DNA of 64,000 nucleotides. Origin: Planctomycetales bacterium (GTDB lineage: Bacteria > Planctomycetota > Phycisphaerae > SM23-33). How positions within the stretch are numbered: the first letter of the stretch is position 1; each line of letters opens with the position of its first letter. Of this stretch, positions 1 to 64,000 are shown in pieces. The position numbers and the translations under genes were made by a program. The DNA lies in assembly GCA_030612725.1 (NCBI GenBank), contig JAUWNJ010000017.1:1-64000 (forward strand). Reading direction: 5' to 3'. The notes under the pieces are model-generated. The model saw only the letters and a program-made list of their open reading frames with translations, had not been told where the DNA came from and did not search any database.

Positions 1-20
1 AGGGGTCAGGAACCTTTTTT
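1..20 (+). repeat. REP arm (left), inverted relative to 307-326
   Basis: aggggtcaggaacctttttt versus reverse complement of aaaaaaggttcccgacccct, 19/20 identical. Confidence 0.85.
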
Positions 21-271
21 GGCGTCATGTTGCTTTCCTTTGTCTTTTCGCGGTCGCCCGCGAGTGCGAAGCGTCGCCTCCAAACCAAGCCGACGCGCTA
101 TCTTCGCAACCCAACCTTCCCCGCCGAACGGACGGGACCGCATAACGCACGTCCGCAAGGCTGCCAATTCCTCTTTTGTCTCCGATTATCGAATATCTGC
201 ATCCGGGCGTTTGCCCGGTTCAACACATGATAAATCATCCCACCGATAGATGCTCTGGGCCATCTTGGCAT
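6..271 (-). pseudogene. Remnant of REP-associated tyrosine transposase (RAYT, Y1_Tnp/IS200-like), internally deleted and frameshifted
   Basis: Minus-strand reading gives MPRWPRASIGGMIYHVLNRANARMQIFD (RAYT N-terminus) and, in another frame, RPFGGEGWVAKIARRLGLEATLRTRGRPRKDK (RAYT C-terminus); the catalytic middle is missing. Confidence 0.85.
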
Positions 272-306
272 AACCAAATTCTACCAATCATAACACCAAA
301 AGCAAC

Positions 307-391
307 AAAAAAGGTTCCCGACCCCTTTAACCCTGACCCCTTTAACCCCCTTTAACCTTGACCCCTTTAACCTCTGACCCCTTTAACCTCA
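307..391 (-). repeat. REP arm (right) followed by tandem tgacccctttaacc units
   Basis: Repeated gacccctttaacc motif read directly. Confidence 0.85.
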
Positions 392-511
392 GTTCGATTC
401 GCCGAACTGTCTGATGTCAAGCCGCCCGCGTGTAGCGGTGATGCCTACCTGCTGGCAGACAAGCAATCCGCCGACTTGGGGAACAGCGACGACCTTGCCG
501 CTTCCCGGTGA

Positions 512-568
512 TTCGACGAGGCTTACCACAGGTGATTCGACGAGGCTTACCACAGGCGGCTCGACTTT
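512..568 (+). repeat. Tandem copies of small mobile-type repeat gattcgacgaggcttaccacaggygg
   Basis: Two adjacent copies; same core at 13977-14010 and, inverted and diverged, at 13489-13570. Confidence 0.75.
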
Positions 569-939
569 TCGGGGGAACGGCGAATTTTGGCCACAAGACC
601 ATAAAGCAATATAATATAGCACGCGGAAAGTAGATGAAGGGGGACGGTAGCCCGATTAAACAGAAGATACGCAACAGTCCGGCCGATATTCCTACCAGGG
701 TTGCACCATAAAACCGTAAGGAACGGGACATGTTCTTCTTGACAACGGAATGTCTATCTATGCTAATATCACCAATTCGCCCTGCCTGCCTGCGTGACAG
801 GTGTTTGGAAGCGGGGGGCGTATCTGAAGATTATGAAGTGGCTGGAATGAGAAACCCGGCAAGTGTGTCGGTTTTGCGCCGTGCGTGAAGGTTGAGCGCG
901 GAGCGTAAGAACGCACACGCGATTTGAAAGGTCAGGCAA

Positions 940-2514
940 GTGGGTAATACAAGGCTATCGATTGTCGTTCTATTGTTGATGGTTGCAGCGGTGTTTATAC
1001 CTGGCTGCGATAATGAGATGGGATGGTGGAACTGGTTTGATCCGAGCAAGCCGGTCAAAGCGCCCAAGCAGGGAATGATCAATCCGATCTTCACCCAGGT
1101 CGGTCCGACCGATCTGACCATGGAGATGGTTCCCAATGCAGCCCCCCCGACACCGGCGGACCTGCAATACGTCGAGGAAGATTACGTCATAGGTCCGACA
1201 GATGTGTTGCGTATATCAGTACTGGACCTGCTCCAGGATGGTCTCGAAACGGTCGTGGAAAGACAGGTCAGTCATAGCGGTTTCGTTGAACCGTTATTGG
1301 CAGGGAAGGTAAAGGCTACAGGGTTGACCAAGGATGAGTTGACCGAGCGGATTAAGCAGGCATACCAGCCTGATATATTAAAAGACCCAAACGTGTCGGT
1401 AACGGTAGTGGCCCCACGTCAGAACGTATTCAGCATTCTGGGCGCGATTATGCGTCCGGGAACCTACGGTATTCTGCGAAGAGATTTTACGCTTCTTGAG
1501 GCATTGGCGCTGTCAGGGGACGTCAGCCAGGTTAACATTCCGTGGATTTATATTTATCGTCCCGCAAAGGGCGCGAAGCGGGTGGCGCCGTCGTCGGCAC
1601 CGACAGAACTTCCTCCTTTGCCGACGATTCCTTCCGCTCCTTCGTCCTCGGTCGAGTCCGGTGTCAAGCCGGCCATTATTACCAGTCCGGCGACGATGGA
1701 TGATAAAGCGACAAAGAAGGAGAAACTGGACGAACTCGCCAGGAGCATAGCCGGCGGCGCCGGTGCAGCAGACAAGAAATCATCGACAAGCGATTCCGAA
1801 CCTGTAACTGCTCCGTCCGACGGAACCGTCAAAACCAAAGCCCCCGACCTGAAACCCACCGCAACAATGTATTCATGGGTGTACTCAGACGGGCGGTGGG
1901 TGAGCGTCCCCCACACGACGGCGGACAAGGCGAGCCAGACCAGGATTGGAGAGGGTCAAAAGACCGAAAAAGATATATTCGGATGGGACAAGTACGACAT
2001 GTCGAAGATGTCGCGTATCATTGCTATCGACCTTCCTCGCCTCAAGGCCGGCGACCCGGCAGTGAACATCATCATCCGCGACAAAGACATCGTCCACATT
2101 CCGTCACTGGAGGTCGGTGAGTTTTACGTTATGGGCGAAGTGCTCCGCCCCGGCGTGTACAGTCTCACTGGTCGGCGTATAACGGCCAAGATGGCGGTAG
2201 CGGCGGCGGGAAACCTCGGTCCGCTGGCCTGGCCTAATAATTCAATCCTCATCCGTCGAATCGGGCGCGATAAGGAGCAGACGATCCCATTGAAACTTCA
2301 GGATATTTTCCACGGCAGGGAGCCGGACGTTTTTCTTAAACCAAACGACGTAATCGCCGTAGGAAGTTATTGGGCGGCGACGCCCCTGGCCGTTTGGAGA
2401 AATGCGTTTCGGTTAACTTACGGATTCGGATTCATCTATGACCGCAACTACTCCGAGTACGAGTTCGAAATACCGCTCATCTCGCCTAATAGCAAAATGA
2501 GACCACAGTGGTAG
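940..2514 (+). CDS. Polysaccharide export outer-membrane lipoprotein (Wza-like, Poly_export/SLBB)
   Basis: Lipobox VFIPGC; YVIGPTDVLRISVLD...V.HSGFVEPLLAGKVKATGLTKDELTERI; SLBB-like GEVLRPGVYSL; GTG start. Confidence 0.85.
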   Translation: MGNTRLSIVVLLLMVAAVFIPGCDNEMGWWNWFDPSKPVKAPKQGMINPIFTQVGPTDLTMEMVPNAAPPTPADLQYVEEDYVIGPTDVLRISVLDLLQDGLETVVERQVSHSGFVEPLLAGKVKATGLTKDELTERIKQAYQPDILKDPNVSVTVVAPRQNVFSILGAIMRPGTYGILRRDFTLLEALALSGDVSQVNIPWIYIYRPAKGAKRVAPSSAPTELPPLPTIPSAPSSSVESGVKPAIITSPATMDDKATKKEKLDELARSIAGGAGAADKKSSTSDSEPVTAPSDGTVKTKAPDLKPTATMYSWVYSDGRWVSVPHTTADKASQTRIGEGQKTEKDIFGWDKYDMSKMSRIIAIDLPRLKAGDPAVNIIIRDKDIVHIPSLEVGEFYVMGEVLRPGVYSLTGRRITAKMAVAAAGNLGPLAWPNNSILIRRIGRDKEQTIPLKLQDIFHGREPDVFLKPNDVIAVGSYWAATPLAVWRNAFRLTYGFGFIYDRNYSEYEFEIPLISPNSKMRPQW

Positions 2515-2639
2515 TCTTTTTGCGGCGTACGAGGATAGGTCGTCGAATGGTTTGTTTCTTTGCCGAAAACCTTTGCTGCCCGCTTTTGTCCAAGCTTCAG
2601 CGAGTGGGTGCCGGCGACAATAGAGGATGCTAATCTTCC

Positions 2640-3608
2640 ATGACGAAGTTTTCCGGGAAAACCGGTTCAGATACACAGGTTTCGGCCGGTAGCCTTGCCG
2701 AGATGGTCCAGCCTGACCAAACTATCGGGTTCGCCGATAGTTTCGGGCGCGAGACGCTGGTAAAAATTGGCGTTCTGACCATATTGCTGGTTGCGCTGCA
2801 CTTCAAACTTCTGGATGTGATGGCCCGGAAATGGGTCAGCGATTCCAATTGGACTCACGGATTTATCATCCCACTGTTCAGCCTCTACCTGCTTTATGCC
2901 CGTCGGATTGAGTTGTACGCCGCCAGGAGGAAAGTCTGTATTTTGGGTTTGGTGCTGATGCTTCTGGCAATGGTGGCGGAGGTGATAGCGATCCTGCGTG
3001 TCCACAATCACTGGTTGGCGCAGATGAGCATGGTGGTAATGCTCTTCGGATTGGTGCTGTATCTCGGCGGGTGGTCGGTAATACGAATCACCTGGTTGCC
3101 GATATTGTTCCTGATGTTTGCTTTACCCATCCCGGAGCTGCTCTATTCGCGTATAGCCGTACCGTTGCAGAACATCGCTGCTGCCGGCGCGGTAATAATC
3201 CTTAAGGTTCTGGGTGTGGATATTACCAGTAATCAGAGTGCGCTTGACATCATCAGTCGCACCGGCGTTACCCACGGCCTGACTGTGGCTGAGGCGTGCA
3301 GCGGGATGCGGTTGCTTATGGCGTTCTGCGCTCTTGGCGTTGCAATGGCGTATCTCGATTATAAACCTGTTTGGCAGAGGATTATCCTGGTGGCGGCTGC
3401 TGTTCCAATCGCTGTGTTCTGCAACGTTCTCCGCGTGGCGATTACCTGTTGGATGTACTACATTGATAAACCGGAACTGGGTCAGGATTTCATGCATACC
3501 TTTACGGGGGTGCTCATGCTGATTCCGGCATTTGGTTTGCTTTGGATGCTTAGCTGGATACTGCATCATGTTTTCGTGGAGGAAGAGCACGAGGAGACGG
3601 ATTCGTGA
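2640..3608 (+). CDS. Exosortase/archaeosortase family protein
   Basis: Multi-TM; EACSGMR Cys motif, NVLRVAITCW Arg motif, DFMHTFTG His motif. Confidence 0.9.
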   Translation: MTKFSGKTGSDTQVSAGSLAEMVQPDQTIGFADSFGRETLVKIGVLTILLVALHFKLLDVMARKWVSDSNWTHGFIIPLFSLYLLYARRIELYAARRKVCILGLVLMLLAMVAEVIAILRVHNHWLAQMSMVVMLFGLVLYLGGWSVIRITWLPILFLMFALPIPELLYSRIAVPLQNIAAAGAVIILKVLGVDITSNQSALDIISRTGVTHGLTVAEACSGMRLLMAFCALGVAMAYLDYKPVWQRIILVAAAVPIAVFCNVLRVAITCWMYYIDKPELGQDFMHTFTGVLMLIPAFGLLWMLSWILHHVFVEEEHEETDS

Positions 3609-4480
3609 CGGGCGTAAACGATCAAACCGATAAAGTTTCGCCCCCGTCGCAAACCCGTCAAGGACGGATACATTTCGCCCTTGCTGCCGGGATGCTCCTT
3701 GTTGCTGCGGTCGTGTGGAATATCGTGCTGGTAGGCAAGTATTTTGCCAAGAAGCCCGTCCCGCCACCGGAAAATGCTCAATTCGATAACCATCGCCTGG
3801 TAAATTTTCCCGAAAAAATAGGGCCTTATATCCTTGCTGCTGACGGAGAGTTGTCCAAGGACAATGAGACTGACGGTGAACCTGACGGTCTGCTCATAAT
3901 GCGCGACGACGACCTGGAGACGCTCGGAACCCTGCGCCATGATATGAACTGGTACTACATGGCCCTTTACCGTGATACGCGTGCTGGTCCGGGGGGTGCC
4001 GGTCGGCTTATCCGGCTTGATATCACCTATTACACAGGTTTGCTTGAGGCTGTACCGCACATTGGTGAGCGATGTATCGTTGCCGGTGGCGGAACGATTG
4101 ATTATAGCCAGTGCAAACCGGTACCGGTGAATCTGTTACCTTTGTCGTCGAAGTGGGATCAATGGCAGAACATCAAGGTGTACCGCACTACCTACGAGAT
4201 TCGCCAGAAAGACGGTGTTGTTACACGGGCATCGCAATATCACATTTTCAGCATGAACGGTGAACCGATCTACGATTGGATGAAAGTCCGATGGAAGATG
4301 GGAGCATTGTCCCTGAAGTACTGTTACTTTGCAAAAATCCAGGTAGCGACGCAGGCTCCTGAATCGGACGTAAAAAAAAGCGACGATATTTGCGGGGAGT
4401 TCATCAGGTATGTATTACCGGAGGTTCTTCAGTTCCTCGCGTCGCCCGATGATGTAAAAAAACTGGGAGATAGGGACTAG
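3605..4480 (+). CDS. Exosortase-associated EpsI-like protein
   Basis: Overlaps exosortase by 4 nt; LDITYYTGLLEAVPHIGERCIVAGG. Confidence 0.75.
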   Translation: MTGVNDQTDKVSPPSQTRQGRIHFALAAGMLLVAAVVWNIVLVGKYFAKKPVPPPENAQFDNHRLVNFPEKIGPYILAADGELSKDNETDGEPDGLLIMRDDDLETLGTLRHDMNWYYMALYRDTRAGPGGAGRLIRLDITYYTGLLEAVPHIGERCIVAGGGTIDYSQCKPVPVNLLPLSSKWDQWQNIKVYRTTYEIRQKDGVVTRASQYHIFSMNGEPIYDWMKVRWKMGALSLKYCYFAKIQVATQAPESDVKKSDDICGEFIRYVLPEVLQFLASPDDVKKLGDRD

Positions 4481-4516
4481 GGACTAGGTTTTAGGGACCG
4501 GGGAAAAACTGAAAAA
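4471..4516 (+). repeat. Family A repeat (agggactagggactaggttttaggga...aaaaact)
   Basis: Same unit at 11250, 13744, 23930, 38977, 49440 and inverted at 11340, 32551. Confidence 0.85.
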
Positions 4517-4560
4517 GTCGAAGCGGCAATCAGCAATCAGCAATAACGATAGGATAAATC

Positions 4561-7500
4561 ATGGCGAAGAAAAAACGACTTAACAAGAAGATGATAATCA
4601 TTCTGGCGTCGATTGGCGCGGTGATATTGATTGGGGGGATCGGCTTTTGGATTTGGAGGCAGCCCGAAGACCCGAAGGTGTACGCATCCAGGGCCGAGGC
4701 CTTCTTGAAGGAAGGAAAGTATAAATCCGCCGCTCACAACTATCGCATCGCTGCCGACGTATCCGATAATGACAACCCCGACAAGCCTGAATACTATCTG
4801 TCTTGGGCCAAGGTGTTGCTGGAGTGGAGACAGAAGGACAAAACTCTCGGAGAAAGCGCCAGGAACGATAATCTTAGTAACGCCCTGGGCGCTTTGCAGA
4901 GGGCGATGCTCTTCAAACCGGACTTCATCGAGGCCCAACGGCTCCTTACCAAGTGGGAGTACGGGATGTATTGGACTCGTGATTACAAGAAGTGTATTGC
5001 CGCCAGCAATAGACTGCTGGAGTTGGTTCCCGACGACCACGAGGTTCTGTATCAGCGGGCAATGGCTTATATGCAATTGGCGAAGGACGATCCGGAATCG
5101 CTTAAGTCAGCGACGAAAGACTTCCAGAGGCTCGTCGAAATCGCCGGCGACCAGGAAATTTATTGGCTTAGATTGATACAAGCCCGTCTTGTAAGCCAGG
5201 AACCCGACCGCTACGAACAGGCGGAAAAAACCTTCGAAGAAGCGATTGAAGCCAATAAAGACTCAGCCAGTCTCCGCATCAATTACGCGCAGTTTCTACT
5301 GCAACGGAAACGCGAAACCAAAGCGGTGAAACTGCTTCATGATATTGCTGACCCCAAGTTCGGGGCGACGGGTTATCTGGCACTGGCTTCGTACCATCGT
5401 CAAAAGCGGGACCTTGACCAGGCCGTTCCGAATTACAAGAAGGCCATCGGAGTTGAACCCACCGATTATCGTGGTTATTCCGAACTGGCGCGAATCTATA
5501 CGATGCGCAAGGAACAGGCCGAGGCCGAGGTCATTCTGAAAAAGGGACTCGACGAGATAAGAAAAAATAAAAAGGCGGACCTCAAAGGCGCAAAGTTACA
5601 GAATTATCGCGTTGGTATAGTGTTGTTGGATCATCAACTCTGCGACATCCTGCTTGACGGCCTGGAAACGAGCAGTAACAAAGAAAAAACCATTCAGGCA
5701 GTTAGAGACATGCTCAAGGAGATACAGGATACCGCCGCTGACAGCCCGCTTGCCTCCAGGATCGAACCCTATGTTAACAAGATCGAGGGGCGTCTGGCGC
5801 TGGTCAATGACGATTTGATAAAGGCTGAAAAACTCCTCCGAAAGGCCTTCGACTCCTTCAGGACGCTTGATGGTCGGGCTTATATCGATATCACAACAGC
5901 AAACTTGCTCATTAATCTTTACAAACAACTCGGTGAGACCGGTGAATCACAGCAAATTGTTGCCCGCGTTACGCAAAACAGGAAGAAAAGCCCGTCGTCG
6001 CTAATGGCAATGGTGAGGTTGCACATTGATGCCCGTCAGTACGAACAGGCCCAGCGATCACTTCAGTTAATGCTAGAAGAAACTCGCACCGAAGCGCTGG
6101 TGTCTATCCAGGTAGCACTGGATGCCGTCATGGGACGGGGGAAACGCATTCCATCCGAACTGAAGAATCTGGACCCGTTGGCAGTGCAATTGTTCCATCG
6201 ACGTGCACAGCAACTCTGGCTTCAAGGCGAGCAGGTATCCGCTATTCAGATACTTTCGGACATTCTGTCCAGGCAACCTAAAAACCTCAACGTAATGGTC
6301 CAGATAATAACGTGGCACAAAATGCGCAAGGAGATTGCCCAGGCAAACGAAGCACTCGCCCACGCCCGTCAGGTCTATAAAGACAATCCCAGGGTGCTGA
6401 AGCAACTGTCGCTACTGATGGAGACAGATCCTGACAAACGACTGGAACAGTTTCTGGCGATGGCGTCAGCGGAGACTGACCCGGTCCGGAAGGCGCTGCG
6501 CAAGGCCGATGTCTATCGTTCATTCGGGAAGGAGAAAAAGTTTCTCGAATATCTCGCCGTTGCCGAGGACAAGGACCCCAAAAACCCAACCGTTATCCGT
6601 CAGCGGTTTGCGTATGCCCTCATTAAAAAGGATTGGGAAAAGGCCCGGAAGTACGCTGACACCGCAGCGAAAAATAATATCGATGCCGTCGGAGGAGCTA
6701 CGTTCCGGGCGCAACTGGCCTTCGGACGCAAACAGTGGGACGAGGCTATTGGTTTTCTCCAGGAGGCGCTTCGCGTTCGCCCCCGTTTCAGTCGTGCTCA
6801 CTCGCTCATGGGCGATTGCTACATGGCCAAAGGTGAAATCGAACAGGCAAGGAAACAGTACGAGTCCGCCTATTCTCAGAATCCCTCCGACATCAGTGCG
6901 CTCAAAGGAATGATCTACGTCAGCACAGCAACCGGAAATGCCGCCGATTATGCCCGTTGGGTCAAACAGGCATATAAGTTCGCTCCGCAGGACACGCGGA
7001 TCAGAGAGGCGTATCTGCGCCTCCAAAGCGACCCGGAAGAGGTAATCAAATACCGCGAACAAATCGCCAAAACCCAACCCAAAAACATGGTCAACCTCTC
7101 TCGCCTGGCGACGCTTTACGAACAGACCGGACGGATACCCCAGTCCGAGGAAGTCTTCCGTACGATGGTGAATATTTCCGGCGGGAATCCGGTAACGGTC
7201 GGAACACTGGCCGAATTCCTCCGCCGAAGAAAACGCGACGTCGAAGCGAGAAGCATGTTGGCAAGCTACGCCGCAAAGGCGACCGATAAGGTGGCTGCTT
7301 ATCTGGTGTGGGGCGGTTACCTCGAAAAGGGAGGCGGGAGCGAACAGGCAGAAGCAGTGTACAAAAAGGCCGTCGCTGCCGACCCGAAGGACTCACGAGG
7401 ATACCTCGGAACCGCTCGCTTCAATGCGCGTCACAGACGTTGGCTCCAAGCCGCCGAAAATCAACAGAAATTCATCCAGATCGAAGGCGAAGAAACGTCC

Positions 7501-9009
7501 CCACAGGAAAGAAAACAGCTGATCGCTTACCTGATCAACGCAAAGAAACTCGACGATGCGGAAAAGAAAATTGACCAGAGATTACAGAAAGACCGAACCG
7601 ACGTGGGAATGTTGACGCTGAAGGCGTTGCTTTATTTCAATCGCAAGGATTATACCAAGGCAAAGGAAATCCTGGGCAATATACTGAAGATTCGCTCCGA
7701 TTACGTTCCCGCCCTGGTACGTCGGGCCGACGTACATCTCGTCGAAGGAAACAGGGACCTGGCAGTGGCGGATTTGGAATCGGCCAAACGGTTGGGCGCC
7801 GCACCGATAGACGTGATGCGCCTGGCCGGTCTGTACGAAAAAATGAACCGTGTCGATGACGCCATTAGTGTCCTGCAGGGCTTGTTGTCTGATAACCCGC
7901 AGAACGACGTTCTCCTGAAATCTCTGGTCAGATTGTACGGACGCAGTCAGCGGTGGTCATCGCTGGAAAGAATACTGGATGTAGGAAAAAAGGCTTATCC
8001 GAATGACATGTTCTATCCGCGTAACGAAGCCGAAATGTGGCTCCGAAGAAAGGTCCCTTCCAAGGCCGTTACGATTCTCACCGAAGCGGCGAAACGAGCG
8101 CCAAATGATACCGGCATCGCCTTCTTCAGAATGCGTGCTCTGGTAGCAACAGGTATGTTCGATGATGCAATAGCCGCCGGTAAAAAACTTCGCAGTAATA
8201 AAGATATTGCCCCGTCCGTAATGGCTGTTACGGCGTTGGCGCTGGCGAAGTCCAATCGTCATTCTGCTGCGGATGCGGAGTTTGCATCAGCAGTAAAATC
8301 AAGCAAATCCGACGGGCAACTCCTGTTCGTGCTTCAACGGGTCCGAGAAGCCTATCCGCCCGCCCATGCCGTCGAAAAACTTAAACTCCTGCTCAAGATT
8401 AAACCAGACAACCCGCAGATATATTATGCGATAGGCGACGCACTGTTCAGTCAGGAAAAACTCAAGCTCGCCGCCGAGTATTTCAATAAGGCCTTGGCCG
8501 GCGCTAAAACAGACACCCAAAAGACGGTTCTCATGGGGAGATTGGGAATCGTTTATTTCCGTACAGGTAAGTTCGCTGATAGTCTGCGGATGTACAAAGA
8601 GACCCTGAAAATAAATCCCAAAAACGCTCAGGTGCTGAATAATCTTGCCTGGTTACTGGCCCATGATATGAATAAACCCGACCAGGCTTTACCATATGCC
8701 CAAAAAGCGTGTAAACTGGTGCCCGATAGTAGCGAGTGCCTGGATACCTACGGATATGTTCTGATGCGGAGTGGTAAGTATAATGAAGCCCTGGACGCGT
8801 TGAGCCGATCTGTCGATATACGGGCGACGCCGGCTAACAGGTTGCATTTGGGCGAAGTTTACGAGAAAATGAATCGCAAAAGCGATGCGTTTCGTCAATA
8901 TCAGTCTGGGTGGGAACTCGTCAAGGACGATCCCAAAAATAAATATTACCGGGAATTGCGCGAAGCCATTAAGAGGCTTGGTGGTACGCCCGGCGGGAGT
9001 ACCGAATAA
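4561..9009 (+). CDS. Very large TPR-repeat protein, N-terminal TM anchor
   Basis: 1482 aa, N-terminal hydrophobic segment, many TPR-like helical repeats. Confidence 0.85.
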   Translation: MAKKKRLNKKMIIILASIGAVILIGGIGFWIWRQPEDPKVYASRAEAFLKEGKYKSAAHNYRIAADVSDNDNPDKPEYYLSWAKVLLEWRQKDKTLGESARNDNLSNALGALQRAMLFKPDFIEAQRLLTKWEYGMYWTRDYKKCIAASNRLLELVPDDHEVLYQRAMAYMQLAKDDPESLKSATKDFQRLVEIAGDQEIYWLRLIQARLVSQEPDRYEQAEKTFEEAIEANKDSASLRINYAQFLLQRKRETKAVKLLHDIADPKFGATGYLALASYHRQKRDLDQAVPNYKKAIGVEPTDYRGYSELARIYTMRKEQAEAEVILKKGLDEIRKNKKADLKGAKLQNYRVGIVLLDHQLCDILLDGLETSSNKEKTIQAVRDMLKEIQDTAADSPLASRIEPYVNKIEGRLALVNDDLIKAEKLLRKAFDSFRTLDGRAYIDITTANLLINLYKQLGETGESQQIVARVTQNRKKSPSSLMAMVRLHIDARQYEQAQRSLQLMLEETRTEALVSIQVALDAVMGRGKRIPSELKNLDPLAVQLFHRRAQQLWLQGEQVSAIQILSDILSRQPKNLNVMVQIITWHKMRKEIAQANEALAHARQVYKDNPRVLKQLSLLMETDPDKRLEQFLAMASAETDPVRKALRKADVYRSFGKEKKFLEYLAVAEDKDPKNPTVIRQRFAYALIKKDWEKARKYADTAAKNNIDAVGGATFRAQLAFGRKQWDEAIGFLQEALRVRPRFSRAHSLMGDCYMAKGEIEQARKQYESAYSQNPSDISALKGMIYVSTATGNAADYARWVKQAYKFAPQDTRIREAYLRLQSDPEEVIKYREQIAKTQPKNMVNLSRLATLYEQTGRIPQSEEVFRTMVNISGGNPVTVGTLAEFLRRRKRDVEARSMLASYAAKATDKVAAYLVWGGYLEKGGGSEQAEAVYKKAVAADPKDSRGYLGTARFNARHRRWLQAAENQQKFIQIEGEETSPQERKQLIAYLINAKKLDDAEKKIDQRLQKDRTDVGMLTLKALLYFNRKDYTKAKEILGNILKIRSDYVPALVRRADVHLVEGNRDLAVADLESAKRLGAAPIDVMRLAGLYEKMNRVDDAISVLQGLLSDNPQNDVLLKSLVRLYGRSQRWSSLERILDVGKKAYPNDMFYPRNEAEMWLRRKVPSKAVTILTEAAKRAPNDTGIAFFRMRALVATGMFDDAIAAGKKLRSNKDIAPSVMAVTALALAKSNRHSAADAEFASAVKSSKSDGQLLFVLQRVREAYPPAHAVEKLKLLLKIKPDNPQIYYAIGDALFSQEKLKLAAEYFNKALAGAKTDTQKTVLMGRLGIVYFRTGKFADSLRMYKETLKINPKNAQVLNNLAWLLAHDMNKPDQALPYAQKACKLVPDSSECLDTYGYVLMRSGKYNEALDALSRSVDIRATPANRLHLGEVYEKMNRKSDAFRQYQSGWELVKDDPKNKYYRELREAIKRLGGTPGGSTE

Positions 9010-11246
9010 TGACGACGATGATACCTACTCATGAACAATCGCCACAACTGACCACACTGGTAAAGAGGCCTTTGCAGCCATCACCGGTAGTGTCCGGAAT
9101 TACCCCGAAGGAGATATGGCGAATTATCCGAAAGCGCAAATGGATGATTATCCTGTCGTTTGTGATATGCGTCGCCGTTATGGGAACCGTAACGCTGTTG
9201 TGGTGGAACTTTGCAAAGGGATTCACCGCAGAGGCACTCCTGTCCGTTACCCCACCACCGGCGAGTATGATGCAGATCAGCCCCCAGTACAGCAAGGACG
9301 TTGTCGAGCGGAACAAGCAAAGTCAGGCCGCCCTGGTCAAACATCAAACCGTTCTGCGCGGTGTGGCTGAAGATGATCGCATGAAGGACGAAAACACCGC
9401 GGCAGGGAAATGGCTCAAGAAACACCGCAATGACCTTGAGCGGGAACTCGAAGACGAGATTAATATTTCCCTCATGCCGAACACCAACCTTATCAGACTA
9501 TCTATGACCGGTACCGACAGAGAAGCCCTGGCCGACATCGTCAACGCAATGGCCAATTCCTTTGTAAAGTACACCAGGGAAATTACGCGCAGGGGACGGA
9601 CAAGTACGGAAAAGAAATTCAAGGACGAGAGAACTACGCTCATAGCCAGACGCGACGCAATTCGTCGGGAACTCGCAAGTAGCACGGGGAGAGAGAATGT
9701 CGCCGCCATGCTGGGGCGTCAAAATACCGTCGCCGCGGAGTTGCTGTATCTTACCAGAGAGATTGGTGAGGCCGAGGCCGAAAGGTCCATGGCGGAAACC
9801 GCAATGGCGACCTTTAAAGAGGGTCTGGACGCCTATGAAAAAGGACAGAAAGAAAAATCCATCGCCAACGACCCGCAGATAGTTCAGATGTTGGATATGG
9901 ATTTTACGCTTCGAGGACTCAAGAACCAACAGGCCGGACTGGAAACATCGCTCTATAACGCCGTTCAGAAATTCGGAGGGAAGCATCGACAGGTCCGGAA
10001 CATCGAGGGAATGATACAGGCCGTAAAAAAGCAGATAGAAAGCAGGACAAAAGAAGTACTCGTCACCCAGATATCGATGGTGGGACAGATACGCTGGATG
10101 CAGTGGGAAGGCGCTAAGAACCGATTGGCCGATTTGGAGGATCGACGTAACAAGGCCCGGGCATCTGCAAAAGATCTGCAAAAGTTGCTGGGAGACATTG
10201 AGGTGTACCGGCAGGAACTCGATAATATCCAGATCGAACTTGCAGGGATTGAAAAAAAGTTGAGGGACCTGCGGATGCTGGGATCCAGACCCGGCGAAGA
10301 GAGGTATGAAACAGGTCCTGTAACCATCGAGGCATACGCGACCCTTCCCAGGGAAGACGATTGGACCCGGCCTAATGTGGTTGTTCTGATGCCCATTGGG
10401 GTTGTATTGGGTCTGATGGTGGGTTTTGGACTGGCGTTTCTACTGGAGTTCATGGATACCTCTGTCAAGAGTCCGTCCGATTTGGCAAGACGGGTTGATC
10501 TTCCGATGTTGGGGATGGTTCCTCACGCCGACGACCTGGATGAGGATATTTCGGATTTCCGTCGGGTGTCCCTGCTTGCGCCGCATTCTCCGGCATCTGA
10601 AGCGTTCAGGCAGATCCGGACCAATCTTCTTTTCAGCGGCCCGGAGCAGCAGCGTCGAAGCCTGCTGGTAACTTCGCCGGCTCCGCAGGACGGTCGGACC
10701 ACGGTAGTAGTGAACCTTGCTACGTCAATGGCCCAATCGGGTCGGAAAGTCCTCCTGGTGGATGCGAATTTCCACAGACCCGCCATTGCGGAAATGTTCT
10801 CAAAGGCGTCGGATGCGGGCTTGTCTTCGGCGCTGGTTGGACAAACTGCCTGGCGGGACGTTGTTTCGACTACCGAGGTTCCGAACCTCAGTGTGATGAC
10901 TTCAGGCCCGTTACCGCCGAACCCCACCGATCTGCTGGGTTCTGAGGCGATGAGTAAAATCATCTCGGAAATGACCGACGAGTACGACCAGGTTTTCTTT
11001 GACGGTTCTCCGCTGATGGTTGTCGCCGATTCCTGTGTTCTGGGTACGAAGGTCGATGGCGTTATCCTGGTGGTGCGCGCCGGTGTCAACAGCGTCGGTA
11101 TCGTTCAGCGATCCAATGAGAGACTAAGCCGTCTCGGCGCTCGTGTCTTCGGCGTGGTACTCCAGGGCATCCGTTCAACCGCCGGCGGATACCTGCGCAA
11201 AAACTACGAAACCTTCTACGAGTACCATCAGAAATCACAGACATAA
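9009..11246 (+). CDS. Wzc-like chain-length determinant / CpsD-like tyrosine kinase fusion
   Basis: Wzz-type N-term with TM, coiled coil, C-terminal ATPase region: RSLLVTSPAPQDGRTTVVVNLATSMAQSGRKVLLVDANFHRP. Confidence 0.85.
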   Translation: MTTMIPTHEQSPQLTTLVKRPLQPSPVVSGITPKEIWRIIRKRKWMIILSFVICVAVMGTVTLLWWNFAKGFTAEALLSVTPPPASMMQISPQYSKDVVERNKQSQAALVKHQTVLRGVAEDDRMKDENTAAGKWLKKHRNDLERELEDEINISLMPNTNLIRLSMTGTDREALADIVNAMANSFVKYTREITRRGRTSTEKKFKDERTTLIARRDAIRRELASSTGRENVAAMLGRQNTVAAELLYLTREIGEAEAERSMAETAMATFKEGLDAYEKGQKEKSIANDPQIVQMLDMDFTLRGLKNQQAGLETSLYNAVQKFGGKHRQVRNIEGMIQAVKKQIESRTKEVLVTQISMVGQIRWMQWEGAKNRLADLEDRRNKARASAKDLQKLLGDIEVYRQELDNIQIELAGIEKKLRDLRMLGSRPGEERYETGPVTIEAYATLPREDDWTRPNVVVLMPIGVVLGLMVGFGLAFLLEFMDTSVKSPSDLARRVDLPMLGMVPHADDLDEDISDFRRVSLLAPHSPASEAFRQIRTNLLFSGPEQQRRSLLVTSPAPQDGRTTVVVNLATSMAQSGRKVLLVDANFHRPAIAEMFSKASDAGLSSALVGQTAWRDVVSTTEVPNLSVMTSGPLPPNPTDLLGSEAMSKIISEMTDEYDQVFFDGSPLMVVADSCVLGTKVDGVILVVRAGVNSVGIVQRSNERLSRLGARVFGVVLQGIRSTAGGYLRKNYETFYEYHQKSQT

Positions 11247-11249
11247 GGC

Positions 11250-11389
11250 AGGGACTTGGGACTAGGTTTTAGGGACTAGGTAAAAACAGAAGAAACAAAA
11301 GAGCAGATTACTGATTGATTGGTAAAACGATTCCCACTTCTGTTTTTTTGTTTTTCCCTGGTCCCTAAAACCTAGTCCCTGGTCCCTGT
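11250..11389. repeat. Inverted pair of family A repeats between wzc-like gene and tRNA-Thr
   Basis: cagggacttgggactaggttttagggactagg ... ccctggtccctaaaacctagtccctggtccctg. Confidence 0.85.
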
Positions 11390-11395
11390 TTGTTA

Positions 11396-11467
11396 GCCAG
11401 CGTAGCTCAACGGTAGAGCACGGCTTTTGTAAAGCCGGGGTTGTGGGTTCGAGTCCCTCCGCTGGCT
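11396..11467 (+). tRNA. tRNA-Thr (anticodon TGT)
   Basis: Acceptor GCCAGCG/CGCTGGC, anticodon stem-loop CGGCT-TTTGTAA-AGCCG, GGTTCGAGTCC T-loop. Confidence 0.95.
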
Positions 11468-11546
11468 TTCACCGCTTCGTAATTCAATATCCTGAATCCC
11501 TTTCCTTGACTTGGACGGGGATTTTGTTATCCTCTGTATCCCGATT

Positions 11547-11629
11547 GGGAGTGTGCCCGAGTGGACAAAGGGATCAGACTGTAAATCTGACGGCGTACGC
11601 CTACGGTGGTTCGAATCCACCCGCTCCCA
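11547..11629 (+). tRNA. tRNA-Tyr (anticodon GTA)
   Basis: Acceptor GGGAGTG/CGCTCCC, anticodon loop CTGTAAA, long variable arm, GGTTCGAATCC. Confidence 0.95.
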
Positions 11630-11706
11630 GTTTTTGTCCGCCGCTTTTTAGCGAATGAAGACTACCGGACAAATCCTACCCGTTATGGACAAGTAATGAG
11701 CGTACA

Positions 11707-11737
11707 AGCCGACGTATAGCTATCCGTCGGTTTTTTT
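11707..11737 (+). terminator. Rho-independent terminator-like hairpin
   Basis: CCGACG...CGTCGG followed by TTTTTTT. Confidence 0.6.
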
Positions 11738-11813
11738 AAATGCGCCAAACGTGCGGGTTTTCCTGAAAACGCATCATCAATCCTTTGGCATCCGGTTTGC
11801 ATCTTAGCAGGGT

Positions 11814-12605
11814 ATGAAAAAATCACGCAAAGCATTTACGTTAGTCGAATTACCCTTCGACAGGCTCAGGACAATTCGCAAGTGTAAAGGCAAAGCCTTT
11901 ACACTTGTCGAATTGCTCGTCGTTGTCGCCATTATCGCGCTTCTGGTGAGTATTCTTCTTCCAAGCCTGGGCCGGGCAAAGGACCTGACGCGCGAGACGA
12001 TCTGCCTGACCCGCCTGGGCGGACAGATGCGGGCAATACACATGTATTCAGCCGAAAACAATGGTTTCATCCCGACAGGCCCGGAAGACCCGCTCAGCTC
12101 GACGTTCCCCTATCCCGGAATGCCTGACGACCCATGCCGTCAATACGGTACCAACCGGCTCTGGATCGGAATGTTGGGAACTTACGACGGGCCCGGCGCG
12201 CTGATTAAAAACGGACTACCCTCGGCAGAGTGCTTCTTCTGCCCGGGCGACAATTCGTCGGACCCGGACGAGGAACTTGCCAAACTCAACAACCAGAGCG
12301 GCGAGGACGCCTATGGCTCGTACCTGTACAGGCAGATGGACCAGGCAGAGTCGGTCAATATCGACAGCCTCGGTTGTAACGACGACGGAATGGATGTTCG
12401 CGCGATCCTGATGGACCTGAACAGCGAGATGCCGGGCCAGCCAACCCGTCGCAACCACGGCGGGCGACGGGTAAACATCGGCTTTGTCGATTCCCACGCT
12501 GAAGGCTTTGATAATTCCGAAGATACATTTACTCTCCGGGCCGAAGATGTCATGAACCCCTTTGGACGGATCGACGAAATCCTCAAATACGCCGATTCGC
12601 TCTAA
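11814..12605 (+). CDS. Type II/IV pseudopilin-like protein with prepilin N-terminus and H-X9-DG-like C-terminus
   Basis: KAFTLVELLVVVAIIALLVSILLPSLGRAKD; HGGRRVNIGFVDSHAEG; duplicated KAFTLVEL. Confidence 0.85.
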   Translation: MKKSRKAFTLVELPFDRLRTIRKCKGKAFTLVELLVVVAIIALLVSILLPSLGRAKDLTRETICLTRLGGQMRAIHMYSAENNGFIPTGPEDPLSSTFPYPGMPDDPCRQYGTNRLWIGMLGTYDGPGALIKNGLPSAECFFCPGDNSSDPDEELAKLNNQSGEDAYGSYLYRQMDQAESVNIDSLGCNDDGMDVRAILMDLNSEMPGQPTRRNHGGRRVNIGFVDSHAEGFDNSEDTFTLRAEDVMNPFGRIDEILKYADSL

Positions 12606-13246
12606 TTCGCGGTCATCGCCTTGACGATGTCGGAGGCGAATTCTTCAGCGGCGGCGGGTCCGTCGGCCGTAACGATCCGACCATCCCGTACACAGGAAGA
12701 GTCCATAACTCTTGCCCCACCGGCCACGAGTATCTCACGGACCGAAGCGAATGCCGTCGCCGAACGCCCCTTCAGCACGCCGGCTTTGGCGAGAATGGCC
12801 GGTGCGATGCAAATAGCGCCGAGGACTTTCGAGCCGGAGTCCGCATCGCGGGCGAGTTTGTGGGCGACGGGGTCGTCGAAATACGCCTCAGCCCCGGACC
12901 CGCCGACAAAAATAACCGCGTCGAAATCCTTGGCCGAAACGTCGGCGAGTTTCGCATCGGGCGTGAACGTTCGCTCGAACATTCCGCGAATCTCGCCCGT
13001 CGCCGAACTTGCCACCGTTACTTCCGCGCCGCGAACCAGAAAATACTCCCTCGGAATAAACAATTCCTCATCGCGGAATTGCTTCGGGGCAATGACCATG
13101 AGTATTTTTTTACCGGCCAGGGGAGACTGAACGACTTTACTGTTGGAACTGCTGGACGAACGGTTCCGACATCCGGCTATGGAGAGAATCATTACAAAAG
13201 TCAGCACCGGAATCAGTATCGGATTAATAATATGTGCGTTATTCAT
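12602..13246 (-). CDS. DJ-1/PfpI family lipoprotein
   Basis: MNNAHIINPILIPVLTFVMILSIAGC lipobox; FDAVIFVGGSGAEAYFDD, GAICIAPAILAKAGVLKG. Confidence 0.85.
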   Translation of the reverse strand: MNNAHIINPILIPVLTFVMILSIAGCRNRSSSSSNSKVVQSPLAGKKILMVIAPKQFRDEELFIPREYFLVRGAEVTVASSATGEIRGMFERTFTPDAKLADVSAKDFDAVIFVGGSGAEAYFDDPVAHKLARDADSGSKVLGAICIAPAILAKAGVLKGRSATAFASVREILVAGGARVMDSSCVRDGRIVTADGPAAAEEFASDIVKAMTAN

Positions 13247-13322
13247 TTTCGGCTCCTTCGACAGTTCGGATTTTTTATCCCTTTTTTGCGTCCGACAAAT
13301 GCTATAATCATCATTAATAACC

Positions 13323-13754
13323 ATGGCGGACTCAAAGGACAACTACATACCTGACGAAAATGCGCCCCGTCGTCGTCCCGCGAAGCCGAATCGACCAGCC
13401 GATGAAGGCGATGAGGATGTCCTGGCAAGCATTGCTCGTCAACATGCTTCCCGCCTTGGCCTCAGGCAGGCGGTTCGACAAGACTCACCGCAGGCGGATT
13501 GGGTGTCGCCCGAGCCACCTGTGGTGAGTCATGTCGAGATGCCTGTATCGAGCGAAGTCGAGAAGCCTCTTCGCAAGCCGATTGACCTTCGTTCGCCCCA
13601 CTCGCCGGACGTGTTCATGGTTCGTCGGGCTCGCCGGAAGTTGCAGCACGAATCCGCACGGGGCGAATCCGCACGCAGGCTGATTATCCACCTCGCCGTT
13701 GTCGCCGCGCTGACGGGATTGGCTGTGGCGATGTACATATTTACCAGGGACTAG
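13323..13754 (+). CDS. Orphan single-pass membrane protein, paralogue of 13916-14506
   Basis: KDNYIP..DEDVLASIARQHASRLGLR.. VRRARRKLQHESARGESARRLIIHLAVVAALTG; C-terminal TM. Confidence 0.6.
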   Translation: MADSKDNYIPDENAPRRRPAKPNRPADEGDEDVLASIARQHASRLGLRQAVRQDSPQADWVSPEPPVVSHVEMPVSSEVEKPLRKPIDLRSPHSPDVFMVRRARRKLQHESARGESARRLIIHLAVVAALTGLAVAMYIFTRD

Positions 13755-13798
13755 GGACTTGGGATTAGGGACTAGGCAAAAACAGAAAAAACGAAAAG
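13744..13798 (+). repeat. Family A repeat
   Basis: accagggactagggacttgggattagggactaggcaaaaacag. Confidence 0.85.
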
Positions 13799-13915
13799 AA
13801 GAACCAGTTAACCAATCAACCAGTCACAACTTCCATCTCAGCAGTGTAAGTTTTTTTGCCAGTTGGTGCGGATTTTTTTCATCCCTTCACGAGTGTCAGT
13901 TTGTATAATCCCCCG

Positions 13916-14506
13916 ATGATCTTGATAGAGCAAAAGGACAACTACATACCTGCCTGGGATTCGCTCCGGCGCTGCGGTTCGACGAGGCTTACCACAGGCG
14001 GTTCGCTTTTGGTTCCTTCTCGTCCGGCGATTGAAGACGACGAAGACGTTCTGGCGAGTATCGCGAGCCGGCATGTTTCGAGTCTGGGTATCAGGCCCGT
14101 AGTGAGCCCCTCGACCTTGCTCCCCTCGACGATACTCGGAGCAAGCGGGGTCGGCGAAGCCGAATCGCCTTTGCCCGATTCGACAGGTCTTCGTGAGATT
14201 GATCCCAAAGGCGTGTTTTATGTCCGCCGGGCGTTCTGTAAATCGCAGGGCGAACCTGCTCGCGGCGAACTCGCCCGCGGCAGACTCGTCCGCGGCAGAC
14301 TCGCCCGGGTGCTGATTGTTTATCTTGTCTCCATGACTGTGCTGACCGCGGCGCTGTGTTTTATGACGTGGTTAGATGGGCGGAGGAATGAAGAATTTGC
14401 CCAAACGAGCATTCTTGTGGATGGGGGCGGGAATTCACCGAAAACGGAAGACCCGGAGTCAGAAATACCGGGGCGTCAGAATACCGTTATTGTCGTTGAC
14501 AGGTAG
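13916..14506 (+). CDS. Orphan single-pass membrane protein, paralogue of 13323-13754
   Basis: KDNYIP..DEDVLASIASRHVSSLGIR.. VRRAFCKSQGEPARGELARG; internal TM. Confidence 0.6.
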   Translation: MILIEQKDNYIPAWDSLRRCGSTRLTTGGSLLVPSRPAIEDDEDVLASIASRHVSSLGIRPVVSPSTLLPSTILGASGVGEAESPLPDSTGLREIDPKGVFYVRRAFCKSQGEPARGELARGRLVRGRLARVLIVYLVSMTVLTAALCFMTWLDGRRNEEFAQTSILVDGGGNSPKTEDPESEIPGRQNTVIVVDR

Positions 14507-14508
14507 AT

Positions 14509-14919
14509 CTACAACTTTCGACTAAGGAGCGTCAGTTTCCCCGCCAGTACGCCCTTGGCTGCGGTAATCGCGTCGCATATCCGTCGTAACTTCCGGGTTG
14601 TACCTGACATGATGATTACCTCCAGGCATTTATGTCGATCCAGATGTACATGCTGGCTGCAAAGTATTGCGTGATGGTCGGCGTGCTGGAGGGCGGTGAG
14701 TTGCCGGGGAAGTTCGCGCTGCTCGTGGTCGTAGATAATCGACAGCGTGGCGATGACCTTCGATGCGGGTTTTTCCCACTCCGCCTCCACCAGCGCAGAG
14801 CGGATTAAATCTCGCAACGCTTCGGAACGGTTGGAGTAGCCGTGGTTGGCCGTCCACTTATCGAACCGGCCCAGCAGGTCTTCCTCGATTGCCAATGCTG
14901 TTCGCGTCAGTTTGCTCAT
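14509..14919 (-). CDS. nikR: Nickel-responsive regulator NikR
   Basis: RHH N-term; LQHADHHAILCSQHVHLDRHKCLEVIIMSG matches NikR His/Cys metal site pattern. Confidence 0.9.
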   Translation of the reverse strand: MSKLTRTALAIEEDLLGRFDKWTANHGYSNRSEALRDLIRSALVEAEWEKPASKVIATLSIIYDHEQRELPRQLTALQHADHHAILCSQHVHLDRHKCLEVIIMSGTTRKLRRICDAITAAKGVLAGKLTLLSRKL

Positions 14920-14948
14920 GGTACGCTCCTCAAATATTCGTTATCGAG

Positions 14949-14989
14949 TTGGGTGCCGTGGCCGCTGTGTTTGCGACCACGGCACCCAA
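14949..14989. repeat. Palindromic repeat (family F), terminator-like position
   Basis: 13-bp arms ttgggtgccgtgg/ccacggcacccaa; related sequence at 63866-63962. Confidence 0.8.
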
Positions 14990-14998
14990 CCTGCAAAA

Positions 14999-16738
14999 TT
15001 ATTCCACGTATGCTGCGAATAATCTGGTTTCTTCAGCACCCCAGGTTTTTTCTATGGTTACTCTGACGGCTTCGATTTTCCTGCCGATTGGGATTCTGAT
15101 TAGGCGCTGGTAGTTTCCGCGAACCTCGCCGGCGGGCGACCATTCGCCGCCGTTCAGAACCTCCACGCGGGCGTCCGCCAGAAGCGATTCAGGCGGTGCG
15201 GTCAGTTCGCCGAAATCGCCGTAATGGCACATCTGAATGAGCGTCTCCAGGGCGCTGTCGGCGATGAGTGTCAGGCGTTCGACTTTGCCTCCGGCCTGAA
15301 AGTGCATCTCAAGCGTATCGCCGACCCGACAGCGCCAGGCGTGCTCATCGTCGCCGACGGGACGATTGATCCCGTCGCGGAGCGGTTCCGGGTCGCCGGA
15401 AGAGGCCTTCAGTTCCGCCTGCATGGTCAGTTCGCCGAATCGCTGGGGCACGCCCGGAAGGTAGGCGTCGTCGGACAGCAGCATCTGCTGGAGTTCGTCG
15501 ATGTGGGCGGACACGTCGGCAGGGGTGATGCCCCGCCGGACCGCGATAGCCGCCGCCGTCCCGACCGCCTGGCCCATCACCGTCGTCGTTCCCATCACCC
15601 GCGTCGAAGACATCGCTATATGCGTGCAACTGACGCACCTGCCGGCAAAGGAAAGGTTCTCGATATCGCGCGCCACCAGCACGCCGTAGGGAATACCGTA
15701 AGGCGACGGGGCGGGATTAAATATAGTTGGCGGCAGCCCCAGTTTCGCACAGCCAAAGCCCTCGGGGGTGTGGTCGTCCATAGACCACCCGCCGTAGGCG
15801 ACGACGTCGTCGAAACGTCCTTCCGACTCGATGTCGCTCTGCGTCAGCATGTGTTTGCCGACGTACCGGCGGGACTCCCGCTTGCCCGGTAGGAACTGCA
15901 CCCACTCCAGCGCCCAGTTGTCTGCCCCGTGGTCGCCGCGATTCTTGATGTGGTCCCAGACGCCATAGACCACCGACAGCAGATCGTCGCGGATTTTTTC
16001 GGTGTCGTAGATGCTGTGGTCGTGCTCCAGCCCGCCCAGTTCGATCCACCAGTAACCAAGCGACCACCACATGTGCTCGCCGGGCAGGTCTTCGCATCGG
16101 TCGTAGCGGTTTGCCCATGCGGGCGGCTCAAACGGCTGGGGCGTGTCGTATTTGCGTGCGCCGAATGCCAGCGTCATTCCCATCGTGCACGAATCGGCCT
16201 CGGCCGGGGCGAACGATTCGCCGTACTCGTCGCGCCCCTCCCGTCCCATGCAAAAGTCAGCCCCGGTCAGCGGCGCCAGGATCGCGTCGCCGCTGGCGTC
16301 GATGAATATCTTCGCGCCGACGGTATGATAAGTCTGCGTGGTCGTCTGCCAGCCGGTGACAGAAACAATTCTTTGCCCGTCCATTTCCGCATCGCAGCAC
16401 GAGCAGTTCAGCATCAGCGTGAGTCTCTCCTGCCTGCGGGCAGCGTCGTAGAGTATCGTGTCCCACACGCTGAAACTTCGCTGGCGGTTGCGGCGGAGAT
16501 TGGTCAGCCGGAGTTCTTCGAGGATTCCGGTCTCGCGGACGTTTGGGATTCGATTGTGCCGGTCCGCCCCGCCGATGTGCATGCGACACTCGCTGGAGGA
16601 GTTTCCGCCCAGAACGGGCCTGTCGTGCATCAGTATGACGCTCGCCCCGTGCCGAGCCGCCGACAACGCCGCCGCCAGCCCCGCCATTCCCCCTCCGATT
16701 ACGCATACGTCCGTTTCGTGTTCAATTCGCCTGGTCAT
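14999..16738 (-). CDS. FAD-dependent oxidoreductase (FAD_oxidored type)
   Basis: DVCVIGGGMAGLAAALSAARHGASVILMHDRPVLGGNSS. Confidence 0.85.
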   Translation of the reverse strand: MTRRIEHETDVCVIGGGMAGLAAALSAARHGASVILMHDRPVLGGNSSSECRMHIGGADRHNRIPNVRETGILEELRLTNLRRNRQRSFSVWDTILYDAARRQERLTLMLNCSCCDAEMDGQRIVSVTGWQTTTQTYHTVGAKIFIDASGDAILAPLTGADFCMGREGRDEYGESFAPAEADSCTMGMTLAFGARKYDTPQPFEPPAWANRYDRCEDLPGEHMWWSLGYWWIELGGLEHDHSIYDTEKIRDDLLSVVYGVWDHIKNRGDHGADNWALEWVQFLPGKRESRRYVGKHMLTQSDIESEGRFDDVVAYGGWSMDDHTPEGFGCAKLGLPPTIFNPAPSPYGIPYGVLVARDIENLSFAGRCVSCTHIAMSSTRVMGTTTVMGQAVGTAAAIAVRRGITPADVSAHIDELQQMLLSDDAYLPGVPQRFGELTMQAELKASSGDPEPLRDGINRPVGDDEHAWRCRVGDTLEMHFQAGGKVERLTLIADSALETLIQMCHYGDFGELTAPPESLLADARVEVLNGGEWSPAGEVRGNYQRLIRIPIGRKIEAVRVTIEKTWGAEETRLFAAYVE

Positions 16739-16821
16739 TGGTGAACCTCGTTTGCAATAGTCGTTAGTAATCTCTCGTAAGTTGAGTCTGCAAGTTTAGC
16801 CGTCGCCGGTACGGCGACTTG

Positions 16822-17619
16822 TTACGCCTGTCGTATTCGTTCGATTCTCATAACCGCGGGCCAGAGACCGTTGATCTCTTCGCGGTCGTATATCTCGGCT
16901 TGGTATTTATCGTTCAGAGGTTGGAGGCGAATCTTACCGCCCTTTGCGCTGTAAAACCGCTTGAACGTGGTGGAATTGTCGCTGGTGAAGCGGACGAAGC
17001 AGTCGTCCCCGTTCCTGACCTGGGTATTGGGCGAAAAGATTACCAGGTTTCCCTCTGTGTAGTTAGGCCCCATCGAGTCGCCGACGATGTGAGCGGCGAA
17101 TGCCTGCGCGTCATGCACGTCGGGGCAGCGGATGTATTCGTCGGCCACTGAGGGCGGGTAATCCAGGTCGGTGAAATGGTGCGGATAACCGGCAGAGACC
17201 TTGTTTATTATGGGTACGGTCCTTCCGGCAGACAGTACGTCCGAGACATTGGATTTTGTGGATTTCAATCGGCGTGCGATGGCGTTTATTTCCGTTCCTT
17301 TCGGCGTGGATTTTTTCCGTCCCGCGAGCAGTTGCTTCAGTATGCTTCGGAGTTTTTCGACCTCGGCGGTGAGGGATTCGTGCTCCGCGCGGATGTCCAT
17401 CGGTGTTCTCACCATGTGGGCCAGTTTACGCAGTTGACCCGCAGGGAACTCCAGTTCGGCTTCCAGTCGCTCCAGCACACCGTCGGAAGGGGGGTTCTTT
17501 ATCCGGTCGGTTTCAATGTTCGAAAGGTACTGCTTAGAGATACCTGCCTGCGAGGCCGTCTGGTCCTGCGTGAGTTGTTTTTCCTCACGTCGGTTACGTA
17601 TTAATTCGCCGAGGCTCAT
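16822..17619 (-). CDS. XRE-family repressor with S24/LexA-like peptidase domain
   Basis: N-terminal HTH TQDQTASQAGISKQYLSNIE; VSAGYP cleavage-like site, IVGDSM Ser, TTFKRFY Lys. Confidence 0.85.
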   Translation of the reverse strand: MSLGELIRNRREEKQLTQDQTASQAGISKQYLSNIETDRIKNPPSDGVLERLEAELEFPAGQLRKLAHMVRTPMDIRAEHESLTAEVEKLRSILKQLLAGRKKSTPKGTEINAIARRLKSTKSNVSDVLSAGRTVPIINKVSAGYPHHFTDLDYPPSVADEYIRCPDVHDAQAFAAHIVGDSMGPNYTEGNLVIFSPNTQVRNGDDCFVRFTSDNSTTFKRFYSAKGGKIRLQPLNDKYQAEIYDREEINGLWPAVMRIERIRQA

Positions 17620-17727
17620 AATTATTTTCTCCCTCGTTTCAAATCCCTAACCCCAAGTCTCCCAATAGTATAGACCCGTCAACTCATACTTTCTAACTAT
17701 TTGTAAATAATTTCTGTAAGATTACCC

Positions 17728-17755
17728 TTGACATCTGTATGATAACTGTCATACT
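17728..17755 (+). promoter_or_regulatory. Promoter with embedded palindromic operator candidate
   Basis: TTGACA -35, 16-nt spacer, CATACT -10-like; GTATGA-taactg-TCATAC perfect inverted repeat 17737-17754. Confidence 0.6.
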
Positions 17756-17837
17756 TATGTAATATATGGTATTTGCAATACAGGCAAGGGGCATCGAAAG
17801 CACCGGATTACCGAAGAATCCGCAATTCACAATCCCT

Positions 17838-17863
17838 GCCTGCCTCCGGCAGGTAGGCAGGCG
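17838..17863. repeat. Hairpin repeat cctgcctgcctccggcaggtaggcagg
   Basis: Self-complementary sequence in leader of HTH gene, flanked by cgcaattc/caatcc units. Confidence 0.7.
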
Positions 17864-17892
17864 CAATCCGCAATTCTTTTGAGGAGCGAATC

Positions 17893-18360
17893 ATGCCGTT
17901 GACGTTGAAGGAGAATTTTCTTCGATCCGTCGGAACTCGGCGCGATAAATCCGGTTTTCTCAGCGACCAGAGCGTCATCGAAGCAAGGACGAACCTGCTC
18001 GATCCCGAAGACAGGAACCTTCTCCGTGCAGTGCTTATCTACAACCAGCCGACGAAAGTGGTCGCCCAGATTAACCGGACCAGCCCCTCTATCATTCGGC
18101 GTCGCATACGCCGGTTAATCGTCCGGATCAGTTCGTCGCAATTCGTATCAGTCGCCCGAAGCCTCCACCTGCTCAACGACGAACAGTCCACCGTTGTCAA
18201 ATACCACATTCTCCAGGGAAAGTCGCTTCACGCCACAGTCAATGCGACTTCGCTTCAGTATCATGCGATTCGCAGAGTGCTCGCCGAGGTTGACGGGATC
18301 GTCGCCGGACTGGTACAGGCCGAAGAAAAATACCCAATTCATCAGGAGCGATGTACATGA
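17893..18360 (+). CDS. Small HTH (sigma-region-4-like) DNA-binding protein, candidate TerS-like/activator
   Basis: LLRAVLIYNQPTKVVAQINRTSPSIIRRRIRRLIVRI; first gene of cassette. Confidence 0.5.
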   Translation: MPLTLKENFLRSVGTRRDKSGFLSDQSVIEARTNLLDPEDRNLLRAVLIYNQPTKVVAQINRTSPSIIRRRIRRLIVRISSSQFVSVARSLHLLNDEQSTVVKYHILQGKSLHATVNATSLQYHAIRRVLAEVDGIVAGLVQAEEKYPIHQERCT

Positions 18361-19616
18361 CTACGCCGAAATGGGATATACCAATCAGCGTCAAAATCAC
18401 CTCTTCGCCCGTAGATGATCCCGATGCCTCCATCATAGCCGGGATGTTCGGCCTGTCCGGGCGACGTACCGAGCCGCTTTACGAGGATTTTCATCTGGGC
18501 ATATCACCGGGCGAGATTATTGTCGTTACAGGACCCAGCGGCGGAGGGAAGACCTCGTTGCTCCGGGCAGTTGCGGAGTCCGTACCCGATGCGATAACGC
18601 TGGACATGGACGCGCTGTCCACCGAAGTCAGGCCCGCAATTGCGTGTTTGGGGGATGGTTCACTGAAAGGAAGATTGGCGGTTTTGTCTCGTTGCGGCCT
18701 GGCCGACGCCAAGGCGCTGATCACGCCGGTAAAGTTTCTCTCTGGTGGACAGTTATACCGTTTGGCGCTGGCGACGGCGGTGTGGCGGGCGTCCGTATCG
18801 GGCAGGCCCAGGCTGATGCTTATTGATGAGTTCGCTTCGACCCTTGATTCAGCCACTGCCGGTGTTCTGGCATCGGGTCTGCGAAAACTCGCCCGGCGGC
18901 ACGGTCTGGCGATGATTATCTCGACGCCGCGAGATGAACTCCTGAAGATTATCAAACCCGACCGCATGATCGTCAAACCGCTGAACTCCAAAGCGTATCT
19001 GTTACGCTTCGCTGAAGCCTGTCCCTTGGGAGCGAGCACGCCGAAAACGCTCAAGCCTGTTCGCTCCGAGGACGGAAACGCCTTTGGGAAAAACTGGAAG
19101 ATCGAACGGGGAACCATCAGGGACTATCGCGCGTTGAGTCGGTTTCATTACCTGACCGGACCCCCTGCCGCTCACAAGCGTGTCTGGACGATACGCGCTC
19201 CTGTTGATGCGATGCATCCCGGTACGCCCGAAGTGGCGGCGGTTTTGGTGGTTTCGCCGCCGGTGCTGTGCTGCCGGGGACGCAACGTCGCCACGGGAAA
19301 GCGTTATGTAAGCCCCGACCGTCGGGCATCGACGGGTTTGCTGAATGCGGAGATTGAGTGTATCTCTCGCGTGGTCGTTCATCCGATATATCGTTCCTGT
19401 GGCCTGGCCGTCCGGCTTGTTCGGCACGCGCTGCGAACAACGCAGATGCCGCTTATCGAAGCATTAGCAACGATGGGAGCAATCCACCCGTTCTTTGAAC
19501 GGGGAGGAATGAGCGCTTTCGGACGATTCACAGGCAGGAAACTAAACTACAACTACTACCTCGCAGCGGCGAATGCCGTCCTTCCTCGAAATTCATTCAA
19601 CCCCGACACCATCTAA
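18357..19616 (+). CDS. ABC-type ATPase fused to GNAT acetyltransferase domain
   Basis: Walker A GPSGGGKTS, signature FLSGGQLYRLALA, Walker B RLMLIDEF; GNAT VVVHPIYRSCGLAVRLVRHAL; ATGA overlap with upstream gene. Confidence 0.8.
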   Translation: MTTPKWDIPISVKITSSPVDDPDASIIAGMFGLSGRRTEPLYEDFHLGISPGEIIVVTGPSGGGKTSLLRAVAESVPDAITLDMDALSTEVRPAIACLGDGSLKGRLAVLSRCGLADAKALITPVKFLSGGQLYRLALATAVWRASVSGRPRLMLIDEFASTLDSATAGVLASGLRKLARRHGLAMIISTPRDELLKIIKPDRMIVKPLNSKAYLLRFAEACPLGASTPKTLKPVRSEDGNAFGKNWKIERGTIRDYRALSRFHYLTGPPAAHKRVWTIRAPVDAMHPGTPEVAAVLVVSPPVLCCRGRNVATGKRYVSPDRRASTGLLNAEIECISRVVVHPIYRSCGLAVRLVRHALRTTQMPLIEALATMGAIHPFFERGGMSAFGRFTGRKLNYNYYLAAANAVLPRNSFNPDTI

Positions 19617-19628
19617 AAAGGAGAACAC

Positions 19629-21071
19629 GTGTCAGACCTGTCAAATGATTCCAAACCGCAATCTGCGCTTCCGCCCCGTCCAACCAGTCGGGACGAACTC
19701 GCCAAGTGGGTTAAGGACGAACTGGACATGCACATTCCCGATGAGGCAATCTGTCAGTCGCATAAGTCGCCGATGGATTACCTGGCGGCGAGTTTCCTGG
19801 ACGACGGCGACGACCTGTTGGTATGGGCGAATCGGGGTGGCGGAAAGACAATGCTCGCGGCAATAGCGGCCTTGCTGGACGCACTGTACAAGGCTCCGAT
19901 AGATATTCGCATCATCGGCGGGTCGTTCGACCAGTCAGACCGATTGGCTGATTATCTGCGAAAATTCCTCTCGATGGAAAATCTCTCCGGCGCTGTCGCC
20001 GGCAGAATGACTCGTCATCGGATACGCCTGACCAACGACGCGGATATACGCATGTTAAGCCAGTCCCAAAAGGCGGTCCGAGGACAACACGCCCAGAAAA
20101 TTCGATGCGACGAAGTGGACTTATTCGATCCGGAGGTTTGGGGCGCGCTGCAGTTCACTACCCGTTCCAGCGACCGGGCGAGAGGCGGAATCGAGATATT
20201 CTCGACGCTTCACCGTCCCGGCGGACTTATGGAGCATCTGGTCGAGCAGGCCCAGCAGGAAGGAAACTTCCGCATGTTCAAGTGGTGCCTGTGGGAGGTA
20301 ATCGAGAAATGCGACAAGTCGAAGCGGCAGTGCGAAGACTGCCCCCTGGACGATGATTGTCAGGGAAAGGCCAGGCGGGCGGACGGATTCTTCAGAATCG
20401 ACGATGCAATCGCCATTAAGGCCCGTTCAAGTCGGAGTGCATGGGAGGCCGAAATGCTCTGCATCGGCGCTAAGCGGGACTGGCTGGTCTTCAGCGAGTT
20501 CGACCGGGCTTTGCACGTCGCCGATGTGGAGTATTGCCCCGATTGGCCGACGTATCGGGCGATCGATTTCGGATATACCAGCCCGCTGGTGTGCTTGTGG
20601 GTTCAGGTTACGCCCGCCGGCGACGTGCACGTCATTGACGAGTACGCTCACACCCGCAGGCCTGTCGCGCAGCACGCCGTCGAGATACTCGCCCATAATC
20701 TCGCTCCGGTGGTAACGACTTACGTTGACCCAGCCGGTCATGCTCGCGAAGCTACCAGCGGGGCTGCGTGTACCGAGTTGCTGGCATCGGCGGGGATAAG
20801 TTGCTGCTGGCGGGCATCGTCGATTAATGAGGGTCTGGAATTAATCCGGGCAGCGCTTGCGCCGGCTTTGGGACCGGCGAGGCTGAAGATTAGCAGCAAG
20901 TGCCGGGGGTTGATTAAGGCGTTCCGGGAATATCATTACCCGCTTCCCGGATCATCAGGCCAGCCCGACCGCCCCATAAAAGACGGCCCGGACCATTTCA
21001 TCGACGCGCTGCGATATTTTTTCATCAACAGAATGAGACCGAAAATTGGAGTTCACAGAAAAAGGTATTAA
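19629..21071 (+). CDS. Phage-type terminase large subunit-like protein
   Basis: Walker A NRGGGKTM, Walker B KIRCDEVDLFD, nuclease-like AIDFGYTSPLVCLWV, TYVDPAG, DHFIDALRYFF; Cys cluster CX6CX2CX5C. Confidence 0.8.
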   Translation: MSDLSNDSKPQSALPPRPTSRDELAKWVKDELDMHIPDEAICQSHKSPMDYLAASFLDDGDDLLVWANRGGGKTMLAAIAALLDALYKAPIDIRIIGGSFDQSDRLADYLRKFLSMENLSGAVAGRMTRHRIRLTNDADIRMLSQSQKAVRGQHAQKIRCDEVDLFDPEVWGALQFTTRSSDRARGGIEIFSTLHRPGGLMEHLVEQAQQEGNFRMFKWCLWEVIEKCDKSKRQCEDCPLDDDCQGKARRADGFFRIDDAIAIKARSSRSAWEAEMLCIGAKRDWLVFSEFDRALHVADVEYCPDWPTYRAIDFGYTSPLVCLWVQVTPAGDVHVIDEYAHTRRPVAQHAVEILAHNLAPVVTTYVDPAGHAREATSGAACTELLASAGISCCWRASSINEGLELIRAALAPALGPARLKISSKCRGLIKAFREYHYPLPGSSGQPDRPIKDGPDHFIDALRYFFINRMRPKIGVHRKRY

Positions 21072-21090
21072 GAACAATCTCACGTATTTT

Positions 21091-21173
21091 ACTAATATTA
21101 GTGGACATTAAATAGGACATAATAATAGTAGATAATTGTTGAAAATTATATATCATACTATATAATATGATAT
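21091..21173. promoter_or_regulatory. AT-rich island with palindromes upstream of Fic gene
   Basis: ACTAATATTAGT (21091-21102) and ATATCATA-8nt-TATGATAT (21150-21173); repeated GGACAT motifs nearby. Confidence 0.6.
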
Positions 21174-21222
21174 TAGCGAGATTAGTAAATTTGTTTATTA
21201 TGGACATTTATGGAGACATATA

Positions 21223-22413
21223 ATGGGACATGATGAGCATATAATTGCGCCGTCTCATCCATGGATCAATTTCCAGGTCGATTTCAGATCTCTGGGGCCT
21301 CTGATCTGGATGGCGTTAGGTGAGTGTGTGTCAAAATGTGAGCACATTGCCAATACGCCCCTCCGCCCAAGCCTCAGGGATGAATTGCATCTTATCTATC
21401 TGGCCAAGGGTGTGCAGGCTACAACGGCGATTGAGGGAAACACGCTCACCGAAGCCGAAGTGATAGAACGGATACAGCACAAGTCCACACTTCCCCCATC
21501 CAAAGAATATCTTGGTCAGGAAGTGGACAATATAATTAGTGCGTGCAACCAGATAGGCCAGTCTGCGGTTGAAGGGCGCGACAAGAAAATCACGGTTGCT
21601 CTTTTGTGTGATTACAATGCCGATGTCCTGCGTAATCTTAAATTGGATGAAGGTGTCGTTCCCGGGCAACTCCGCAAGCATGATGTTGGTGTTGGAATGT
21701 ACCGTGGGCCTGACTACCAATACGTGCCGGAACTGATGGAGCGTCTTTGCCAATGGCTGAACAGGCTTAAATTCAAGAGAGAAGCAGTAGGTATCTTGCA
21801 GGCCGTCCTTGCCCATTTGTACGTAGCTTGGATACATCCCTTCGGCGACGGGAATGGACGAACGGCCCGTTTGGTGGAATTCGATATTCTTATGCGTTCG
21901 GGAATTCCCTCACCGGCAGCACATTTGTTGAGCAACCACTACAACGCCACTCGCAGTGAATACTACCGTCAACTGGATGCCGCCAGTTGTCAGAAAACTC
22001 CGATGGAGTTCGTCGAATATGCGATACAGGGATTTCTGGATGGGCTTCGGGAGCAACTTGAACTTGTTACCTCGCAAACCCGCGATATTGTATGGAGGAA
22101 CTTCGTACACGAGAGTTTCAGAGAGATGCGATCGGAGGTAGCGCGCCGCCAGCGGCATGTGGTGCTCGACCTGTCCATTCAGGCTGAACCCATAGCCAAG
22201 GCTGAAATTCCGTCCCTCACACCTCGCCTGCGGAAAGCATACGCCGGAAAGACCGACAAGACCCTTAGTAGAGATTTATCCAAACTTGTTGAAATGAAAC
22301 TTCTGATTAGTGGCGGAGGCAAATACGGCCCCAATCAGGGACTCATCGAGGCATTCCTGCCCCAGCGACGGAGCAAAGAGCGGGCGGAGATGGAATCCGA
22401 CGATGGGAAATAG
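21223..22413 (+). CDS. Fic family protein with N-terminal inhibitory motif (class II-like)
   Basis: HPFGDGNGRTAR catalytic loop; TTAIEG matches (S/T)xxxE(G/N). Confidence 0.9.
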   Translation: MGHDEHIIAPSHPWINFQVDFRSLGPLIWMALGECVSKCEHIANTPLRPSLRDELHLIYLAKGVQATTAIEGNTLTEAEVIERIQHKSTLPPSKEYLGQEVDNIISACNQIGQSAVEGRDKKITVALLCDYNADVLRNLKLDEGVVPGQLRKHDVGVGMYRGPDYQYVPELMERLCQWLNRLKFKREAVGILQAVLAHLYVAWIHPFGDGNGRTARLVEFDILMRSGIPSPAAHLLSNHYNATRSEYYRQLDAASCQKTPMEFVEYAIQGFLDGLREQLELVTSQTRDIVWRNFVHESFREMRSEVARRQRHVVLDLSIQAEPIAKAEIPSLTPRLRKAYAGKTDKTLSRDLSKLVEMKLLISGGGKYGPNQGLIEAFLPQRRSKERAEMESDDGK

Positions 22414-22528
22414 CCCCGCAGGTTTCCCCCCAAAACAATTCTTCGATATTTCCCTGTCGGTGGCGTATAATTTCATCCTTGGTATCGGGGATGGGGCAGA
22501 GGCGGTTACCGTAAGGAGAATCGGTGTT

Positions 22529-23926
22529 ATGAAAAAGTCTTACATGAGCGTACTTCTGGTCGTCTTGATGTGTGGTTTGGGGTGTGTGGCGAATAACAAC
22601 GCTGCGCTGGGTCGGCTTGACTTCCGCAAGGTCGTTACCGACGCAAAGAGCAAAGTCTTCCCGGCGGTGGTCTATGTCAAGTGCCTCAAGGAAAGCCACG
22701 CAATGGGTAAGAAGATCACCGAAGAGGTTTCTGGAAGCGGGGTGATCATCACGCCGACCGGCGAAGTTCTGACCAATTGGCACGTCGTCGATAAGGCTGT
22801 CGAAGTCCGCTGCCTGCTGTACGACGGAAGGGCGATGGACGCCGAAGTCGTCGGCTCCGACAAGGACACCGACCTGGCGCTTATACAACTCAAGTTGCCC
22901 GACAAACCCAAGAACCCCGAAAAATCGGATACCGATGATACCGGCGGATTACCGCACGCGATACTGGGCGATTCGACTACGCTGAAGGAAGGCGATTTCG
23001 TTATGGCCATGGGAGCGCCGTGGGGGCTTAGCCGATCGGTTTCTATCGGAATCGTATCCTGCAAGGAGCGATACCTGCCGGATCACAGCGAATACAGCCT
23101 GTGGCTTCAGACCGATGCAGCCATTTCTCCGGGCAACTCCGGCGGACCACTGATTAACACTGCCGGCGAAATCGTGGGAATTAACACCAGGGGCGTAATG
23201 TGGGGCGGGGACATGGGATTTGCAATTCCTTCCGAGACAATAGGTTACATCCTCCCGCAACTCCGCGAGCACAAGAAAGTCAACTGGTCGTGGACGGGTC
23301 TGCAACTCCAGCCTTTGAGGAATTTCGACCGTAATATGTACTTCGAGGGAACCGAAGGCGTAATCGTGGCGGAAACCGACCCGGAAAGCCCCGCCAGACG
23401 AGCGGGCATCCTCGCAAGGGACCGAATCCTCCGGATCGCCGGAAAACCAGTCAACGCGCTTACGGAGGAGGCATTGCCCCTGGTGCGCAGAAGACTTGGC
23501 CTGCTGGAAAAGGGTAAGCCCGTCCAGGTTGAACTACTGCGGAAGGGCAAAACCATTACCGTTTCCCTCACGCCGCGCAAAAAAGGAAAAGTCGAAGGCG
23601 AAGAACTCGACTGCCCGCGATGGGACCTGACAGTCAAGGCCATCAACCAATTCGACAACCCCAACCTGTACTTCCATCGCAAAAAGGGCGTATTCGTCTA
23701 TGGCGTCAAGTATCCCGGTAACGCCGGTAACGCAAACCTGTCAGAGCATGACATCATCACGAAAATCGACGGTAAGGAAGTAAAAACTCTCGAAGACGTC
23801 AAAAAAATACACAAAGCCGCTCTGGAAAACATCAAAAAGAAACACCGCATCGTCTTTGTGCTTTTAAGAAACGGACTAATGTGCCAGAAGGTTCTGGACT
23901 TCGAACGCGATTACGAAAAAGAGTAA
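22529..23926 (+). CDS. HtrA/DegP-like S1C serine protease, lipoprotein, two PDZ-like regions
   Basis: Lipobox GLGC; NWHVVD, DTDLALI, SPGNSGGPL triad. Confidence 0.9.
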   Translation: MKKSYMSVLLVVLMCGLGCVANNNAALGRLDFRKVVTDAKSKVFPAVVYVKCLKESHAMGKKITEEVSGSGVIITPTGEVLTNWHVVDKAVEVRCLLYDGRAMDAEVVGSDKDTDLALIQLKLPDKPKNPEKSDTDDTGGLPHAILGDSTTLKEGDFVMAMGAPWGLSRSVSIGIVSCKERYLPDHSEYSLWLQTDAAISPGNSGGPLINTAGEIVGINTRGVMWGGDMGFAIPSETIGYILPQLREHKKVNWSWTGLQLQPLRNFDRNMYFEGTEGVIVAETDPESPARRAGILARDRILRIAGKPVNALTEEALPLVRRRLGLLEKGKPVQVELLRKGKTITVSLTPRKKGKVEGEELDCPRWDLTVKAINQFDNPNLYFHRKKGVFVYGVKYPGNAGNANLSEHDIITKIDGKEVKTLEDVKKIHKAALENIKKKHRIVFVLLRNGLMCQKVLDFERDYEKE

Positions 23927-23929
23927 AAA

Positions 23930-23999
23930 CAGGGACTTGGGACTAGGGATTAGGGACTAGGAAAACAGAAACAGAAACAGAAACAAAGACAGAAACAGG
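23930..23999 (+). repeat. Family A repeat plus acagaaac microrepeat
   Basis: cagggacttgggactagggattagggactaggaaaacagaaacagaaacag. Confidence 0.85.
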
Positions 24000-24009
24000 A
24001 GAACAGGAC

Positions 24010-26250
24010 ATGGGCAAGCGGATTCTGATTACGATGTTGTTGGCGTTGTTACTGGTGGTTGGTCCCCTGATGGCGGCGGACGACGCGGTAGAAGACGCGG
24101 TTGACAAAGCGGTTGAAAAAGCGGTTGAAAAAGATGAAGAAAAGTCGCTCGAACCTGCCGAGCAGATTGCATTGATAAAAGCGGTTTCGCCTTCTCTGGT
24201 ACGGGTGGAATTTACCGCGAAGTTCGACAAGGGTAAAGCCGCACCGGGCTGCGAGCGGGCAATCAGGGAAGAAAGGGCGGTGGAGCGGACGGGGTATCTG
24301 CTTTCGCCGACGCTTGTTATAACCGACGACATTACCGTACATCCACGCTTCATCAAAAGGCTGTTTGTTACCTACAAATCCGAGCAGGTCGATGCTGTTG
24401 TAAAGGCCTACTCTAAAGACACTCATGCGATATTACTGGAACTCGCCAAGCCGCTGACCGAAGCGAAACCCCTCGTTTTCGATGCAAAGGCCGAGGAACC
24501 GTACTACGCCATCAATTACGGCAGATACGGTTCGACGCTGACAAAGCGGGTATGGTCTCTGAAGTTACCGTCGGTCTATACCACCGAAAGAAACCGTCAG
24601 TATCGCGCCGGCCCCTCGGGCTGCCTTATCGTGGAGAAGACCGGAAAACCCGTAGCCATTTCGTTTGCTTCGCGTTGGCCTGTCGATGATTCATGGAAAG
24701 GTTCGCCGTTGAAATGGCCTATGCTTCCGGCGAAGGATATGAAAAAGTCGCTCGCCAATGTCCAAAAAAACGCCGAACAGGGACTGATGCGGGTAACGCT
24801 GAACTTCCGAAGCCCAAAGAAAAGAAGCGATATGGGTCGCTACGGCGGCGATGAAAGCAAGACGGAAATCAATACCACCGGCGCTCTTATCGACAAGAAC
24901 AGCGTTCTCGTGCTGACGAACATGCTTCCGAAAGTAACTGCCCGACTGGAACGGATTACAGTACATCCGCAGAAGGGCGAACCGATTTCCGCGAAATTCA
25001 AATGCACAATGAAAGATTACGGCGGGTTTGTCGTTACGCTGGAAAAACCACTCACCGGACCGGTGAAGTTGCTGAAGAAAAAAGACATCCGCGATTACCG
25101 TAACCAACTGCTACTGTCGGCGGAGATAATTATTCAGGGTAAAAAGCGGGTGGCATACTACAAGCACTATCGTATTAACTCGTTCGACATGGGCTGGAAG
25201 CGTCATATTTACCCCCAAGCCGGGTGGGGTTCGGGCGGGGATTTCTTCTTCGACCTGAACGGGACATTATTGGCATTACCCATCGCCAGGCGCGAAAAAG
25301 TCTCCGTCAAGCGATGGGGAGGAAGCGGAGCGACACTGACGTCCACGTCGTACCTTACCGAAGTCCTCGGCGACCTTAAAAATAAAAAGAACATTGATGT
25401 TACGAACGTCCCGCTGACCGAGGAAGAGGAGAACCGACTCGCGTGGCTGGGCGTGGAACTCCAGGGACTCAACACGGAACTGGCGAGGATTAACAACGTT
25501 TCCGACCTGACCAACGACGGAAGCACAGGGGCGATGGTTTCATACGTTTATCCCGGTTCACCGGCCGACAGGGCGGGTATCAAGGCCGGGGTGGTCATGC
25601 TGCGAATACACGGTGAGGACCAGCCCAAACCCATAGAGGTGCGAGTGGATTCGTATGCCTTCGCCGGCAGAGGCTTCCGCTGGGAGTGGCTGGACCGGAT
25701 ATCCGAACAGGACTACGACCGTATCCCCAGACCCTGGCCTTCGAGGGAAAATACCGTTACGCGGGCCTTGACCGACCTGGGCTTCGGGAAGAAATATCAG
25801 GTCGAGTTTTTCATCGACGAAAAAATCGTCAAAAAGGATTTTAAAGTCGTCGTCAGCCCGCCGCATTATGACACTGCAAAGCGATATAAGTCCAAGGTGC
25901 TGGGCCTGACCGTCCGAAACCTTACTTACGAACTGCAACGGTACTTCCAGAAGAAGCCGGGCGAGGCCGGTGTGATCGTCTCGAAAATCGAACCGGGGTC
26001 GAAGGTGTCCGTTAGAGGCCTGAAACCGTACGAAATTATCACACACGTTAACGGTAAAGAGGTCGCCAACGTCAAGGAGTTCGAAAGACTCATCAAGGGC
26101 CAGGCTGAATTGCAGTTATTGGTCAAGCGTATGACTCGCGGAAGGACCATAAAGATCACACTGTCCCAGCCGACAACCAAACCGGCGGAAACGACCAGAC
26201 CGGCGGAAACCGAAAAAACCGAAGCGACAAAAAAACCGTTGGAGAAATAG
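24010..26250 (+). CDS. PDZ-domain protein, likely catalytically inactive HtrA-like paralogue
   Basis: Signal peptide; trypsin-like layout but VITDDITV and GSGGDFFFDLNG where the His and GNSGG motifs would be; C-terminal PDZ-like GAMVSYVYPGSPADRAGIKAG and GVIVSKIEPGSKVSVRGLKPYEIITHVNGKEV. Confidence 0.7.
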   Translation: MGKRILITMLLALLLVVGPLMAADDAVEDAVDKAVEKAVEKDEEKSLEPAEQIALIKAVSPSLVRVEFTAKFDKGKAAPGCERAIREERAVERTGYLLSPTLVITDDITVHPRFIKRLFVTYKSEQVDAVVKAYSKDTHAILLELAKPLTEAKPLVFDAKAEEPYYAINYGRYGSTLTKRVWSLKLPSVYTTERNRQYRAGPSGCLIVEKTGKPVAISFASRWPVDDSWKGSPLKWPMLPAKDMKKSLANVQKNAEQGLMRVTLNFRSPKKRSDMGRYGGDESKTEINTTGALIDKNSVLVLTNMLPKVTARLERITVHPQKGEPISAKFKCTMKDYGGFVVTLEKPLTGPVKLLKKKDIRDYRNQLLLSAEIIIQGKKRVAYYKHYRINSFDMGWKRHIYPQAGWGSGGDFFFDLNGTLLALPIARREKVSVKRWGGSGATLTSTSYLTEVLGDLKNKKNIDVTNVPLTEEEENRLAWLGVELQGLNTELARINNVSDLTNDGSTGAMVSYVYPGSPADRAGIKAGVVMLRIHGEDQPKPIEVRVDSYAFAGRGFRWEWLDRISEQDYDRIPRPWPSRENTVTRALTDLGFGKKYQVEFFIDEKIVKKDFKVVVSPPHYDTAKRYKSKVLGLTVRNLTYELQRYFQKKPGEAGVIVSKIEPGSKVSVRGLKPYEIITHVNGKEVANVKEFERLIKGQAELQLLVKRMTRGRTIKITLSQPTTKPAETTRPAETEKTEATKKPLEK

Positions 26251-26279
26251 CAGTTTTTGTGATTTGCGAAAAATGTGTG

Positions 26280-26933
26280 CTACAAATCCGCCGGGGTTAT
26301 TTCGGCGAGTGAATGGACGATGCGGTCGGCGGCGGCGAGGGCGTCTCGGCTGTAGGAATTCGTAACGGCAAGGACGTTCATTCCCGCGTCTTTACCGGCC
26401 TGGACGCCGGCGGGGGAGTCCTCGACGACCCAGACGTCGGATGGTAGAATTGATTGAGATAGTTTCTCGTTCAGCAATTTCAACGCCAGGATGTATCCTT
26501 CCGGGTCGGGCTTACCGGCCCGGACGTCTTCAGCCGAGACTACCACCTCGATAAGTTCAATCGCCCCAACGGTTTTCCCTGCCAGTAAAATCTCTTCCCG
26601 CAATGCGCCCGAGCAGATGGCCAGGGCGACCCCAGCCTGGCGGGCTGCTCGCATCAGTTCGATAACGCCGGGCATCGGACGGATCGATTCGGCGATGGCC
26701 TTTTGGACCAGAAGCGTCTTCTCGGCAGTCATTTCGGCGATTTTCCGCTCGTCGGTCTGGCGCCCGTTGTCGGATAGAACGGCGCTGAAGCAGTCGTGGT
26801 CGTCGAAGCCGAGGTACTTGCCGTAGTAGTCCTCGCCGGTCAGTTCGATGCCGTAGCGGGCGAGTACTTCGCTGAAGCAGGCAAGGTGAATCGGTTCGGA
26901 ATCCACCACCACGCCGTCAAAATCAAATATCAT
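26280..26933 (-). CDS. HAD-superfamily hydrolase, beta-phosphoglucomutase-like
   Basis: MIFDFDGVVVDSEPIH, ICSGALREE, KPDPEGYILAL, VVEDSPAGVQAGKDAGM. Confidence 0.9.
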   Translation of the reverse strand: MIFDFDGVVVDSEPIHLACFSEVLARYGIELTGEDYYGKYLGFDDHDCFSAVLSDNGRQTDERKIAEMTAEKTLLVQKAIAESIRPMPGVIELMRAARQAGVALAICSGALREEILLAGKTVGAIELIEVVVSAEDVRAGKPDPEGYILALKLLNEKLSQSILPSDVWVVEDSPAGVQAGKDAGMNVLAVTNSYSRDALAAADRIVHSLAEITPADL

Positions 26934-26944
26934 CGCATCCAATG

Positions 26945-26990
26945 TATGGTACTCCGTAGCCGGTAGCCGGTAGCCGGTAGTCGGTACGAC
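26945..26990. repeat. Tandem ggtagccggtagccggtag repeat
   Basis: Three to four copies of the tagccgg unit just upstream of HAD gene start. Confidence 0.75.
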
Positions 26991-27076
26991 GCAGGATTCA
27001 ACGTCAAACGCCGTTTGACAAGGTACTCTCCGAGAACATAGCATAGCATACTTACCGTATCTGAAAGAATGGAATA

Positions 27077-27853
27077 ATGGAACCGATAGCGGTCATAAGC
27101 GACATACACGGAAACCTTGAAGCCCTCACGGCGGTTTTGGATGACATATCCGAACGGAAGGTCTCTCATATTGTCTGTTTGGGCGACATTGTGGGTTATG
27201 GTCCGCAACCGGCTGAATGTCTCGACCTGGTGCAGGAACGCTGCCGGGTTACGCTGATGGGTAATCACGATTTCGCGGTAATGTATGAACCGAGTAATTT
27301 CAATTTCGGGGCGGAAGGCGCGTGTTACTGGACCCGCAGCGTACTCGATTCCGAGCCTGACAAAGCCCTCCGCGATCGGCGATGGGAGTTCCTCGGCTCC
27401 CTTCCGGTGAAGCGAGTTCTTGATGCCGACGAGAGTCCTGTCGGTCGGGTGGTGTTGGTTCACGGTTCACCGCGTCGCCCGATTAACGAATACGTTTTCC
27501 CCGACGATATTTACAACGCGCCGAACAAGATCAATGGTTTGTTCGAGCGGTTCGAGAACCTCTGCCTGATAGGTCACGCCCACGTACCGGGCGTGTTCCT
27601 TCCGACCCTTGATTTCTACAGCCCCGACGAAATCGGCGGGGTCTATGAAATGGACGACCATAAGGCTATGATCAACGTCGGTTCCGTCGGTCAGCCCAGG
27701 GACCGCGATACCCGCGCCGCATATGTAGTTCTCCAGGATCGCAGGATAACGTTTATTCGTGTCGCTTATGACGTGGAGGCGACGATAGCGAAGGTCCACG
27801 CTGTCAGGGAACTGGATAACTATCTCGGAAATCGTCTCCGCGAAGGAAGGTAA
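27077..27853 (+). CDS. Metallophosphoesterase
   Basis: ISDIHGNLEAL, LGDIVGYGPQP, MGNHD, IGHAHVPG. Confidence 0.9.
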   Translation: MEPIAVISDIHGNLEALTAVLDDISERKVSHIVCLGDIVGYGPQPAECLDLVQERCRVTLMGNHDFAVMYEPSNFNFGAEGACYWTRSVLDSEPDKALRDRRWEFLGSLPVKRVLDADESPVGRVVLVHGSPRRPINEYVFPDDIYNAPNKINGLFERFENLCLIGHAHVPGVFLPTLDFYSPDEIGGVYEMDDHKAMINVGSVGQPRDRDTRAAYVVLQDRRITFIRVAYDVEATIAKVHAVRELDNYLGNRLREGR

Positions 27854-27861
27854 AAAAAAAC

Positions 27862-29952
27862 GTGAAACCTCGAAACATCCTTTTAATTGCTCTGCTGTTT
27901 ATCGCCGGTCCGTTGATGGTGATGATGTATATGCAAAACAATGCGGCCCAGCCCGAGCCGACTACCACCGCCACAGCGCCGACATCCGCACCGGCCACCG
28001 CGACAACCGCGCCGGAAACTGCAAAAACGAGCGAAACCCAATCGCCGACCACTCAGCCGACACGCTGGCCTGTAAGCATAAACAAGGATGAGGATGGCAA
28101 CGAGGTCGTCTACGAGGTTGTCATGGGTTCCAACGACAAGGACCACGGCTTCAAACTCGAGGTCTGTCTGACCAGCCTGGGTGCTGCCGTCAAAACCGCG
28201 AAACTGACCGATTATTTCGCCACGGTTGCCGACAAGCGAAGATATGAACAGGAAAAGGACTATCAGGCGTATCTCCGGGCCGTCGCTGATGATCCGAAAC
28301 TCGAAGGATTCTACACGCTTCTGCGCCCCGTCAGCGTCGGCGACCGGAAATTCTATCCGCTGGCGACGCGGCGAATCACGATTACCGATGACAAGAAGGA
28401 GCGGCTGGACCTCTCAGGGTCTAGATGGTCGGTGGGGCAGGTGCAGACGGAGAAAAACAAAAAAGGCGAAATACAAAGCCAAAGCGTAACATTTCAGGCA
28501 AAAATTTGGCGGAATGAAGAAGAGATTTTACTGCTGAAAAAGACGTACACGCTCAAAGTTGGTGATTATTCGATAGATGTTCGCATGGAGGCGAAAAACC
28601 TTCGCAAGGACTCCAAAGTCAAGTTTTCCATGATGCAGTATTCAGCCACGGGCTTGTCGAGGGAAGACCTTCGCAGTGATAATCGCACGTTGGTCTATGG
28701 GCAATACGAGGACGGGAAAACGAAGGTTGAGATACTTGCCGCCAAGGAACTCAAAGATATGTCTCTGGGGCTTAAAGGCGCCAAGGAATATGGTCGCAGC
28801 GACTCGTCCGAGCCGATTATGTGGATCGGGCAGACCAACAAGTTTTTTGCCGCACTTACGTACCTTGTCCCCAAAGAGTCCGGGAAACTTACCGCCCCTC
28901 GCGCCGAAGCGTCATTTTTCGGCGTGGCGCTGGAAGAAGCGGGCGAACCGAAAACATTCCTCGCCGGGATGAACCTGGGCCCGTATGAACTCGCACCGGG
29001 CGGCAGCACGGATGTCAGCCTGGACTTCTTCGCCGGACCCAAGAAGCGAAGCCTGTTCGACGATACACCGTTGTACCACGAGTTGGGTTACGCCAGTACG
29101 ATGTCCTTTCGTTCGTGCTGCACGATGTGCGCCTTTGAGTGGTTGTCGCTCAAAATGATGTGGCTGCTGGATTTCTTCAAAGACAGTATTGCATTCCACA
29201 ATTACGGTGTGGCGATTATCCTGCTGGTGATACTCGTGCGAATCTGCCTGCATCCGCTGATGAAGAAGCAGCAGGTCTCAATGATGCGGATGCAGAAACT
29301 CGCTCCTGAAATGGAAAAGGTCAAAAAGAAGCACGCAAACGACAAGGCAAAACTGAACGAAGAGATGATGAAGTTGTACAAGACCCAGGGCGCAACGCCT
29401 ATCCTGGGTTGCCTCCCGATGCTCGTCCAGATGCCGATACTGATCGCCCTGTGGACGAGTATCAACGCCTCGGTGGAATTGCGACATGCAGCTTTCCTGC
29501 CGGTATGGATCATAGACCTTGCCGCACCGGACGGACTGTTCCTCTTCGATGGCGGCATTAATATCCCGCTGATTGGCTCAATGATAGGTTCGATTACGGG
29601 ATTTAATCTTCTGCCTCTTCTGTTGTGCGTGGTGATGTATTTGCAGATGAAGATGAACCCGCAAATGAGCGGAGCGTCGGCCTCGCCACAGCAGCAAAGT
29701 TCGCAGACGATGATGAAGTACATGATGCCGGGAATGATGCTGGTGTTCTTCTACAATGCTCCTTCCGGGCTGAATCTGTACTTTTTGACCTCGACGTTTG
29801 CGGGGCTGGCTGAACAGTACATCATCCGCAAGCACATCCGCGAGAAGGAAGAAGCCGAAGCCGCCGTTGAAACCACCGTATCAATGCCCGGAAAGCGTTT
29901 CCGTGGCCAAAAGCCCAAAAAACCCAAGGGACCGTTCCAGGTAAAACGGTAG
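27862..29952 (+). CDS. yidC: Membrane protein insertase YidC
   Basis: N-term TM, large periplasmic domain, C-term NYGVAIILLVILVRICLHPLMKKQQVSMMRMQKLAPEMEKVKKKH. Confidence 0.95.
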   Translation: MKPRNILLIALLFIAGPLMVMMYMQNNAAQPEPTTTATAPTSAPATATTAPETAKTSETQSPTTQPTRWPVSINKDEDGNEVVYEVVMGSNDKDHGFKLEVCLTSLGAAVKTAKLTDYFATVADKRRYEQEKDYQAYLRAVADDPKLEGFYTLLRPVSVGDRKFYPLATRRITITDDKKERLDLSGSRWSVGQVQTEKNKKGEIQSQSVTFQAKIWRNEEEILLLKKTYTLKVGDYSIDVRMEAKNLRKDSKVKFSMMQYSATGLSREDLRSDNRTLVYGQYEDGKTKVEILAAKELKDMSLGLKGAKEYGRSDSSEPIMWIGQTNKFFAALTYLVPKESGKLTAPRAEASFFGVALEEAGEPKTFLAGMNLGPYELAPGGSTDVSLDFFAGPKKRSLFDDTPLYHELGYASTMSFRSCCTMCAFEWLSLKMMWLLDFFKDSIAFHNYGVAIILLVILVRICLHPLMKKQQVSMMRMQKLAPEMEKVKKKHANDKAKLNEEMMKLYKTQGATPILGCLPMLVQMPILIALWTSINASVELRHAAFLPVWIIDLAAPDGLFLFDGGINIPLIGSMIGSITGFNLLPLLLCVVMYLQMKMNPQMSGASASPQQQSSQTMMKYMMPGMMLVFFYNAPSGLNLYFLTSTFAGLAEQYIIRKHIREKEEAEAAVETTVSMPGKRFRGQKPKKPKGPFQVKR

Positions 29953-29980
29953 TCAGTGCCCTGGTATGATGGAACGCCTT

Positions 29981-30058
29981 ACGAGCCGCGAGAAGTAAAG
30001 GAGCGGTCGTTAAGACTTTCGCATCGGCCTGACCGCTCCCTCACTTCTCGCGGCTCGT
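29981..30058. terminator. Long two-tier hairpin between convergent yidC and ftsK-like genes
   Basis: 16-bp arms acgagccgcgagaagt/acttctcgcggctcgt and inner 9-bp ggagcggtc/gaccgctcc. Confidence 0.8.
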
Positions 30059-30096
30059 TTATCGCCCGACGGCGCATTTACTTTGTGCGCCCGGTA

Positions 30097-32409
30097 TTAC
30101 ACGCTGGTGGGTGTTCCGTCGGTGGCGGATGCGCCGGATTGGTCGGCCTGGATGGAGTGTTGGAGGGCGTACCAGTCTTCGAGGGTCATCATGCACTCGC
30201 GGGCCTGCGAACCCTTGTAATCACCGAGGATACCCGCCTGGGCCATCTGATCGACTATCCGGCTGGCCCGGCTGTAGCCGACCTGGAGGCGACGCTGAAG
30301 CAGCGAAACGCTTCCGCGCTGGCTTGATAAGATAATCTCGACGGCTTCGTTGAACATTTCATCTCGCTGCCCGTCGTCGGAATCGACGCTGGAGGTCTGG
30401 ATTTTCACCAGTTCGTCGAGATATTCCGGTTCGCCCAGTTTGCGAACGTGATGGACTAATGCGCGAATCTCTGCCTCATCGACGTAGGTTCCCTGCGCGC
30501 GGACGAGGTTGGAAGTCCCCGGCAGGAGGAACAACATATCACCTTGTCCGAGCAGGACTTCTGCTCCGTTCTGGTCGAGGATAATCCGGCTTTCCTGGCG
30601 TGAGGCGACTCGGAACGAGCATCGGCAGGGTATGTTGGACTTTATCAGTCCCGTAACGACGTTGGCGCTGGGTCGCTGGGTGGCGATTATCATGTGGATA
30701 CCGACGGCGCGGGCCTTCTGGGCGATGCGGATAATGTGCCCCTCGACCTCTTTCGATGCCGTCATTATCAAATCCGCCAACTCGTCGATGATGACGACGT
30801 AGTATGGCATGTGGGTGATAATCTGGGATTTTTCCTCGGCTGTCTCTGCGGCGAATCGCTGAAAAAGTTCCTTTTTGCTGAGGCGGTTGTATCCGACGAT
30901 ATTGCGAACGCCGGCTTCTTTGAGCAGTTCGTATCGCTCGTCCATTTTTCCTGCGACCCATTCGAGGATGTCCTCGACGCGGCGCATATCGTTGACGACG
31001 GGGCAGAGGAGGTGCGGAATTTTCTCAAAGGCGGCCATTTCGACCATTTTCGGATCGATCAGGATCATTCGCACGTCTTCGGGCGTTCGTGTCAGCAGCA
31101 TCGCGGCGATCATCGCGTTGATCGAGACGCTCTTGCCCGAACCGGTCGTACCGGCAAGGAGCATGTGTGGCATTGCGGCCAGGTCCGAAACAATCGGGTC
31201 GCCCGAAGCGTCCTTGCCCAGGTACAGCGGTATGTGCATCCGGTTCACGCTGTCGGGTGAAAGGTTCATCAATTCCTTCAGTCGGACTATTTCCTTATCG
31301 AGGTTCGGGACCTCGATACCTACGGTGTCTCGTCCGGGAAGCGGGCTGACCACGCGAACGCCCGGAACTGCCAGTGCGCGGGCGATGTCGGGCGCAAGCG
31401 AGGAAATCCTGCTGACTTTTACGCCCGGCGCGAGCGACAGTTCGAGCAGCGAGATTACCGGGCCTGTCATGTGAGAGACGACCTGGGCGTCCACGCCGAA
31501 ATCGTCGAGCGTCTGCTGGAGAATGGCGCGTTTTTCAGCCACCAGCGCTTCCTGACTTTCGAGGTATCCCCCGGCAGGTTCGGCGAGAAGGTCCATATCG
31601 GGAAGTTCGTATTCACCGGCTTCGGTGGGGGACTTGGATTTCGCCAACGATACGGGTTTGGGCTTTCGCGGCTTGGGTAAAACCGCTGCCGCAGGTCGTT
31701 GCAGGGGCGGCATAGCGGGACGAGGGGGCGATTCCCGCTCAGGCCTGGCGACACGGGCGTTGACTCGCTTGACGGCCTCCTCAAACGATACAGGCTCGCG
31801 TCGCAACCTGATCCTGATCCTGCCGACCAGCGCCGGCAACTTCAGAACGAGACTGTCAGCCATCAGCATTACCGCGATACCGAACGACGTTACCAGCACC
31901 AGACATGCGCCTGTACCGGCCATATATTTAAGCAACGCTCCACCGACGCCGAGGCCGAGGATACCACCGGGTCCGATACCGGGTATTCCGCCGTCGCTTT
32001 GGGGATTGAGGGTGTACGAAGCCGCCGCCGAGGCAGTTACCATTATCGCCAGACCCGTCAGACGCCACGGCAGATGATTTATCCGTCCGCCCAGCAGCAT
32101 TGCAATGGCCGATATGGTGGACACGATGAGCAGCGCGTACGTCCCGCCTCCGCCGAGCCAGTACATCAGTCCGAAGGCGAGATGAGCGCCGGCGGGGCCT
32201 GCGGAGTTGTGGACCGGTGGCGGGGGGTAGATGGCCGTCGCCGGCGGGTCAGTCGGCGAAAAACTCAGCACGCTCATCCAAGCCAGAACAGTCGCTCCCG
32301 CCAGCAGCAGCACAAGGCAATACCGCGCGAACCGCCAAGCCGACATTTCCGGAACCGCCGGGGCGTCCTGCTCGACCTCTTTCGATTTATCTTTTTTATC
32401 CCTGCCCAT
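30097..32409 (-). CDS. ftsK: FtsK/SpoIIIE DNA translocase
   Basis: N-term TMs; MLLAGTTGSGKSVSINAMI Walker A; YVVIIDELADL Walker B; C-terminal gamma winged helix SVSLLQRRLQVGYSRASRIVDQM. Confidence 0.95.
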   Translation of the reverse strand: MGRDKKDKSKEVEQDAPAVPEMSAWRFARYCLVLLLAGATVLAWMSVLSFSPTDPPATAIYPPPPVHNSAGPAGAHLAFGLMYWLGGGGTYALLIVSTISAIAMLLGGRINHLPWRLTGLAIMVTASAAASYTLNPQSDGGIPGIGPGGILGLGVGGALLKYMAGTGACLVLVTSFGIAVMLMADSLVLKLPALVGRIRIRLRREPVSFEEAVKRVNARVARPERESPPRPAMPPLQRPAAAVLPKPRKPKPVSLAKSKSPTEAGEYELPDMDLLAEPAGGYLESQEALVAEKRAILQQTLDDFGVDAQVVSHMTGPVISLLELSLAPGVKVSRISSLAPDIARALAVPGVRVVSPLPGRDTVGIEVPNLDKEIVRLKELMNLSPDSVNRMHIPLYLGKDASGDPIVSDLAAMPHMLLAGTTGSGKSVSINAMIAAMLLTRTPEDVRMILIDPKMVEMAAFEKIPHLLCPVVNDMRRVEDILEWVAGKMDERYELLKEAGVRNIVGYNRLSKKELFQRFAAETAEEKSQIITHMPYYVVIIDELADLIMTASKEVEGHIIRIAQKARAVGIHMIIATQRPSANVVTGLIKSNIPCRCSFRVASRQESRIILDQNGAEVLLGQGDMLFLLPGTSNLVRAQGTYVDEAEIRALVHHVRKLGEPEYLDELVKIQTSSVDSDDGQRDEMFNEAVEIILSSQRGSVSLLQRRLQVGYSRASRIVDQMAQAGILGDYKGSQARECMMTLEDWYALQHSIQADQSGASATDGTPTSV

Positions 32410-32550
32410 AGTTTCGCACCCTACGCCTATCCGATTTATAAACCCACGGAACGCTCGTCAGGGCGAAGCCATGCCGTAGCCCGACAGTCCGTGGGCGTGG
32501 ATATTATGGTATCCGGTATTCAGTTGATCAGTAAATATGTTACTGATTTT

Positions 32551-32598
32551 GTTTTTTTGTCTTTTCCTAATCCCAAGTCCCAAAACCCTAGACCCTGT
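32551..32598 (-). repeat. Family A repeat (inverted)
   Basis: tttttttgtcttttcctaatcccaagtcccaaaaccctagaccctg. Confidence 0.8.
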
Positions 32599-32846
32599 CT
32601 TTTCTATCGGACTTACCTTCGTTTCGGCTCCAGAGCAAATTCCAAACCGGTATTTTCCCGACACATATCTCGTAAGTTTTTTGAAATCAGTAGCTCTGTG
32701 AACTCTGCGTCCTTCCCGCTTGCTATCGTTATAATTACTTTACTGGTTGGTGGACAGGTGCGATATAGTATTTGGGGTAATTCGCAGTTAATTCAAATCG
32801 CATCCGAAAGGGATTGTACAGGTCTTGCGGAAAAGCAGAAATCGGG

Positions 32847-33257
32847 ATGGAAACTCAAAAAGAACCAGTGGCGGGAACGGCTATATTCGCTTGGGCGCTC
32901 TTAGGTATCTCCGGGGCGTATGGAATCATGCTGGTGGCGGGCATCTGGCAAATAGGAATAGCGGGCATGACCTTCTTTCCTGTCTGTCTGCTCAATGCCG
33001 CTATATACTTCTCTCTGTCCAGAGATGTTCGAAGAGGTTCTTATCTGGGGTTCGCTGTGGGGTATCTCGCTCTTGGTTTTGCAAGTTATTTGTTTTTGGC
33101 GGTTTTCGGATGGCCGAGTGAGTGGCTACTAAGTCCGTTAATGGTTGCGCATATTGGTGTCCCGTTGTTGACGTTTTCTTTGGCGCTTGGCATTGGAATA
33201 TGGACCATTGTGGTAGTAAGACGCAGGAAGAAAGTCGATGACGTGATTCAAGAGTAA
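32847..33257 (+). CDS. Small multi-TM protein, unknown
   Basis: Hydrophobic segments; no recognised family. Confidence 0.5.
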   Translation: METQKEPVAGTAIFAWALLGISGAYGIMLVAGIWQIGIAGMTFFPVCLLNAAIYFSLSRDVRRGSYLGFAVGYLALGFASYLFLAVFGWPSEWLLSPLMVAHIGVPLLTFSLALGIGIWTIVVVRRRKKVDDVIQE

Positions 33258-33267
33258 GGTTAGTTCG

Positions 33268-33303
33268 TAAGGTGTGCAGGGAACAGAACCTGCACACCCT
33301 ACG
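33268..33303. terminator. Hairpin ggtgtgcagg/cctgcacacc
   Basis: Inverted repeat between convergent genes. Confidence 0.5.
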
Positions 33304-33307
33304 CTGC

Positions 33308-34252
33308 CTATATACGGAGGACAATCTTTCCCCGCGTGTGGCCTGTCTGACTCAGTTCGTGCGCTTTGCGTGCATCCTTGAGGCCCAGCACAGCAGCGAT
33401 AGTGGGCTTTACATGCCCGGCATCGACCAACCCGGCGATCTCGGTAAGTTGTGCCGCATTGCTTTTGGCGAGTATATATTTACCGCGCACGCCATGCTCG
33501 GCGGCGGCTTCGGGTGACGGTCTGGTGCAAATAGAGACGAGAACGCCGTTCTTTTTCAGTACGCTCCATGAACGCTCCAATGTCTCTCCGGCCAAGACGT
33601 CTATATCATCATCAGCATCCCGAACAACGGCGTCCAAAACCACATCAACATCTCGAACGACATCTTCGAATCGGGTCGTCCGGTAGTCTATGAATTCATC
33701 GACGCCGATTTCGCGCAGAAAATCCTCGTTACGGGCAGATGCCGTGCCAATCACTCGCGCCCCCTTCCACTTGGCCAACTGTACCGCGATATGACCGACC
33801 CCCCCGGCGGCTGCCTGGATAAGGACTGTTTGTCCGGCTGACAATTCACCCGCATCAAAGAGGGCCTGCCACGCGGTGAGGGCAATGACCGGCATGGCCG
33901 CCGCCTGAATGTGATCGAGACAGCGAGGTTTGTGCGCAACGCTCGCAGCGGGACCGGCGACATACTCCGCATAAGCGCCGGGCAACATGCCATATACCGC
34001 ATCGCCCACTTCAAAATGCCGGACATTGCTGCCTGTCGCTTCGACAACCCCCGACACGTCGAAACCCAAAGTCATCGAGAATGGTTCTTCCAGCACGCCG
34101 CGTTTGCCGGAGCGTATCTGCCAGTCGGCGGGATTAACCCCGGCTGCGTGAACACGGATTAACACATCATCTTCCCCATGCTCAGGACGCGGCGCATCTT
34201 CGTACGTAAGCACCTCAGGCCCGCCGTACTTGTGAATTCGTATCGCCTTCAT
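33308..34252 (-). CDS. NADP-dependent quinone-oxidoreductase-like MDR protein
   Basis: MKAIRIHKYGGPEVLTYEDAPRPEHGEDDVLIRVHAAGVNPADW; AAAGGVGHIAVQLAKWKGARVIGT. Confidence 0.9.
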   Translation of the reverse strand: MKAIRIHKYGGPEVLTYEDAPRPEHGEDDVLIRVHAAGVNPADWQIRSGKRGVLEEPFSMTLGFDVSGVVEATGSNVRHFEVGDAVYGMLPGAYAEYVAGPAASVAHKPRCLDHIQAAAMPVIALTAWQALFDAGELSAGQTVLIQAAAGGVGHIAVQLAKWKGARVIGTASARNEDFLREIGVDEFIDYRTTRFEDVVRDVDVVLDAVVRDADDDIDVLAGETLERSWSVLKKNGVLVSICTRPSPEAAAEHGVRGKYILAKSNAAQLTEIAGLVDAGHVKPTIAAVLGLKDARKAHELSQTGHTRGKIVLRI

Positions 34253-34460
34253 CGTGTTCGCATCCCTTTCCTGTGCACGGCTCGCCTGCGCAGGAACGCC
34301 GATCGGCGTGGCCGCCCTCTTTTCTTCAGATTATTTTTGCAAACGCAACCATGTTTTTCGGAATGCGTCGCGGAGGCGGTTGGTGAATCGCAGAGCCTTG
34401 CCGCCGGGATTCAGTAATAATCCGTCTGGGTATATTTGCAGAATGTGGTATAATGATAGC

Positions 34461-34655
34461 ATGGCAACGCTTATCGAGACAAACCCGTATCTTCGTGATC
34501 CCAAGACCCGCAGGCGCTGGCTGGAAGAGAATGCTCGTGAATCGAGTATCTTCGAGGGCGCGCGTGGCTTACCTCCCGTCGGTCATCGGTCTGCTTCCGT
34601 TTCGCGGAAACGCCGCTCGAAGGCTTCCAGGAAAACGCCGACAAGTGTGTCATAA
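34461..34655 (+). CDS. Short ORF with Fic-inhibitory-like motif, candidate antitoxin
   Basis: MATLIETNPYLRDPKTRRRWLEENARESSIFEGA; SSIFEG fits (S/T)xxxE(G/N); TATAAT 6 nt upstream of ATG. Confidence 0.45.
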   Translation: MATLIETNPYLRDPKTRRRWLEENARESSIFEGARGLPPVGHRSASVSRKRRSKASRKTPTSVS

Positions 34656-35260
34656 CTGCGGAGATAACCTTTCTTCACTGCCTCCAGATAGTGATCTCGT
34701 CTTGCTTTAGCCCCGCGTCCCGTGAAACCGTAGGTCGGAGCGGGAAGTCCTGCCTGTAGCGCCATCAAGTCTGCCAGCCAGCGGGCCAGTCGCCCGTTAC
34801 CATCACGGAACGGATGAATCAGCAGCAACTCCGCATGGACTTTGGCCATCCGCCGGGCCACCTCCGGCAACGACCCCGGTCGGCATGGAGTGTATTGGGC
34901 CAGCGGTCCCCTCTCCAGCGCCATCATGTTCGCGTGGATACGGTAAGCAGGAGGCCAACGAAATTCGCCTTTGGTCAACTCCACAGTGCGGTACTTTCCT
35001 GCCCATTCATAAATCCCACCAAGCCAGTCCTTGTGCATCCGGCAAATCAACTTTGCCGTGAATCGTGTCTGTGGTGTGATCTGCCCCAGATATGCTGTTT
35101 GTGCTGCCAACAGTGCTTCGTACTCCGCCCGATCCATACGGCTCTTGGACCGTATCCCCAACCGGTTGAGGAGGACGCGACCACGCGATCCAGGCTCCGT
35201 CTGTGCCTCCGGTCCCTCCTGTGTCTCGTATCGGCTTGGGTGTTTGTCTTTCATTTTCAT
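34583..35260 (-). CDS. Fic/DOC family protein
   Basis: HPFRDGNGRLARWLADLMALQAGLP; no obvious own inhibitory motif. Confidence 0.9.
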   Translation of the reverse strand: MKMKDKHPSRYETQEGPEAQTEPGSRGRVLLNRLGIRSKSRMDRAEYEALLAAQTAYLGQITPQTRFTAKLICRMHKDWLGGIYEWAGKYRTVELTKGEFRWPPAYRIHANMMALERGPLAQYTPCRPGSLPEVARRMAKVHAELLLIHPFRDGNGRLARWLADLMALQAGLPAPTYGFTGRGAKARRDHYLEAVKKGYLRSYDTLVGVFLEAFERRFRETEADR

Positions 35261-35459
35261 ACAGTCTAATCAGGTTTTCGCAATCGCAGCCAGGTTTTTC
35301 GGAATGAGTCTCGGAGGCGGTTGGTGAAGCGCAGGCCCTTGTGGCCTGGGTTGGTGGAGAAATCGGCATCGGCGAGGTCGGTGTGGCTGATGGGCCTGGA
35401 CGGTGCGACTCGTGTAACGAAATCGAACACAGCGGCTTTGATTCGCCCGGTGAACTTCA

Positions 35460-36074
35460 TCACGCTATCCTTTGAATCGCTTCGCCGACATTGGCAAAGA
35501 CTTCCTGACGGGTTCTGGTTTGGCGCGATTTGACGGCGCGGATTTGGGCAGAGTCGATAATTTGGGCATCGCGCCGGATTGACTCAAGCCGGCCTGTGCC
35601 GCCGTCGGCGTATTCGCCGAAGGCCACCTCGTTATCCAGCATCCAGCGCGAGATGTCCTCGTCGTACTCGGCAGGGTACGCCAGACCTACGACGCAGGGC
35701 AATCGCGCGCCTTCGCCAAGCGCGCCCAGCAGCAGTTGCGCCCGGCAGGGGAGTTTTTCGTCGGCTTGGCGGCGGATTTCGTCATATTCCCGTCGGGCGG
35801 TTTCCGAATCCCGGCTATAGAAGAACAAACCCGTCTCCAGTTGGAATCTTTCGGTCGTTACGCCCACCAGTTCCATCGTTCCGTCGGGTTTGGCTCCGTG
35901 GATGCGATAAATCTTCACGTTGGCGTATTTTTCCGATTCGAGCAGCATTGCCACTTCCCCGGCAGTGTATCCGACGGCGCAGGTACCGCCTGCCCTGAGC
36001 GAAGTCGAAGGGTCGAAATCGACGACATACAGTCCGGTGTAACGATCAGGATGTTCCAATGTGGGTAGATTCAT
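35460..36074 (-). CDS. Conserved hypothetical, contains in-frame small repeat insertion
   Basis: VDFDPSTSLRAGGTCAVGY; PSTSLRAGG encoded by cccttcgacttcgctcagggcagg. Confidence 0.5.
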   Translation of the reverse strand: MNLPTLEHPDRYTGLYVVDFDPSTSLRAGGTCAVGYTAGEVAMLLESEKYANVKIYRIHGAKPDGTMELVGVTTERFQLETGLFFYSRDSETARREYDEIRRQADEKLPCRAQLLLGALGEGARLPCVVGLAYPAEYDEDISRWMLDNEVAFGEYADGGTGRLESIRRDAQIIDSAQIRAVKSRQTRTRQEVFANVGEAIQRIA

Positions 36075-36075
36075 A

Positions 36076-36222
36076 ATAAATGTCTAATGTCCAATGACCA
36101 ATGTCCAATCAATGTCTAATGCTCAATGCCTGATGTCAAAATGCGTGGGAATTACCCTTGGATATTATAGTCATTAGTCATTGGATATTCATTAGGCATT
36201 GGTCATTAGACATTAGTCATTT
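36076..36222. repeat. Inverted arrays of aatgtcyaatg / cattrgacatt heptad-type repeats
   Basis: aatgtctaatgtccaatgaccaatgtccaat ... attaggcattggtcattagacattagtcat. Confidence 0.8.
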
Positions 36223-37428
36223 TAGAACTATTTTCCCGAATCTTCGTTTTCCGACGCGGAGGATTTGTCCGTTTTGCGGGTTCACGTCGGCTTCGGTGTC
36301 GGTGATTTTATCGCCGTCGATACTGACGGCGTTTTGGCTGATAAGTCTTCGCGCCTCGCCGTTGCTTTTGGCGAACCCAGCCTGGACGACGAGGTCGATG
36401 ATTCCGATTGTCCCGGCGGGGACGGCGATTTCCGGTATTTCGGTCGGCGTCTGTTTTGATGAGAAAACGCGGTCGAACTCGTCGGCAGCGGCTTCGGCGG
36501 CTGATTTGTCGTAGTACCGCTCGACTATCGTCTTGGCCAGAGCGGCTTTGGCCTCGCGGGGGTGGGTCTTTTCGCCATCGACCAGTTCGGTGATACGCTC
36601 GGCAGGGAGGTCTGTCAGCAGCGTGAAATAATTTTCCATCAGCGTATCGGGAATGGACATGATCTTTCCGAACATGTCGTTTGGCGTATCGGTTATACCG
36701 ACGTAATTTCCCTTGGATTTGCTCATTTTCTCGACGCCGTCGAGTCCTACCAGCAGCGGCATGATCAGTACGATTTGCGGCCTTTGGTCGTAGGCTCGCT
36801 GGATGTCGCGTCCGACGAGGCAGTTGAATGTCTGGTCGGTTCCGCCGAGTTCGACGTCGGCTTCGACGACCACAGAATCGTATCCCTGGACGACGGGGTA
36901 GAGGAATTCGTGCAGGAATACGTCCTGGTCTGCGGCGAGGCGCGTTTTGAAACTTTCCCGCTGGAGCATTTGCGCGACGGTCTTCTTGGCCGTCAGGTGG
37001 ATGATGTCCATCATGGTCAGTTTTGCGAGCCATTCGCTGTTATATCTGATTTCCAGTTTGCCGGATGAGGTATCAAGGACTTTTCCTGCCTGCTGGAAAT
37101 ATGTTTTCGCGTTTTCCTGGATTTGTTCCGGCGAGAGTGTCGGACGGGCGGTGTTTTGTCCTGACGGGTCGCCGATACGCGCGGTGTAATCGCCGATGAT
37201 AAGAACGGCCTTGTGTCCGAGGTCCTGAAACTGCCTCAATTTGCCCAGTACGACCGAGTGTCCCAGGTGGATGTCCGGAGCCGTCGGGTCCATACCGTAT
37301 TTGATGCGAAGCGGTTTGGTGGCTTCCTCCAGACGCCGGGTGAGTTCGTCGGTTGTATAGACGGCTTCGGTTCCCCGCAGCAGTAATTTCATCCGTCCGT
37401 CAATGTCTGTTTGCTTTTCCTGACTCAT
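36217..37428 (-). CDS. tyrS: Tyrosine--tRNA ligase
   Basis: GMDPTAPDIHLGHSVVLGKLRQFQDLGH; EKMSKSKGNYVG; C-terminal S4-like. Confidence 0.9.
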   Translation of the reverse strand: MSQEKQTDIDGRMKLLLRGTEAVYTTDELTRRLEEATKPLRIKYGMDPTAPDIHLGHSVVLGKLRQFQDLGHKAVLIIGDYTARIGDPSGQNTARPTLSPEQIQENAKTYFQQAGKVLDTSSGKLEIRYNSEWLAKLTMMDIIHLTAKKTVAQMLQRESFKTRLAADQDVFLHEFLYPVVQGYDSVVVEADVELGGTDQTFNCLVGRDIQRAYDQRPQIVLIMPLLVGLDGVEKMSKSKGNYVGITDTPNDMFGKIMSIPDTLMENYFTLLTDLPAERITELVDGEKTHPREAKAALAKTIVERYYDKSAAEAAADEFDRVFSSKQTPTEIPEIAVPAGTIGIIDLVVQAGFAKSNGEARRLISQNAVSIDGDKITDTEADVNPQNGQILRVGKRRFGKIVLK

Positions 37429-37497
37429 GGTCGATGAGTCTAGCGTATCGGGAAGGTATTTTCAAACCCTTGCCTCCTTTGGGGTGCTGACGTTATT

Positions 37498-38985
37498 ATG
37501 ATGCCCATGCAAACCATCGCAGAAATGAGATTTTCATGCTTGTTGCTTCTGGCGTCGGTCTTTTCGGTCATGGTCGGTTGCGGTCAGTTACCACCGCATC
37601 CGCCTCAGACCGTGGCGGAGTTTTCGCAGCATCAGCGGTCGGGCAATCAGGATTTTATGCCGAACACGATTGCCCTTCACAACGTTCACCGCGTATTGGA
37701 CGACAGCCTGACCGTAGATAGTCGCCTTGAATCGTTGCGAGTGCTGGAGCGAGTGGACGTAGCCGGCGAGGATACATATCCGGCACTGGCGATTGTTCTT
37801 ACCCAGCGTCAGACGCCGCCGGAGGTCCGCCGGGGAGTGTTGGCATTCCTGGCAGAGAGGGACTGTCCGGGTCTGGCAAAGTATGTAGCCGACGCTCTTC
37901 CCACTGCCGAGGATGATCCTCGGATACGGTCGGCGCTGCTGGAGTGGCTACAGAAGCATCCTGCGCGTGTCTCGCTGGTTTCCGTGGTGAAATTATGGGC
38001 GGGTGAAAAACCGATCAGTGATGCAAGCGAGATGCGTTACCGTCAACTTATCGAGCGGATTTCGTCAAAATCCTGGTCTGACGCGCTGCTGGACGGTTTG
38101 AACACGCCGAAATTCTTCGCTCGCGGTTCAGCAATTGAGATACTCTCGTCTCGCCTGGAATCCGAACCTCTGCGCCGAAAAATTTCCGCGCTCACGCCCC
38201 GCACGCAGGCAGCGGCCGTATTGAAATATTTTGCGACGAATTTCGGATACGTGCCGGGCAACGGGCGGGAATTGCTCGCAGAGGTCGTCCTTCATCGCGG
38301 GGGAACGTCCAGCCTGGAATCGGCAAAACACATGGTGAATCAGTGGCAGAAGATATATGACTATAAGTTCAATATCCGCGATTTTCATCTTGTGAGCCGA
38401 CTGACTACAGACTCGAAGCGGAAGCCGCTTTCGCGGGCGAAACTTATTTTCCAAATCTCTCAAGGCATCATCAAACGGCGATCGGCCAGAACCAAACTCC
38501 TTTTCAGAAGAGGAAGGCTTGTCGATTTCGCCTCGCAGACGGAAAGCCTCTCAATAGCCGACCTGTGGAACCTGGTGCTTGCCAGTGAGATGCTCGACAG
38601 GCGACGTATCAGGCGGGCGTTGAGGGTAACCGCTACGCGGGACATGGCCGATACAAACAGTCAGTCCGGCGGGCTGATAAGGTACGAGCATGGTCGGGCT
38701 GAAGCGATACTGTATCCCCCCGCCAGGAAGCGTCGCGACGACGAGTACATTCCGACCCGGCAGATGCTCATGAAGGCGTTGGACAGCCTGTGTTATTTTG
38801 TCGGGCACTTCAGCGCGGTTGTCGAAAACACCTCCCGTATCGGTCCGGGCGAGAAGGAACTGGCATTCGCGGCGAAATACAATATCTGCGGCGTGGTATT
38901 TACAACTGTCGCCGGTGGCAGGCTGAACGCGACATATTTTACACCAAAAGGGATCGTGGTCGATTTGGGCGAATTCAGGGACTAG
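37498..38985 (+). CDS. Hypothetical lipoprotein
   Basis: Lipobox VMVGCGQ; HEAT-like helical content (tentative). Confidence 0.6.
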   Translation: MMPMQTIAEMRFSCLLLLASVFSVMVGCGQLPPHPPQTVAEFSQHQRSGNQDFMPNTIALHNVHRVLDDSLTVDSRLESLRVLERVDVAGEDTYPALAIVLTQRQTPPEVRRGVLAFLAERDCPGLAKYVADALPTAEDDPRIRSALLEWLQKHPARVSLVSVVKLWAGEKPISDASEMRYRQLIERISSKSWSDALLDGLNTPKFFARGSAIEILSSRLESEPLRRKISALTPRTQAAAVLKYFATNFGYVPGNGRELLAEVVLHRGGTSSLESAKHMVNQWQKIYDYKFNIRDFHLVSRLTTDSKRKPLSRAKLIFQISQGIIKRRSARTKLLFRRGRLVDFASQTESLSIADLWNLVLASEMLDRRRIRRALRVTATRDMADTNSQSGGLIRYEHGRAEAILYPPARKRRDDEYIPTRQMLMKALDSLCYFVGHFSAVVENTSRIGPGEKELAFAAKYNICGVVFTTVAGGRLNATYFTPKGIVVDLGEFRD

Positions 38986-38999
38986 TCCCTAGTCCCTTA
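38977..38999 (+). repeat. Short family A repeat overlapping stop codon of 37498-38985
   Basis: agggactagtccctagtccct. Confidence 0.75.
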
Positions 39000-39630
39000 A
39001 ATGTTGAAGTATCTCTTCGATGGCTTCCAGTTCGGACTGCATTTCCTCGATGTGTCCCTGGAGTTCCAGCAGCGGCTGGTTGTCCATGTCGGGCGTCAAT
39101 TCGTCCGTCGCCTTTTCGATATACCGCCCAAGCCGGTCGATTTGACCGACTAATTCGTCTCGCCGACGTTGGAGGTTTTCTCTTTGTCCAGCCAGGCTGA
39201 TTGATTCATTCATTATTTCATCTATGACGTGTTCAGCGACGAATATCGGCGTTTCCAGCCCCACGCCCAGGGCGATGGCATCCGAAGGTCTGGCATCGAC
39301 ACGAATGATTTTACTGTTACGCCGAATGAAGAGCGTGGCGATGAAGGTATGGTCGCGCAAATCGCTGACGACGATCTTTTCGACTTGACCGCCCATGGCC
39401 TCGATGGTTTGCGCCAACAGGTCGTGAGTCATCGGGCGGGGCATCTCGATATCCTTAAGCCGGCGGTCAATCGCCAGGGCTTCGGTGATACCGATAACGA
39501 TCGGGAAACTTCGCTCCAGGCCGCCGATCTCCTTCAGGAAGATTACCTGCTGCGGCGAGGTCTCTGTTATCACGATACGAGATAGTTCTGCCGGTATGTC
39601 CACTTCGGATGCCTCCGTAATGTCACGCAC
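38989..39630 (-). CDS. Bifunctional nuclease family (DUF151) protein
   Basis: VIFLKEIGGLERSFPIVIGITEALAI, ARPSDAIALGVGLETPIFVAEHVIDE. Confidence 0.85.
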   Translation of the reverse strand: MRDITEASEVDIPAELSRIVITETSPQQVIFLKEIGGLERSFPIVIGITEALAIDRRLKDIEMPRPMTHDLLAQTIEAMGGQVEKIVVSDLRDHTFIATLFIRRNSKIIRVDARPSDAIALGVGLETPIFVAEHVIDEIMNESISLAGQRENLQRRRDELVGQIDRLGRYIEKATDELTPDMDNQPLLELQGHIEEMQSELEAIEEILQHLRD

Positions 39631-39795
39631 AGCATTCTATTACACTTCCGACGCTTACGCAAGGTAACGAAACGTAAGAGTTCAACCGTATGCCTGATAC
39701 CATTTCGCAAACCGACTCAATCTTGACAACTCCAGCCGAGGCTATAAAGTCTATTGCCTTACGGTATTGAGTTAATTTAACAGGAGCGTGCAAAA

Positions 39796-41025
39796 ATGGC
39801 GCAATTGGCAATTAATGGCGGAAATAAAGCGTGCGAGCATACCTGGCCAACCTGGCCTATATGGGACGATCTGGAACGCAAGGCGCTCAACGACGTTCTC
39901 GAATCGGGTAATTGGTGGTATGGCGAGAAGGTCAGGCAATTCGAGCAGGCGTTTGCGGATTTTCAGGGCGCGAAGTTCGGCGTAACGGCCTGCAACGGGA
40001 CGGTCGCGCTGGAGGTGGCGCTTCTTGGGCTGGGGATCGGCGCGGGCGACGAGGTAATCGTTCCGCCGTACTCGTTCGTCGCCACTGCTTCCGCGGTGCT
40101 GCGAGTCAACGCGATTCCGATCTTCGCCGACATCCATCCGGAGACGCTCTGCATCGATCCCGTCGACGTCGAGGCCAAGATCACCGACAAGACCAAGGCC
40201 GTCATGCCGGTTCACGCCCTTGGCTACGTTGCCGACATGGACGCCCTGGGCGAACTGGCGGAGAAGCATAAACTGTTTATCATTGAGGACGCCTGCCACT
40301 CGTGGGGCAGCCAGTGGAAGTCTAAGGGAACCGGCGCGCTGGGTAACTGCGGCGTGTTCAGTTTCCAGCACTCCAAGAACATCACCAGCGCCGAGGGCGG
40401 AATCATATTGACCGACGACGAGGACCTTGCCGACCGCTGCCGAAGTTACACCAACTGCGGGCGGGGAAAGGGCAAGTCGTGGTACGAGCATTACCTCCTC
40501 GGCAGCAACCTTCGCCTGACGGAATTTCAGGCTGCGATCCTCCTGGGACAGTTGACCCGCCTGGAAGATCAGACGCTCAAACGCCAGTCGAACGCGGCAA
40601 TCCTGAACGAGGCGCTGCAGGGGCTGCCCGGTATCGCCGTCCCAGCCGATGAGCCGCGGATGACGCGGCGGAGTTATCACAGGTACGTCTTCCGGGTCAA
40701 ACCCGACGAATTGGGCGTTCCGCCGGAGCGGTTCATCGAAGCGCTTGCCGCCGAAGGCGTACCGGCCGGGCCTGGCTACCCCATTCCGCTCTACAAGAAT
40801 CCGCTGTTCCAAAAGAGCGGCGAAGGTCCGGCGTTTTGCCCGACCTCCTGCCCGTACTACGGCAGGAAAATCGACTACACGACAGTTTGCTGTCCTGTCT
40901 GCGAGGCCGTTTGCTGTGATACGGTCTGGTTGTCGCACACCATGCTGCTGGCGGACGAGCGGGCAATACGCGACGTCGCGTCGGCCATTAAAAAAGTCTG
41001 CGAAAACGCCGGCGAATTGAGGTGA
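39796..41025 (+). CDS. DegT/DnrJ/EryC1/StrS aminotransferase
   Basis: FGVTACNGTVALEVALLGLGIGAGDEVIVPPYSFVATASAVL; SFQHSKNITSAEGG. Confidence 0.9.
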   Translation: MAQLAINGGNKACEHTWPTWPIWDDLERKALNDVLESGNWWYGEKVRQFEQAFADFQGAKFGVTACNGTVALEVALLGLGIGAGDEVIVPPYSFVATASAVLRVNAIPIFADIHPETLCIDPVDVEAKITDKTKAVMPVHALGYVADMDALGELAEKHKLFIIEDACHSWGSQWKSKGTGALGNCGVFSFQHSKNITSAEGGIILTDDEDLADRCRSYTNCGRGKGKSWYEHYLLGSNLRLTEFQAAILLGQLTRLEDQTLKRQSNAAILNEALQGLPGIAVPADEPRMTRRSYHRYVFRVKPDELGVPPERFIEALAAEGVPAGPGYPIPLYKNPLFQKSGEGPAFCPTSCPYYGRKIDYTTVCCPVCEAVCCDTVWLSHTMLLADERAIRDVASAIKKVCENAGELR

Positions 41026-41029
41026 AAAA

Positions 41030-42349
41030 ATGTTTAGAGCATCGGCTGCTGAAGTGAACCTTTCCCCGCCCGTCGGCGGGAAAATGACCGGATTTATCGC
41101 GCGGCTAAAACCTTCTGCGGGCATACATGACCCCATAATGGCAAGGGCGGTCATGCTCGACGACGGCGAGACGAAAGCGGTCGTCGTCTCGTGCGACCTG
41201 GTGGGTTTGGAGATGCCGGACGCAGATGAGATTCGCCGACGCATCGCCGAAACCTGCCGCATCAATGCGTCGAACATTCTTCTGACCTGTACTCATACTC
41301 ACTCCGGCCCAGCCACCCTGTCGCCGTCGGGGCCTGATGCGCCCTGGCCTGAAAAACCGGACAAAGCCTGGATGAGCGAGGCGAAGGAAAAGATCGTGGA
41401 GATGGTCGGCTCGCTGCCGTCGGTCCTGGAACCGGCCTGCGTCTGCACCGGTTCGGCAACCGTCGGCGGCATCGGATACAACCGCGAGAGCGAAGAACAT
41501 CCCCTCGACGAAAGTCTCGGCGTAATCGGAATCGACAGCGCCGCCGGCCAGGCTATCGCCACGATAATCAACTACGCCGCACACGCGGTGGTTCTTGGCG
41601 CGAAGAATCTTGAATATTCAGCCGATTTTCCCGGCGCAGCCGTTCGCCACATCGCCCGGTTGCGAGGCGGCATCGGCATGTACCTCCAGGGCGCTTGCGG
41701 CGACGTTGACCCCGCCGTCTATCGCGATCGAGGCTGGGGAAACGGAACGTTCGATGACGTGGACGAAATCGGACTGAAACTCGCCGAAGCCGCCGTTGCG
41801 GCGCTGGTCGATGCACCGGCTTCGGGTGAGGTGAAAGTTCGCTTCGCCACCAAGGTCGTAGATATTCCGCTGGACGGACCGCCGACGAAGGAAGAACTGG
41901 ACGAAATCGCCGCCGATGCCGCTGCCGACGCCGCTGACGCCGACCCCGTCAAGCATATCAGCGGCAGGGCGCATCTGGAGTGGGTCGCCAGAATAACCCA
42001 GGCAATTAAAGCCGGTGCTGTTCCGGCGACCTTTCCGGTCGAAATATCCGTCCTGGCCATTAACGACCTTCGTCTGGTGGGCGTTCCCTTCGAGGTTTTC
42101 ACCGACATCGGCCTGGGGATAAAGCAAGGTCTGAAGCCGCTGGAGGCGTTTTTCGTCGGATACGCCAACGGATTCTGTGGGTATTATCCGACGCGGTGGG
42201 GCAAGGACCTGGGCGGTTACGGCGGGAAGGTCTCCTGCCGCTTCGGATTCGGGCCGCTGATTACCGCAATAGGTTACAGCGCCGACGAACTGCTCATCCG
42301 CGAATCCGTCGCCCTGGCGGCAAACATTGGAGATGATAAAATCAAATGA
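41030..42349 (+). CDS. Neutral/alkaline ceramidase-like protein (N-terminal domain)
   Basis: AAEVNLSPPVGGKMTGF, THTHSGPATL, GACGDVDP. Confidence 0.8.
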   Translation: MFRASAAEVNLSPPVGGKMTGFIARLKPSAGIHDPIMARAVMLDDGETKAVVVSCDLVGLEMPDADEIRRRIAETCRINASNILLTCTHTHSGPATLSPSGPDAPWPEKPDKAWMSEAKEKIVEMVGSLPSVLEPACVCTGSATVGGIGYNRESEEHPLDESLGVIGIDSAAGQAIATIINYAAHAVVLGAKNLEYSADFPGAAVRHIARLRGGIGMYLQGACGDVDPAVYRDRGWGNGTFDDVDEIGLKLAEAAVAALVDAPASGEVKVRFATKVVDIPLDGPPTKEELDEIAADAAADAADADPVKHISGRAHLEWVARITQAIKAGAVPATFPVEISVLAINDLRLVGVPFEVFTDIGLGIKQGLKPLEAFFVGYANGFCGYYPTRWGKDLGGYGGKVSCRFGFGPLITAIGYSADELLIRESVALAANIGDDKIK

Positions 42350-45228
42350 TTCATCGCATTGAAGTCAGGCTACGCGAAGGTTTCGGTGATCCGCATGCCG
42401 AGGGCGTTGGCGCGCAAATTCGGGAATTGGGAATCGAGACGGTCTCGGCTGTGCGTTCGGCGAGGCTGTTCTTCCTTGAGGGCGATTTATCTACCGATGA
42501 CGTCCGACGAATGGCCGCTGAACTGCTCGCAGACCCGGTTATCGAGGAGTTCCGTAGCACGGGCGTCTCGCCCGTGAAAGTTCATGGCCGAGACGGCCAT
42601 GCTACGGTTATCGAGGTGCATCGCAAAACCGGCGTGATGGATCCGGTAGCAGCCTCTACCGAGCAGGCAATCCGCGACATGGGGCTGGAGATTTCCTCGG
42701 TACGCACCGCACGTCGCTACGAATTGAGCGGCGATGTTACCGACGAGCAGCGAGCGATAATCGCCCGCCGGCTGCTGGCGAACGACGTAATCGAGGACGT
42801 CCATTTCGCCGCTTTCACCCCGCCGGAGACGCACACAAGCAAGTACGAATTAAAAATCGTCGAACTCCCCATCCGCGATCTCGACGCCGACGCACTGGAA
42901 AAACTCAGCAAGGACCGCGACCTGTTCCTGAACCTTACTGAAATGAAGGCCATCCAGGAACACTATCGTAGCCTGGGGCGCGAAGCGACCGACGTGGAAA
43001 TCGAGACCATCGCGCAAACCTGGTCCGAGCATTGTGGCCACAAGACATTTCGATCCGACGTGCGGGTTACGGACGAAAGCGGCAAGGAAATCGAGCAGAT
43101 TCCCAACCTCCTCAAGACGACGGTCTTCGGCGCGACCAAGGAACTCGACAAACCCTGGTGCATCAGCGTCTTCGAGGACAATGCCGGCGTAATCGAATTC
43201 GACGACGAATGGGCGGTGTGCTTCAAGGTCGAGACGCACAATCACCCATCCGCCCTTGACCCCTACGGCGGAGCGGGTACGGGCATCGGCGGTGTCGTCC
43301 GCGACCCGATGGGAACGGGGTTGGGGGCCTTTCCCGTTGCCAACACCGACATATTCTGCTTCGGCCCGCCTGATATGGCGATTGCAGACGTGCCCAAGGG
43401 CGTGCTGCACCCCCGGCGGATAATGCGAGGCGTGGTGGCTGGCGTACGGGATTACGGAAACCGCATGGGAATACCTACCGTCAACGGGGCAGTCTATTTC
43501 GACGAGAAGTACATCGGAAACCCGCTGGTCTATTGCGGAACGATTGGCATGCTGCCGAGGGAAAAGTGCTTCGGGAACCCCCGATCCGGCGACGCGATTA
43601 TCTGCGTCGGCGGCAGGACCGGGCGCGACGGTATCCACGGCGCGACATTCTCCAGCGGCGAACTGACGCACGAACACGAAACGGAATTCTCCGGCGCAGT
43701 CCAGATCGGAAACGCCATCACCGAAAAGAAGACGCTCGATACACTCATCCAGACCCGCGACGCCGGGCTTTATTCAGCCATTACCGACTGCGGCGCAGGC
43801 GGGCTTGCAAGCGCCGTCGGCGAGATGGGCGAACACCTCGGCGCGGAAGTCCATCTCGACCGCGTGCCGCTCAAATACGCAGGCCTGAGTTACTGGGAAA
43901 TATGGGAGTCCGAAGCGCAGGAACGAATGGTATTGGCAGTGCCGCCGGGGAACGTCGAGGAAATCCTGAAAATCTTCGCCGCAGAAAGCGTCGAAGCCAC
44001 CGTTATCGGGCATTACGGAACGCCCGACGAGCATCTGCGGCTGCTTTACGACGGGCAACTCGTCGGCGAACTGGCGATGGAGTTCCTGCATAACGGGCTT
44101 CCGCGACCGACCAAAGAAGCGGTTATTAAAAGCGTCGAACGGCCAAGCCCGACGCCGAAACCCAAAGACAATTACAACGATGTGTTGATGAAGATACTCG
44201 CGTCGCCGAATGTCGCGTCGAAAGAGTGGATTGTTCGCCAGTACGACCACGAGGTCCAGGGCGGGAGCGTTATCAAGCCGCTGGTGGGTGTCGAGCACGA
44301 TGGTCCGGGCGATGCCTCTGTGGTCAGGCCGGTACTCAGCAGCCGGAAGGGGCTGGTGATTTCCTGCGGGATGAACCCGCGCCTCGGCGAGTTGGACCCG
44401 TACAACTCGGCCTTGCACGCGATTGACGAGGCTTTGCGGAATAACATCGCCGTCGGCGGCAACCTCGCGCAAATGGCGATACTGGACAATTTCTCGTGGG
44501 GCAACTGCAACAAGCCCGACCGGATGGGCGCGCTGGTGGCTGCTGCCAAGGCCTGCTACGACGGAGCGATGGCCTATGGCACGCCGTTCATCTCCGGCAA
44601 GGATTCGCTCAACAATGAGTTCCAAACCGAAACGGGTGAGACAATCGCCATCCCGCCGACGCTGCTTATCTCGGCCCTCAGCGTCATCGAAGACGTAGCC
44701 CGCTGCGTTACCGCCGACGCCAAGGAAGCGGGGAATATCCTGTTCCTTCTGGGAACGACGACGGCTGAGCTTGGCGGCAGTCATTACCTGTTGGTCGAGG
44801 GCGTCGAAAGCGGCAACGACGTCCCGCCGGTTCACCCAGCCGAATCAAAAAAAGTCATGCAATCCGTTCAGAAAGCAATCGCCGCCGGTCTTGTGCGTGC
44901 CTGCCACGACCTCTCCGAAGGCGGCTTGGCGGTCGCTGCCACGGAAATGGCATTCGCCGGCGGGCTTGGCGTTGAACTGGACATTTCCCGTGGCACGGGC
45001 GTCCCGCCCGTGGCTAAACTTTTCGCTGAAAACGCCGGGCGGTTCCTCGTCGAAGTCGTACCGGAAAACCGCGAAGCATTTATGGAAATCACCAAAGACA
45101 TCCCCTGCGGCGAGATTGGAAAAATTACAGACACCGGCAGAGTCGTAATCAAAGAAAATGCAGGAACGATTATCGACGTTACCATCGCTGATACAAAACA
45201 GGCTTGGCAGGGAACGTTTGATTGGTAA
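42346..45228 (+). CDS. purL: Phosphoribosylformylglycinamidine synthase PurL with fused PurS-like N-terminus
   Basis: PurS-like N-term repeats; TWSEHCGHKTFRSDV, DPYGGAGTGIGGVVRDPMGTG, GNLAQMAILDNFSWGN. Confidence 0.95.
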   Translation: MIHRIEVRLREGFGDPHAEGVGAQIRELGIETVSAVRSARLFFLEGDLSTDDVRRMAAELLADPVIEEFRSTGVSPVKVHGRDGHATVIEVHRKTGVMDPVAASTEQAIRDMGLEISSVRTARRYELSGDVTDEQRAIIARRLLANDVIEDVHFAAFTPPETHTSKYELKIVELPIRDLDADALEKLSKDRDLFLNLTEMKAIQEHYRSLGREATDVEIETIAQTWSEHCGHKTFRSDVRVTDESGKEIEQIPNLLKTTVFGATKELDKPWCISVFEDNAGVIEFDDEWAVCFKVETHNHPSALDPYGGAGTGIGGVVRDPMGTGLGAFPVANTDIFCFGPPDMAIADVPKGVLHPRRIMRGVVAGVRDYGNRMGIPTVNGAVYFDEKYIGNPLVYCGTIGMLPREKCFGNPRSGDAIICVGGRTGRDGIHGATFSSGELTHEHETEFSGAVQIGNAITEKKTLDTLIQTRDAGLYSAITDCGAGGLASAVGEMGEHLGAEVHLDRVPLKYAGLSYWEIWESEAQERMVLAVPPGNVEEILKIFAAESVEATVIGHYGTPDEHLRLLYDGQLVGELAMEFLHNGLPRPTKEAVIKSVERPSPTPKPKDNYNDVLMKILASPNVASKEWIVRQYDHEVQGGSVIKPLVGVEHDGPGDASVVRPVLSSRKGLVISCGMNPRLGELDPYNSALHAIDEALRNNIAVGGNLAQMAILDNFSWGNCNKPDRMGALVAAAKACYDGAMAYGTPFISGKDSLNNEFQTETGETIAIPPTLLISALSVIEDVARCVTADAKEAGNILFLLGTTTAELGGSHYLLVEGVESGNDVPPVHPAESKKVMQSVQKAIAAGLVRACHDLSEGGLAVAATEMAFAGGLGVELDISRGTGVPPVAKLFAENAGRFLVEVVPENREAFMEITKDIPCGEIGKITDTGRVVIKENAGTIIDVTIADTKQAWQGTFDW
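42554..42605. repeat. Intragenic cruciform repeat (family E)
   Basis: gtagc-acgggcg-tct-cgcccgt-gaaagttc-atggccg-aga-cggccat-gctac. Confidence 0.85.
44992..45013. repeat. Intragenic half-copy of family E repeat
   Basis: ggcacgggcgtcccgcccgtgg, encodes GTGVPPV in purL frame. Confidence 0.75.
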
Positions 45229-45231
45229 TCC

Positions 45232-45717
45232 ATGGCTGATGAAAGTTACACAATCAGGCCTGCGACGACAGACGACGCCGATGCCGTTACTGAAATGTGG
45301 CAGGAGACGATCCGGCAGCACAGGAACTACGACAGCGTGCGATGGGGTTGGAACGAGGACGCACATGTCGGTCACCGTCGGTATGTCATTGAATCTATCG
45401 CGAAAGAAAACAACATCCTTCTTGTCGCTGTTGATTCGGCGGACAGGCCGATGGGCTACCTGATGGGAAGCACCGGGCCTACAATTCCCGGCATGACTGC
45501 TCGCTGTCGCGGTGAGGTATCGGATCTGTTCGTCAGGTCTGATTTTCGCGATAGTGGCATCGGCAGAGTGCTTATGGAAACCGCGACAGAAATAATGAAA
45601 TCCCGCGGTGCGGTTTATATTCTTCTTTATGTCGCCAGCGCAAATGAACAGGCAATCGGTTTTTACGAATCGCTTGGCATGCGGACAATAGTGCACCAGA
45701 TGTATAAACTGTTGTGA
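45232..45717 (+). CDS. GNAT N-acetyltransferase
   Basis: EVSDLFVRSDFRDSGIGRVLMETATEIMKSRGAVYILLYVASANEQAIGFYESLGM. Confidence 0.9.
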   Translation: MADESYTIRPATTDDADAVTEMWQETIRQHRNYDSVRWGWNEDAHVGHRRYVIESIAKENNILLVAVDSADRPMGYLMGSTGPTIPGMTARCRGEVSDLFVRSDFRDSGIGRVLMETATEIMKSRGAVYILLYVASANEQAIGFYESLGMRTIVHQMYKLL

Positions 45718-45731
45718 TATAAGGACGCAAC

Positions 45732-46484
45732 ATGGCTACACCTAAAGCAATAGTATTACGAGCGGCTGGGACGAATTGTGATAAGGAGTCGCAGTACGCG
45801 CTGGAACTGGCGGGGTTTGAGGCCAATCGCGTGCACGTCTTTCGCGTGATGGAAACCCCGGCCCTGCTGGATGAGTATCAACTGCTGATGATTCCCGGCG
45901 GATTCAGTTATGGCGACGACGTAGCGGCTGGGAAGATACTGGCAAATCAGATGATTCACCATCTGGCTGATGCGCTGAATAAATTCGTCGCCGACGGGAA
46001 ACTCGTTCTGGGCGTATGCAACGGTTTCCAGGTTCTGCTCAAGAGCGGTCTGCTTCCGTGGGGCAAGGCCGGCGGCGGCGAAGCCAACCGCGACGCGACG
46101 CTGACCTGGAACGACTGCGGTATGTTCGTGGACCGCTGGATTACTCTCCGCGCCGACAGCGACAAGTGCGTCTTTTTGACCGGCGGCGAGACGTTGACGC
46201 TTCCGATCGCTCACGGCGAGGGTAAATTTGTTACGACCGGCGATACCGTCCTTGACCGAATCCGCGACGGCGACCAGGTGGCTGTTCGCTACGACGGCGA
46301 TAACCCTAACGGAAGCACCGACGATATAGCCGGTATCTGCGACCCGACCGGCAGGGTCTTTGGCCTGATGCCGCATCCTGAGCGATTCGTTGATCCCACC
46401 CATCACCCCGCATGGACGCGCAAAAAGACGGACCGTGCCGACGGATTGGCAGTCTTCCTGAACGCCGCGAAACATCTGAAATAA
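45732..46484 (+). CDS. purQ: Phosphoribosylformylglycinamidine synthase subunit PurQ
   Basis: MIPGGFSYGDDVAAGKI, VLGVCNGFQVLLKSGLLP, MPHPERFVDP. Confidence 0.95.
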   Translation: MATPKAIVLRAAGTNCDKESQYALELAGFEANRVHVFRVMETPALLDEYQLLMIPGGFSYGDDVAAGKILANQMIHHLADALNKFVADGKLVLGVCNGFQVLLKSGLLPWGKAGGGEANRDATLTWNDCGMFVDRWITLRADSDKCVFLTGGETLTLPIAHGEGKFVTTGDTVLDRIRDGDQVAVRYDGDNPNGSTDDIAGICDPTGRVFGLMPHPERFVDPTHHPAWTRKKTDRADGLAVFLNAAKHLK

Positions 46485-46670
46485 ACCACGTTGCTAACTC
46501 TTTGTTGATGGGGCGGTTACCGGTAACACGCCGCTCGATTGCCGATTTTCCGGTTTCGCGTATGCGTGGTTGGTGGAAAAAGTCGTGAATTTTGCGAATT
46601 TCGCCAATATTACGCACACAATTGAAGACTGATTTGACAAAAAAAAGCCGATTTTATACCTTTTTTCTCA

Positions 46671-46699
46671 TTGACAGAAAATGGGGTATGACATATAAT
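46671..46699 (+). promoter_or_regulatory. Consensus sigma70 promoter of PEP-CTERM gene
   Basis: TTGACA 46671-46676, 17-nt spacer, TATAAT 46694-46699. Confidence 0.85.
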
Positions 46700-46904
46700 T
46701 TATAGAGTAGAGAAGTTTGAGGCGGTTCCCTGTTGCCGGTATTTGCAACGCTTGCGGCGCGGGGGGGCTGTCGCTCGTTTTCGCTCGCTCAGAAGCACTT
46801 CGTTTATGCTTGAGACGGCTTGTCATGGATGGATTTATGTGTGGCTCGTGACGGATCGTTAATCATGCTCATGTTAATAACTTTAACCTTAGGAGGAAAA
46901 AGTT

Positions 46905-48374
46905 ATGAAATGCTCATTGCTCGGAAAAGTTTTTATCCCGCTCGTCGCGGCTGTTCTGATAATGCCTCTGGGAGCCGGCGCAACGCCGACTGAACCGAAC
47001 CCGGACGGATACTGCAGGGATCTCAGGACCAACTACGTCAAGACCTGGCACATCTACAACGACGACCAGCTTGACGGTGTTCTCAATCCCGGCGACACGG
47101 AAATCGGTACTTTCGAGAACTGGTGGACACCGGCGTCGAGCCACTCGCAGCACAACATGAGTCCCGACGGTGGCGGCTTCACCTATGCCCCGGACGACGA
47201 CATCAACTCCAGCCCAATCAACTACGCCTCGCACGAAGCCGGCAAAGAAGATTATTGGCTTGGGCAGACGCCGATGGACAAAAACAAAAACACCATTCAG
47301 TTCTACATGACCTACAGCCAATTCGACAACAACGACTGGAAGGCGGGACATTTTTATTCGGCAGATCCGACGGCCCAGGCAATTGTCGAGCAGCGGCATG
47401 AAACCCGCAACGGATGGGCGTTTGGTTGGACATCGCACTCGCAGGAAGACAGCCCCACCAACCCGCAGACCTACGCGGGTTTTGTTGATATGGACATATT
47501 CGTCCATAACGGCAGGGGGTTGAACCCCGCTGCCGACGGCAGCATCGACGGTGGCGGAACGGTCTATGGAGGTGTGTTCGGAAAAAGTTATTCCAACCCC
47601 CAGGTCTCTGTCAGTAACGACATCAGCCCCAAAGCGATAGACGGCGTAGGAGCCCCCCCGGCTGACTTCAGGTACCATCCTCCGGTGTTTGATGAGGTTA
47701 CTGGGACGTATTCATGGGCAGAAAACGCGACGCGGATGACCGCCAACGGTTATACCGCCGCCGACCTTGTTGACATCATCAACTCGATGGAAATCGAGGA
47801 ACGTGTCGCACTCGGCCTGGGCGCAGGCGACGTGGTATGGGGCAACCGACGCCCGAGCGAGATATTGGCCAACCTGGTCGATCACAACGGTAACCCGTAC
47901 CTCTACGCCGATGCCTTCCTGGATAATTCTTTCTATCACGACGGAGCCTCCGACGGCGGGGTTGTCGCAGGCCTGGCCGGTGAAAGCGATTATGATTTCC
48001 AGCAGAACAACTGGGGCGACCAGCAGGTAATCCGCATCGACATCTCGGAAGCGACGCTCAGGGGCGGAGAAGGCGGTGGAAACATCGACGAGATAGTCAT
48101 TTGGGACTTCGGCCAATCCGACAGCTCCACGTGGGGCAGCAGCACCGGCGACCAGGTCAACCCAACGCCCATTATCTTCGGTGTTGACCTTACCCAGACC
48201 GTCGCACACGGGCAGATATATTATGACGCTGCGAGCGGACGCATCTACTTCCCGGAGAATCGCATCTACATCGCACAGGTTACGATTCCCATTCCCGAAC
48301 CTGCCAGCCTGGCGCTGTTGGCGACAGGGGCAATCGGACTGTTGATCAGACGCCGAAGAACGGCGATACGATAA
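46905..48374 (+). CDS. PEP-CTERM sorting-domain protein
   Basis: Signal peptide; C-terminal PIPEPASLALLATGAIGLLIRRRRTAIR; aggagg RBS. Confidence 0.9.
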   Translation: MKCSLLGKVFIPLVAAVLIMPLGAGATPTEPNPDGYCRDLRTNYVKTWHIYNDDQLDGVLNPGDTEIGTFENWWTPASSHSQHNMSPDGGGFTYAPDDDINSSPINYASHEAGKEDYWLGQTPMDKNKNTIQFYMTYSQFDNNDWKAGHFYSADPTAQAIVEQRHETRNGWAFGWTSHSQEDSPTNPQTYAGFVDMDIFVHNGRGLNPAADGSIDGGGTVYGGVFGKSYSNPQVSVSNDISPKAIDGVGAPPADFRYHPPVFDEVTGTYSWAENATRMTANGYTAADLVDIINSMEIEERVALGLGAGDVVWGNRRPSEILANLVDHNGNPYLYADAFLDNSFYHDGASDGGVVAGLAGESDYDFQQNNWGDQQVIRIDISEATLRGGEGGGNIDEIVIWDFGQSDSSTWGSSTGDQVNPTPIIFGVDLTQTVAHGQIYYDAASGRIYFPENRIYIAQVTIPIPEPASLALLATGAIGLLIRRRRTAIR

Positions 48375-48399
48375 AGCGGAAAAAAAAGCAATTAGAGCG

Positions 48400-48437
48400 A
48401 CAAGCGGCTCGGGGAAAACCTGGGCCGCTTGTTTTTT
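48400..48437 (+). terminator. Rho-independent terminator
   Basis: ACAAGCGGC/GCCGCTTGT then TTTTTT. Confidence 0.85.
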
Positions 48438-48445
48438 ATACGTTG

Positions 48446-48655
48446 CTACGCGACGTATTCCACTAACAACCAGAATGCCACTGCCAGGGACACCAAACCC
48501 ACGAAGATATATGCCCACAGGCTCAGGATTTGCAGCGGTAGTTGCCTGATGTACTTAACGCGAATGGTTTTATAAACCACAGCCAGCACCATGCACAATG
48601 GCAGGACCAACCATATGTGGTCAGCGCCCATCTGGATGGGGTGTTTGAATATCAC
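48446..48655 (-). CDS. Small membrane protein
   Basis: Two predicted TM segments; overlaps upstream gene start. Confidence 0.5.
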   Translation of the reverse strand: MIFKHPIQMGADHIWLVLPLCMVLAVVYKTIRVKYIRQLPLQILSLWAYIFVGLVSLAVAFWLLVEYVA

Positions 48656-49200
48656 GCCTCTTCCTCTTCCCGTTTTTTGCGCGCAGGTTCGCCGGCGCTT
48701 CCCATCGTAGCCAGCATTACCGCGTCAAAGATACACATCAGGTTCAACATTCCGGCGACGCCCGCGTAGGCCCGAGCGACGACGCTGGAGGGGTAACTGA
48801 GGTTCAGTCCCTCATCCACCAGCGCCTGTTTGTAAGTTTGCCACCACTTCCCGTTCAGGTGTGGGTTCCGGCGCGTTGCCGGTGGCGGGGTGGGCGTCCT
48901 TAACCGGTCGTCTTTAAAGTTGTCGGTAATCATCCGACGGTATTGTTCCTGGCGATACCATGCCGACACGCCCGAAACGCCTGTACACATATGGGCGGTG
49001 AACCACCAACGCTCGCGCAGAGGTTCGACGGTGAATATCCCGCCAAAAGCGACACCCGTCCAGAACAGTCCGTTGATGCAGACGCAGATAATGATCCCGC
49101 GAAGCGTTCGCTTGAGATAAACGTGCCCCGCGCCGGGAATCAACCATGCCAGTATCCCGGCGATAAAAGGCGCAAAGTGATTTTGACGACGATTCGACAT
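48652..49200 (-). CDS. Conserved multi-TM protein
   Basis: FIAGILAWLIPGAGHVYLKRTLRGIIICVCINGLF. Confidence 0.65.
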   Translation of the reverse strand: MSNRRQNHFAPFIAGILAWLIPGAGHVYLKRTLRGIIICVCINGLFWTGVAFGGIFTVEPLRERWWFTAHMCTGVSGVSAWYRQEQYRRMITDNFKDDRLRTPTPPPATRRNPHLNGKWWQTYKQALVDEGLNLSYPSSVVARAYAGVAGMLNLMCIFDAVMLATMGSAGEPARKKREEEEA

Positions 49201-49219
49201 ACGCTTCTACCTGTTTAAC

Positions 49220-49391
49220 TAGGCTCTGTCTGAAAAGTATTTCAGACAGGCTTTCAGCGTTCAGCATTCAGCGGTCAGCAAAAGACAAAACAACAAAGTC
49301 CACACCTGACCACTTGTTGTTTCTTCATCTTTTGCTGATTGCTGATTGCTGAACGCTTTGAGGCGATGTCTGACTTTTCAGACAGAGCCTA
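49220..49391. mobile_element. MITE-like element, 18-bp perfect TIRs, TA at both ends
   Basis: aggctctgtctgaaaagt at 49221-49238 and its exact reverse complement at 49373-49390, flanked by TA. Confidence 0.8.
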
Positions 49392-49439
49392 AGACGCAAT
49401 GTCGCCCAGAAGCGGCCGGATGTCAAGCGATATAACAGA

Positions 49440-49486
49440 CAGGGACCAGGGACTTGGGACTTGGGACTAGGAAAAACAGAAAGAAC
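49440..49486 (+). repeat. Family A repeat
   Basis: cagggaccagggacttgggacttgggactaggaaaaacag. Confidence 0.85.
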
Positions 49487-49493
49487 GGAACCA

Positions 49494-49530
49494 GCAATCC
49501 ACAATCCGCAATCCACAATCCGCAATCAGT
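49494..49530. repeat. cagcaatccacaatccgcaatcc tandem repeat (family B)
   Basis: Similar units at 4527-4548, 17815-17876 and 49325-49350. Confidence 0.7.
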
Positions 49531-50746
49531 CCGCGATGTCCATCGTCAGTACGGTAACGTCGTCGTCTCGCCGACCGGCCTGGCGGTGTTCGTCAATTAG
49601 TCCGGTAAGTCGGAAAAGCATCTGTTCGACTGGGAGGCTGCGGAGACCTTGGAGGACATTTGCCAGGGTCGATACGCTCGGTTCGGCTTCGACTTCGCTC
49701 ATGACCTTCGGCGACGAATCGGAAGCGAGCATTTCTTCAGCGCCGTCAGAGAAGACGATCAGCCGATGTCCCGGATGGAGGCGAATTTCCTGCTGGTCGA
49801 AGGTTTCTTCGGGGAAAACGCCCAGTAGTGCTCCGACGGAATCGAGTTGTTCGGCGTTACCGTCGGTGTCGAACAGCAGCGGGTTGGGATGACCGCCACG
49901 GGCGTATTGCAAAAGGAGGTTTTCGGTATCAATGATTCCATAAACAGCCGTACAGAACTGGCATGAACTGAGGTTCTGTTCGCAGATGTCGCTGTTCAGA
50001 CCGGTCAGGGCCTCGCCCGGCGGGATGATTTCGTATCGATTGCCGTCGATCCGTTTGGTTTGCAGGGCTTTTTTGATGAACATGGTCAGAAGCGCAGCCG
50101 GCATACCGTGCCCGACAACGTCCGCGACGTAAAAGCCGATATGGGTTTCGTCCAGACGGAAAACGTCGTATATGTCGCCGCTGACCCAACTGGCGGGGCG
50201 GAACAAGGCTGCGAAACGCACGGGTCCGACTTTCGGAAGCGAACGCGGCATGAAGTCGCGTTGAAGCCTCGCCGCCAGACGCATCTCTTCGTCTAACTGT
50301 TCAAAGTTTCCGGCAGCGCCGACGCCGAGAGATCTCACTGCCGCCACGTCTGAACGGAGGTGGGAAATTACCGGCTGGAGGGCGGCGGCGGATTCGATTC
50401 GTGCGGAAAGTTCGCCCGGCGCCGCGTCCGGGTCGGCGATAATGAACTGTCCCCTGCGGTTGGAAAGACAGTTTTCCAGACCCATAACCGTCGGAAGGAG
50501 CACGACAGCCACCGCTCCCGTGCGATCAATCCGGTCCAGGAGTTCCGACATGCGCTTCGCGTCGAGTGGTTCATCAGTCGGTGGGGCTATCAGGACGATT
50601 TCGGTATCGTCGAATTGTTGCGGGTGTGGGTGTGGCGAATCGCAGGCGATTACGTCCCATTTTCCGTCGAGTGCCGAGGAGACGTTTTCGGGCATATCCC
50701 CAGGCCCGAACCAGAGTAGTTTATGTTTTTCCGCCACTGGAACCAT
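49526..50746 (-). CDS. SpoIIE/RsbU-like PP2C phosphatase
   Basis: LAARLQRDFMPRSLPKVGPVRFAALFRPASWVSGDIYDVFRLDETHIGFYVADVVGHGMPAALLTM. Confidence 0.9.
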   Translation of the reverse strand: MVPVAEKHKLLWFGPGDMPENVSSALDGKWDVIACDSPHPHPQQFDDTEIVLIAPPTDEPLDAKRMSELLDRIDRTGAVAVVLLPTVMGLENCLSNRRGQFIIADPDAAPGELSARIESAAALQPVISHLRSDVAAVRSLGVGAAGNFEQLDEEMRLAARLQRDFMPRSLPKVGPVRFAALFRPASWVSGDIYDVFRLDETHIGFYVADVVGHGMPAALLTMFIKKALQTKRIDGNRYEIIPPGEALTGLNSDICEQNLSSCQFCTAVYGIIDTENLLLQYARGGHPNPLLFDTDGNAEQLDSVGALLGVFPEETFDQQEIRLHPGHRLIVFSDGAEEMLASDSSPKVMSEVEAEPSVSTLANVLQGLRSLPVEQMLFRLTGLIDEHRQAGRRDDDVTVLTMDIAD

Positions 50747-50843
50747 TCGCGCACACCCTGCCGGTACCGATAGTTACATCGACCCGGAGAGCACGCGCCT
50801 TTAACAACCCTGCAAACTTGCGAAGATACAAACCTTACAGGGT

Positions 50844-51302
50844 TCAGGCTTTTGTCGCCTGGCGTGATTTGCTGCGTTGTGCGCTGCGGGGTTTCCGGCG
50901 GTCGATGTAGGCTGTGGCGGCTTTGGTTAGCAGACCTGAACGGGTTTCGTTTTCAACTTCGGCGAATCGGTCCACCGCATCAAGTATCCGCCGAGGCATA
51001 GTGATATTGATCCGCTTGGCCTCTACTCGCAAACTCGACGGTGAAATGGAAACTACCGCCCATATCCCACCCTTGAATTCACGCTTGCCCTTATAATCCT
51101 CAATCCGGCCTGGCTTGGGGATGACCTGTCCGTCCTCGATTAGACCTTCCAAATGTAATTCAATGGCTTCCTGAGCCATTGCGATTGCTTCATCGAGTGT
51201 GCCGCCCGCACTGAAGCAGCCCGGAAGATCGGGAACAGTTACGCCGTAATCCGAGTCCTTGTCTTTATGAATGACGATTGGGTAGTTCATTTCCTGCTCC
51301 AT
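50844..51302 (-). CDS. HicB-like antitoxin with C-terminal RHH-type region
   Basis: YGVTVPDLPGCFSAGGTLDEAIAMAQEAIELHLEGL; ITMPRRILDAVDRFAE. Confidence 0.8.
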   Translation of the reverse strand: MEQEMNYPIVIHKDKDSDYGVTVPDLPGCFSAGGTLDEAIAMAQEAIELHLEGLIEDGQVIPKPGRIEDYKGKREFKGGIWAVVSISPSSLRVEAKRINITMPRRILDAVDRFAEVENETRSGLLTKAATAYIDRRKPRSAQRSKSRQATKA

Positions 51303-51339
51303 CCTGCCTGTTTCATGATGGCTTTAAACGGGTGTAGAT

Positions 51340-51561
51340 TCAACGAAGCCGGATGAATTCCTCTACTGTCATTCCGGAAGACCGAATGAGTGATCGCAGT
51401 GTGCCTGGGGCAAGTTCTTTGTGTTGCGGAACCGAAAGGCTTGCGATGTGTCCGGGCTTGAGCATGACGACGTGGCTACCTCGTTGACGAGCCACCCGCC
51501 AACCCGCACGCTCGAAACGTTTTACGGTCTGCTTTCCCGATATTACGGGCAGTTTCGGCAT
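51340..51561 (-). CDS. hicA: HicA-like toxin
   Basis: ISGKQTVKRFERAGWRVARQRGSHVVMLKPG...VPQHKELAPGTLRSLIRSSGMTVEEF. Confidence 0.9.
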   Translation of the reverse strand: MPKLPVISGKQTVKRFERAGWRVARQRGSHVVMLKPGHIASLSVPQHKELAPGTLRSLIRSSGMTVEEFIRLR

Positions 51562-51767
51562 CAGACCGCGACCTCTACCTCACGAATGGCTACGGTCAAA
51601 GGCATACCGGCCTCGGCACGGGTTTCCAGGCAGGCGCCAATGGCCTCACGTATGTTCGCCAGGGCATCTTCTTCCGTCTTGCCCTGCGAAACACAGCCGG
51701 GGATAGACGGACACTCCGCGACGACCATACCTGTTTCGTCTCGCTCAAGAGTTACGATTAGTTTCAT
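51561..51767 (-). CDS. hicB: HicB-like antitoxin
   Basis: VVAECPSIPGCVSQGKTEEDALANIREAI; overlaps hicA by 1 nt. Confidence 0.9.
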   Translation of the reverse strand: MKLIVTLERDETGMVVAECPSIPGCVSQGKTEEDALANIREAIGACLETRAEAGMPLTVAIREVEVAV

Positions 51768-51879
51768 CTGATATCACCTCAATACAATTCTATCGACGTA
51801 ACCGTCGGGAGGTCAAGTTATACCTTGTCGAAAGTGTGGCTTTCAAGATTGTGCGACAGGCGGTATAATGCCGCACGTT

Positions 51880-52179
51880 ATGACGTCCGAAGTGAAAATT
51901 GACAAAGAGAAGATAGCCGAATTCTGTCGCAGGAATCACATACGTCGGCTTGCGTTTTTTGGTTCGGTCCTTCGGGACGATTTTGGCCCCGACAGCGATG
52001 TGGACGTGCTCGTGGAGTTCGAGACCGGCCACGTGCCGGGGCTGGCGTTTTTTGGGATGGAATTGGAACTGTCAGAAATCATAGGCCGGAAAGTCGATCT
52101 CAATACTCCCAATTTCCTGAGCCGGTATTTTCGAGATGACGTGGAGGCCTCAGCCGAGGTGCAATATGTTGCAGGATGA
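51880..52179 (+). CDS. MNT-type minimal nucleotidyltransferase
   Basis: [25 protein letters not shown] (GSxxR, DxD). Confidence 0.9.
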
Positions 52180-52222
52180 GGATAGAATTCGTCTTCGACA
52201 TATGCCCATCCTTCGGCCTTGA
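52166..52222 (+). pseudogene. Truncated HEPN-domain partner of MNT
   Basis: [13 protein letters not shown] then PILRP*; HEPN-like N-terminus cut short. Confidence 0.6.
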
Positions 52223-52236
52223 GGCGCCGGCGGCGT

Positions 52237-53724
52237 TTACCGCACTGGGATGTGTTTGACGCGATAGAGCGAATTATCCTTCCATGCCAGGTATTCCAGG
52301 ACGCCATCAGGACCGAACGTCAGGCCGTTCATCTCGATATTGTCGTACTCCGCGCTCGCCTGACCATCCACCACCATGAAATACTTCACCAACTGCTTCG
52401 CGCCCTTCCGCTTCCAGGCCACATACGCCACTCGCTTGGAGTCGGGGCTGAATATCATAAAGGAGGTGATTCCGGTATACTCCGTGCCCGCCTTGCCGTC
52501 CACCACCACAAACTCCTTCGTGTTCTTCCTGGCATGATACATCAGTCGCTTTCCGTCGGGGCTGAAGACCGGCGAGTGTCCTCCGTCGCTGTACTTTGCC
52601 TTCTTGCCGTCCACCACCACACCCAATTTCTCACCCTTCTTCCAGGCCCTATACGCCACATGCTTGGAGTCGGGGCTAAATACCAGGCGGTTTCCATAGA
52701 TGCCGTCGTACTCCGCGCTTTCCTTACCGTCCACCACCGCCACCAACTTCTTCTTGTTCTTCTTCCAGGCCTGATACACCACGCGTTTGGAGTCGGGGCT
52801 GAACATACAGTAGTGGATGCTGTCGTACTCCGCGCTCCCCTCCTTGCCGTCCACCACCACAAATCGCTTCGCGCCCTTCTTGGCCCAATACGCCACGCGT
52901 TTGGAGTCGGGGCTGAAGATACAGTGGCCGATTCCGTTGTACTCTGTGCTCTCCTTGCCGTTCACCACCATCAACCATTTCGTGCCCTTCTTGGCCGCAT
53001 ACGCCATACGCTTGGAGTCGGGGCTGAAGATCTGGATACGGACTTCGTTATACTCCGCGACTTCCTTACCGTCCACCACCACGAACCATTTCACGCCCTT
53101 CTTGGCCGCATACGCCACGCGTTTGGAGTCGGGGCTGAAGAGTAGGGAGAACACAGGCATGCCGTCGTACTCCGCACCCTCCTTTCCGTCCACCACCACC
53201 ACCAACTTTTCGCCCTTCCTGGCAACATACGCCACGCGCTTACCGTCGGGGCTGAGAGGCAGGCGGCCAAAGCAACGTGTCTCGATGTTATCGTACTCCG
53301 CGCCCTCCTTTCCGTTCACCACCATCAACCACTTCCCGCCCCTCTTGGCAGGATACGCCAAGTGCTTTCCGTCGGGGCTGAAGAACAGACAGCCCAAAGG
53401 GATTTTGTCGTACGCCGCGCTCGTCCGACCTTCAACGACGACATGTACCTTCTGACCCTTGGTTGTGATGTAAGCCCAATGGCGGCCATTTTGACTGAAA
53501 TGAAGCATCGGCACCACCGGCCCCAGGCGAGTTTCCTGAATCTTGTATGTGATGGTCGGGGCGATGGTCGGTTTGCCGGTCGGCTGGGCGGATGCCGTTG
53601 CGATCAGGCCGATTATGGCCGCTGTCCAAACGACAATTCGGTTCGCGGCGTTCATTTGCTGACTCCTTGATATGGTTTCACGATTTTCATTGTCAGGCCG
53701 ACGGGTGTTCCAGACTACCCGCAC
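52237..53724 (-). CDS. PD40/TolB-like beta-propeller repeat protein
   Basis: About ten SPDSKRVAYxAKKGxKxxVVVDGKExAEYD repeats; signal peptide. Confidence 0.85.
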   Translation of the reverse strand: MRVVWNTRRPDNENRETISRSQQMNAANRIVVWTAAIIGLIATASAQPTGKPTIAPTITYKIQETRLGPVVPMLHFSQNGRHWAYITTKGQKVHVVVEGRTSAAYDKIPLGCLFFSPDGKHLAYPAKRGGKWLMVVNGKEGAEYDNIETRCFGRLPLSPDGKRVAYVARKGEKLVVVVDGKEGAEYDGMPVFSLLFSPDSKRVAYAAKKGVKWFVVVDGKEVAEYNEVRIQIFSPDSKRMAYAAKKGTKWLMVVNGKESTEYNGIGHCIFSPDSKRVAYWAKKGAKRFVVVDGKEGSAEYDSIHYCMFSPDSKRVVYQAWKKNKKKLVAVVDGKESAEYDGIYGNRLVFSPDSKHVAYRAWKKGEKLGVVVDGKKAKYSDGGHSPVFSPDGKRLMYHARKNTKEFVVVDGKAGTEYTGITSFMIFSPDSKRVAYVAWKRKGAKQLVKYFMVVDGQASAEYDNIEMNGLTFGPDGVLEYLAWKDNSLYRVKHIPVR

Positions 53725-53744
53725 GACGGAATAAGTGTTCCCTC

Positions 53745-54200
53745 TTACGGAACCCCGACGGGCAGGACGACCTTGTCGCCGGGCTTTATGTCGAGTTGCT
53801 TGAAAGTTCCGGCTGCGACTTCGAGGGCGTATTGGGCGGGGTGTACACTGGGGTAACGAACAGTGGCCTTCTTCGGGTCTTTTTCGACCGCCATGGTGTA
53901 GATTTTGACGATTATGCCGTCGCTGGAGATGAATGCTATGTCGATACTTGCCCGGCAGTTGAGCATGTGGAAGGTCCGCACCTCTTCACGCGGGAAGACG
54001 AATAACATTCCGGTTCCCTCGGGTATTTCGTCCCTGTCGGCCAGGCCTTGGCGGAGGGTTTGCTCGTCGTCGGCGATTTCCACGCGCCAGACGTGCTCGC
54101 CTATGCGTACCTGAGGCCGGCTTGATTCACCGGAGCAATTACACGACGAAAGCAGCAGAAGCGGGAAAAACGCAATCCATAATGTAAGGTTTTTCAGCAT
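53745..54200 (-). CDS. DUF192 family lipoprotein
   Basis: VEIADDEQTLRQGLADRDEIPEGTGMLFVFP, CRASIDIAFISSDGIIVKI; lipobox SSCNC. Confidence 0.85.
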   Translation of the reverse strand: MLKNLTLWIAFFPLLLLSSCNCSGESSRPQVRIGEHVWRVEIADDEQTLRQGLADRDEIPEGTGMLFVFPREEVRTFHMLNCRASIDIAFISSDGIIVKIYTMAVEKDPKKATVRYPSVHPAQYALEVAAGTFKQLDIKPGDKVVLPVGVP

Positions 54201-54204
54201 GATG

Positions 54205-55284
54205 TTATTTTTCGTCGTCGTGCCGATCGAAGATCCGCCTGGGCGGACGACGGTTAAACGCATTTTGGGTTTCGGCGATTACTTGTTCCGGTTTGATTAG
54301 TTGCATACAGGTATTGTGTCGGCATTGTCGTTTGAGGCATCCGGCGCATGGGATGTCGGCGACGATGGCCTGTCCCAGCGGGCCGATCGGGCCTGTACGT
54401 TCCGGGCGCGTCGGGCCTATGAGTGTTACGAACGGCGTACCGACGGCAGGTGCGATGAAGTTGGCTGACGAGTCGCAGCAGACGACGGCTCCGGCTGACG
54501 CAATCAGGGCGACGACCTGCGGCAGCGTCGTCTGTCCCGCCATGTTGAGCACCTTCGAGTTGTCGCCGGTGAGGTCGTCGCACAGTTCCCGCTCGGCGTC
54601 GGAGCCGGTCAATACTATCGGGACTTCGCGGGACAATTCGGCCACTACCTTCCGCCAGTGGCGCTGCGGGTATAACTTGGTCGCCCATCGAGTCCCCGGA
54701 GCGATTAGAAGATACTGGTCGGGGGCGAGATTATGTTCAGCCATGAACGATTCGACGAAGGCGTGTGCCTCTTGCGTAACGGTCAGCGTGAGGTCGTTTT
54801 CATCGGCATCTATTCCCAGTTCCCTGACGAGGGCGATATTGCGGGCGATTGTATGTTCGGCCTGGACGGTAATCGGATGCGTGTAGAAGATGCCGGCGAA
54901 TTCGCGGGCGTCGGCGAAGCCCGCCCGAACGGTAGCGCCGGTAACTCGTGCGAAAAATCCGCTGCGGAAGAGTCCCTGAAGGTCGATAACCCAGTCGAAT
55001 CGCCGCCGGCGGAGGTCCCGGCAGAAGGTGATGAAATCTCTCGTGGGGCCTGGACTTCGTCCGATTCGCCCGAACCGTCGTCGGTCGAAGAGGATTATTT
55101 CGTCCAGACCGACCTGCCCGTCGATGATCGGCGCGCATCCCGGCGTTACCATCCAGGCGATATGTGCGTGCGGGAAGGTCCGCTTCATCCCGGCAAGGAC
55201 AGGCAATGCCGAGACCACGTCGCCCAGGCTTGAGGGTTTGAGTATGAGCACCTTCTTCGGTATGGGTAAATCCGGCGCGGTCAC
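54205..55284 (-). CDS. Glycosyltransferase family 9 (heptosyltransferase-like)
   Basis: KVLILKPSSLGDVVSALPVLAGMKRTFPHAHIAWM; GTG start overlapping upstream stop (GTGA). Confidence 0.9.
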   Translation of the reverse strand: MTAPDLPIPKKVLILKPSSLGDVVSALPVLAGMKRTFPHAHIAWMVTPGCAPIIDGQVGLDEIILFDRRRFGRIGRSPGPTRDFITFCRDLRRRRFDWVIDLQGLFRSGFFARVTGATVRAGFADAREFAGIFYTHPITVQAEHTIARNIALVRELGIDADENDLTLTVTQEAHAFVESFMAEHNLAPDQYLLIAPGTRWATKLYPQRHWRKVVAELSREVPIVLTGSDAERELCDDLTGDNSKVLNMAGQTTLPQVVALIASAGAVVCCDSSANFIAPAVGTPFVTLIGPTRPERTGPIGPLGQAIVADIPCAGCLKRQCRHNTCMQLIKPEQVIAETQNAFNRRPPRRIFDRHDDEK

Positions 55285-57062
55285 GACGAGGTTCTCCGTT
55301 GTACTTTCTGACGGCGCTGGCGTGAGGCGATCTGCCTGCGGATTTTCCGGGTTGACCAGTTCTGGAGTAGTCGCCAGTAGGGTTTGAAGTTGATTCGTCC
55401 GGTTCCGGGGCCTCGTAAGTATCCCAGGAGCATCCTCAGCCGGCCTGCGTGATTGACCACCGGGCATTCCAGCAGCGAGACGTTAAGCCTCATAAGTCCC
55501 CGAAACTGCTGTCGTCGGGTAACACGTCGGACACGATTGACGCCGTCCAGGTCCACCAGGATTGCTTCGGGCGGGTGGTCCCTGTGGTTGTCCCAGTGTA
55601 CCAGCAGGTTGGACGCCTTCAGGTCGCGGTGGGCGAATTTTTCCTCATGGAGTCGTCGCAGCAGTTGTCCAAGTTTCCGGAGCACCTGGCGGGCAAGGCG
55701 TCTTTTCTCGATGTGCGAACCGTCGGTTTGTTCGCTGTCGAGGTAGCGGTTGAGGAATTTATTGAGGTGCAGCCCGTGAACCTGTTCGGTAATCAGGATC
55801 GAATCGACCAGGAAGCCCCATCGTCGTTTTTCCATGGCTGCAAGGGGCAGGGCGGTGTAGATGTGGCGTCCCAGCAGTGCGTGTCCGAGGTGGAAACTTC
55901 GCAGCGACCTGCTTGGCCGGAAGAGGTCTGTTACCCACCTGACGGTGCGTTTCCGGCGGGGGCGTTTGACGTACACGTCAATATCTATGAGACCGACGCG
56001 AAGACGCCGCTTGACGATGTAACTACTGGCGGAATCTTTGATTATCCTGATGTCGTCGCTTCTGAAGAGTGCGTCCGGGTCGGCGAGCGCTTTGCTCCAG
56101 TCTTCTGTGGTGAAGGTATGTTCACAGATTTCGGAACCGGGAAGGCTGCGTTTGGACGCCAGTATCACATGTGTGCGCATTCCTGCGATGGACATGCGGG
56201 CGAAGTATCGGTTGGTTGCGAAGATTCGCCGGTCGCGCTGGGCATAAAGTCGTCGGGTGTGTCGGTTGGCGAACAATTCAATCAGGCGAATCCATCCCCG
56301 GAGCGTTCCTTCGGCCCCGGCGGCGCGGAGGTAGTGCCGGAGAAACCGAAGGCGCTGCGAGCGAGTGGTCCATAAGCGGCGGTCGTGGAAGAGTTGCGCG
56401 AGGTTGGCCGCCCGGCTTCGCCTGCTCAATTTACGTCGGCGAAGCATACGGTGCAGGTCCATCAGAACCAGTCCATCGAACCGACTGGCTGATGGATCGA
56501 CGGTGCGCACCAGCACGTTACCGCAGTGCAGGTCGCGGTGCAGGACTCCGCAGGCGTGCATTCGTCCGACGAGTTCAGCCAGGGCGATCGTAGCGGCGCG
56601 AATGTCGGTATTACCCGATGCTATCCGGTCGGCGTGCCACTTATCGGCGGGGACGGACGGCTCGATTCCCTCGCTTATCATCCATTCCGTACCGGTGCGA
56701 TTATATGTGGCCAGGACCTTTGGGACCGGTACGTTATTGGCTGAGAGGTAATTGCTGAATCGCATTTCGCAGCGTGTTTCTGATAGTCCGATGCGTCTTT
56801 GGAGGTGGTGCAGCAGCGACCGGCTGTGAAAATGCTTCAGGTACAGTACGCCGGTGGACTTTGACGCTTCGCGTCGATAAACGGTCCGCGAGACGTTGCG
56901 TTTTACCACCGACCAGCGGTCGCCGGACGGATCTCTCAGCAGCGGTTCGATTTGTTTCCGGGCATCGTCGTCGGTGAAGCGGACTGCACCGAGATCAATT
57001 CCGGCGAAAAGTTCCGAAGCGTCCGGTATGTCGTGTTTGGTGTTTGGCATCGGAGCCTTCAA
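55281..57062 (-). CDS. Protein with two WaaP/Kdo-kinase-like domains
   Basis: VLHRDLHCGNVLV ... VLMDLH and FAHRDLKASNLLV ... ILVDLDGV in one ORF. Confidence 0.8.
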   Translation of the reverse strand: MKAPMPNTKHDIPDASELFAGIDLGAVRFTDDDARKQIEPLLRDPSGDRWSVVKRNVSRTVYRREASKSTGVLYLKHFHSRSLLHHLQRRIGLSETRCEMRFSNYLSANNVPVPKVLATYNRTGTEWMISEGIEPSVPADKWHADRIASGNTDIRAATIALAELVGRMHACGVLHRDLHCGNVLVRTVDPSASRFDGLVLMDLHRMLRRRKLSRRSRAANLAQLFHDRRLWTTRSQRLRFLRHYLRAAGAEGTLRGWIRLIELFANRHTRRLYAQRDRRIFATNRYFARMSIAGMRTHVILASKRSLPGSEICEHTFTTEDWSKALADPDALFRSDDIRIIKDSASSYIVKRRLRVGLIDIDVYVKRPRRKRTVRWVTDLFRPSRSLRSFHLGHALLGRHIYTALPLAAMEKRRWGFLVDSILITEQVHGLHLNKFLNRYLDSEQTDGSHIEKRRLARQVLRKLGQLLRRLHEEKFAHRDLKASNLLVHWDNHRDHPPEAILVDLDGVNRVRRVTRRQQFRGLMRLNVSLLECPVVNHAGRLRMLLGYLRGPGTGRINFKPYWRLLQNWSTRKIRRQIASRQRRQKVQRRTSS

Positions 57063-57592
57063 TCAGACGGGGTTTTGTCCTCTATTATTTTCATCAAGGC
57101 CTGTGCGATTGCACGGGGCTTGTCGTTACGGACCAGAAATACGTTTTTTTCGTCTGCGAAGCGGCTCCTCGTTTCGGGCGTATCGCACACGATAACGGGC
57201 AGCCCGACCGACACCGCTTCGGACAGCAAACCGCTGGGTGTATCGTCCGCGTTGAGGAACATTGCTATATCCGCCGCCGCCAATAAGTCCGGCAGCGTCC
57301 ATTCCGGTCCGGAAAGCGTAACCTTATCGGCGAATCCGGTCATGCGTGCGAATTCGACGACGTCCCTTGCGTACTGACCGGTGTGCTGTCGGCAGGACCC
57401 TTCGGGAATAATTATATGCACCGGCACCTCGGCCATTTTCAGGATAGAGGCCGACCATACGGCGAATCGGTGCCCGCTTGTTCGATGCACGCAGCCCGGG
57501 GCGACGATAATCGTTTCGTCCGGTGCGATTTCAAGTCGTTCTCTGATGCGAGATTGCCCCAAAGCGTTATTGGTATTTGTTGCTGCAACCAT
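57059..57592 (-). CDS. GT-B glycosyltransferase C-terminal half (family 4-like)
   Basis: IVAPGCVHRTSGHRF.., LLAAADIAMFLNADDTPSGLLSEAVSVGLPVIVCDTPETR. Confidence 0.7.
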   Translation of the reverse strand: MVAATNTNNALGQSRIRERLEIAPDETIIVAPGCVHRTSGHRFAVWSASILKMAEVPVHIIIPEGSCRQHTGQYARDVVEFARMTGFADKVTLSGPEWTLPDLLAAADIAMFLNADDTPSGLLSEAVSVGLPVIVCDTPETRSRFADEKNVFLVRNDKPRAIAQALMKIIEDKTPSD

Positions 57593-57613
57593 AATGGAGT
57601 GTTCTGGTAAGCC

Positions 57614-58282
57614 TCATTGGATGGGAATCATCATGTCGGTTTCTTTTTTCTTTGGTCTGGCGCGTTCGACGTAACGCTTGTGGAACAGTCCGCAGATTTC
57701 CTCGGACATGCGTTCAGCCAGTTTGCGGGACAGTTCCGAGCCGTAGTATTCTGAAGAGTTTTCCGTCATCGGTTCGCCGACGCTGATCGGGAATCCATCT
57801 GATTCATCGGGCCAGATGCGTCCTTTATAGACGTCCACGACCTTGACTTTAACGGCGAGTTTTCCTCGCCATAGAGTATCGCCGGGATTGTCTTTTAGTG
57901 AAAATTTTTCGATTGAGACATAGATTACCAGGTCGGCGCCCACCTTGCGTCCGATTTTCAGGATACCCATGGAGTTGAAATCAATCTCGGCGTTACGCAG
58001 ATCGATCAGTCTGTTGTAGGGAATCGTCTCGGTGGCGAGCGAGTTCTGGATGAGCAATTCATTGACCTTTTCCGACATGATACGCTTGATGGGCGAATAG
58101 ACCATCGGGCATTTCAGATCATCGGGAAAGAGCAGGATGGTCTTGTTCTCCGGAAGGACGAACTTCGGCGGAACCTTTTCCTCTGGAAATAACATTGCCA
58201 AAATGGCTATAGGTAACTGGCATCCTGATAACAACGGTATCGCCGAGACCAGCAGCAGGAGATATATCTTTCGGATCATCAT
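57614..58282 (-). CDS. Lipoprotein, unknown
   Basis: Lipobox LLSGC; similar layout to neighbour. Confidence 0.65.
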   Translation of the reverse strand: MMIRKIYLLLLVSAIPLLSGCQLPIAILAMLFPEEKVPPKFVLPENKTILLFPDDLKCPMVYSPIKRIMSEKVNELLIQNSLATETIPYNRLIDLRNAEIDFNSMGILKIGRKVGADLVIYVSIEKFSLKDNPGDTLWRGKLAVKVKVVDVYKGRIWPDESDGFPISVGEPMTENSSEYYGSELSRKLAERMSEEICGLFHKRYVERARPKKKETDMMIPIQ

Positions 58283-58929
58283 TATGATTCCTTCGGCACC
58301 TTGTACTTGTAGAAGTTCTTTACCAGTTCCTCGGCGAACAGTCTTTCTGTCGGGATACGTATTACCGCATCGTGTTCGATGGGAACTCCCAGAGAGGAGC
58401 CCTTCGGATGGACGATGTAGAACGGTCCTGCCCGCCAGACGGGATTCTCGTCGCTGGTAGAAGATATCGCTGTTTTGTACAGGTTGACCTCGGCGGTGAT
58501 TCGCCCGCGCGCCAGGTGGATGCTTCCCGGTTCACGAGTCGAAAACTCCATCAGGGAAATCAGCATGACGTAATCAGCGCCGAAGACCTTGCATAGATTC
58601 TCCGGCGGTGTGGTGTCCCATCGCGGGTTCTCTGCCTGGTAACGAATGACCCTGCGGGCATCGACTACTTTGACGTTGCGAACATTCCTGCGGAGTTCCG
58701 CGCCGACCATGTCGGTGAGTTCCAGTTGGGCCATGTTGTAGTCCAACTGTATCTCCGGGCCGGCAAAAATAACCACGGCGACGGTCTTACCGGGAAGATC
58801 GCCGAACTTGGCCTCGATAGTCTTCATCGGAACCGGCGGTGCGAATACGTACATGAGCCAGTGAACAGTTTCGCATCCGGCGACGAAGGGCACCAACGAC
58901 AGAAAAATAATAAGCAGGCATTTTCGCAT
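58282..58929 (-). CDS. Lipoprotein, unknown, apparent paralogue of neighbour
   Basis: Lipobox FVAGC; FGADYVMLISLMEFSTREPGS vs VGADLVIYVSIEKFSLKDNPG. Confidence 0.65.
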   Translation of the reverse strand: MRKCLLIIFLSLVPFVAGCETVHWLMYVFAPPVPMKTIEAKFGDLPGKTVAVVIFAGPEIQLDYNMAQLELTDMVGAELRRNVRNVKVVDARRVIRYQAENPRWDTTPPENLCKVFGADYVMLISLMEFSTREPGSIHLARGRITAEVNLYKTAISSTSDENPVWRAGPFYIVHPKGSSLGVPIEHDAVIRIPTERLFAEELVKNFYKYKVPKES

Positions 58930-58951
58930 GATAACTCCTCTTGGCGGTGTG

Positions 58952-59446
58952 TCACGCAGGCAACGTACCGTTGGCTATGCCCCAGATCAGTTTCAACGCC
59001 CATCCCGTCGGGATGCCGATTATGAACGCCCAGACCCACCAGGACGGTTTACCGAGCCGGGAAAGGGTTTTCCGACCGGTTATAACCTCACGCAAAGCCG
59101 CCGAGAACAACACCACCAGTCCGGTGAAAAATATCACCCCAAACGGATGGCTAGTCAATGCCAGGACGAACCGTCCGTGCGCCATGGCCGAGAGCGAGGT
59201 AGTAAATCCACAAGTCGGACATGGGTATCCCGTCCGCACATAAAACGAGCACGTCGGCAATCCCAATTGCCGGTGCGTTCCGAGCCCGACCGATTCGGGA
59301 GCAAGCCATGTCGCCAGGGCGATTATGGTCCCGCAGCACATGGCCACTGTCAGACCTCGCACACGGAGGAAGGCTCGCGAATTCGCTGCTCCGGCCTGGG
59401 ATTCAGTCTCGATATAGCAGGCAGATTTTCCCATGATTACAGCCAT
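58952..59446 (-). CDS. DUF2752-like membrane protein
   Basis: GYPCPTCGFTTSLSAMAHGRFVLALTSHPFG. Confidence 0.8.
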   Translation of the reverse strand: MAVIMGKSACYIETESQAGAANSRAFLRVRGLTVAMCCGTIIALATWLAPESVGLGTHRQLGLPTCSFYVRTGYPCPTCGFTTSLSAMAHGRFVLALTSHPFGVIFFTGLVVLFSAALREVITGRKTLSRLGKPSWWVWAFIIGIPTGWALKLIWGIANGTLPA

Positions 59447-59534
59447 ACATCATAGGCCCGAAACACCCCCAACGTCAAGACTCCGGTAAATCCCCGATAG
59501 CGTCAAATGAGTATTTGACGAAATCGCAATTTGC

Positions 59535-60029
59535 GTGTATCATAGTGCATGGAGGTTGTCGCCTTTGGCGGGTAAGACTGACCCATCTCGAATGGCCTGT
59601 CGTGAGCAAAGTCGAAAGGCCTGCGTAATCGCGCTGTTACCGGCGGGCGCGGCGGAACGATTGAGCATGAATCTGGTTCGTGTCGGTAGCGGATACGAAG
59701 CCGCTGCCGAGTTGCTGTCCGGGCCTGTGTCGGCGCTGCTGGTGGACCTTGGAATGCTTCAGGCGGCACATGCCGGTCTGTTGAAACTGGCGACGGGGTT
59801 GAATGTTCCGGTAGTGGCGTTCGGTGCGGTGTCCGTCGCTCTGGACGGTGAGGACCTTGCCGGTGTGCGACTGGTCGGGGCTGAAGAGGTTCCGGAGACC
59901 CTGCGGGAAATTGTAGCCGGCGAAGCGGTGGACGAACCCCTTTCCGGTCGGTTTGTCGCCGAAGAATCGCCTCGCTTATTGAATAAGCCGCTAACCAGAG
60001 ACGAACTGGACGCACTTTTGAGAGACTGA
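59535..60029 (+). CDS. Receiver-like/unknown protein upstream of GGDEF
   Basis: SALLVDLGMLQAAHAGLLKLATGLNVPVVAFGAVS; start uncertain because of repeat near N-terminus. Confidence 0.45.
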   Translation: MYHSAWRLSPLAGKTDPSRMACREQSRKACVIALLPAGAAERLSMNLVRVGSGYEAAAELLSGPVSALLVDLGMLQAAHAGLLKLATGLNVPVVAFGAVSVALDGEDLAGVRLVGAEEVPETLREIVAGEAVDEPLSGRFVAEESPRLLNKPLTRDELDALLRD

Positions 60030-61237
60030 TGATCCAATCCGACGGTCAAATCCTGTTGCTTGCTTCCGACGAAATAGCCGGCGAGTTGGCGTCGGTGTCG
60101 GAGAAAGGCAGATTTCCACACTGTGCGGACCCGTATGACGCGATTGAAAAACTCGCTTCCCGGCAGTTCGATGCGGTGATGGTGTCGCGGGAGTACCCCG
60201 ATTTTGCAGGACTGGTTCGCGCGGTTCGCCGCCTGCAAAGTTCAACCAGGATTATCGCCCTGACGGGTCCGGCCGGGGAGGCTGACCTGCGAATGTCGCC
60301 TGCGGGCGATCTGGACGATTATTTCATCTATCCGCCGTCGGTGGAGGATTTGGAGAGTCTTTTTACAGGCCCGCGCGGTTCTGTCGATTCCGACGGAGCC
60401 GGACTGACGGCGACCGAGGTTGCCGACCTTGTCGATGCTGCCGGCGACATCGACGCTCTGGCAGAGCAGATCGCCCGCAGCGTCGGCAAATGGATTGGTC
60501 AGAAGGTTCACTTCTCCGACGCTGAAGACGACGGAGGCAAGCCGCTGTTGTTGCTGGATGCCGATCCGCCGAAGGTTCTTCTCTCTGACGGGGCGGGAGC
60601 GGTTCCCTCGTCGGCGCAGGCGAAACTGACTGCCCTTCAGGTTCTGGTCGGACCTTTATCGGCACAGGCCCGTCGGACCGAGGCGCTTCACAGGCTTGCG
60701 ATTACCGACCACCTCACCGGAGCCTATAACCGGCGATATTTCTATCACTTCGCCGATCAGATGCTGGAGCAGGCGGGTCCTGAACGGTTCAGGGTAACGC
60801 TGCTGTTGTATGACATCGACGATTTCAAGCGTTACAACGATACCTATGGTCACGCCGCCGGCGACGAGATACTCCGCGAGACCGTCGCGCTGATGAAGCA
60901 AACCACCCGGCAGCACGACATCGTCGCGAGGATCGGGGGAGATGAGTTCGCCGTTCTGTTCTGGGACTCCGAACCACCCCGCCGCCCCGACAGCCAACAT
61001 CCCGAAACCGCTCATGTCCTGGCCGAACGTTTTATCGAAGTGCTCGGACAGCACGAGTTTAAGTCCCTTGGCCCCGAAGCCAGGGGCGTATTGACTATTT
61101 CCGGCGGGCTTGCGACGTTTCCGTGGGACGGTAAAACCTGCCGGGAACTGCTCCGCCACGCCGACACCGCGCTACGCCAAGCCAAGACCACCGGAAAAAA
61201 CGCCATCCACATCATCGGGGAAGAAATCTCACGGTAG
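60029..61237 (+). CDS. Diguanylate cyclase (GGDEF)
   Basis: DHLTGAYNRRYF, DDFKRYNDTYGHAAGDEIL, RIGGDEFAVLF. Confidence 0.95.
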   Translation: MIQSDGQILLLASDEIAGELASVSEKGRFPHCADPYDAIEKLASRQFDAVMVSREYPDFAGLVRAVRRLQSSTRIIALTGPAGEADLRMSPAGDLDDYFIYPPSVEDLESLFTGPRGSVDSDGAGLTATEVADLVDAAGDIDALAEQIARSVGKWIGQKVHFSDAEDDGGKPLLLLDADPPKVLLSDGAGAVPSSAQAKLTALQVLVGPLSAQARRTEALHRLAITDHLTGAYNRRYFYHFADQMLEQAGPERFRVTLLLYDIDDFKRYNDTYGHAAGDEILRETVALMKQTTRQHDIVARIGGDEFAVLFWDSEPPRRPDSQHPETAHVLAERFIEVLGQHEFKSLGPEARGVLTISGGLATFPWDGKTCRELLRHADTALRQAKTTGKNAIHIIGEEISR

Positions 61238-61305
61238 TCTGTAGCACACAATTTATCGGGCATGGTGCTGCAGCCACGGTGTCCGAATAGATTGACTTAC
61301 CATTA

Positions 61306-61325
61306 ATAGGCCTATAACATATAGG
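61306..61325. promoter_or_regulatory. Overlapping palindromes, TA operator candidate
   Basis: ATAGGCCTAT and CCTATAacaTATAGG upstream of PIN gene. Confidence 0.55.
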
Positions 61326-61335
61326 TAGGGATTAA

Positions 61336-61812
61336 ATGATGCGTAGAATTCGCGTATATATCGACACGTCGGTATTTGGCGGAACACAGGACGATGAGTT
61401 TACCGAGGCCAGCAGGCGTTTTTTTCGGGACGTTCACACCGGGCAGTATGAAATCCTGCTTTCTGCGGAAGTTTATCGGGAATTGGAAAGTGCTCCTGAA
61501 CCTGTCCGTGAGGTTTGGAAGAATCTGCCACCGGAATATGTTGAGGATGTGCCGATTACACCTGAAGTTGAGTTGCTTGCACAGGCTTACATTGATGCAG
61601 GCATATTAACCCTATCTTCAGAGGGCGATGCCAGGCACGTTGCGGTGGCGGTAGTGGCCGAGGCGGATATAATTGTCAGTTGGAATTTCAAACATATTGT
61701 CAATCGTGGGCGAATTCATATGTACAACGCCGTAAATGTGCTAAAAGGCTATCGGCAGATCGAAATTTTCAGTCCGTTGGAGATGGGAGATGACGAAGAA
61801 GAAATCATTTGA
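61336..61812 (+). CDS. PIN-domain toxin-like protein
   Basis: RVYIDTSVFGG..., LLSAEVYRELE, GDARHVAVAVVAEADIIVSWNFKHI. Confidence 0.85.
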   Translation: MMRRIRVYIDTSVFGGTQDDEFTEASRRFFRDVHTGQYEILLSAEVYRELESAPEPVREVWKNLPPEYVEDVPITPEVELLAQAYIDAGILTLSSEGDARHVAVAVVAEADIIVSWNFKHIVNRGRIHMYNAVNVLKGYRQIEIFSPLEMGDDEEEII

Positions 61813-61984
61813 CTGCGTGGAAATGAAACGCAAGGCCCAGAAACGCTTGCAGTCTGAATACGAAGCACGAAAGGGCGAGTTTTCTTCGTATGCCGAATTT
61901 ATCACAGTTACGGCGTCCCGGTCGCCGGAAACTCATGCGTTTTTAGAAAAGGTTCGTCGCACCGGGAAAGCCGCTCACGCTTGA
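61790..61984 (+). CDS. Small basic protein overlapping PIN gene, candidate cognate partner
   Basis: MTKKKSFDCVEMKRKAQKRLQSEYEARKG; overlapping reading frames. Confidence 0.6.
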   Translation: MTKKKSFDCVEMKRKAQKRLQSEYEARKGEFSSYAEFITVTASRSPETHAFLEKVRRTGKAAHA

Positions 61985-62005
61985 GAACCTGTTTGCTTTC
62001 CACCG

Positions 62006-62569
62006 CTAGTCGGCGGTTTTGCTTGTCGGTTGGCTTGTCGGTTGCGTTGTCGGTGGGGGATCAACCAGTTTCGCCTTCAGTTCCAATAGCCTCCTGGCAC
62101 GCTCTGCCGGCGAGAGTTTCCGCAATGCCTGACGCTGCTCCGGCGTGAGCCGCGCGACGACCTTCTTCAACCACGACGCTCGCTTCAGGTAGGCACGCCG
62201 CTGCTTATCGGTGAGGCGGTAAAATTTTTCAGCGGCCTCCATGAGTTCAATCTGCTTTTTCCCGTCCTGCTTCAGGAAGGCGTAGTATCGTTCGCGGAGG
62301 CTGCGAAGTTCTTCGGGCTTCAGCGAACGCCAGATTTTCTTGTTCTGGTTCAGTTCGGCCACAAGCGTTCCGGCCCCCTTCATGTCCAAGGCCTGCTTGA
62401 ACATCAGTTGCCGGACGGTGCTTCCGGGAACCTTGCTCGGGTCGCGTTTCTGCTCCCGGCTGTCAGCGCGGGAAATCGACGCCGACAACGCCGCAGCCAG
62501 GGCGATAACGATTATGTATGCGGATCTCGACATCTCTGCGTTACATCTCCTCGGAATTATCAAGTTCAA
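62006..62569 (-). CDS. DUF3106-like secreted protein
   Basis: Signal peptide; RYYAFLKQDGKKQIELMEAAEKFYRLTDKQRRAYLKRASWLKKVVARLTPEQRQALRKLSPAERARRLLE. Confidence 0.6.
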   Translation of the reverse strand: MNLIIPRRCNAEMSRSAYIIVIALAAALSASISRADSREQKRDPSKVPGSTVRQLMFKQALDMKGAGTLVAELNQNKKIWRSLKPEELRSLRERYYAFLKQDGKKQIELMEAAEKFYRLTDKQRRAYLKRASWLKKVVARLTPEQRQALRKLSPAERARRLLELKAKLVDPPPTTQPTSQPTSKTAD

Positions 62570-63068
62570 TCAGGGCCGAGAGCGTCTCGGCATCCGCCAG
62601 GTCGCGGACCTGCTGGTATTGCGTTACTTCGTCATAATTGCGGAACAGTGTGAGATTTTGCACGATAAATTGGTCTTCAGCCGGAACGTCCTTCAATATC
62701 GCAGTCACTATTGACGCCACACCGCCGACGGAGGGTTGGCCTTCTGTTACGGGTTTTTTGTCCGGGCCGCCCAGTTGAAGCGCCACAATGATGCACGCAG
62801 CCGCCGCCAGCGGGGCGGCAATCCTCGCCACGCGAATCAGGCGACTCTTCCGACGGGCGGCTGAACGGACAATCCGGTCGGTCAAATCCCGCCGAGGACT
62901 GACCGGTTCGATAAGCCCCGCCAAACGGTCCACCGCGCCGAATTGCTCGAAGGCCTCCCGCCAGGCAGGGTCGGTTTCGACCAGTTCGGCGACGCGCCGG
63001 GCCTCATCCCCGGACAACTCGCCGTCCATCCACGCGACCAAATCCTCAATGTCTAATTTCCTGTCCAC
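62541..63068 (-). CDS. Anti-sigma factor-like membrane protein
   Basis: LVAWMDGELSGDEARRVAELVETDPAWREAFEQF; single TM. Confidence 0.8.
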   Translation of the reverse strand: MDRKLDIEDLVAWMDGELSGDEARRVAELVETDPAWREAFEQFGAVDRLAGLIEPVSPRRDLTDRIVRSAARRKSRLIRVARIAAPLAAAACIIVALQLGGPDKKPVTEGQPSVGGVASIVTAILKDVPAEDQFIVQNLTLFRNYDEVTQYQQVRDLADAETLSALIELDNSEEM

Positions 63069-63160
63069 TTTTGTTATTACCTATAAATTATAGCACGTAT
63101 GTCCCGCCCCGTTACGATAGGATCGGTGCTCATGCCACCCACTTAAACAACGCTCCTGTG

Positions 63161-63823
63161 TCAGGGATTCGGTAATTTTTTCAAAAAATCTTCACCCAGA
63201 TAACCGCGCAGTGCATCTCGCAGATTGCATCTTGCCCGCGAAAGCAGGCTTTTGACCGCCATTGTCGAACAGTCCATTATTTCGGCGATTTCGTTGTAAT
63301 TCAGGTGTTCATATTTGTTGAGGATGAAGGACGCTTTCTGGTTTTCCGGGAGGGTGGCGATGGCTTCGGTGATTTTCGCCTTGAGTTCCCTTATGTCGAG
63401 GTCGGCCGACGGAGCCGGAGCGTCGGTGTCGTGAATATCCCGCCGATGATGCGAACCGTCGTCGCTGTCGGGCAACTCCAGCGAAAAAATCCTGACCTTC
63501 TTGCGGGCGCGGATGGCGTTCAGGGCGACGTTCGTTGATACGCGATATAGCCAGGTGGTGAACTTCGCCATCGGTTTGTAACGATCCGCCGTCCGAAAAA
63601 CACGCAAAAATACCTCCTGCACCAGATCTTCTGCCTGGGCGTGATTCCCGATGATGCGGAAGACGACGGAATAGACCTTCTCTTGGTTGCGCTGGACGAT
63701 TTCACGGAACGCATCTTCCCTCCCTGCCTGGAATTCCAGCATGAGAGCGGCGTCCTTATCAACCCGACGGGTGGGGGCGTCGTTGGTCTCATCGGATTTT
63801 TTCGATTTCTTCCGAGGCTGCAT
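63161..63823 (-). CDS. ECF RNA polymerase sigma factor
   Basis: VFRIIGNHAQAEDLVQEVFLRVFRTADRYKPMAKFTTWLYRVSTNVALNAIRARKK; YNEIAEIMDCSTMAVKSLLSRARCNLRD. Confidence 0.95.
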   Translation of the reverse strand: MQPRKKSKKSDETNDAPTRRVDKDAALMLEFQAGREDAFREIVQRNQEKVYSVVFRIIGNHAQAEDLVQEVFLRVFRTADRYKPMAKFTTWLYRVSTNVALNAIRARKKVRIFSLELPDSDDGSHHRRDIHDTDAPAPSADLDIRELKAKITEAIATLPENQKASFILNKYEHLNYNEIAEIMDCSTMAVKSLLSRARCNLRDALRGYLGEDFLKKLPNP

Positions 63824-63865
63824 AAGGAATGGATTGTACTCAATGGCGAATCTGTTGCAATGCGC

Positions 63866-63962
63866 AGGGTGCCGTGGCCGCTGCGTTTGCGGCCACGCGG
63901 ATGCGCGAATGTTAACGTGGTCGCCCCCCAGGGGCAGGCAAACACCGCGACCACGGCACCCG
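63866..63962. repeat. Composite family F palindromic repeat
   Basis: agggtgccgtggccgctgcgtttgcggccac ... gcgaccacggcaccc. Confidence 0.8.
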
Positions 63963-64000
63963 GTTTTAGTTGTAGGCTGGGACGGAGCGAAGCGGAGTCC

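Follow-up and report, generated by a model that had tools for sequence, protein, structure and literature searches.

The 64-kb window, meaning the whole stretch of DNA that was analysed, probably carries the locus for regulation and DNA packaging in a GTA-like viriform of a planctomycete class, one that is split between loci and inherited vertically; we put the probability of this reading at roughly two in three. Among the functions proposed in the first-pass annotation, a domesticated GTA-like DNA-packaging module accounts best for the data. The reading is based on a portal and capsid locus in the organism's own genome, the occurrence of the portal in 15 of 16 genomes, correlated evolutionary distances, the clades of the terminase large subunit (TerL) and dN/dS values. 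It is also backed by the placement of a GNAT gene in genome G063, the layout in family f6 and the packaging neighbourhood of ABC-GNAT genes in SSU5-like phages. Gene content, intact motifs, promoter and operator sequence, purifying selection, the vertical pattern and the co-diversification of the loci were established directly. SOS induction, the roles of the HTH protein and ABC::GNAT, docking of TerL on the portal, particles, packaging and DNA transfer are what we infer.

Organization of the cassette

All four genes claimed by the first-pass annotation were present at the positions it had given. The features of the cassette are as follows.

16822..17619, minus strand: XRE-S24 (CI/LexA-like) repressor (Pfam Peptidase_S24, E 7e-19, plus XRE HTH; phrog_4)
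Within the repressor: self-cleavage-type site Ala143-Gly144, with Ser182 and Lys220 present (motif and class-wide alignment)
17728..17755, plus strand: predicted promoter of the HTH-ABC::GNAT-TerL operon (consensus scan)
17731..17760, strand not applicable: probable S24 operator, a dyad with putative repressor binding
17893..18360, plus strand: small HTH protein, probably with two sigma-70 region-4-like HTH units
18351..19616, plus strand: fusion of an ABC ATPase (about residues 40-225) and GNAT (about residues 250-406)
19629..21071, plus strand: TerL, ATPase and RNase H-like nuclease motifs intact (PF17289, E 4e-8; phrog_2, E 1e-17)
20310..20360, plus strand: TerL Cys motif C228-x6-C235-x2-C238-x5-C244 (cysteines invariant in A1)

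An S24 switch at the cassette is likely, because the Ala-Gly site, the GDSM serine and the TTFKR lysine are kept in the window repressor and in most of its relatives. Some repressors of the class are without the catalytic serine or lysine, which counts against a split viriform. The dN/dS of the repressor was 0.14-0.17. The palindrome reported earlier in the intergenic promoter is real, and the promoter is divergent from the repressor. The predicted promoter (TTGACA-16-CATACT with an extended -10) is conserved in the genus. The operator dyad has imperfect 12-bp arms and a perfect core, GTATGA-N6-TCATAC, at 17737-17754 inside the promoter; it recurs, slightly altered, in other members of the genus, and no second copy exists in the genome even when 1 mismatch is allowed. 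The S24 operator was also sought at the structural locus described below and was not found there, a further point against a split viriform.

For the HTH protein, the match to sigma70-ECF was weak in the window protein and clear, in two stretches, in a homologue. The position of its gene upstream of the ABC gene is conserved in the class, and the protein is possibly an activator or a packaging DNA-binding factor. The ABC::GNAT protein matched ABC_tran in Pfam (E 4e-9) and GNAT weakly; phrog_293 and phrog_886 support both halves. Its AF2 model has a pLDDT of 84.7. In the PDB, ABC::GNAT matched only generic ABC nucleotide-binding domains. Because the ATG at 18351 is absent from relatives, the true start is probably the ATG at 18357, which would give an ATGA overlap with the HTH gene. 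The tight packing described in the first-pass annotation agrees with these positions: the 12-nt gap between ABC::GNAT and TerL was confirmed, and the overlap fits the probable start.

The AF2 model of TerL (pLDDT 87) matched the large terminase of phage D6E over its length (E 5e-19). The C-terminal tyrosine is conserved, the catalytic motifs are retained in 91-94 of the 96 class TerLs, and dN/dS was 0.12-0.15. The Cys motif, at whose position a weak mutY match was obtained, is a candidate MutY/EndoIII-like [4Fe-4S] site. It is present in 95/96 capsid-less class TerLs and in all 16 members of the portal-linked clade, and in 0/16 other TerLs. Strong TerL matches were restricted to the planctomycete class, and a search for conserved neighbours of stand-alone TerL genes yielded, for the most part, the cassette genes and ORFs antisense to TerL.

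A Fic gene (21223-22413) that matches SoFic adjoins the cassette. It was rejected as a cassette member: it lies next to the cassette in G002 and G003 but is unclustered in the other families fetched.

A structural locus elsewhere in the genome

Profiles of structural genes gave no portal, capsid or tail match across the 64-kb window, so the first-pass annotation was right that no such genes are adjacent. Its statement does not extend to the genome as a whole (G000), where portal and capsid genes lie on contig C5. This second locus, at about 49.7-62.7 kb, encodes an SPP1-type portal (PF05133; phrog_104, E 4e-25), a scaffold (phrog_15003, E 1e-5), an SU10-type major capsid protein (MCP; PF17236, E 5.5e-78) and tail-like proteins, and no terminase. 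The MCP profile matches solved SU10-type capsids. Both loci sit among ordinary chromosomal genes. The second locus also encodes a 772-amino acid protein with a weak LamG-like match.

The portal and capsid families PF04860, PF05065, phrog_145 and PF20036 had no match in G000 or the genus, nor did phrog_12. A capsid-less module was at first suggested by these null results and was overturned by the detection of PF05133 in 15 of the 16 genomes. With a window devoid of structural genes and a structural locus devoid of TerL, a conventional prophage at the site is as little supported as had been judged before; the contiguous packaging-head-tail-integration/replication block of a temperate prophage was not found. 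The proposal of a mobile island or satellite was not borne out either. No integrase was seen when the neighbouring ORFs were read, the cassette holds one chromosomal site common to the genus, and its inheritance looks vertical; the integrase, excision and sporadic mobility of a phage satellite or PICI-like island do not describe it. DNA-damage-induced defence, another earlier proposal, fared no better: PADLOC had no match for TerL or the HTH protein, and only generic ABC/HTH similarity for the other cassette proteins.

Distribution and evolution across the class

Throughout the planctomycete class to which Phycisphaerae/Sedimentisphaerales belong, the cassette turns up at about one copy per genome. 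This recurrence of the gene set indicates conservation far beyond chance and answers the question, raised by the first-pass annotation, of whether the set is conserved outside this genome. The PF05133 portal was present in one copy in each of the 15 positive genomes, and portal plus capsid in 14/16. The stretches fetched around the structural locus were without TerL except in G090, where the cassette TerL lies ~6 kb off. TerL clades track host family, and portal-linked TerLs, those of true prophages, form a separate clade. Used as single-sequence queries, ABC::GNAT and TerL found no relatives among viral contigs.

The TerL and portal loci are unlinked, yet their distances correlate (n = 13 genomes; TerL-portal r = 0.92, TerL-MCP r = 0.78, MCP-portal r = 0.80; each p = 0.0001), although distances should likewise correlate for any pair of genes that are inherited vertically, which counts against a split viriform. 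Purifying selection acts on genes at both loci, with dN/dS of 0.10 for the portal, 0.095 for MCP and 0.095-0.2 over TerL, ABC::GNAT, MCP and portal. The dS between congeners is similar at both loci (0.28-0.39), an argument for placing the two in one genome. In G063 a GNAT gene adjoins the structural locus, and family f6 has another split layout of packaging and head genes.

Several genomes provide evidence against a split viriform. In the complete genome G066, the cassette is intact, the portal is truncated and no capsid gene lies within 20 kb. ABC::GNAT is kept without TerL in G019, G022 and families f4, f15 and f18, in f4 and f15 beside S24 regulators. The ABC part in G002 has a 1-bp frameshift, perhaps an assembly error, and some structural loci of f14 and f17 are without tail-like genes.

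Proposed mechanism and alternative explanations

In the proposed viriform, which is probably DNA-damage inducible, the window locus would supply the S24 repressor, the HTH protein, ABC::GNAT and the TerL motor, and the second locus the portal, scaffold, SU10-type capsid and tail-like genes, with no terminase of its own. DNA damage would activate RecA, the S24 repressor would cleave itself, and the HTH-ABC::GNAT-TerL operon would be derepressed. The HTH protein might then turn on the second locus or help to choose DNA, and ABC::GNAT would condition the DNA or the packaging complex. TerL would cut host DNA, dock on the portal from the second locus and fill capsids headful-wise. Packaging without sequence choice would be favoured by the loss of the small subunit and ParB in the genus.

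The same genomic evidence would be expected if the two loci formed a PBSX-like killing particle, which would encapsidate host DNA or kill relatives without transferring genes. In Bacillus, the DNA that PBSX packages is host DNA of 13.4 kb (PMC12946183), and the LamG-like protein of the structural locus could be an adhesin. However, the TerL motor, for which a pure killer particle would have no need, is strongly conserved, and tail-like genes are absent from some structural loci; we regard such a particle as unlikely, if worth keeping in mind. That TerL and ABC::GNAT form a stand-alone module that processes or repairs damaged chromosomes without a capsid is decidedly unlikely. The window cassette is unlinked to structural genes, ABC::GNAT persists without TerL near S24 regulators in f4/f15, and G066 retains the cassette despite its broken portal, but a co-diversifying, terminase-less portal and capsid locus is present in 14 of 16 genomes.

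Decay of one or two ancient prophages into remains with no present function would explain the G002 frameshift, the truncated portal of G066 and the patchy occurrence of TerL in the family. It is very unlikely in view of the low dN/dS at both loci, the catalytic motifs kept in nearly all TerLs and the persistence across the class. Phage interference, in which host TerL would dock on the capsids of invading phages and fill them with host DNA, draws on the finding in the same host group of phages and prophages that carry related genes for TerL, portal and capsid, and on the lone copy of the host capsid gene on some phage contigs. It is highly improbable, since TerL and the HTH protein are without a match in the defence library and the genome already encodes its own portal and capsid.

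Comparison with known systems

GTAs are defined by particle proteins derived from Caudoviricetes, a fully endogenized genome, often in multiple loci, and mostly vertical inheritance; they package mostly random host DNA, cannot fully package their own genome and deliver DNA to other cells (PMC9662315). At the gene level, TerL, portal, scaffold and SU10-type MCP of the system described here are of Caudoviricete type. The genome is endogenized in the window locus and the contig C5 locus, and vertical inheritance and co-diversification were found by comparing TerL clades with host taxonomy labels and by the TerL, portal and MCP distances. RcGTA/CcGTA and BaGTA likewise have caudovirus-derived packaging and head genes at several chromosomal loci, vertical inheritance and repressor control (PMC9662315, PMC9632790, PMC11841831), and a similar logic has been published for Caulobacter RogA and its GTA (PMC9632790). 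In contrast to these, the present candidate system combines an SU10-type capsid (PF17236) with an SPP1-type portal, has ABC::GNAT within its packaging operon, is laid out in two separate gene blocks and belongs to planctomycete hosts.

Verified GTAs come from alphaproteobacteria, Brachyspira, Desulfovibrio and a methanogen, and planctomycetes are unmentioned in a review of the subject (PMC11841831). No reports of the split cassette or viriform system were found in the open-access literature searched. Production of gene-transfer particles, possibly induced by DNA damage, may be a trait of a whole planctomycete class. A candidate of such breadth would add a large environmental lineage to the groups that exchange genes through capsids. 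Whether it is an ancient lineage independent of known GTA families, with SU10-type capsids, a damage-induced two-locus genome, possibly an iron-sulfur TerL and an ABC-acetyltransferase in place of the usual small terminase subunit or as its modulator, is a proposition on which we are evenly divided. Unlinked loci that diversify together could serve to uncover further split GTAs, which prophage callers would miss.

The closest TerL relatives, with the Cys motif, belong to the G028 prophage and IMG/VR L114-L119 (TerL-portal(phrog_145)-scaffold-MCP(PF20036)). G028, from the same family, has S24 and ParB-ABC::GNAT upstream, in a block ParB-ABC::GNAT-TerL-portal-scaffold-capsid. Occurrence of the gene order in intact prophages had been named by the first-pass annotation as evidence against its proposal. 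Such prophage-like blocks do exist, but their TerLs fall into the separate portal-linked clade, and they differ from the cassette in their adjacent structural genes, their portal and capsid families and the lack of the C-terminal Tyr.

SSU5/Nickie/RHEph10-type phages share ParB-ABC-GNAT genes with the cassette, in SSU5-like phages in a packaging neighbourhood; in phiK7B1, ANB28 and RHEph10 these genes are followed by a DNA-binding protein, TerL and portal. Unlike the cassette, these phages are about 100-120 kb in size, their portal is phrog_145 rather than PF05133/phrog_104, and their TerL is no more than a distant relative and lacks the Cys motif. We take the ABC::GNAT domain fusion to be that of the COG2401 / MK0520-type ABC ATPase-acetyltransferases. 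No papers naming COG2401 were found. The domains are the same, and one SSU5-type phage gene is so annotated, but in contrast to the type in general, ABC::GNAT here is found in one operon with a terminase throughout a bacterial class. The orphan fusion, tied to DNA packaging through SSU5-like phages, gains a testable function.

Cassette Genes and Their Control

The four gene calls of the first-pass annotation were upheld in position and identity by family searches, supplemented for the terminase large subunit (TerL) by an AF2 model. The cassette features are as follows.

16822-17619, minus strand: XRE-S24 repressor
17893-18360, plus strand: small HTH protein; a sigma-70 region-4-like signal is weak in this protein and clear in a homologue
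18351-19616, plus strand: ABC ATPase fused to a GNAT domain (ABC::GNAT); the true start is probably 18357
19629-21071, plus strand: TerL
20310-20360, within TerL: Cys motif Cys-x4-10-Cys-x2-Cys-x5-Cys (residues 228-244)

The TerL model (pLDDT 87) matched a PDB structure, the large terminase of phage D6E. Motif comparison showed that the repressor retains the Ala-Gly site and Ser/Lys dyad typical of self-cleaving S24 repressors, and from these motifs induction of the cassette by damage may be inferred. A predicted promoter, TTGACA-16-CATACT, encloses the palindrome GTATGA-N6-TCATAC, which is kept across the genus with small changes; the intergenic promoter with embedded palindrome described earlier was thus borne out. 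No second copy of the palindrome occurs in the rest of the genome at ≤1 mismatch.

The earlier statement that no structural genes adjoin the cassette also held, as portal, capsid, ParB and TerS profiles found no match anywhere in the 64-kb window. A SoFic-like Fic gene (21223-22413) lies directly downstream of TerL and also neighbours the cassette in G002 and G003; it was rejected as a cassette member since the cassettes of the other families fetched do not include it. A tRNA-Arg called by ARAGORN at 16480-16577, within an FAD-oxidoreductase ORF next to the cassette, is probably spurious.

Conservation of the Cassette

Among 201 phylum genomes sampled, strong TerL matches were restricted to the class (12 of 13 class genomes), and any matches outside it were remote and of prophage type; most genomes compared are MAGs. 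Across 100 relatives, ABC::GNAT and TerL were mostly single-copy with strong matches. Conservation beyond the genome itself, whose absence the first-pass annotation would have counted against its view, extends throughout the class. The fullest set, found in other families, is S24 | HTH-ABC-GNAT-ParB-TerS-TerL. In the window's genus ParB and TerS are absent from the locus, ABC and GNAT are fused, and the chromosomal site of the cassette is shared by two congeners. In G002, a 1-bp frameshift within the ABC domain (L080, about 7860-8002) reflects either an assembly error or decay.

ABC::GNAT is retained without TerL in families f4 and f15 (L300-L304, L310) and in G019 (L313) and G022 (L314); several of these genomes have an XRE-S24 regulator beside it. 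This persistence suggests that ABC::GNAT has a role of its own.

A Second Locus Encoding Portal and Capsid

Profiles PF04860, PF05065, phrog_145 and PF20036 gave no match in the window's genome. The PF05133 portal was found in 15 of 16 class genomes, one copy each, and in the window's genome lies on contig C5. There it is followed by a scaffold protein, an SU10-type major capsid protein (MCP; PF17236, E 5.5e-78), then a conserved protein of 216 aa and finally tail-like proteins. Compared with solved structures, the capsid profile matched SU10-type capsids, and portal and capsid occur together in 14 of 16 class genomes. On our reading of the sequence, the locus adjoins putative cyclophilin-like and adenylosuccinate lyase-like genes. 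No TerL was present in the structural stretches fetched, except in G090, where about 6 kb separates the cassette TerL from the locus.

The simplest reading is that the two loci form one vertically inherited system, with packaging genes under a repressor at one and structural genes at the other. Over 13 genomes, distances correlated between TerL and portal (r = 0.92) and between TerL and MCP (r = 0.78). The dN/dS values were 0.095 for MCP, 0.10 for portal and 0.12-0.15 for TerL, the last similar to its flanking genes. Congener dS was alike at both loci (0.28-0.39), and contig C5 is therefore no obvious contaminant. In G063 about 0.2 kb separates the GNAT gene (contig C29; L339, 4107-4931) from the end of the structural cluster, with HTH-ABC and TerL on other contigs; the GNAT gene here links the two loci physically. 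In G066 the cassette is intact and the portal is broken.

Relation to Prophages

SSU5-like phages show the gene order ParB-ParB-ABC-GNAT, which in phiK7B1, ANB28 and RHEph10 is followed by a DNA-binding protein, TerL and portal. G028, of the window's own family, carries a prophage-like block, S24 | ParB-ABC::GNAT-TerL-portal-scaffold-capsid. Because SSU5-like phages and this block carry ABC-GNAT beside packaging genes, it belongs to a phage packaging neighbourhood. The first-pass annotation had counted the cassette order inside prophages of relatives as evidence against its view of the cassette. A related order does occur in the prophage-like block of G028, but portal-linked TerLs form a separate clade. 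In a TerL tree of 128 rows, all portal-linked TerLs of the lineage (IMG/VR contigs and prophages of G008, G028, G031, f2 and f7) fell into one supported clade. The 96 capsid-less TerLs lay outside it, in clades that track host family as judged by taxonomy labels instead of host trees.

Catalytic motifs are retained in 91-94 of the 96 capsid-less TerLs. A C-terminal tyrosine (about 21066-21068), perhaps a docking tail, is present in 84 of these 96 TerLs versus 0/16 in the portal-linked clade. The Cys motif is shared by both groups (95/96 and 16/16) and was not found in SSU5-type or other TerLs (0/16); it resembles a MutY/EndoIII-type [4Fe-4S] loop, for which it is a candidate.

A further GTA-like set with split architecture, the second, is seen in family f6 of this class, with ParB-ABC::GNAT-TerS-TerL in one place and portal-protease and HK97-type capsid genes in others. 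This set was found in all readable f6 genomes (L094-L107; G073, G067, G041, G096, G085, G050, G079 and G059).

Comparison with Gene Transfer Agents

Criteria for gene transfer agents (GTAs) include endogenization over multiple loci, co-diversification with the host and viral protein ancestry (PMC9662315). Endogenization over several loci and co-diversification, the two that can be judged from genomes, were both found here, as was the protein-ancestry part of a third criterion. Because particles, random host DNA and delivery are experimental criteria, the system is filed as GTA-like. The absence of TerS in the window's genus fits the published lack of a DNA-binding domain in GTA small terminases (PMC11841831). 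In Caulobacter, where GTAs help repair, the GTA activators are controlled by RogA, a LexA/CI-like repressor in which key cleavage residues are missing (PMC9632790). The regulatory logic of the cassette resembles this control.

A lone, close copy of the planctomycete SU10-type capsid gene is found on each of two phage contigs from IMG/VR (L349/L354, IMGVR_UViG_3300033145_000895, MCP at L354 5304-6464; and L350, 5970-7124). No portal matching the lone MCP was found on them, and L354 has its own, distant terminase. The encoded MCPs are 79% and 61% identical to that of the window's genome, and the genes adjoin recombination, replication or methyltransferase genes. Capture of the host's particles, or interference with them, is possible.
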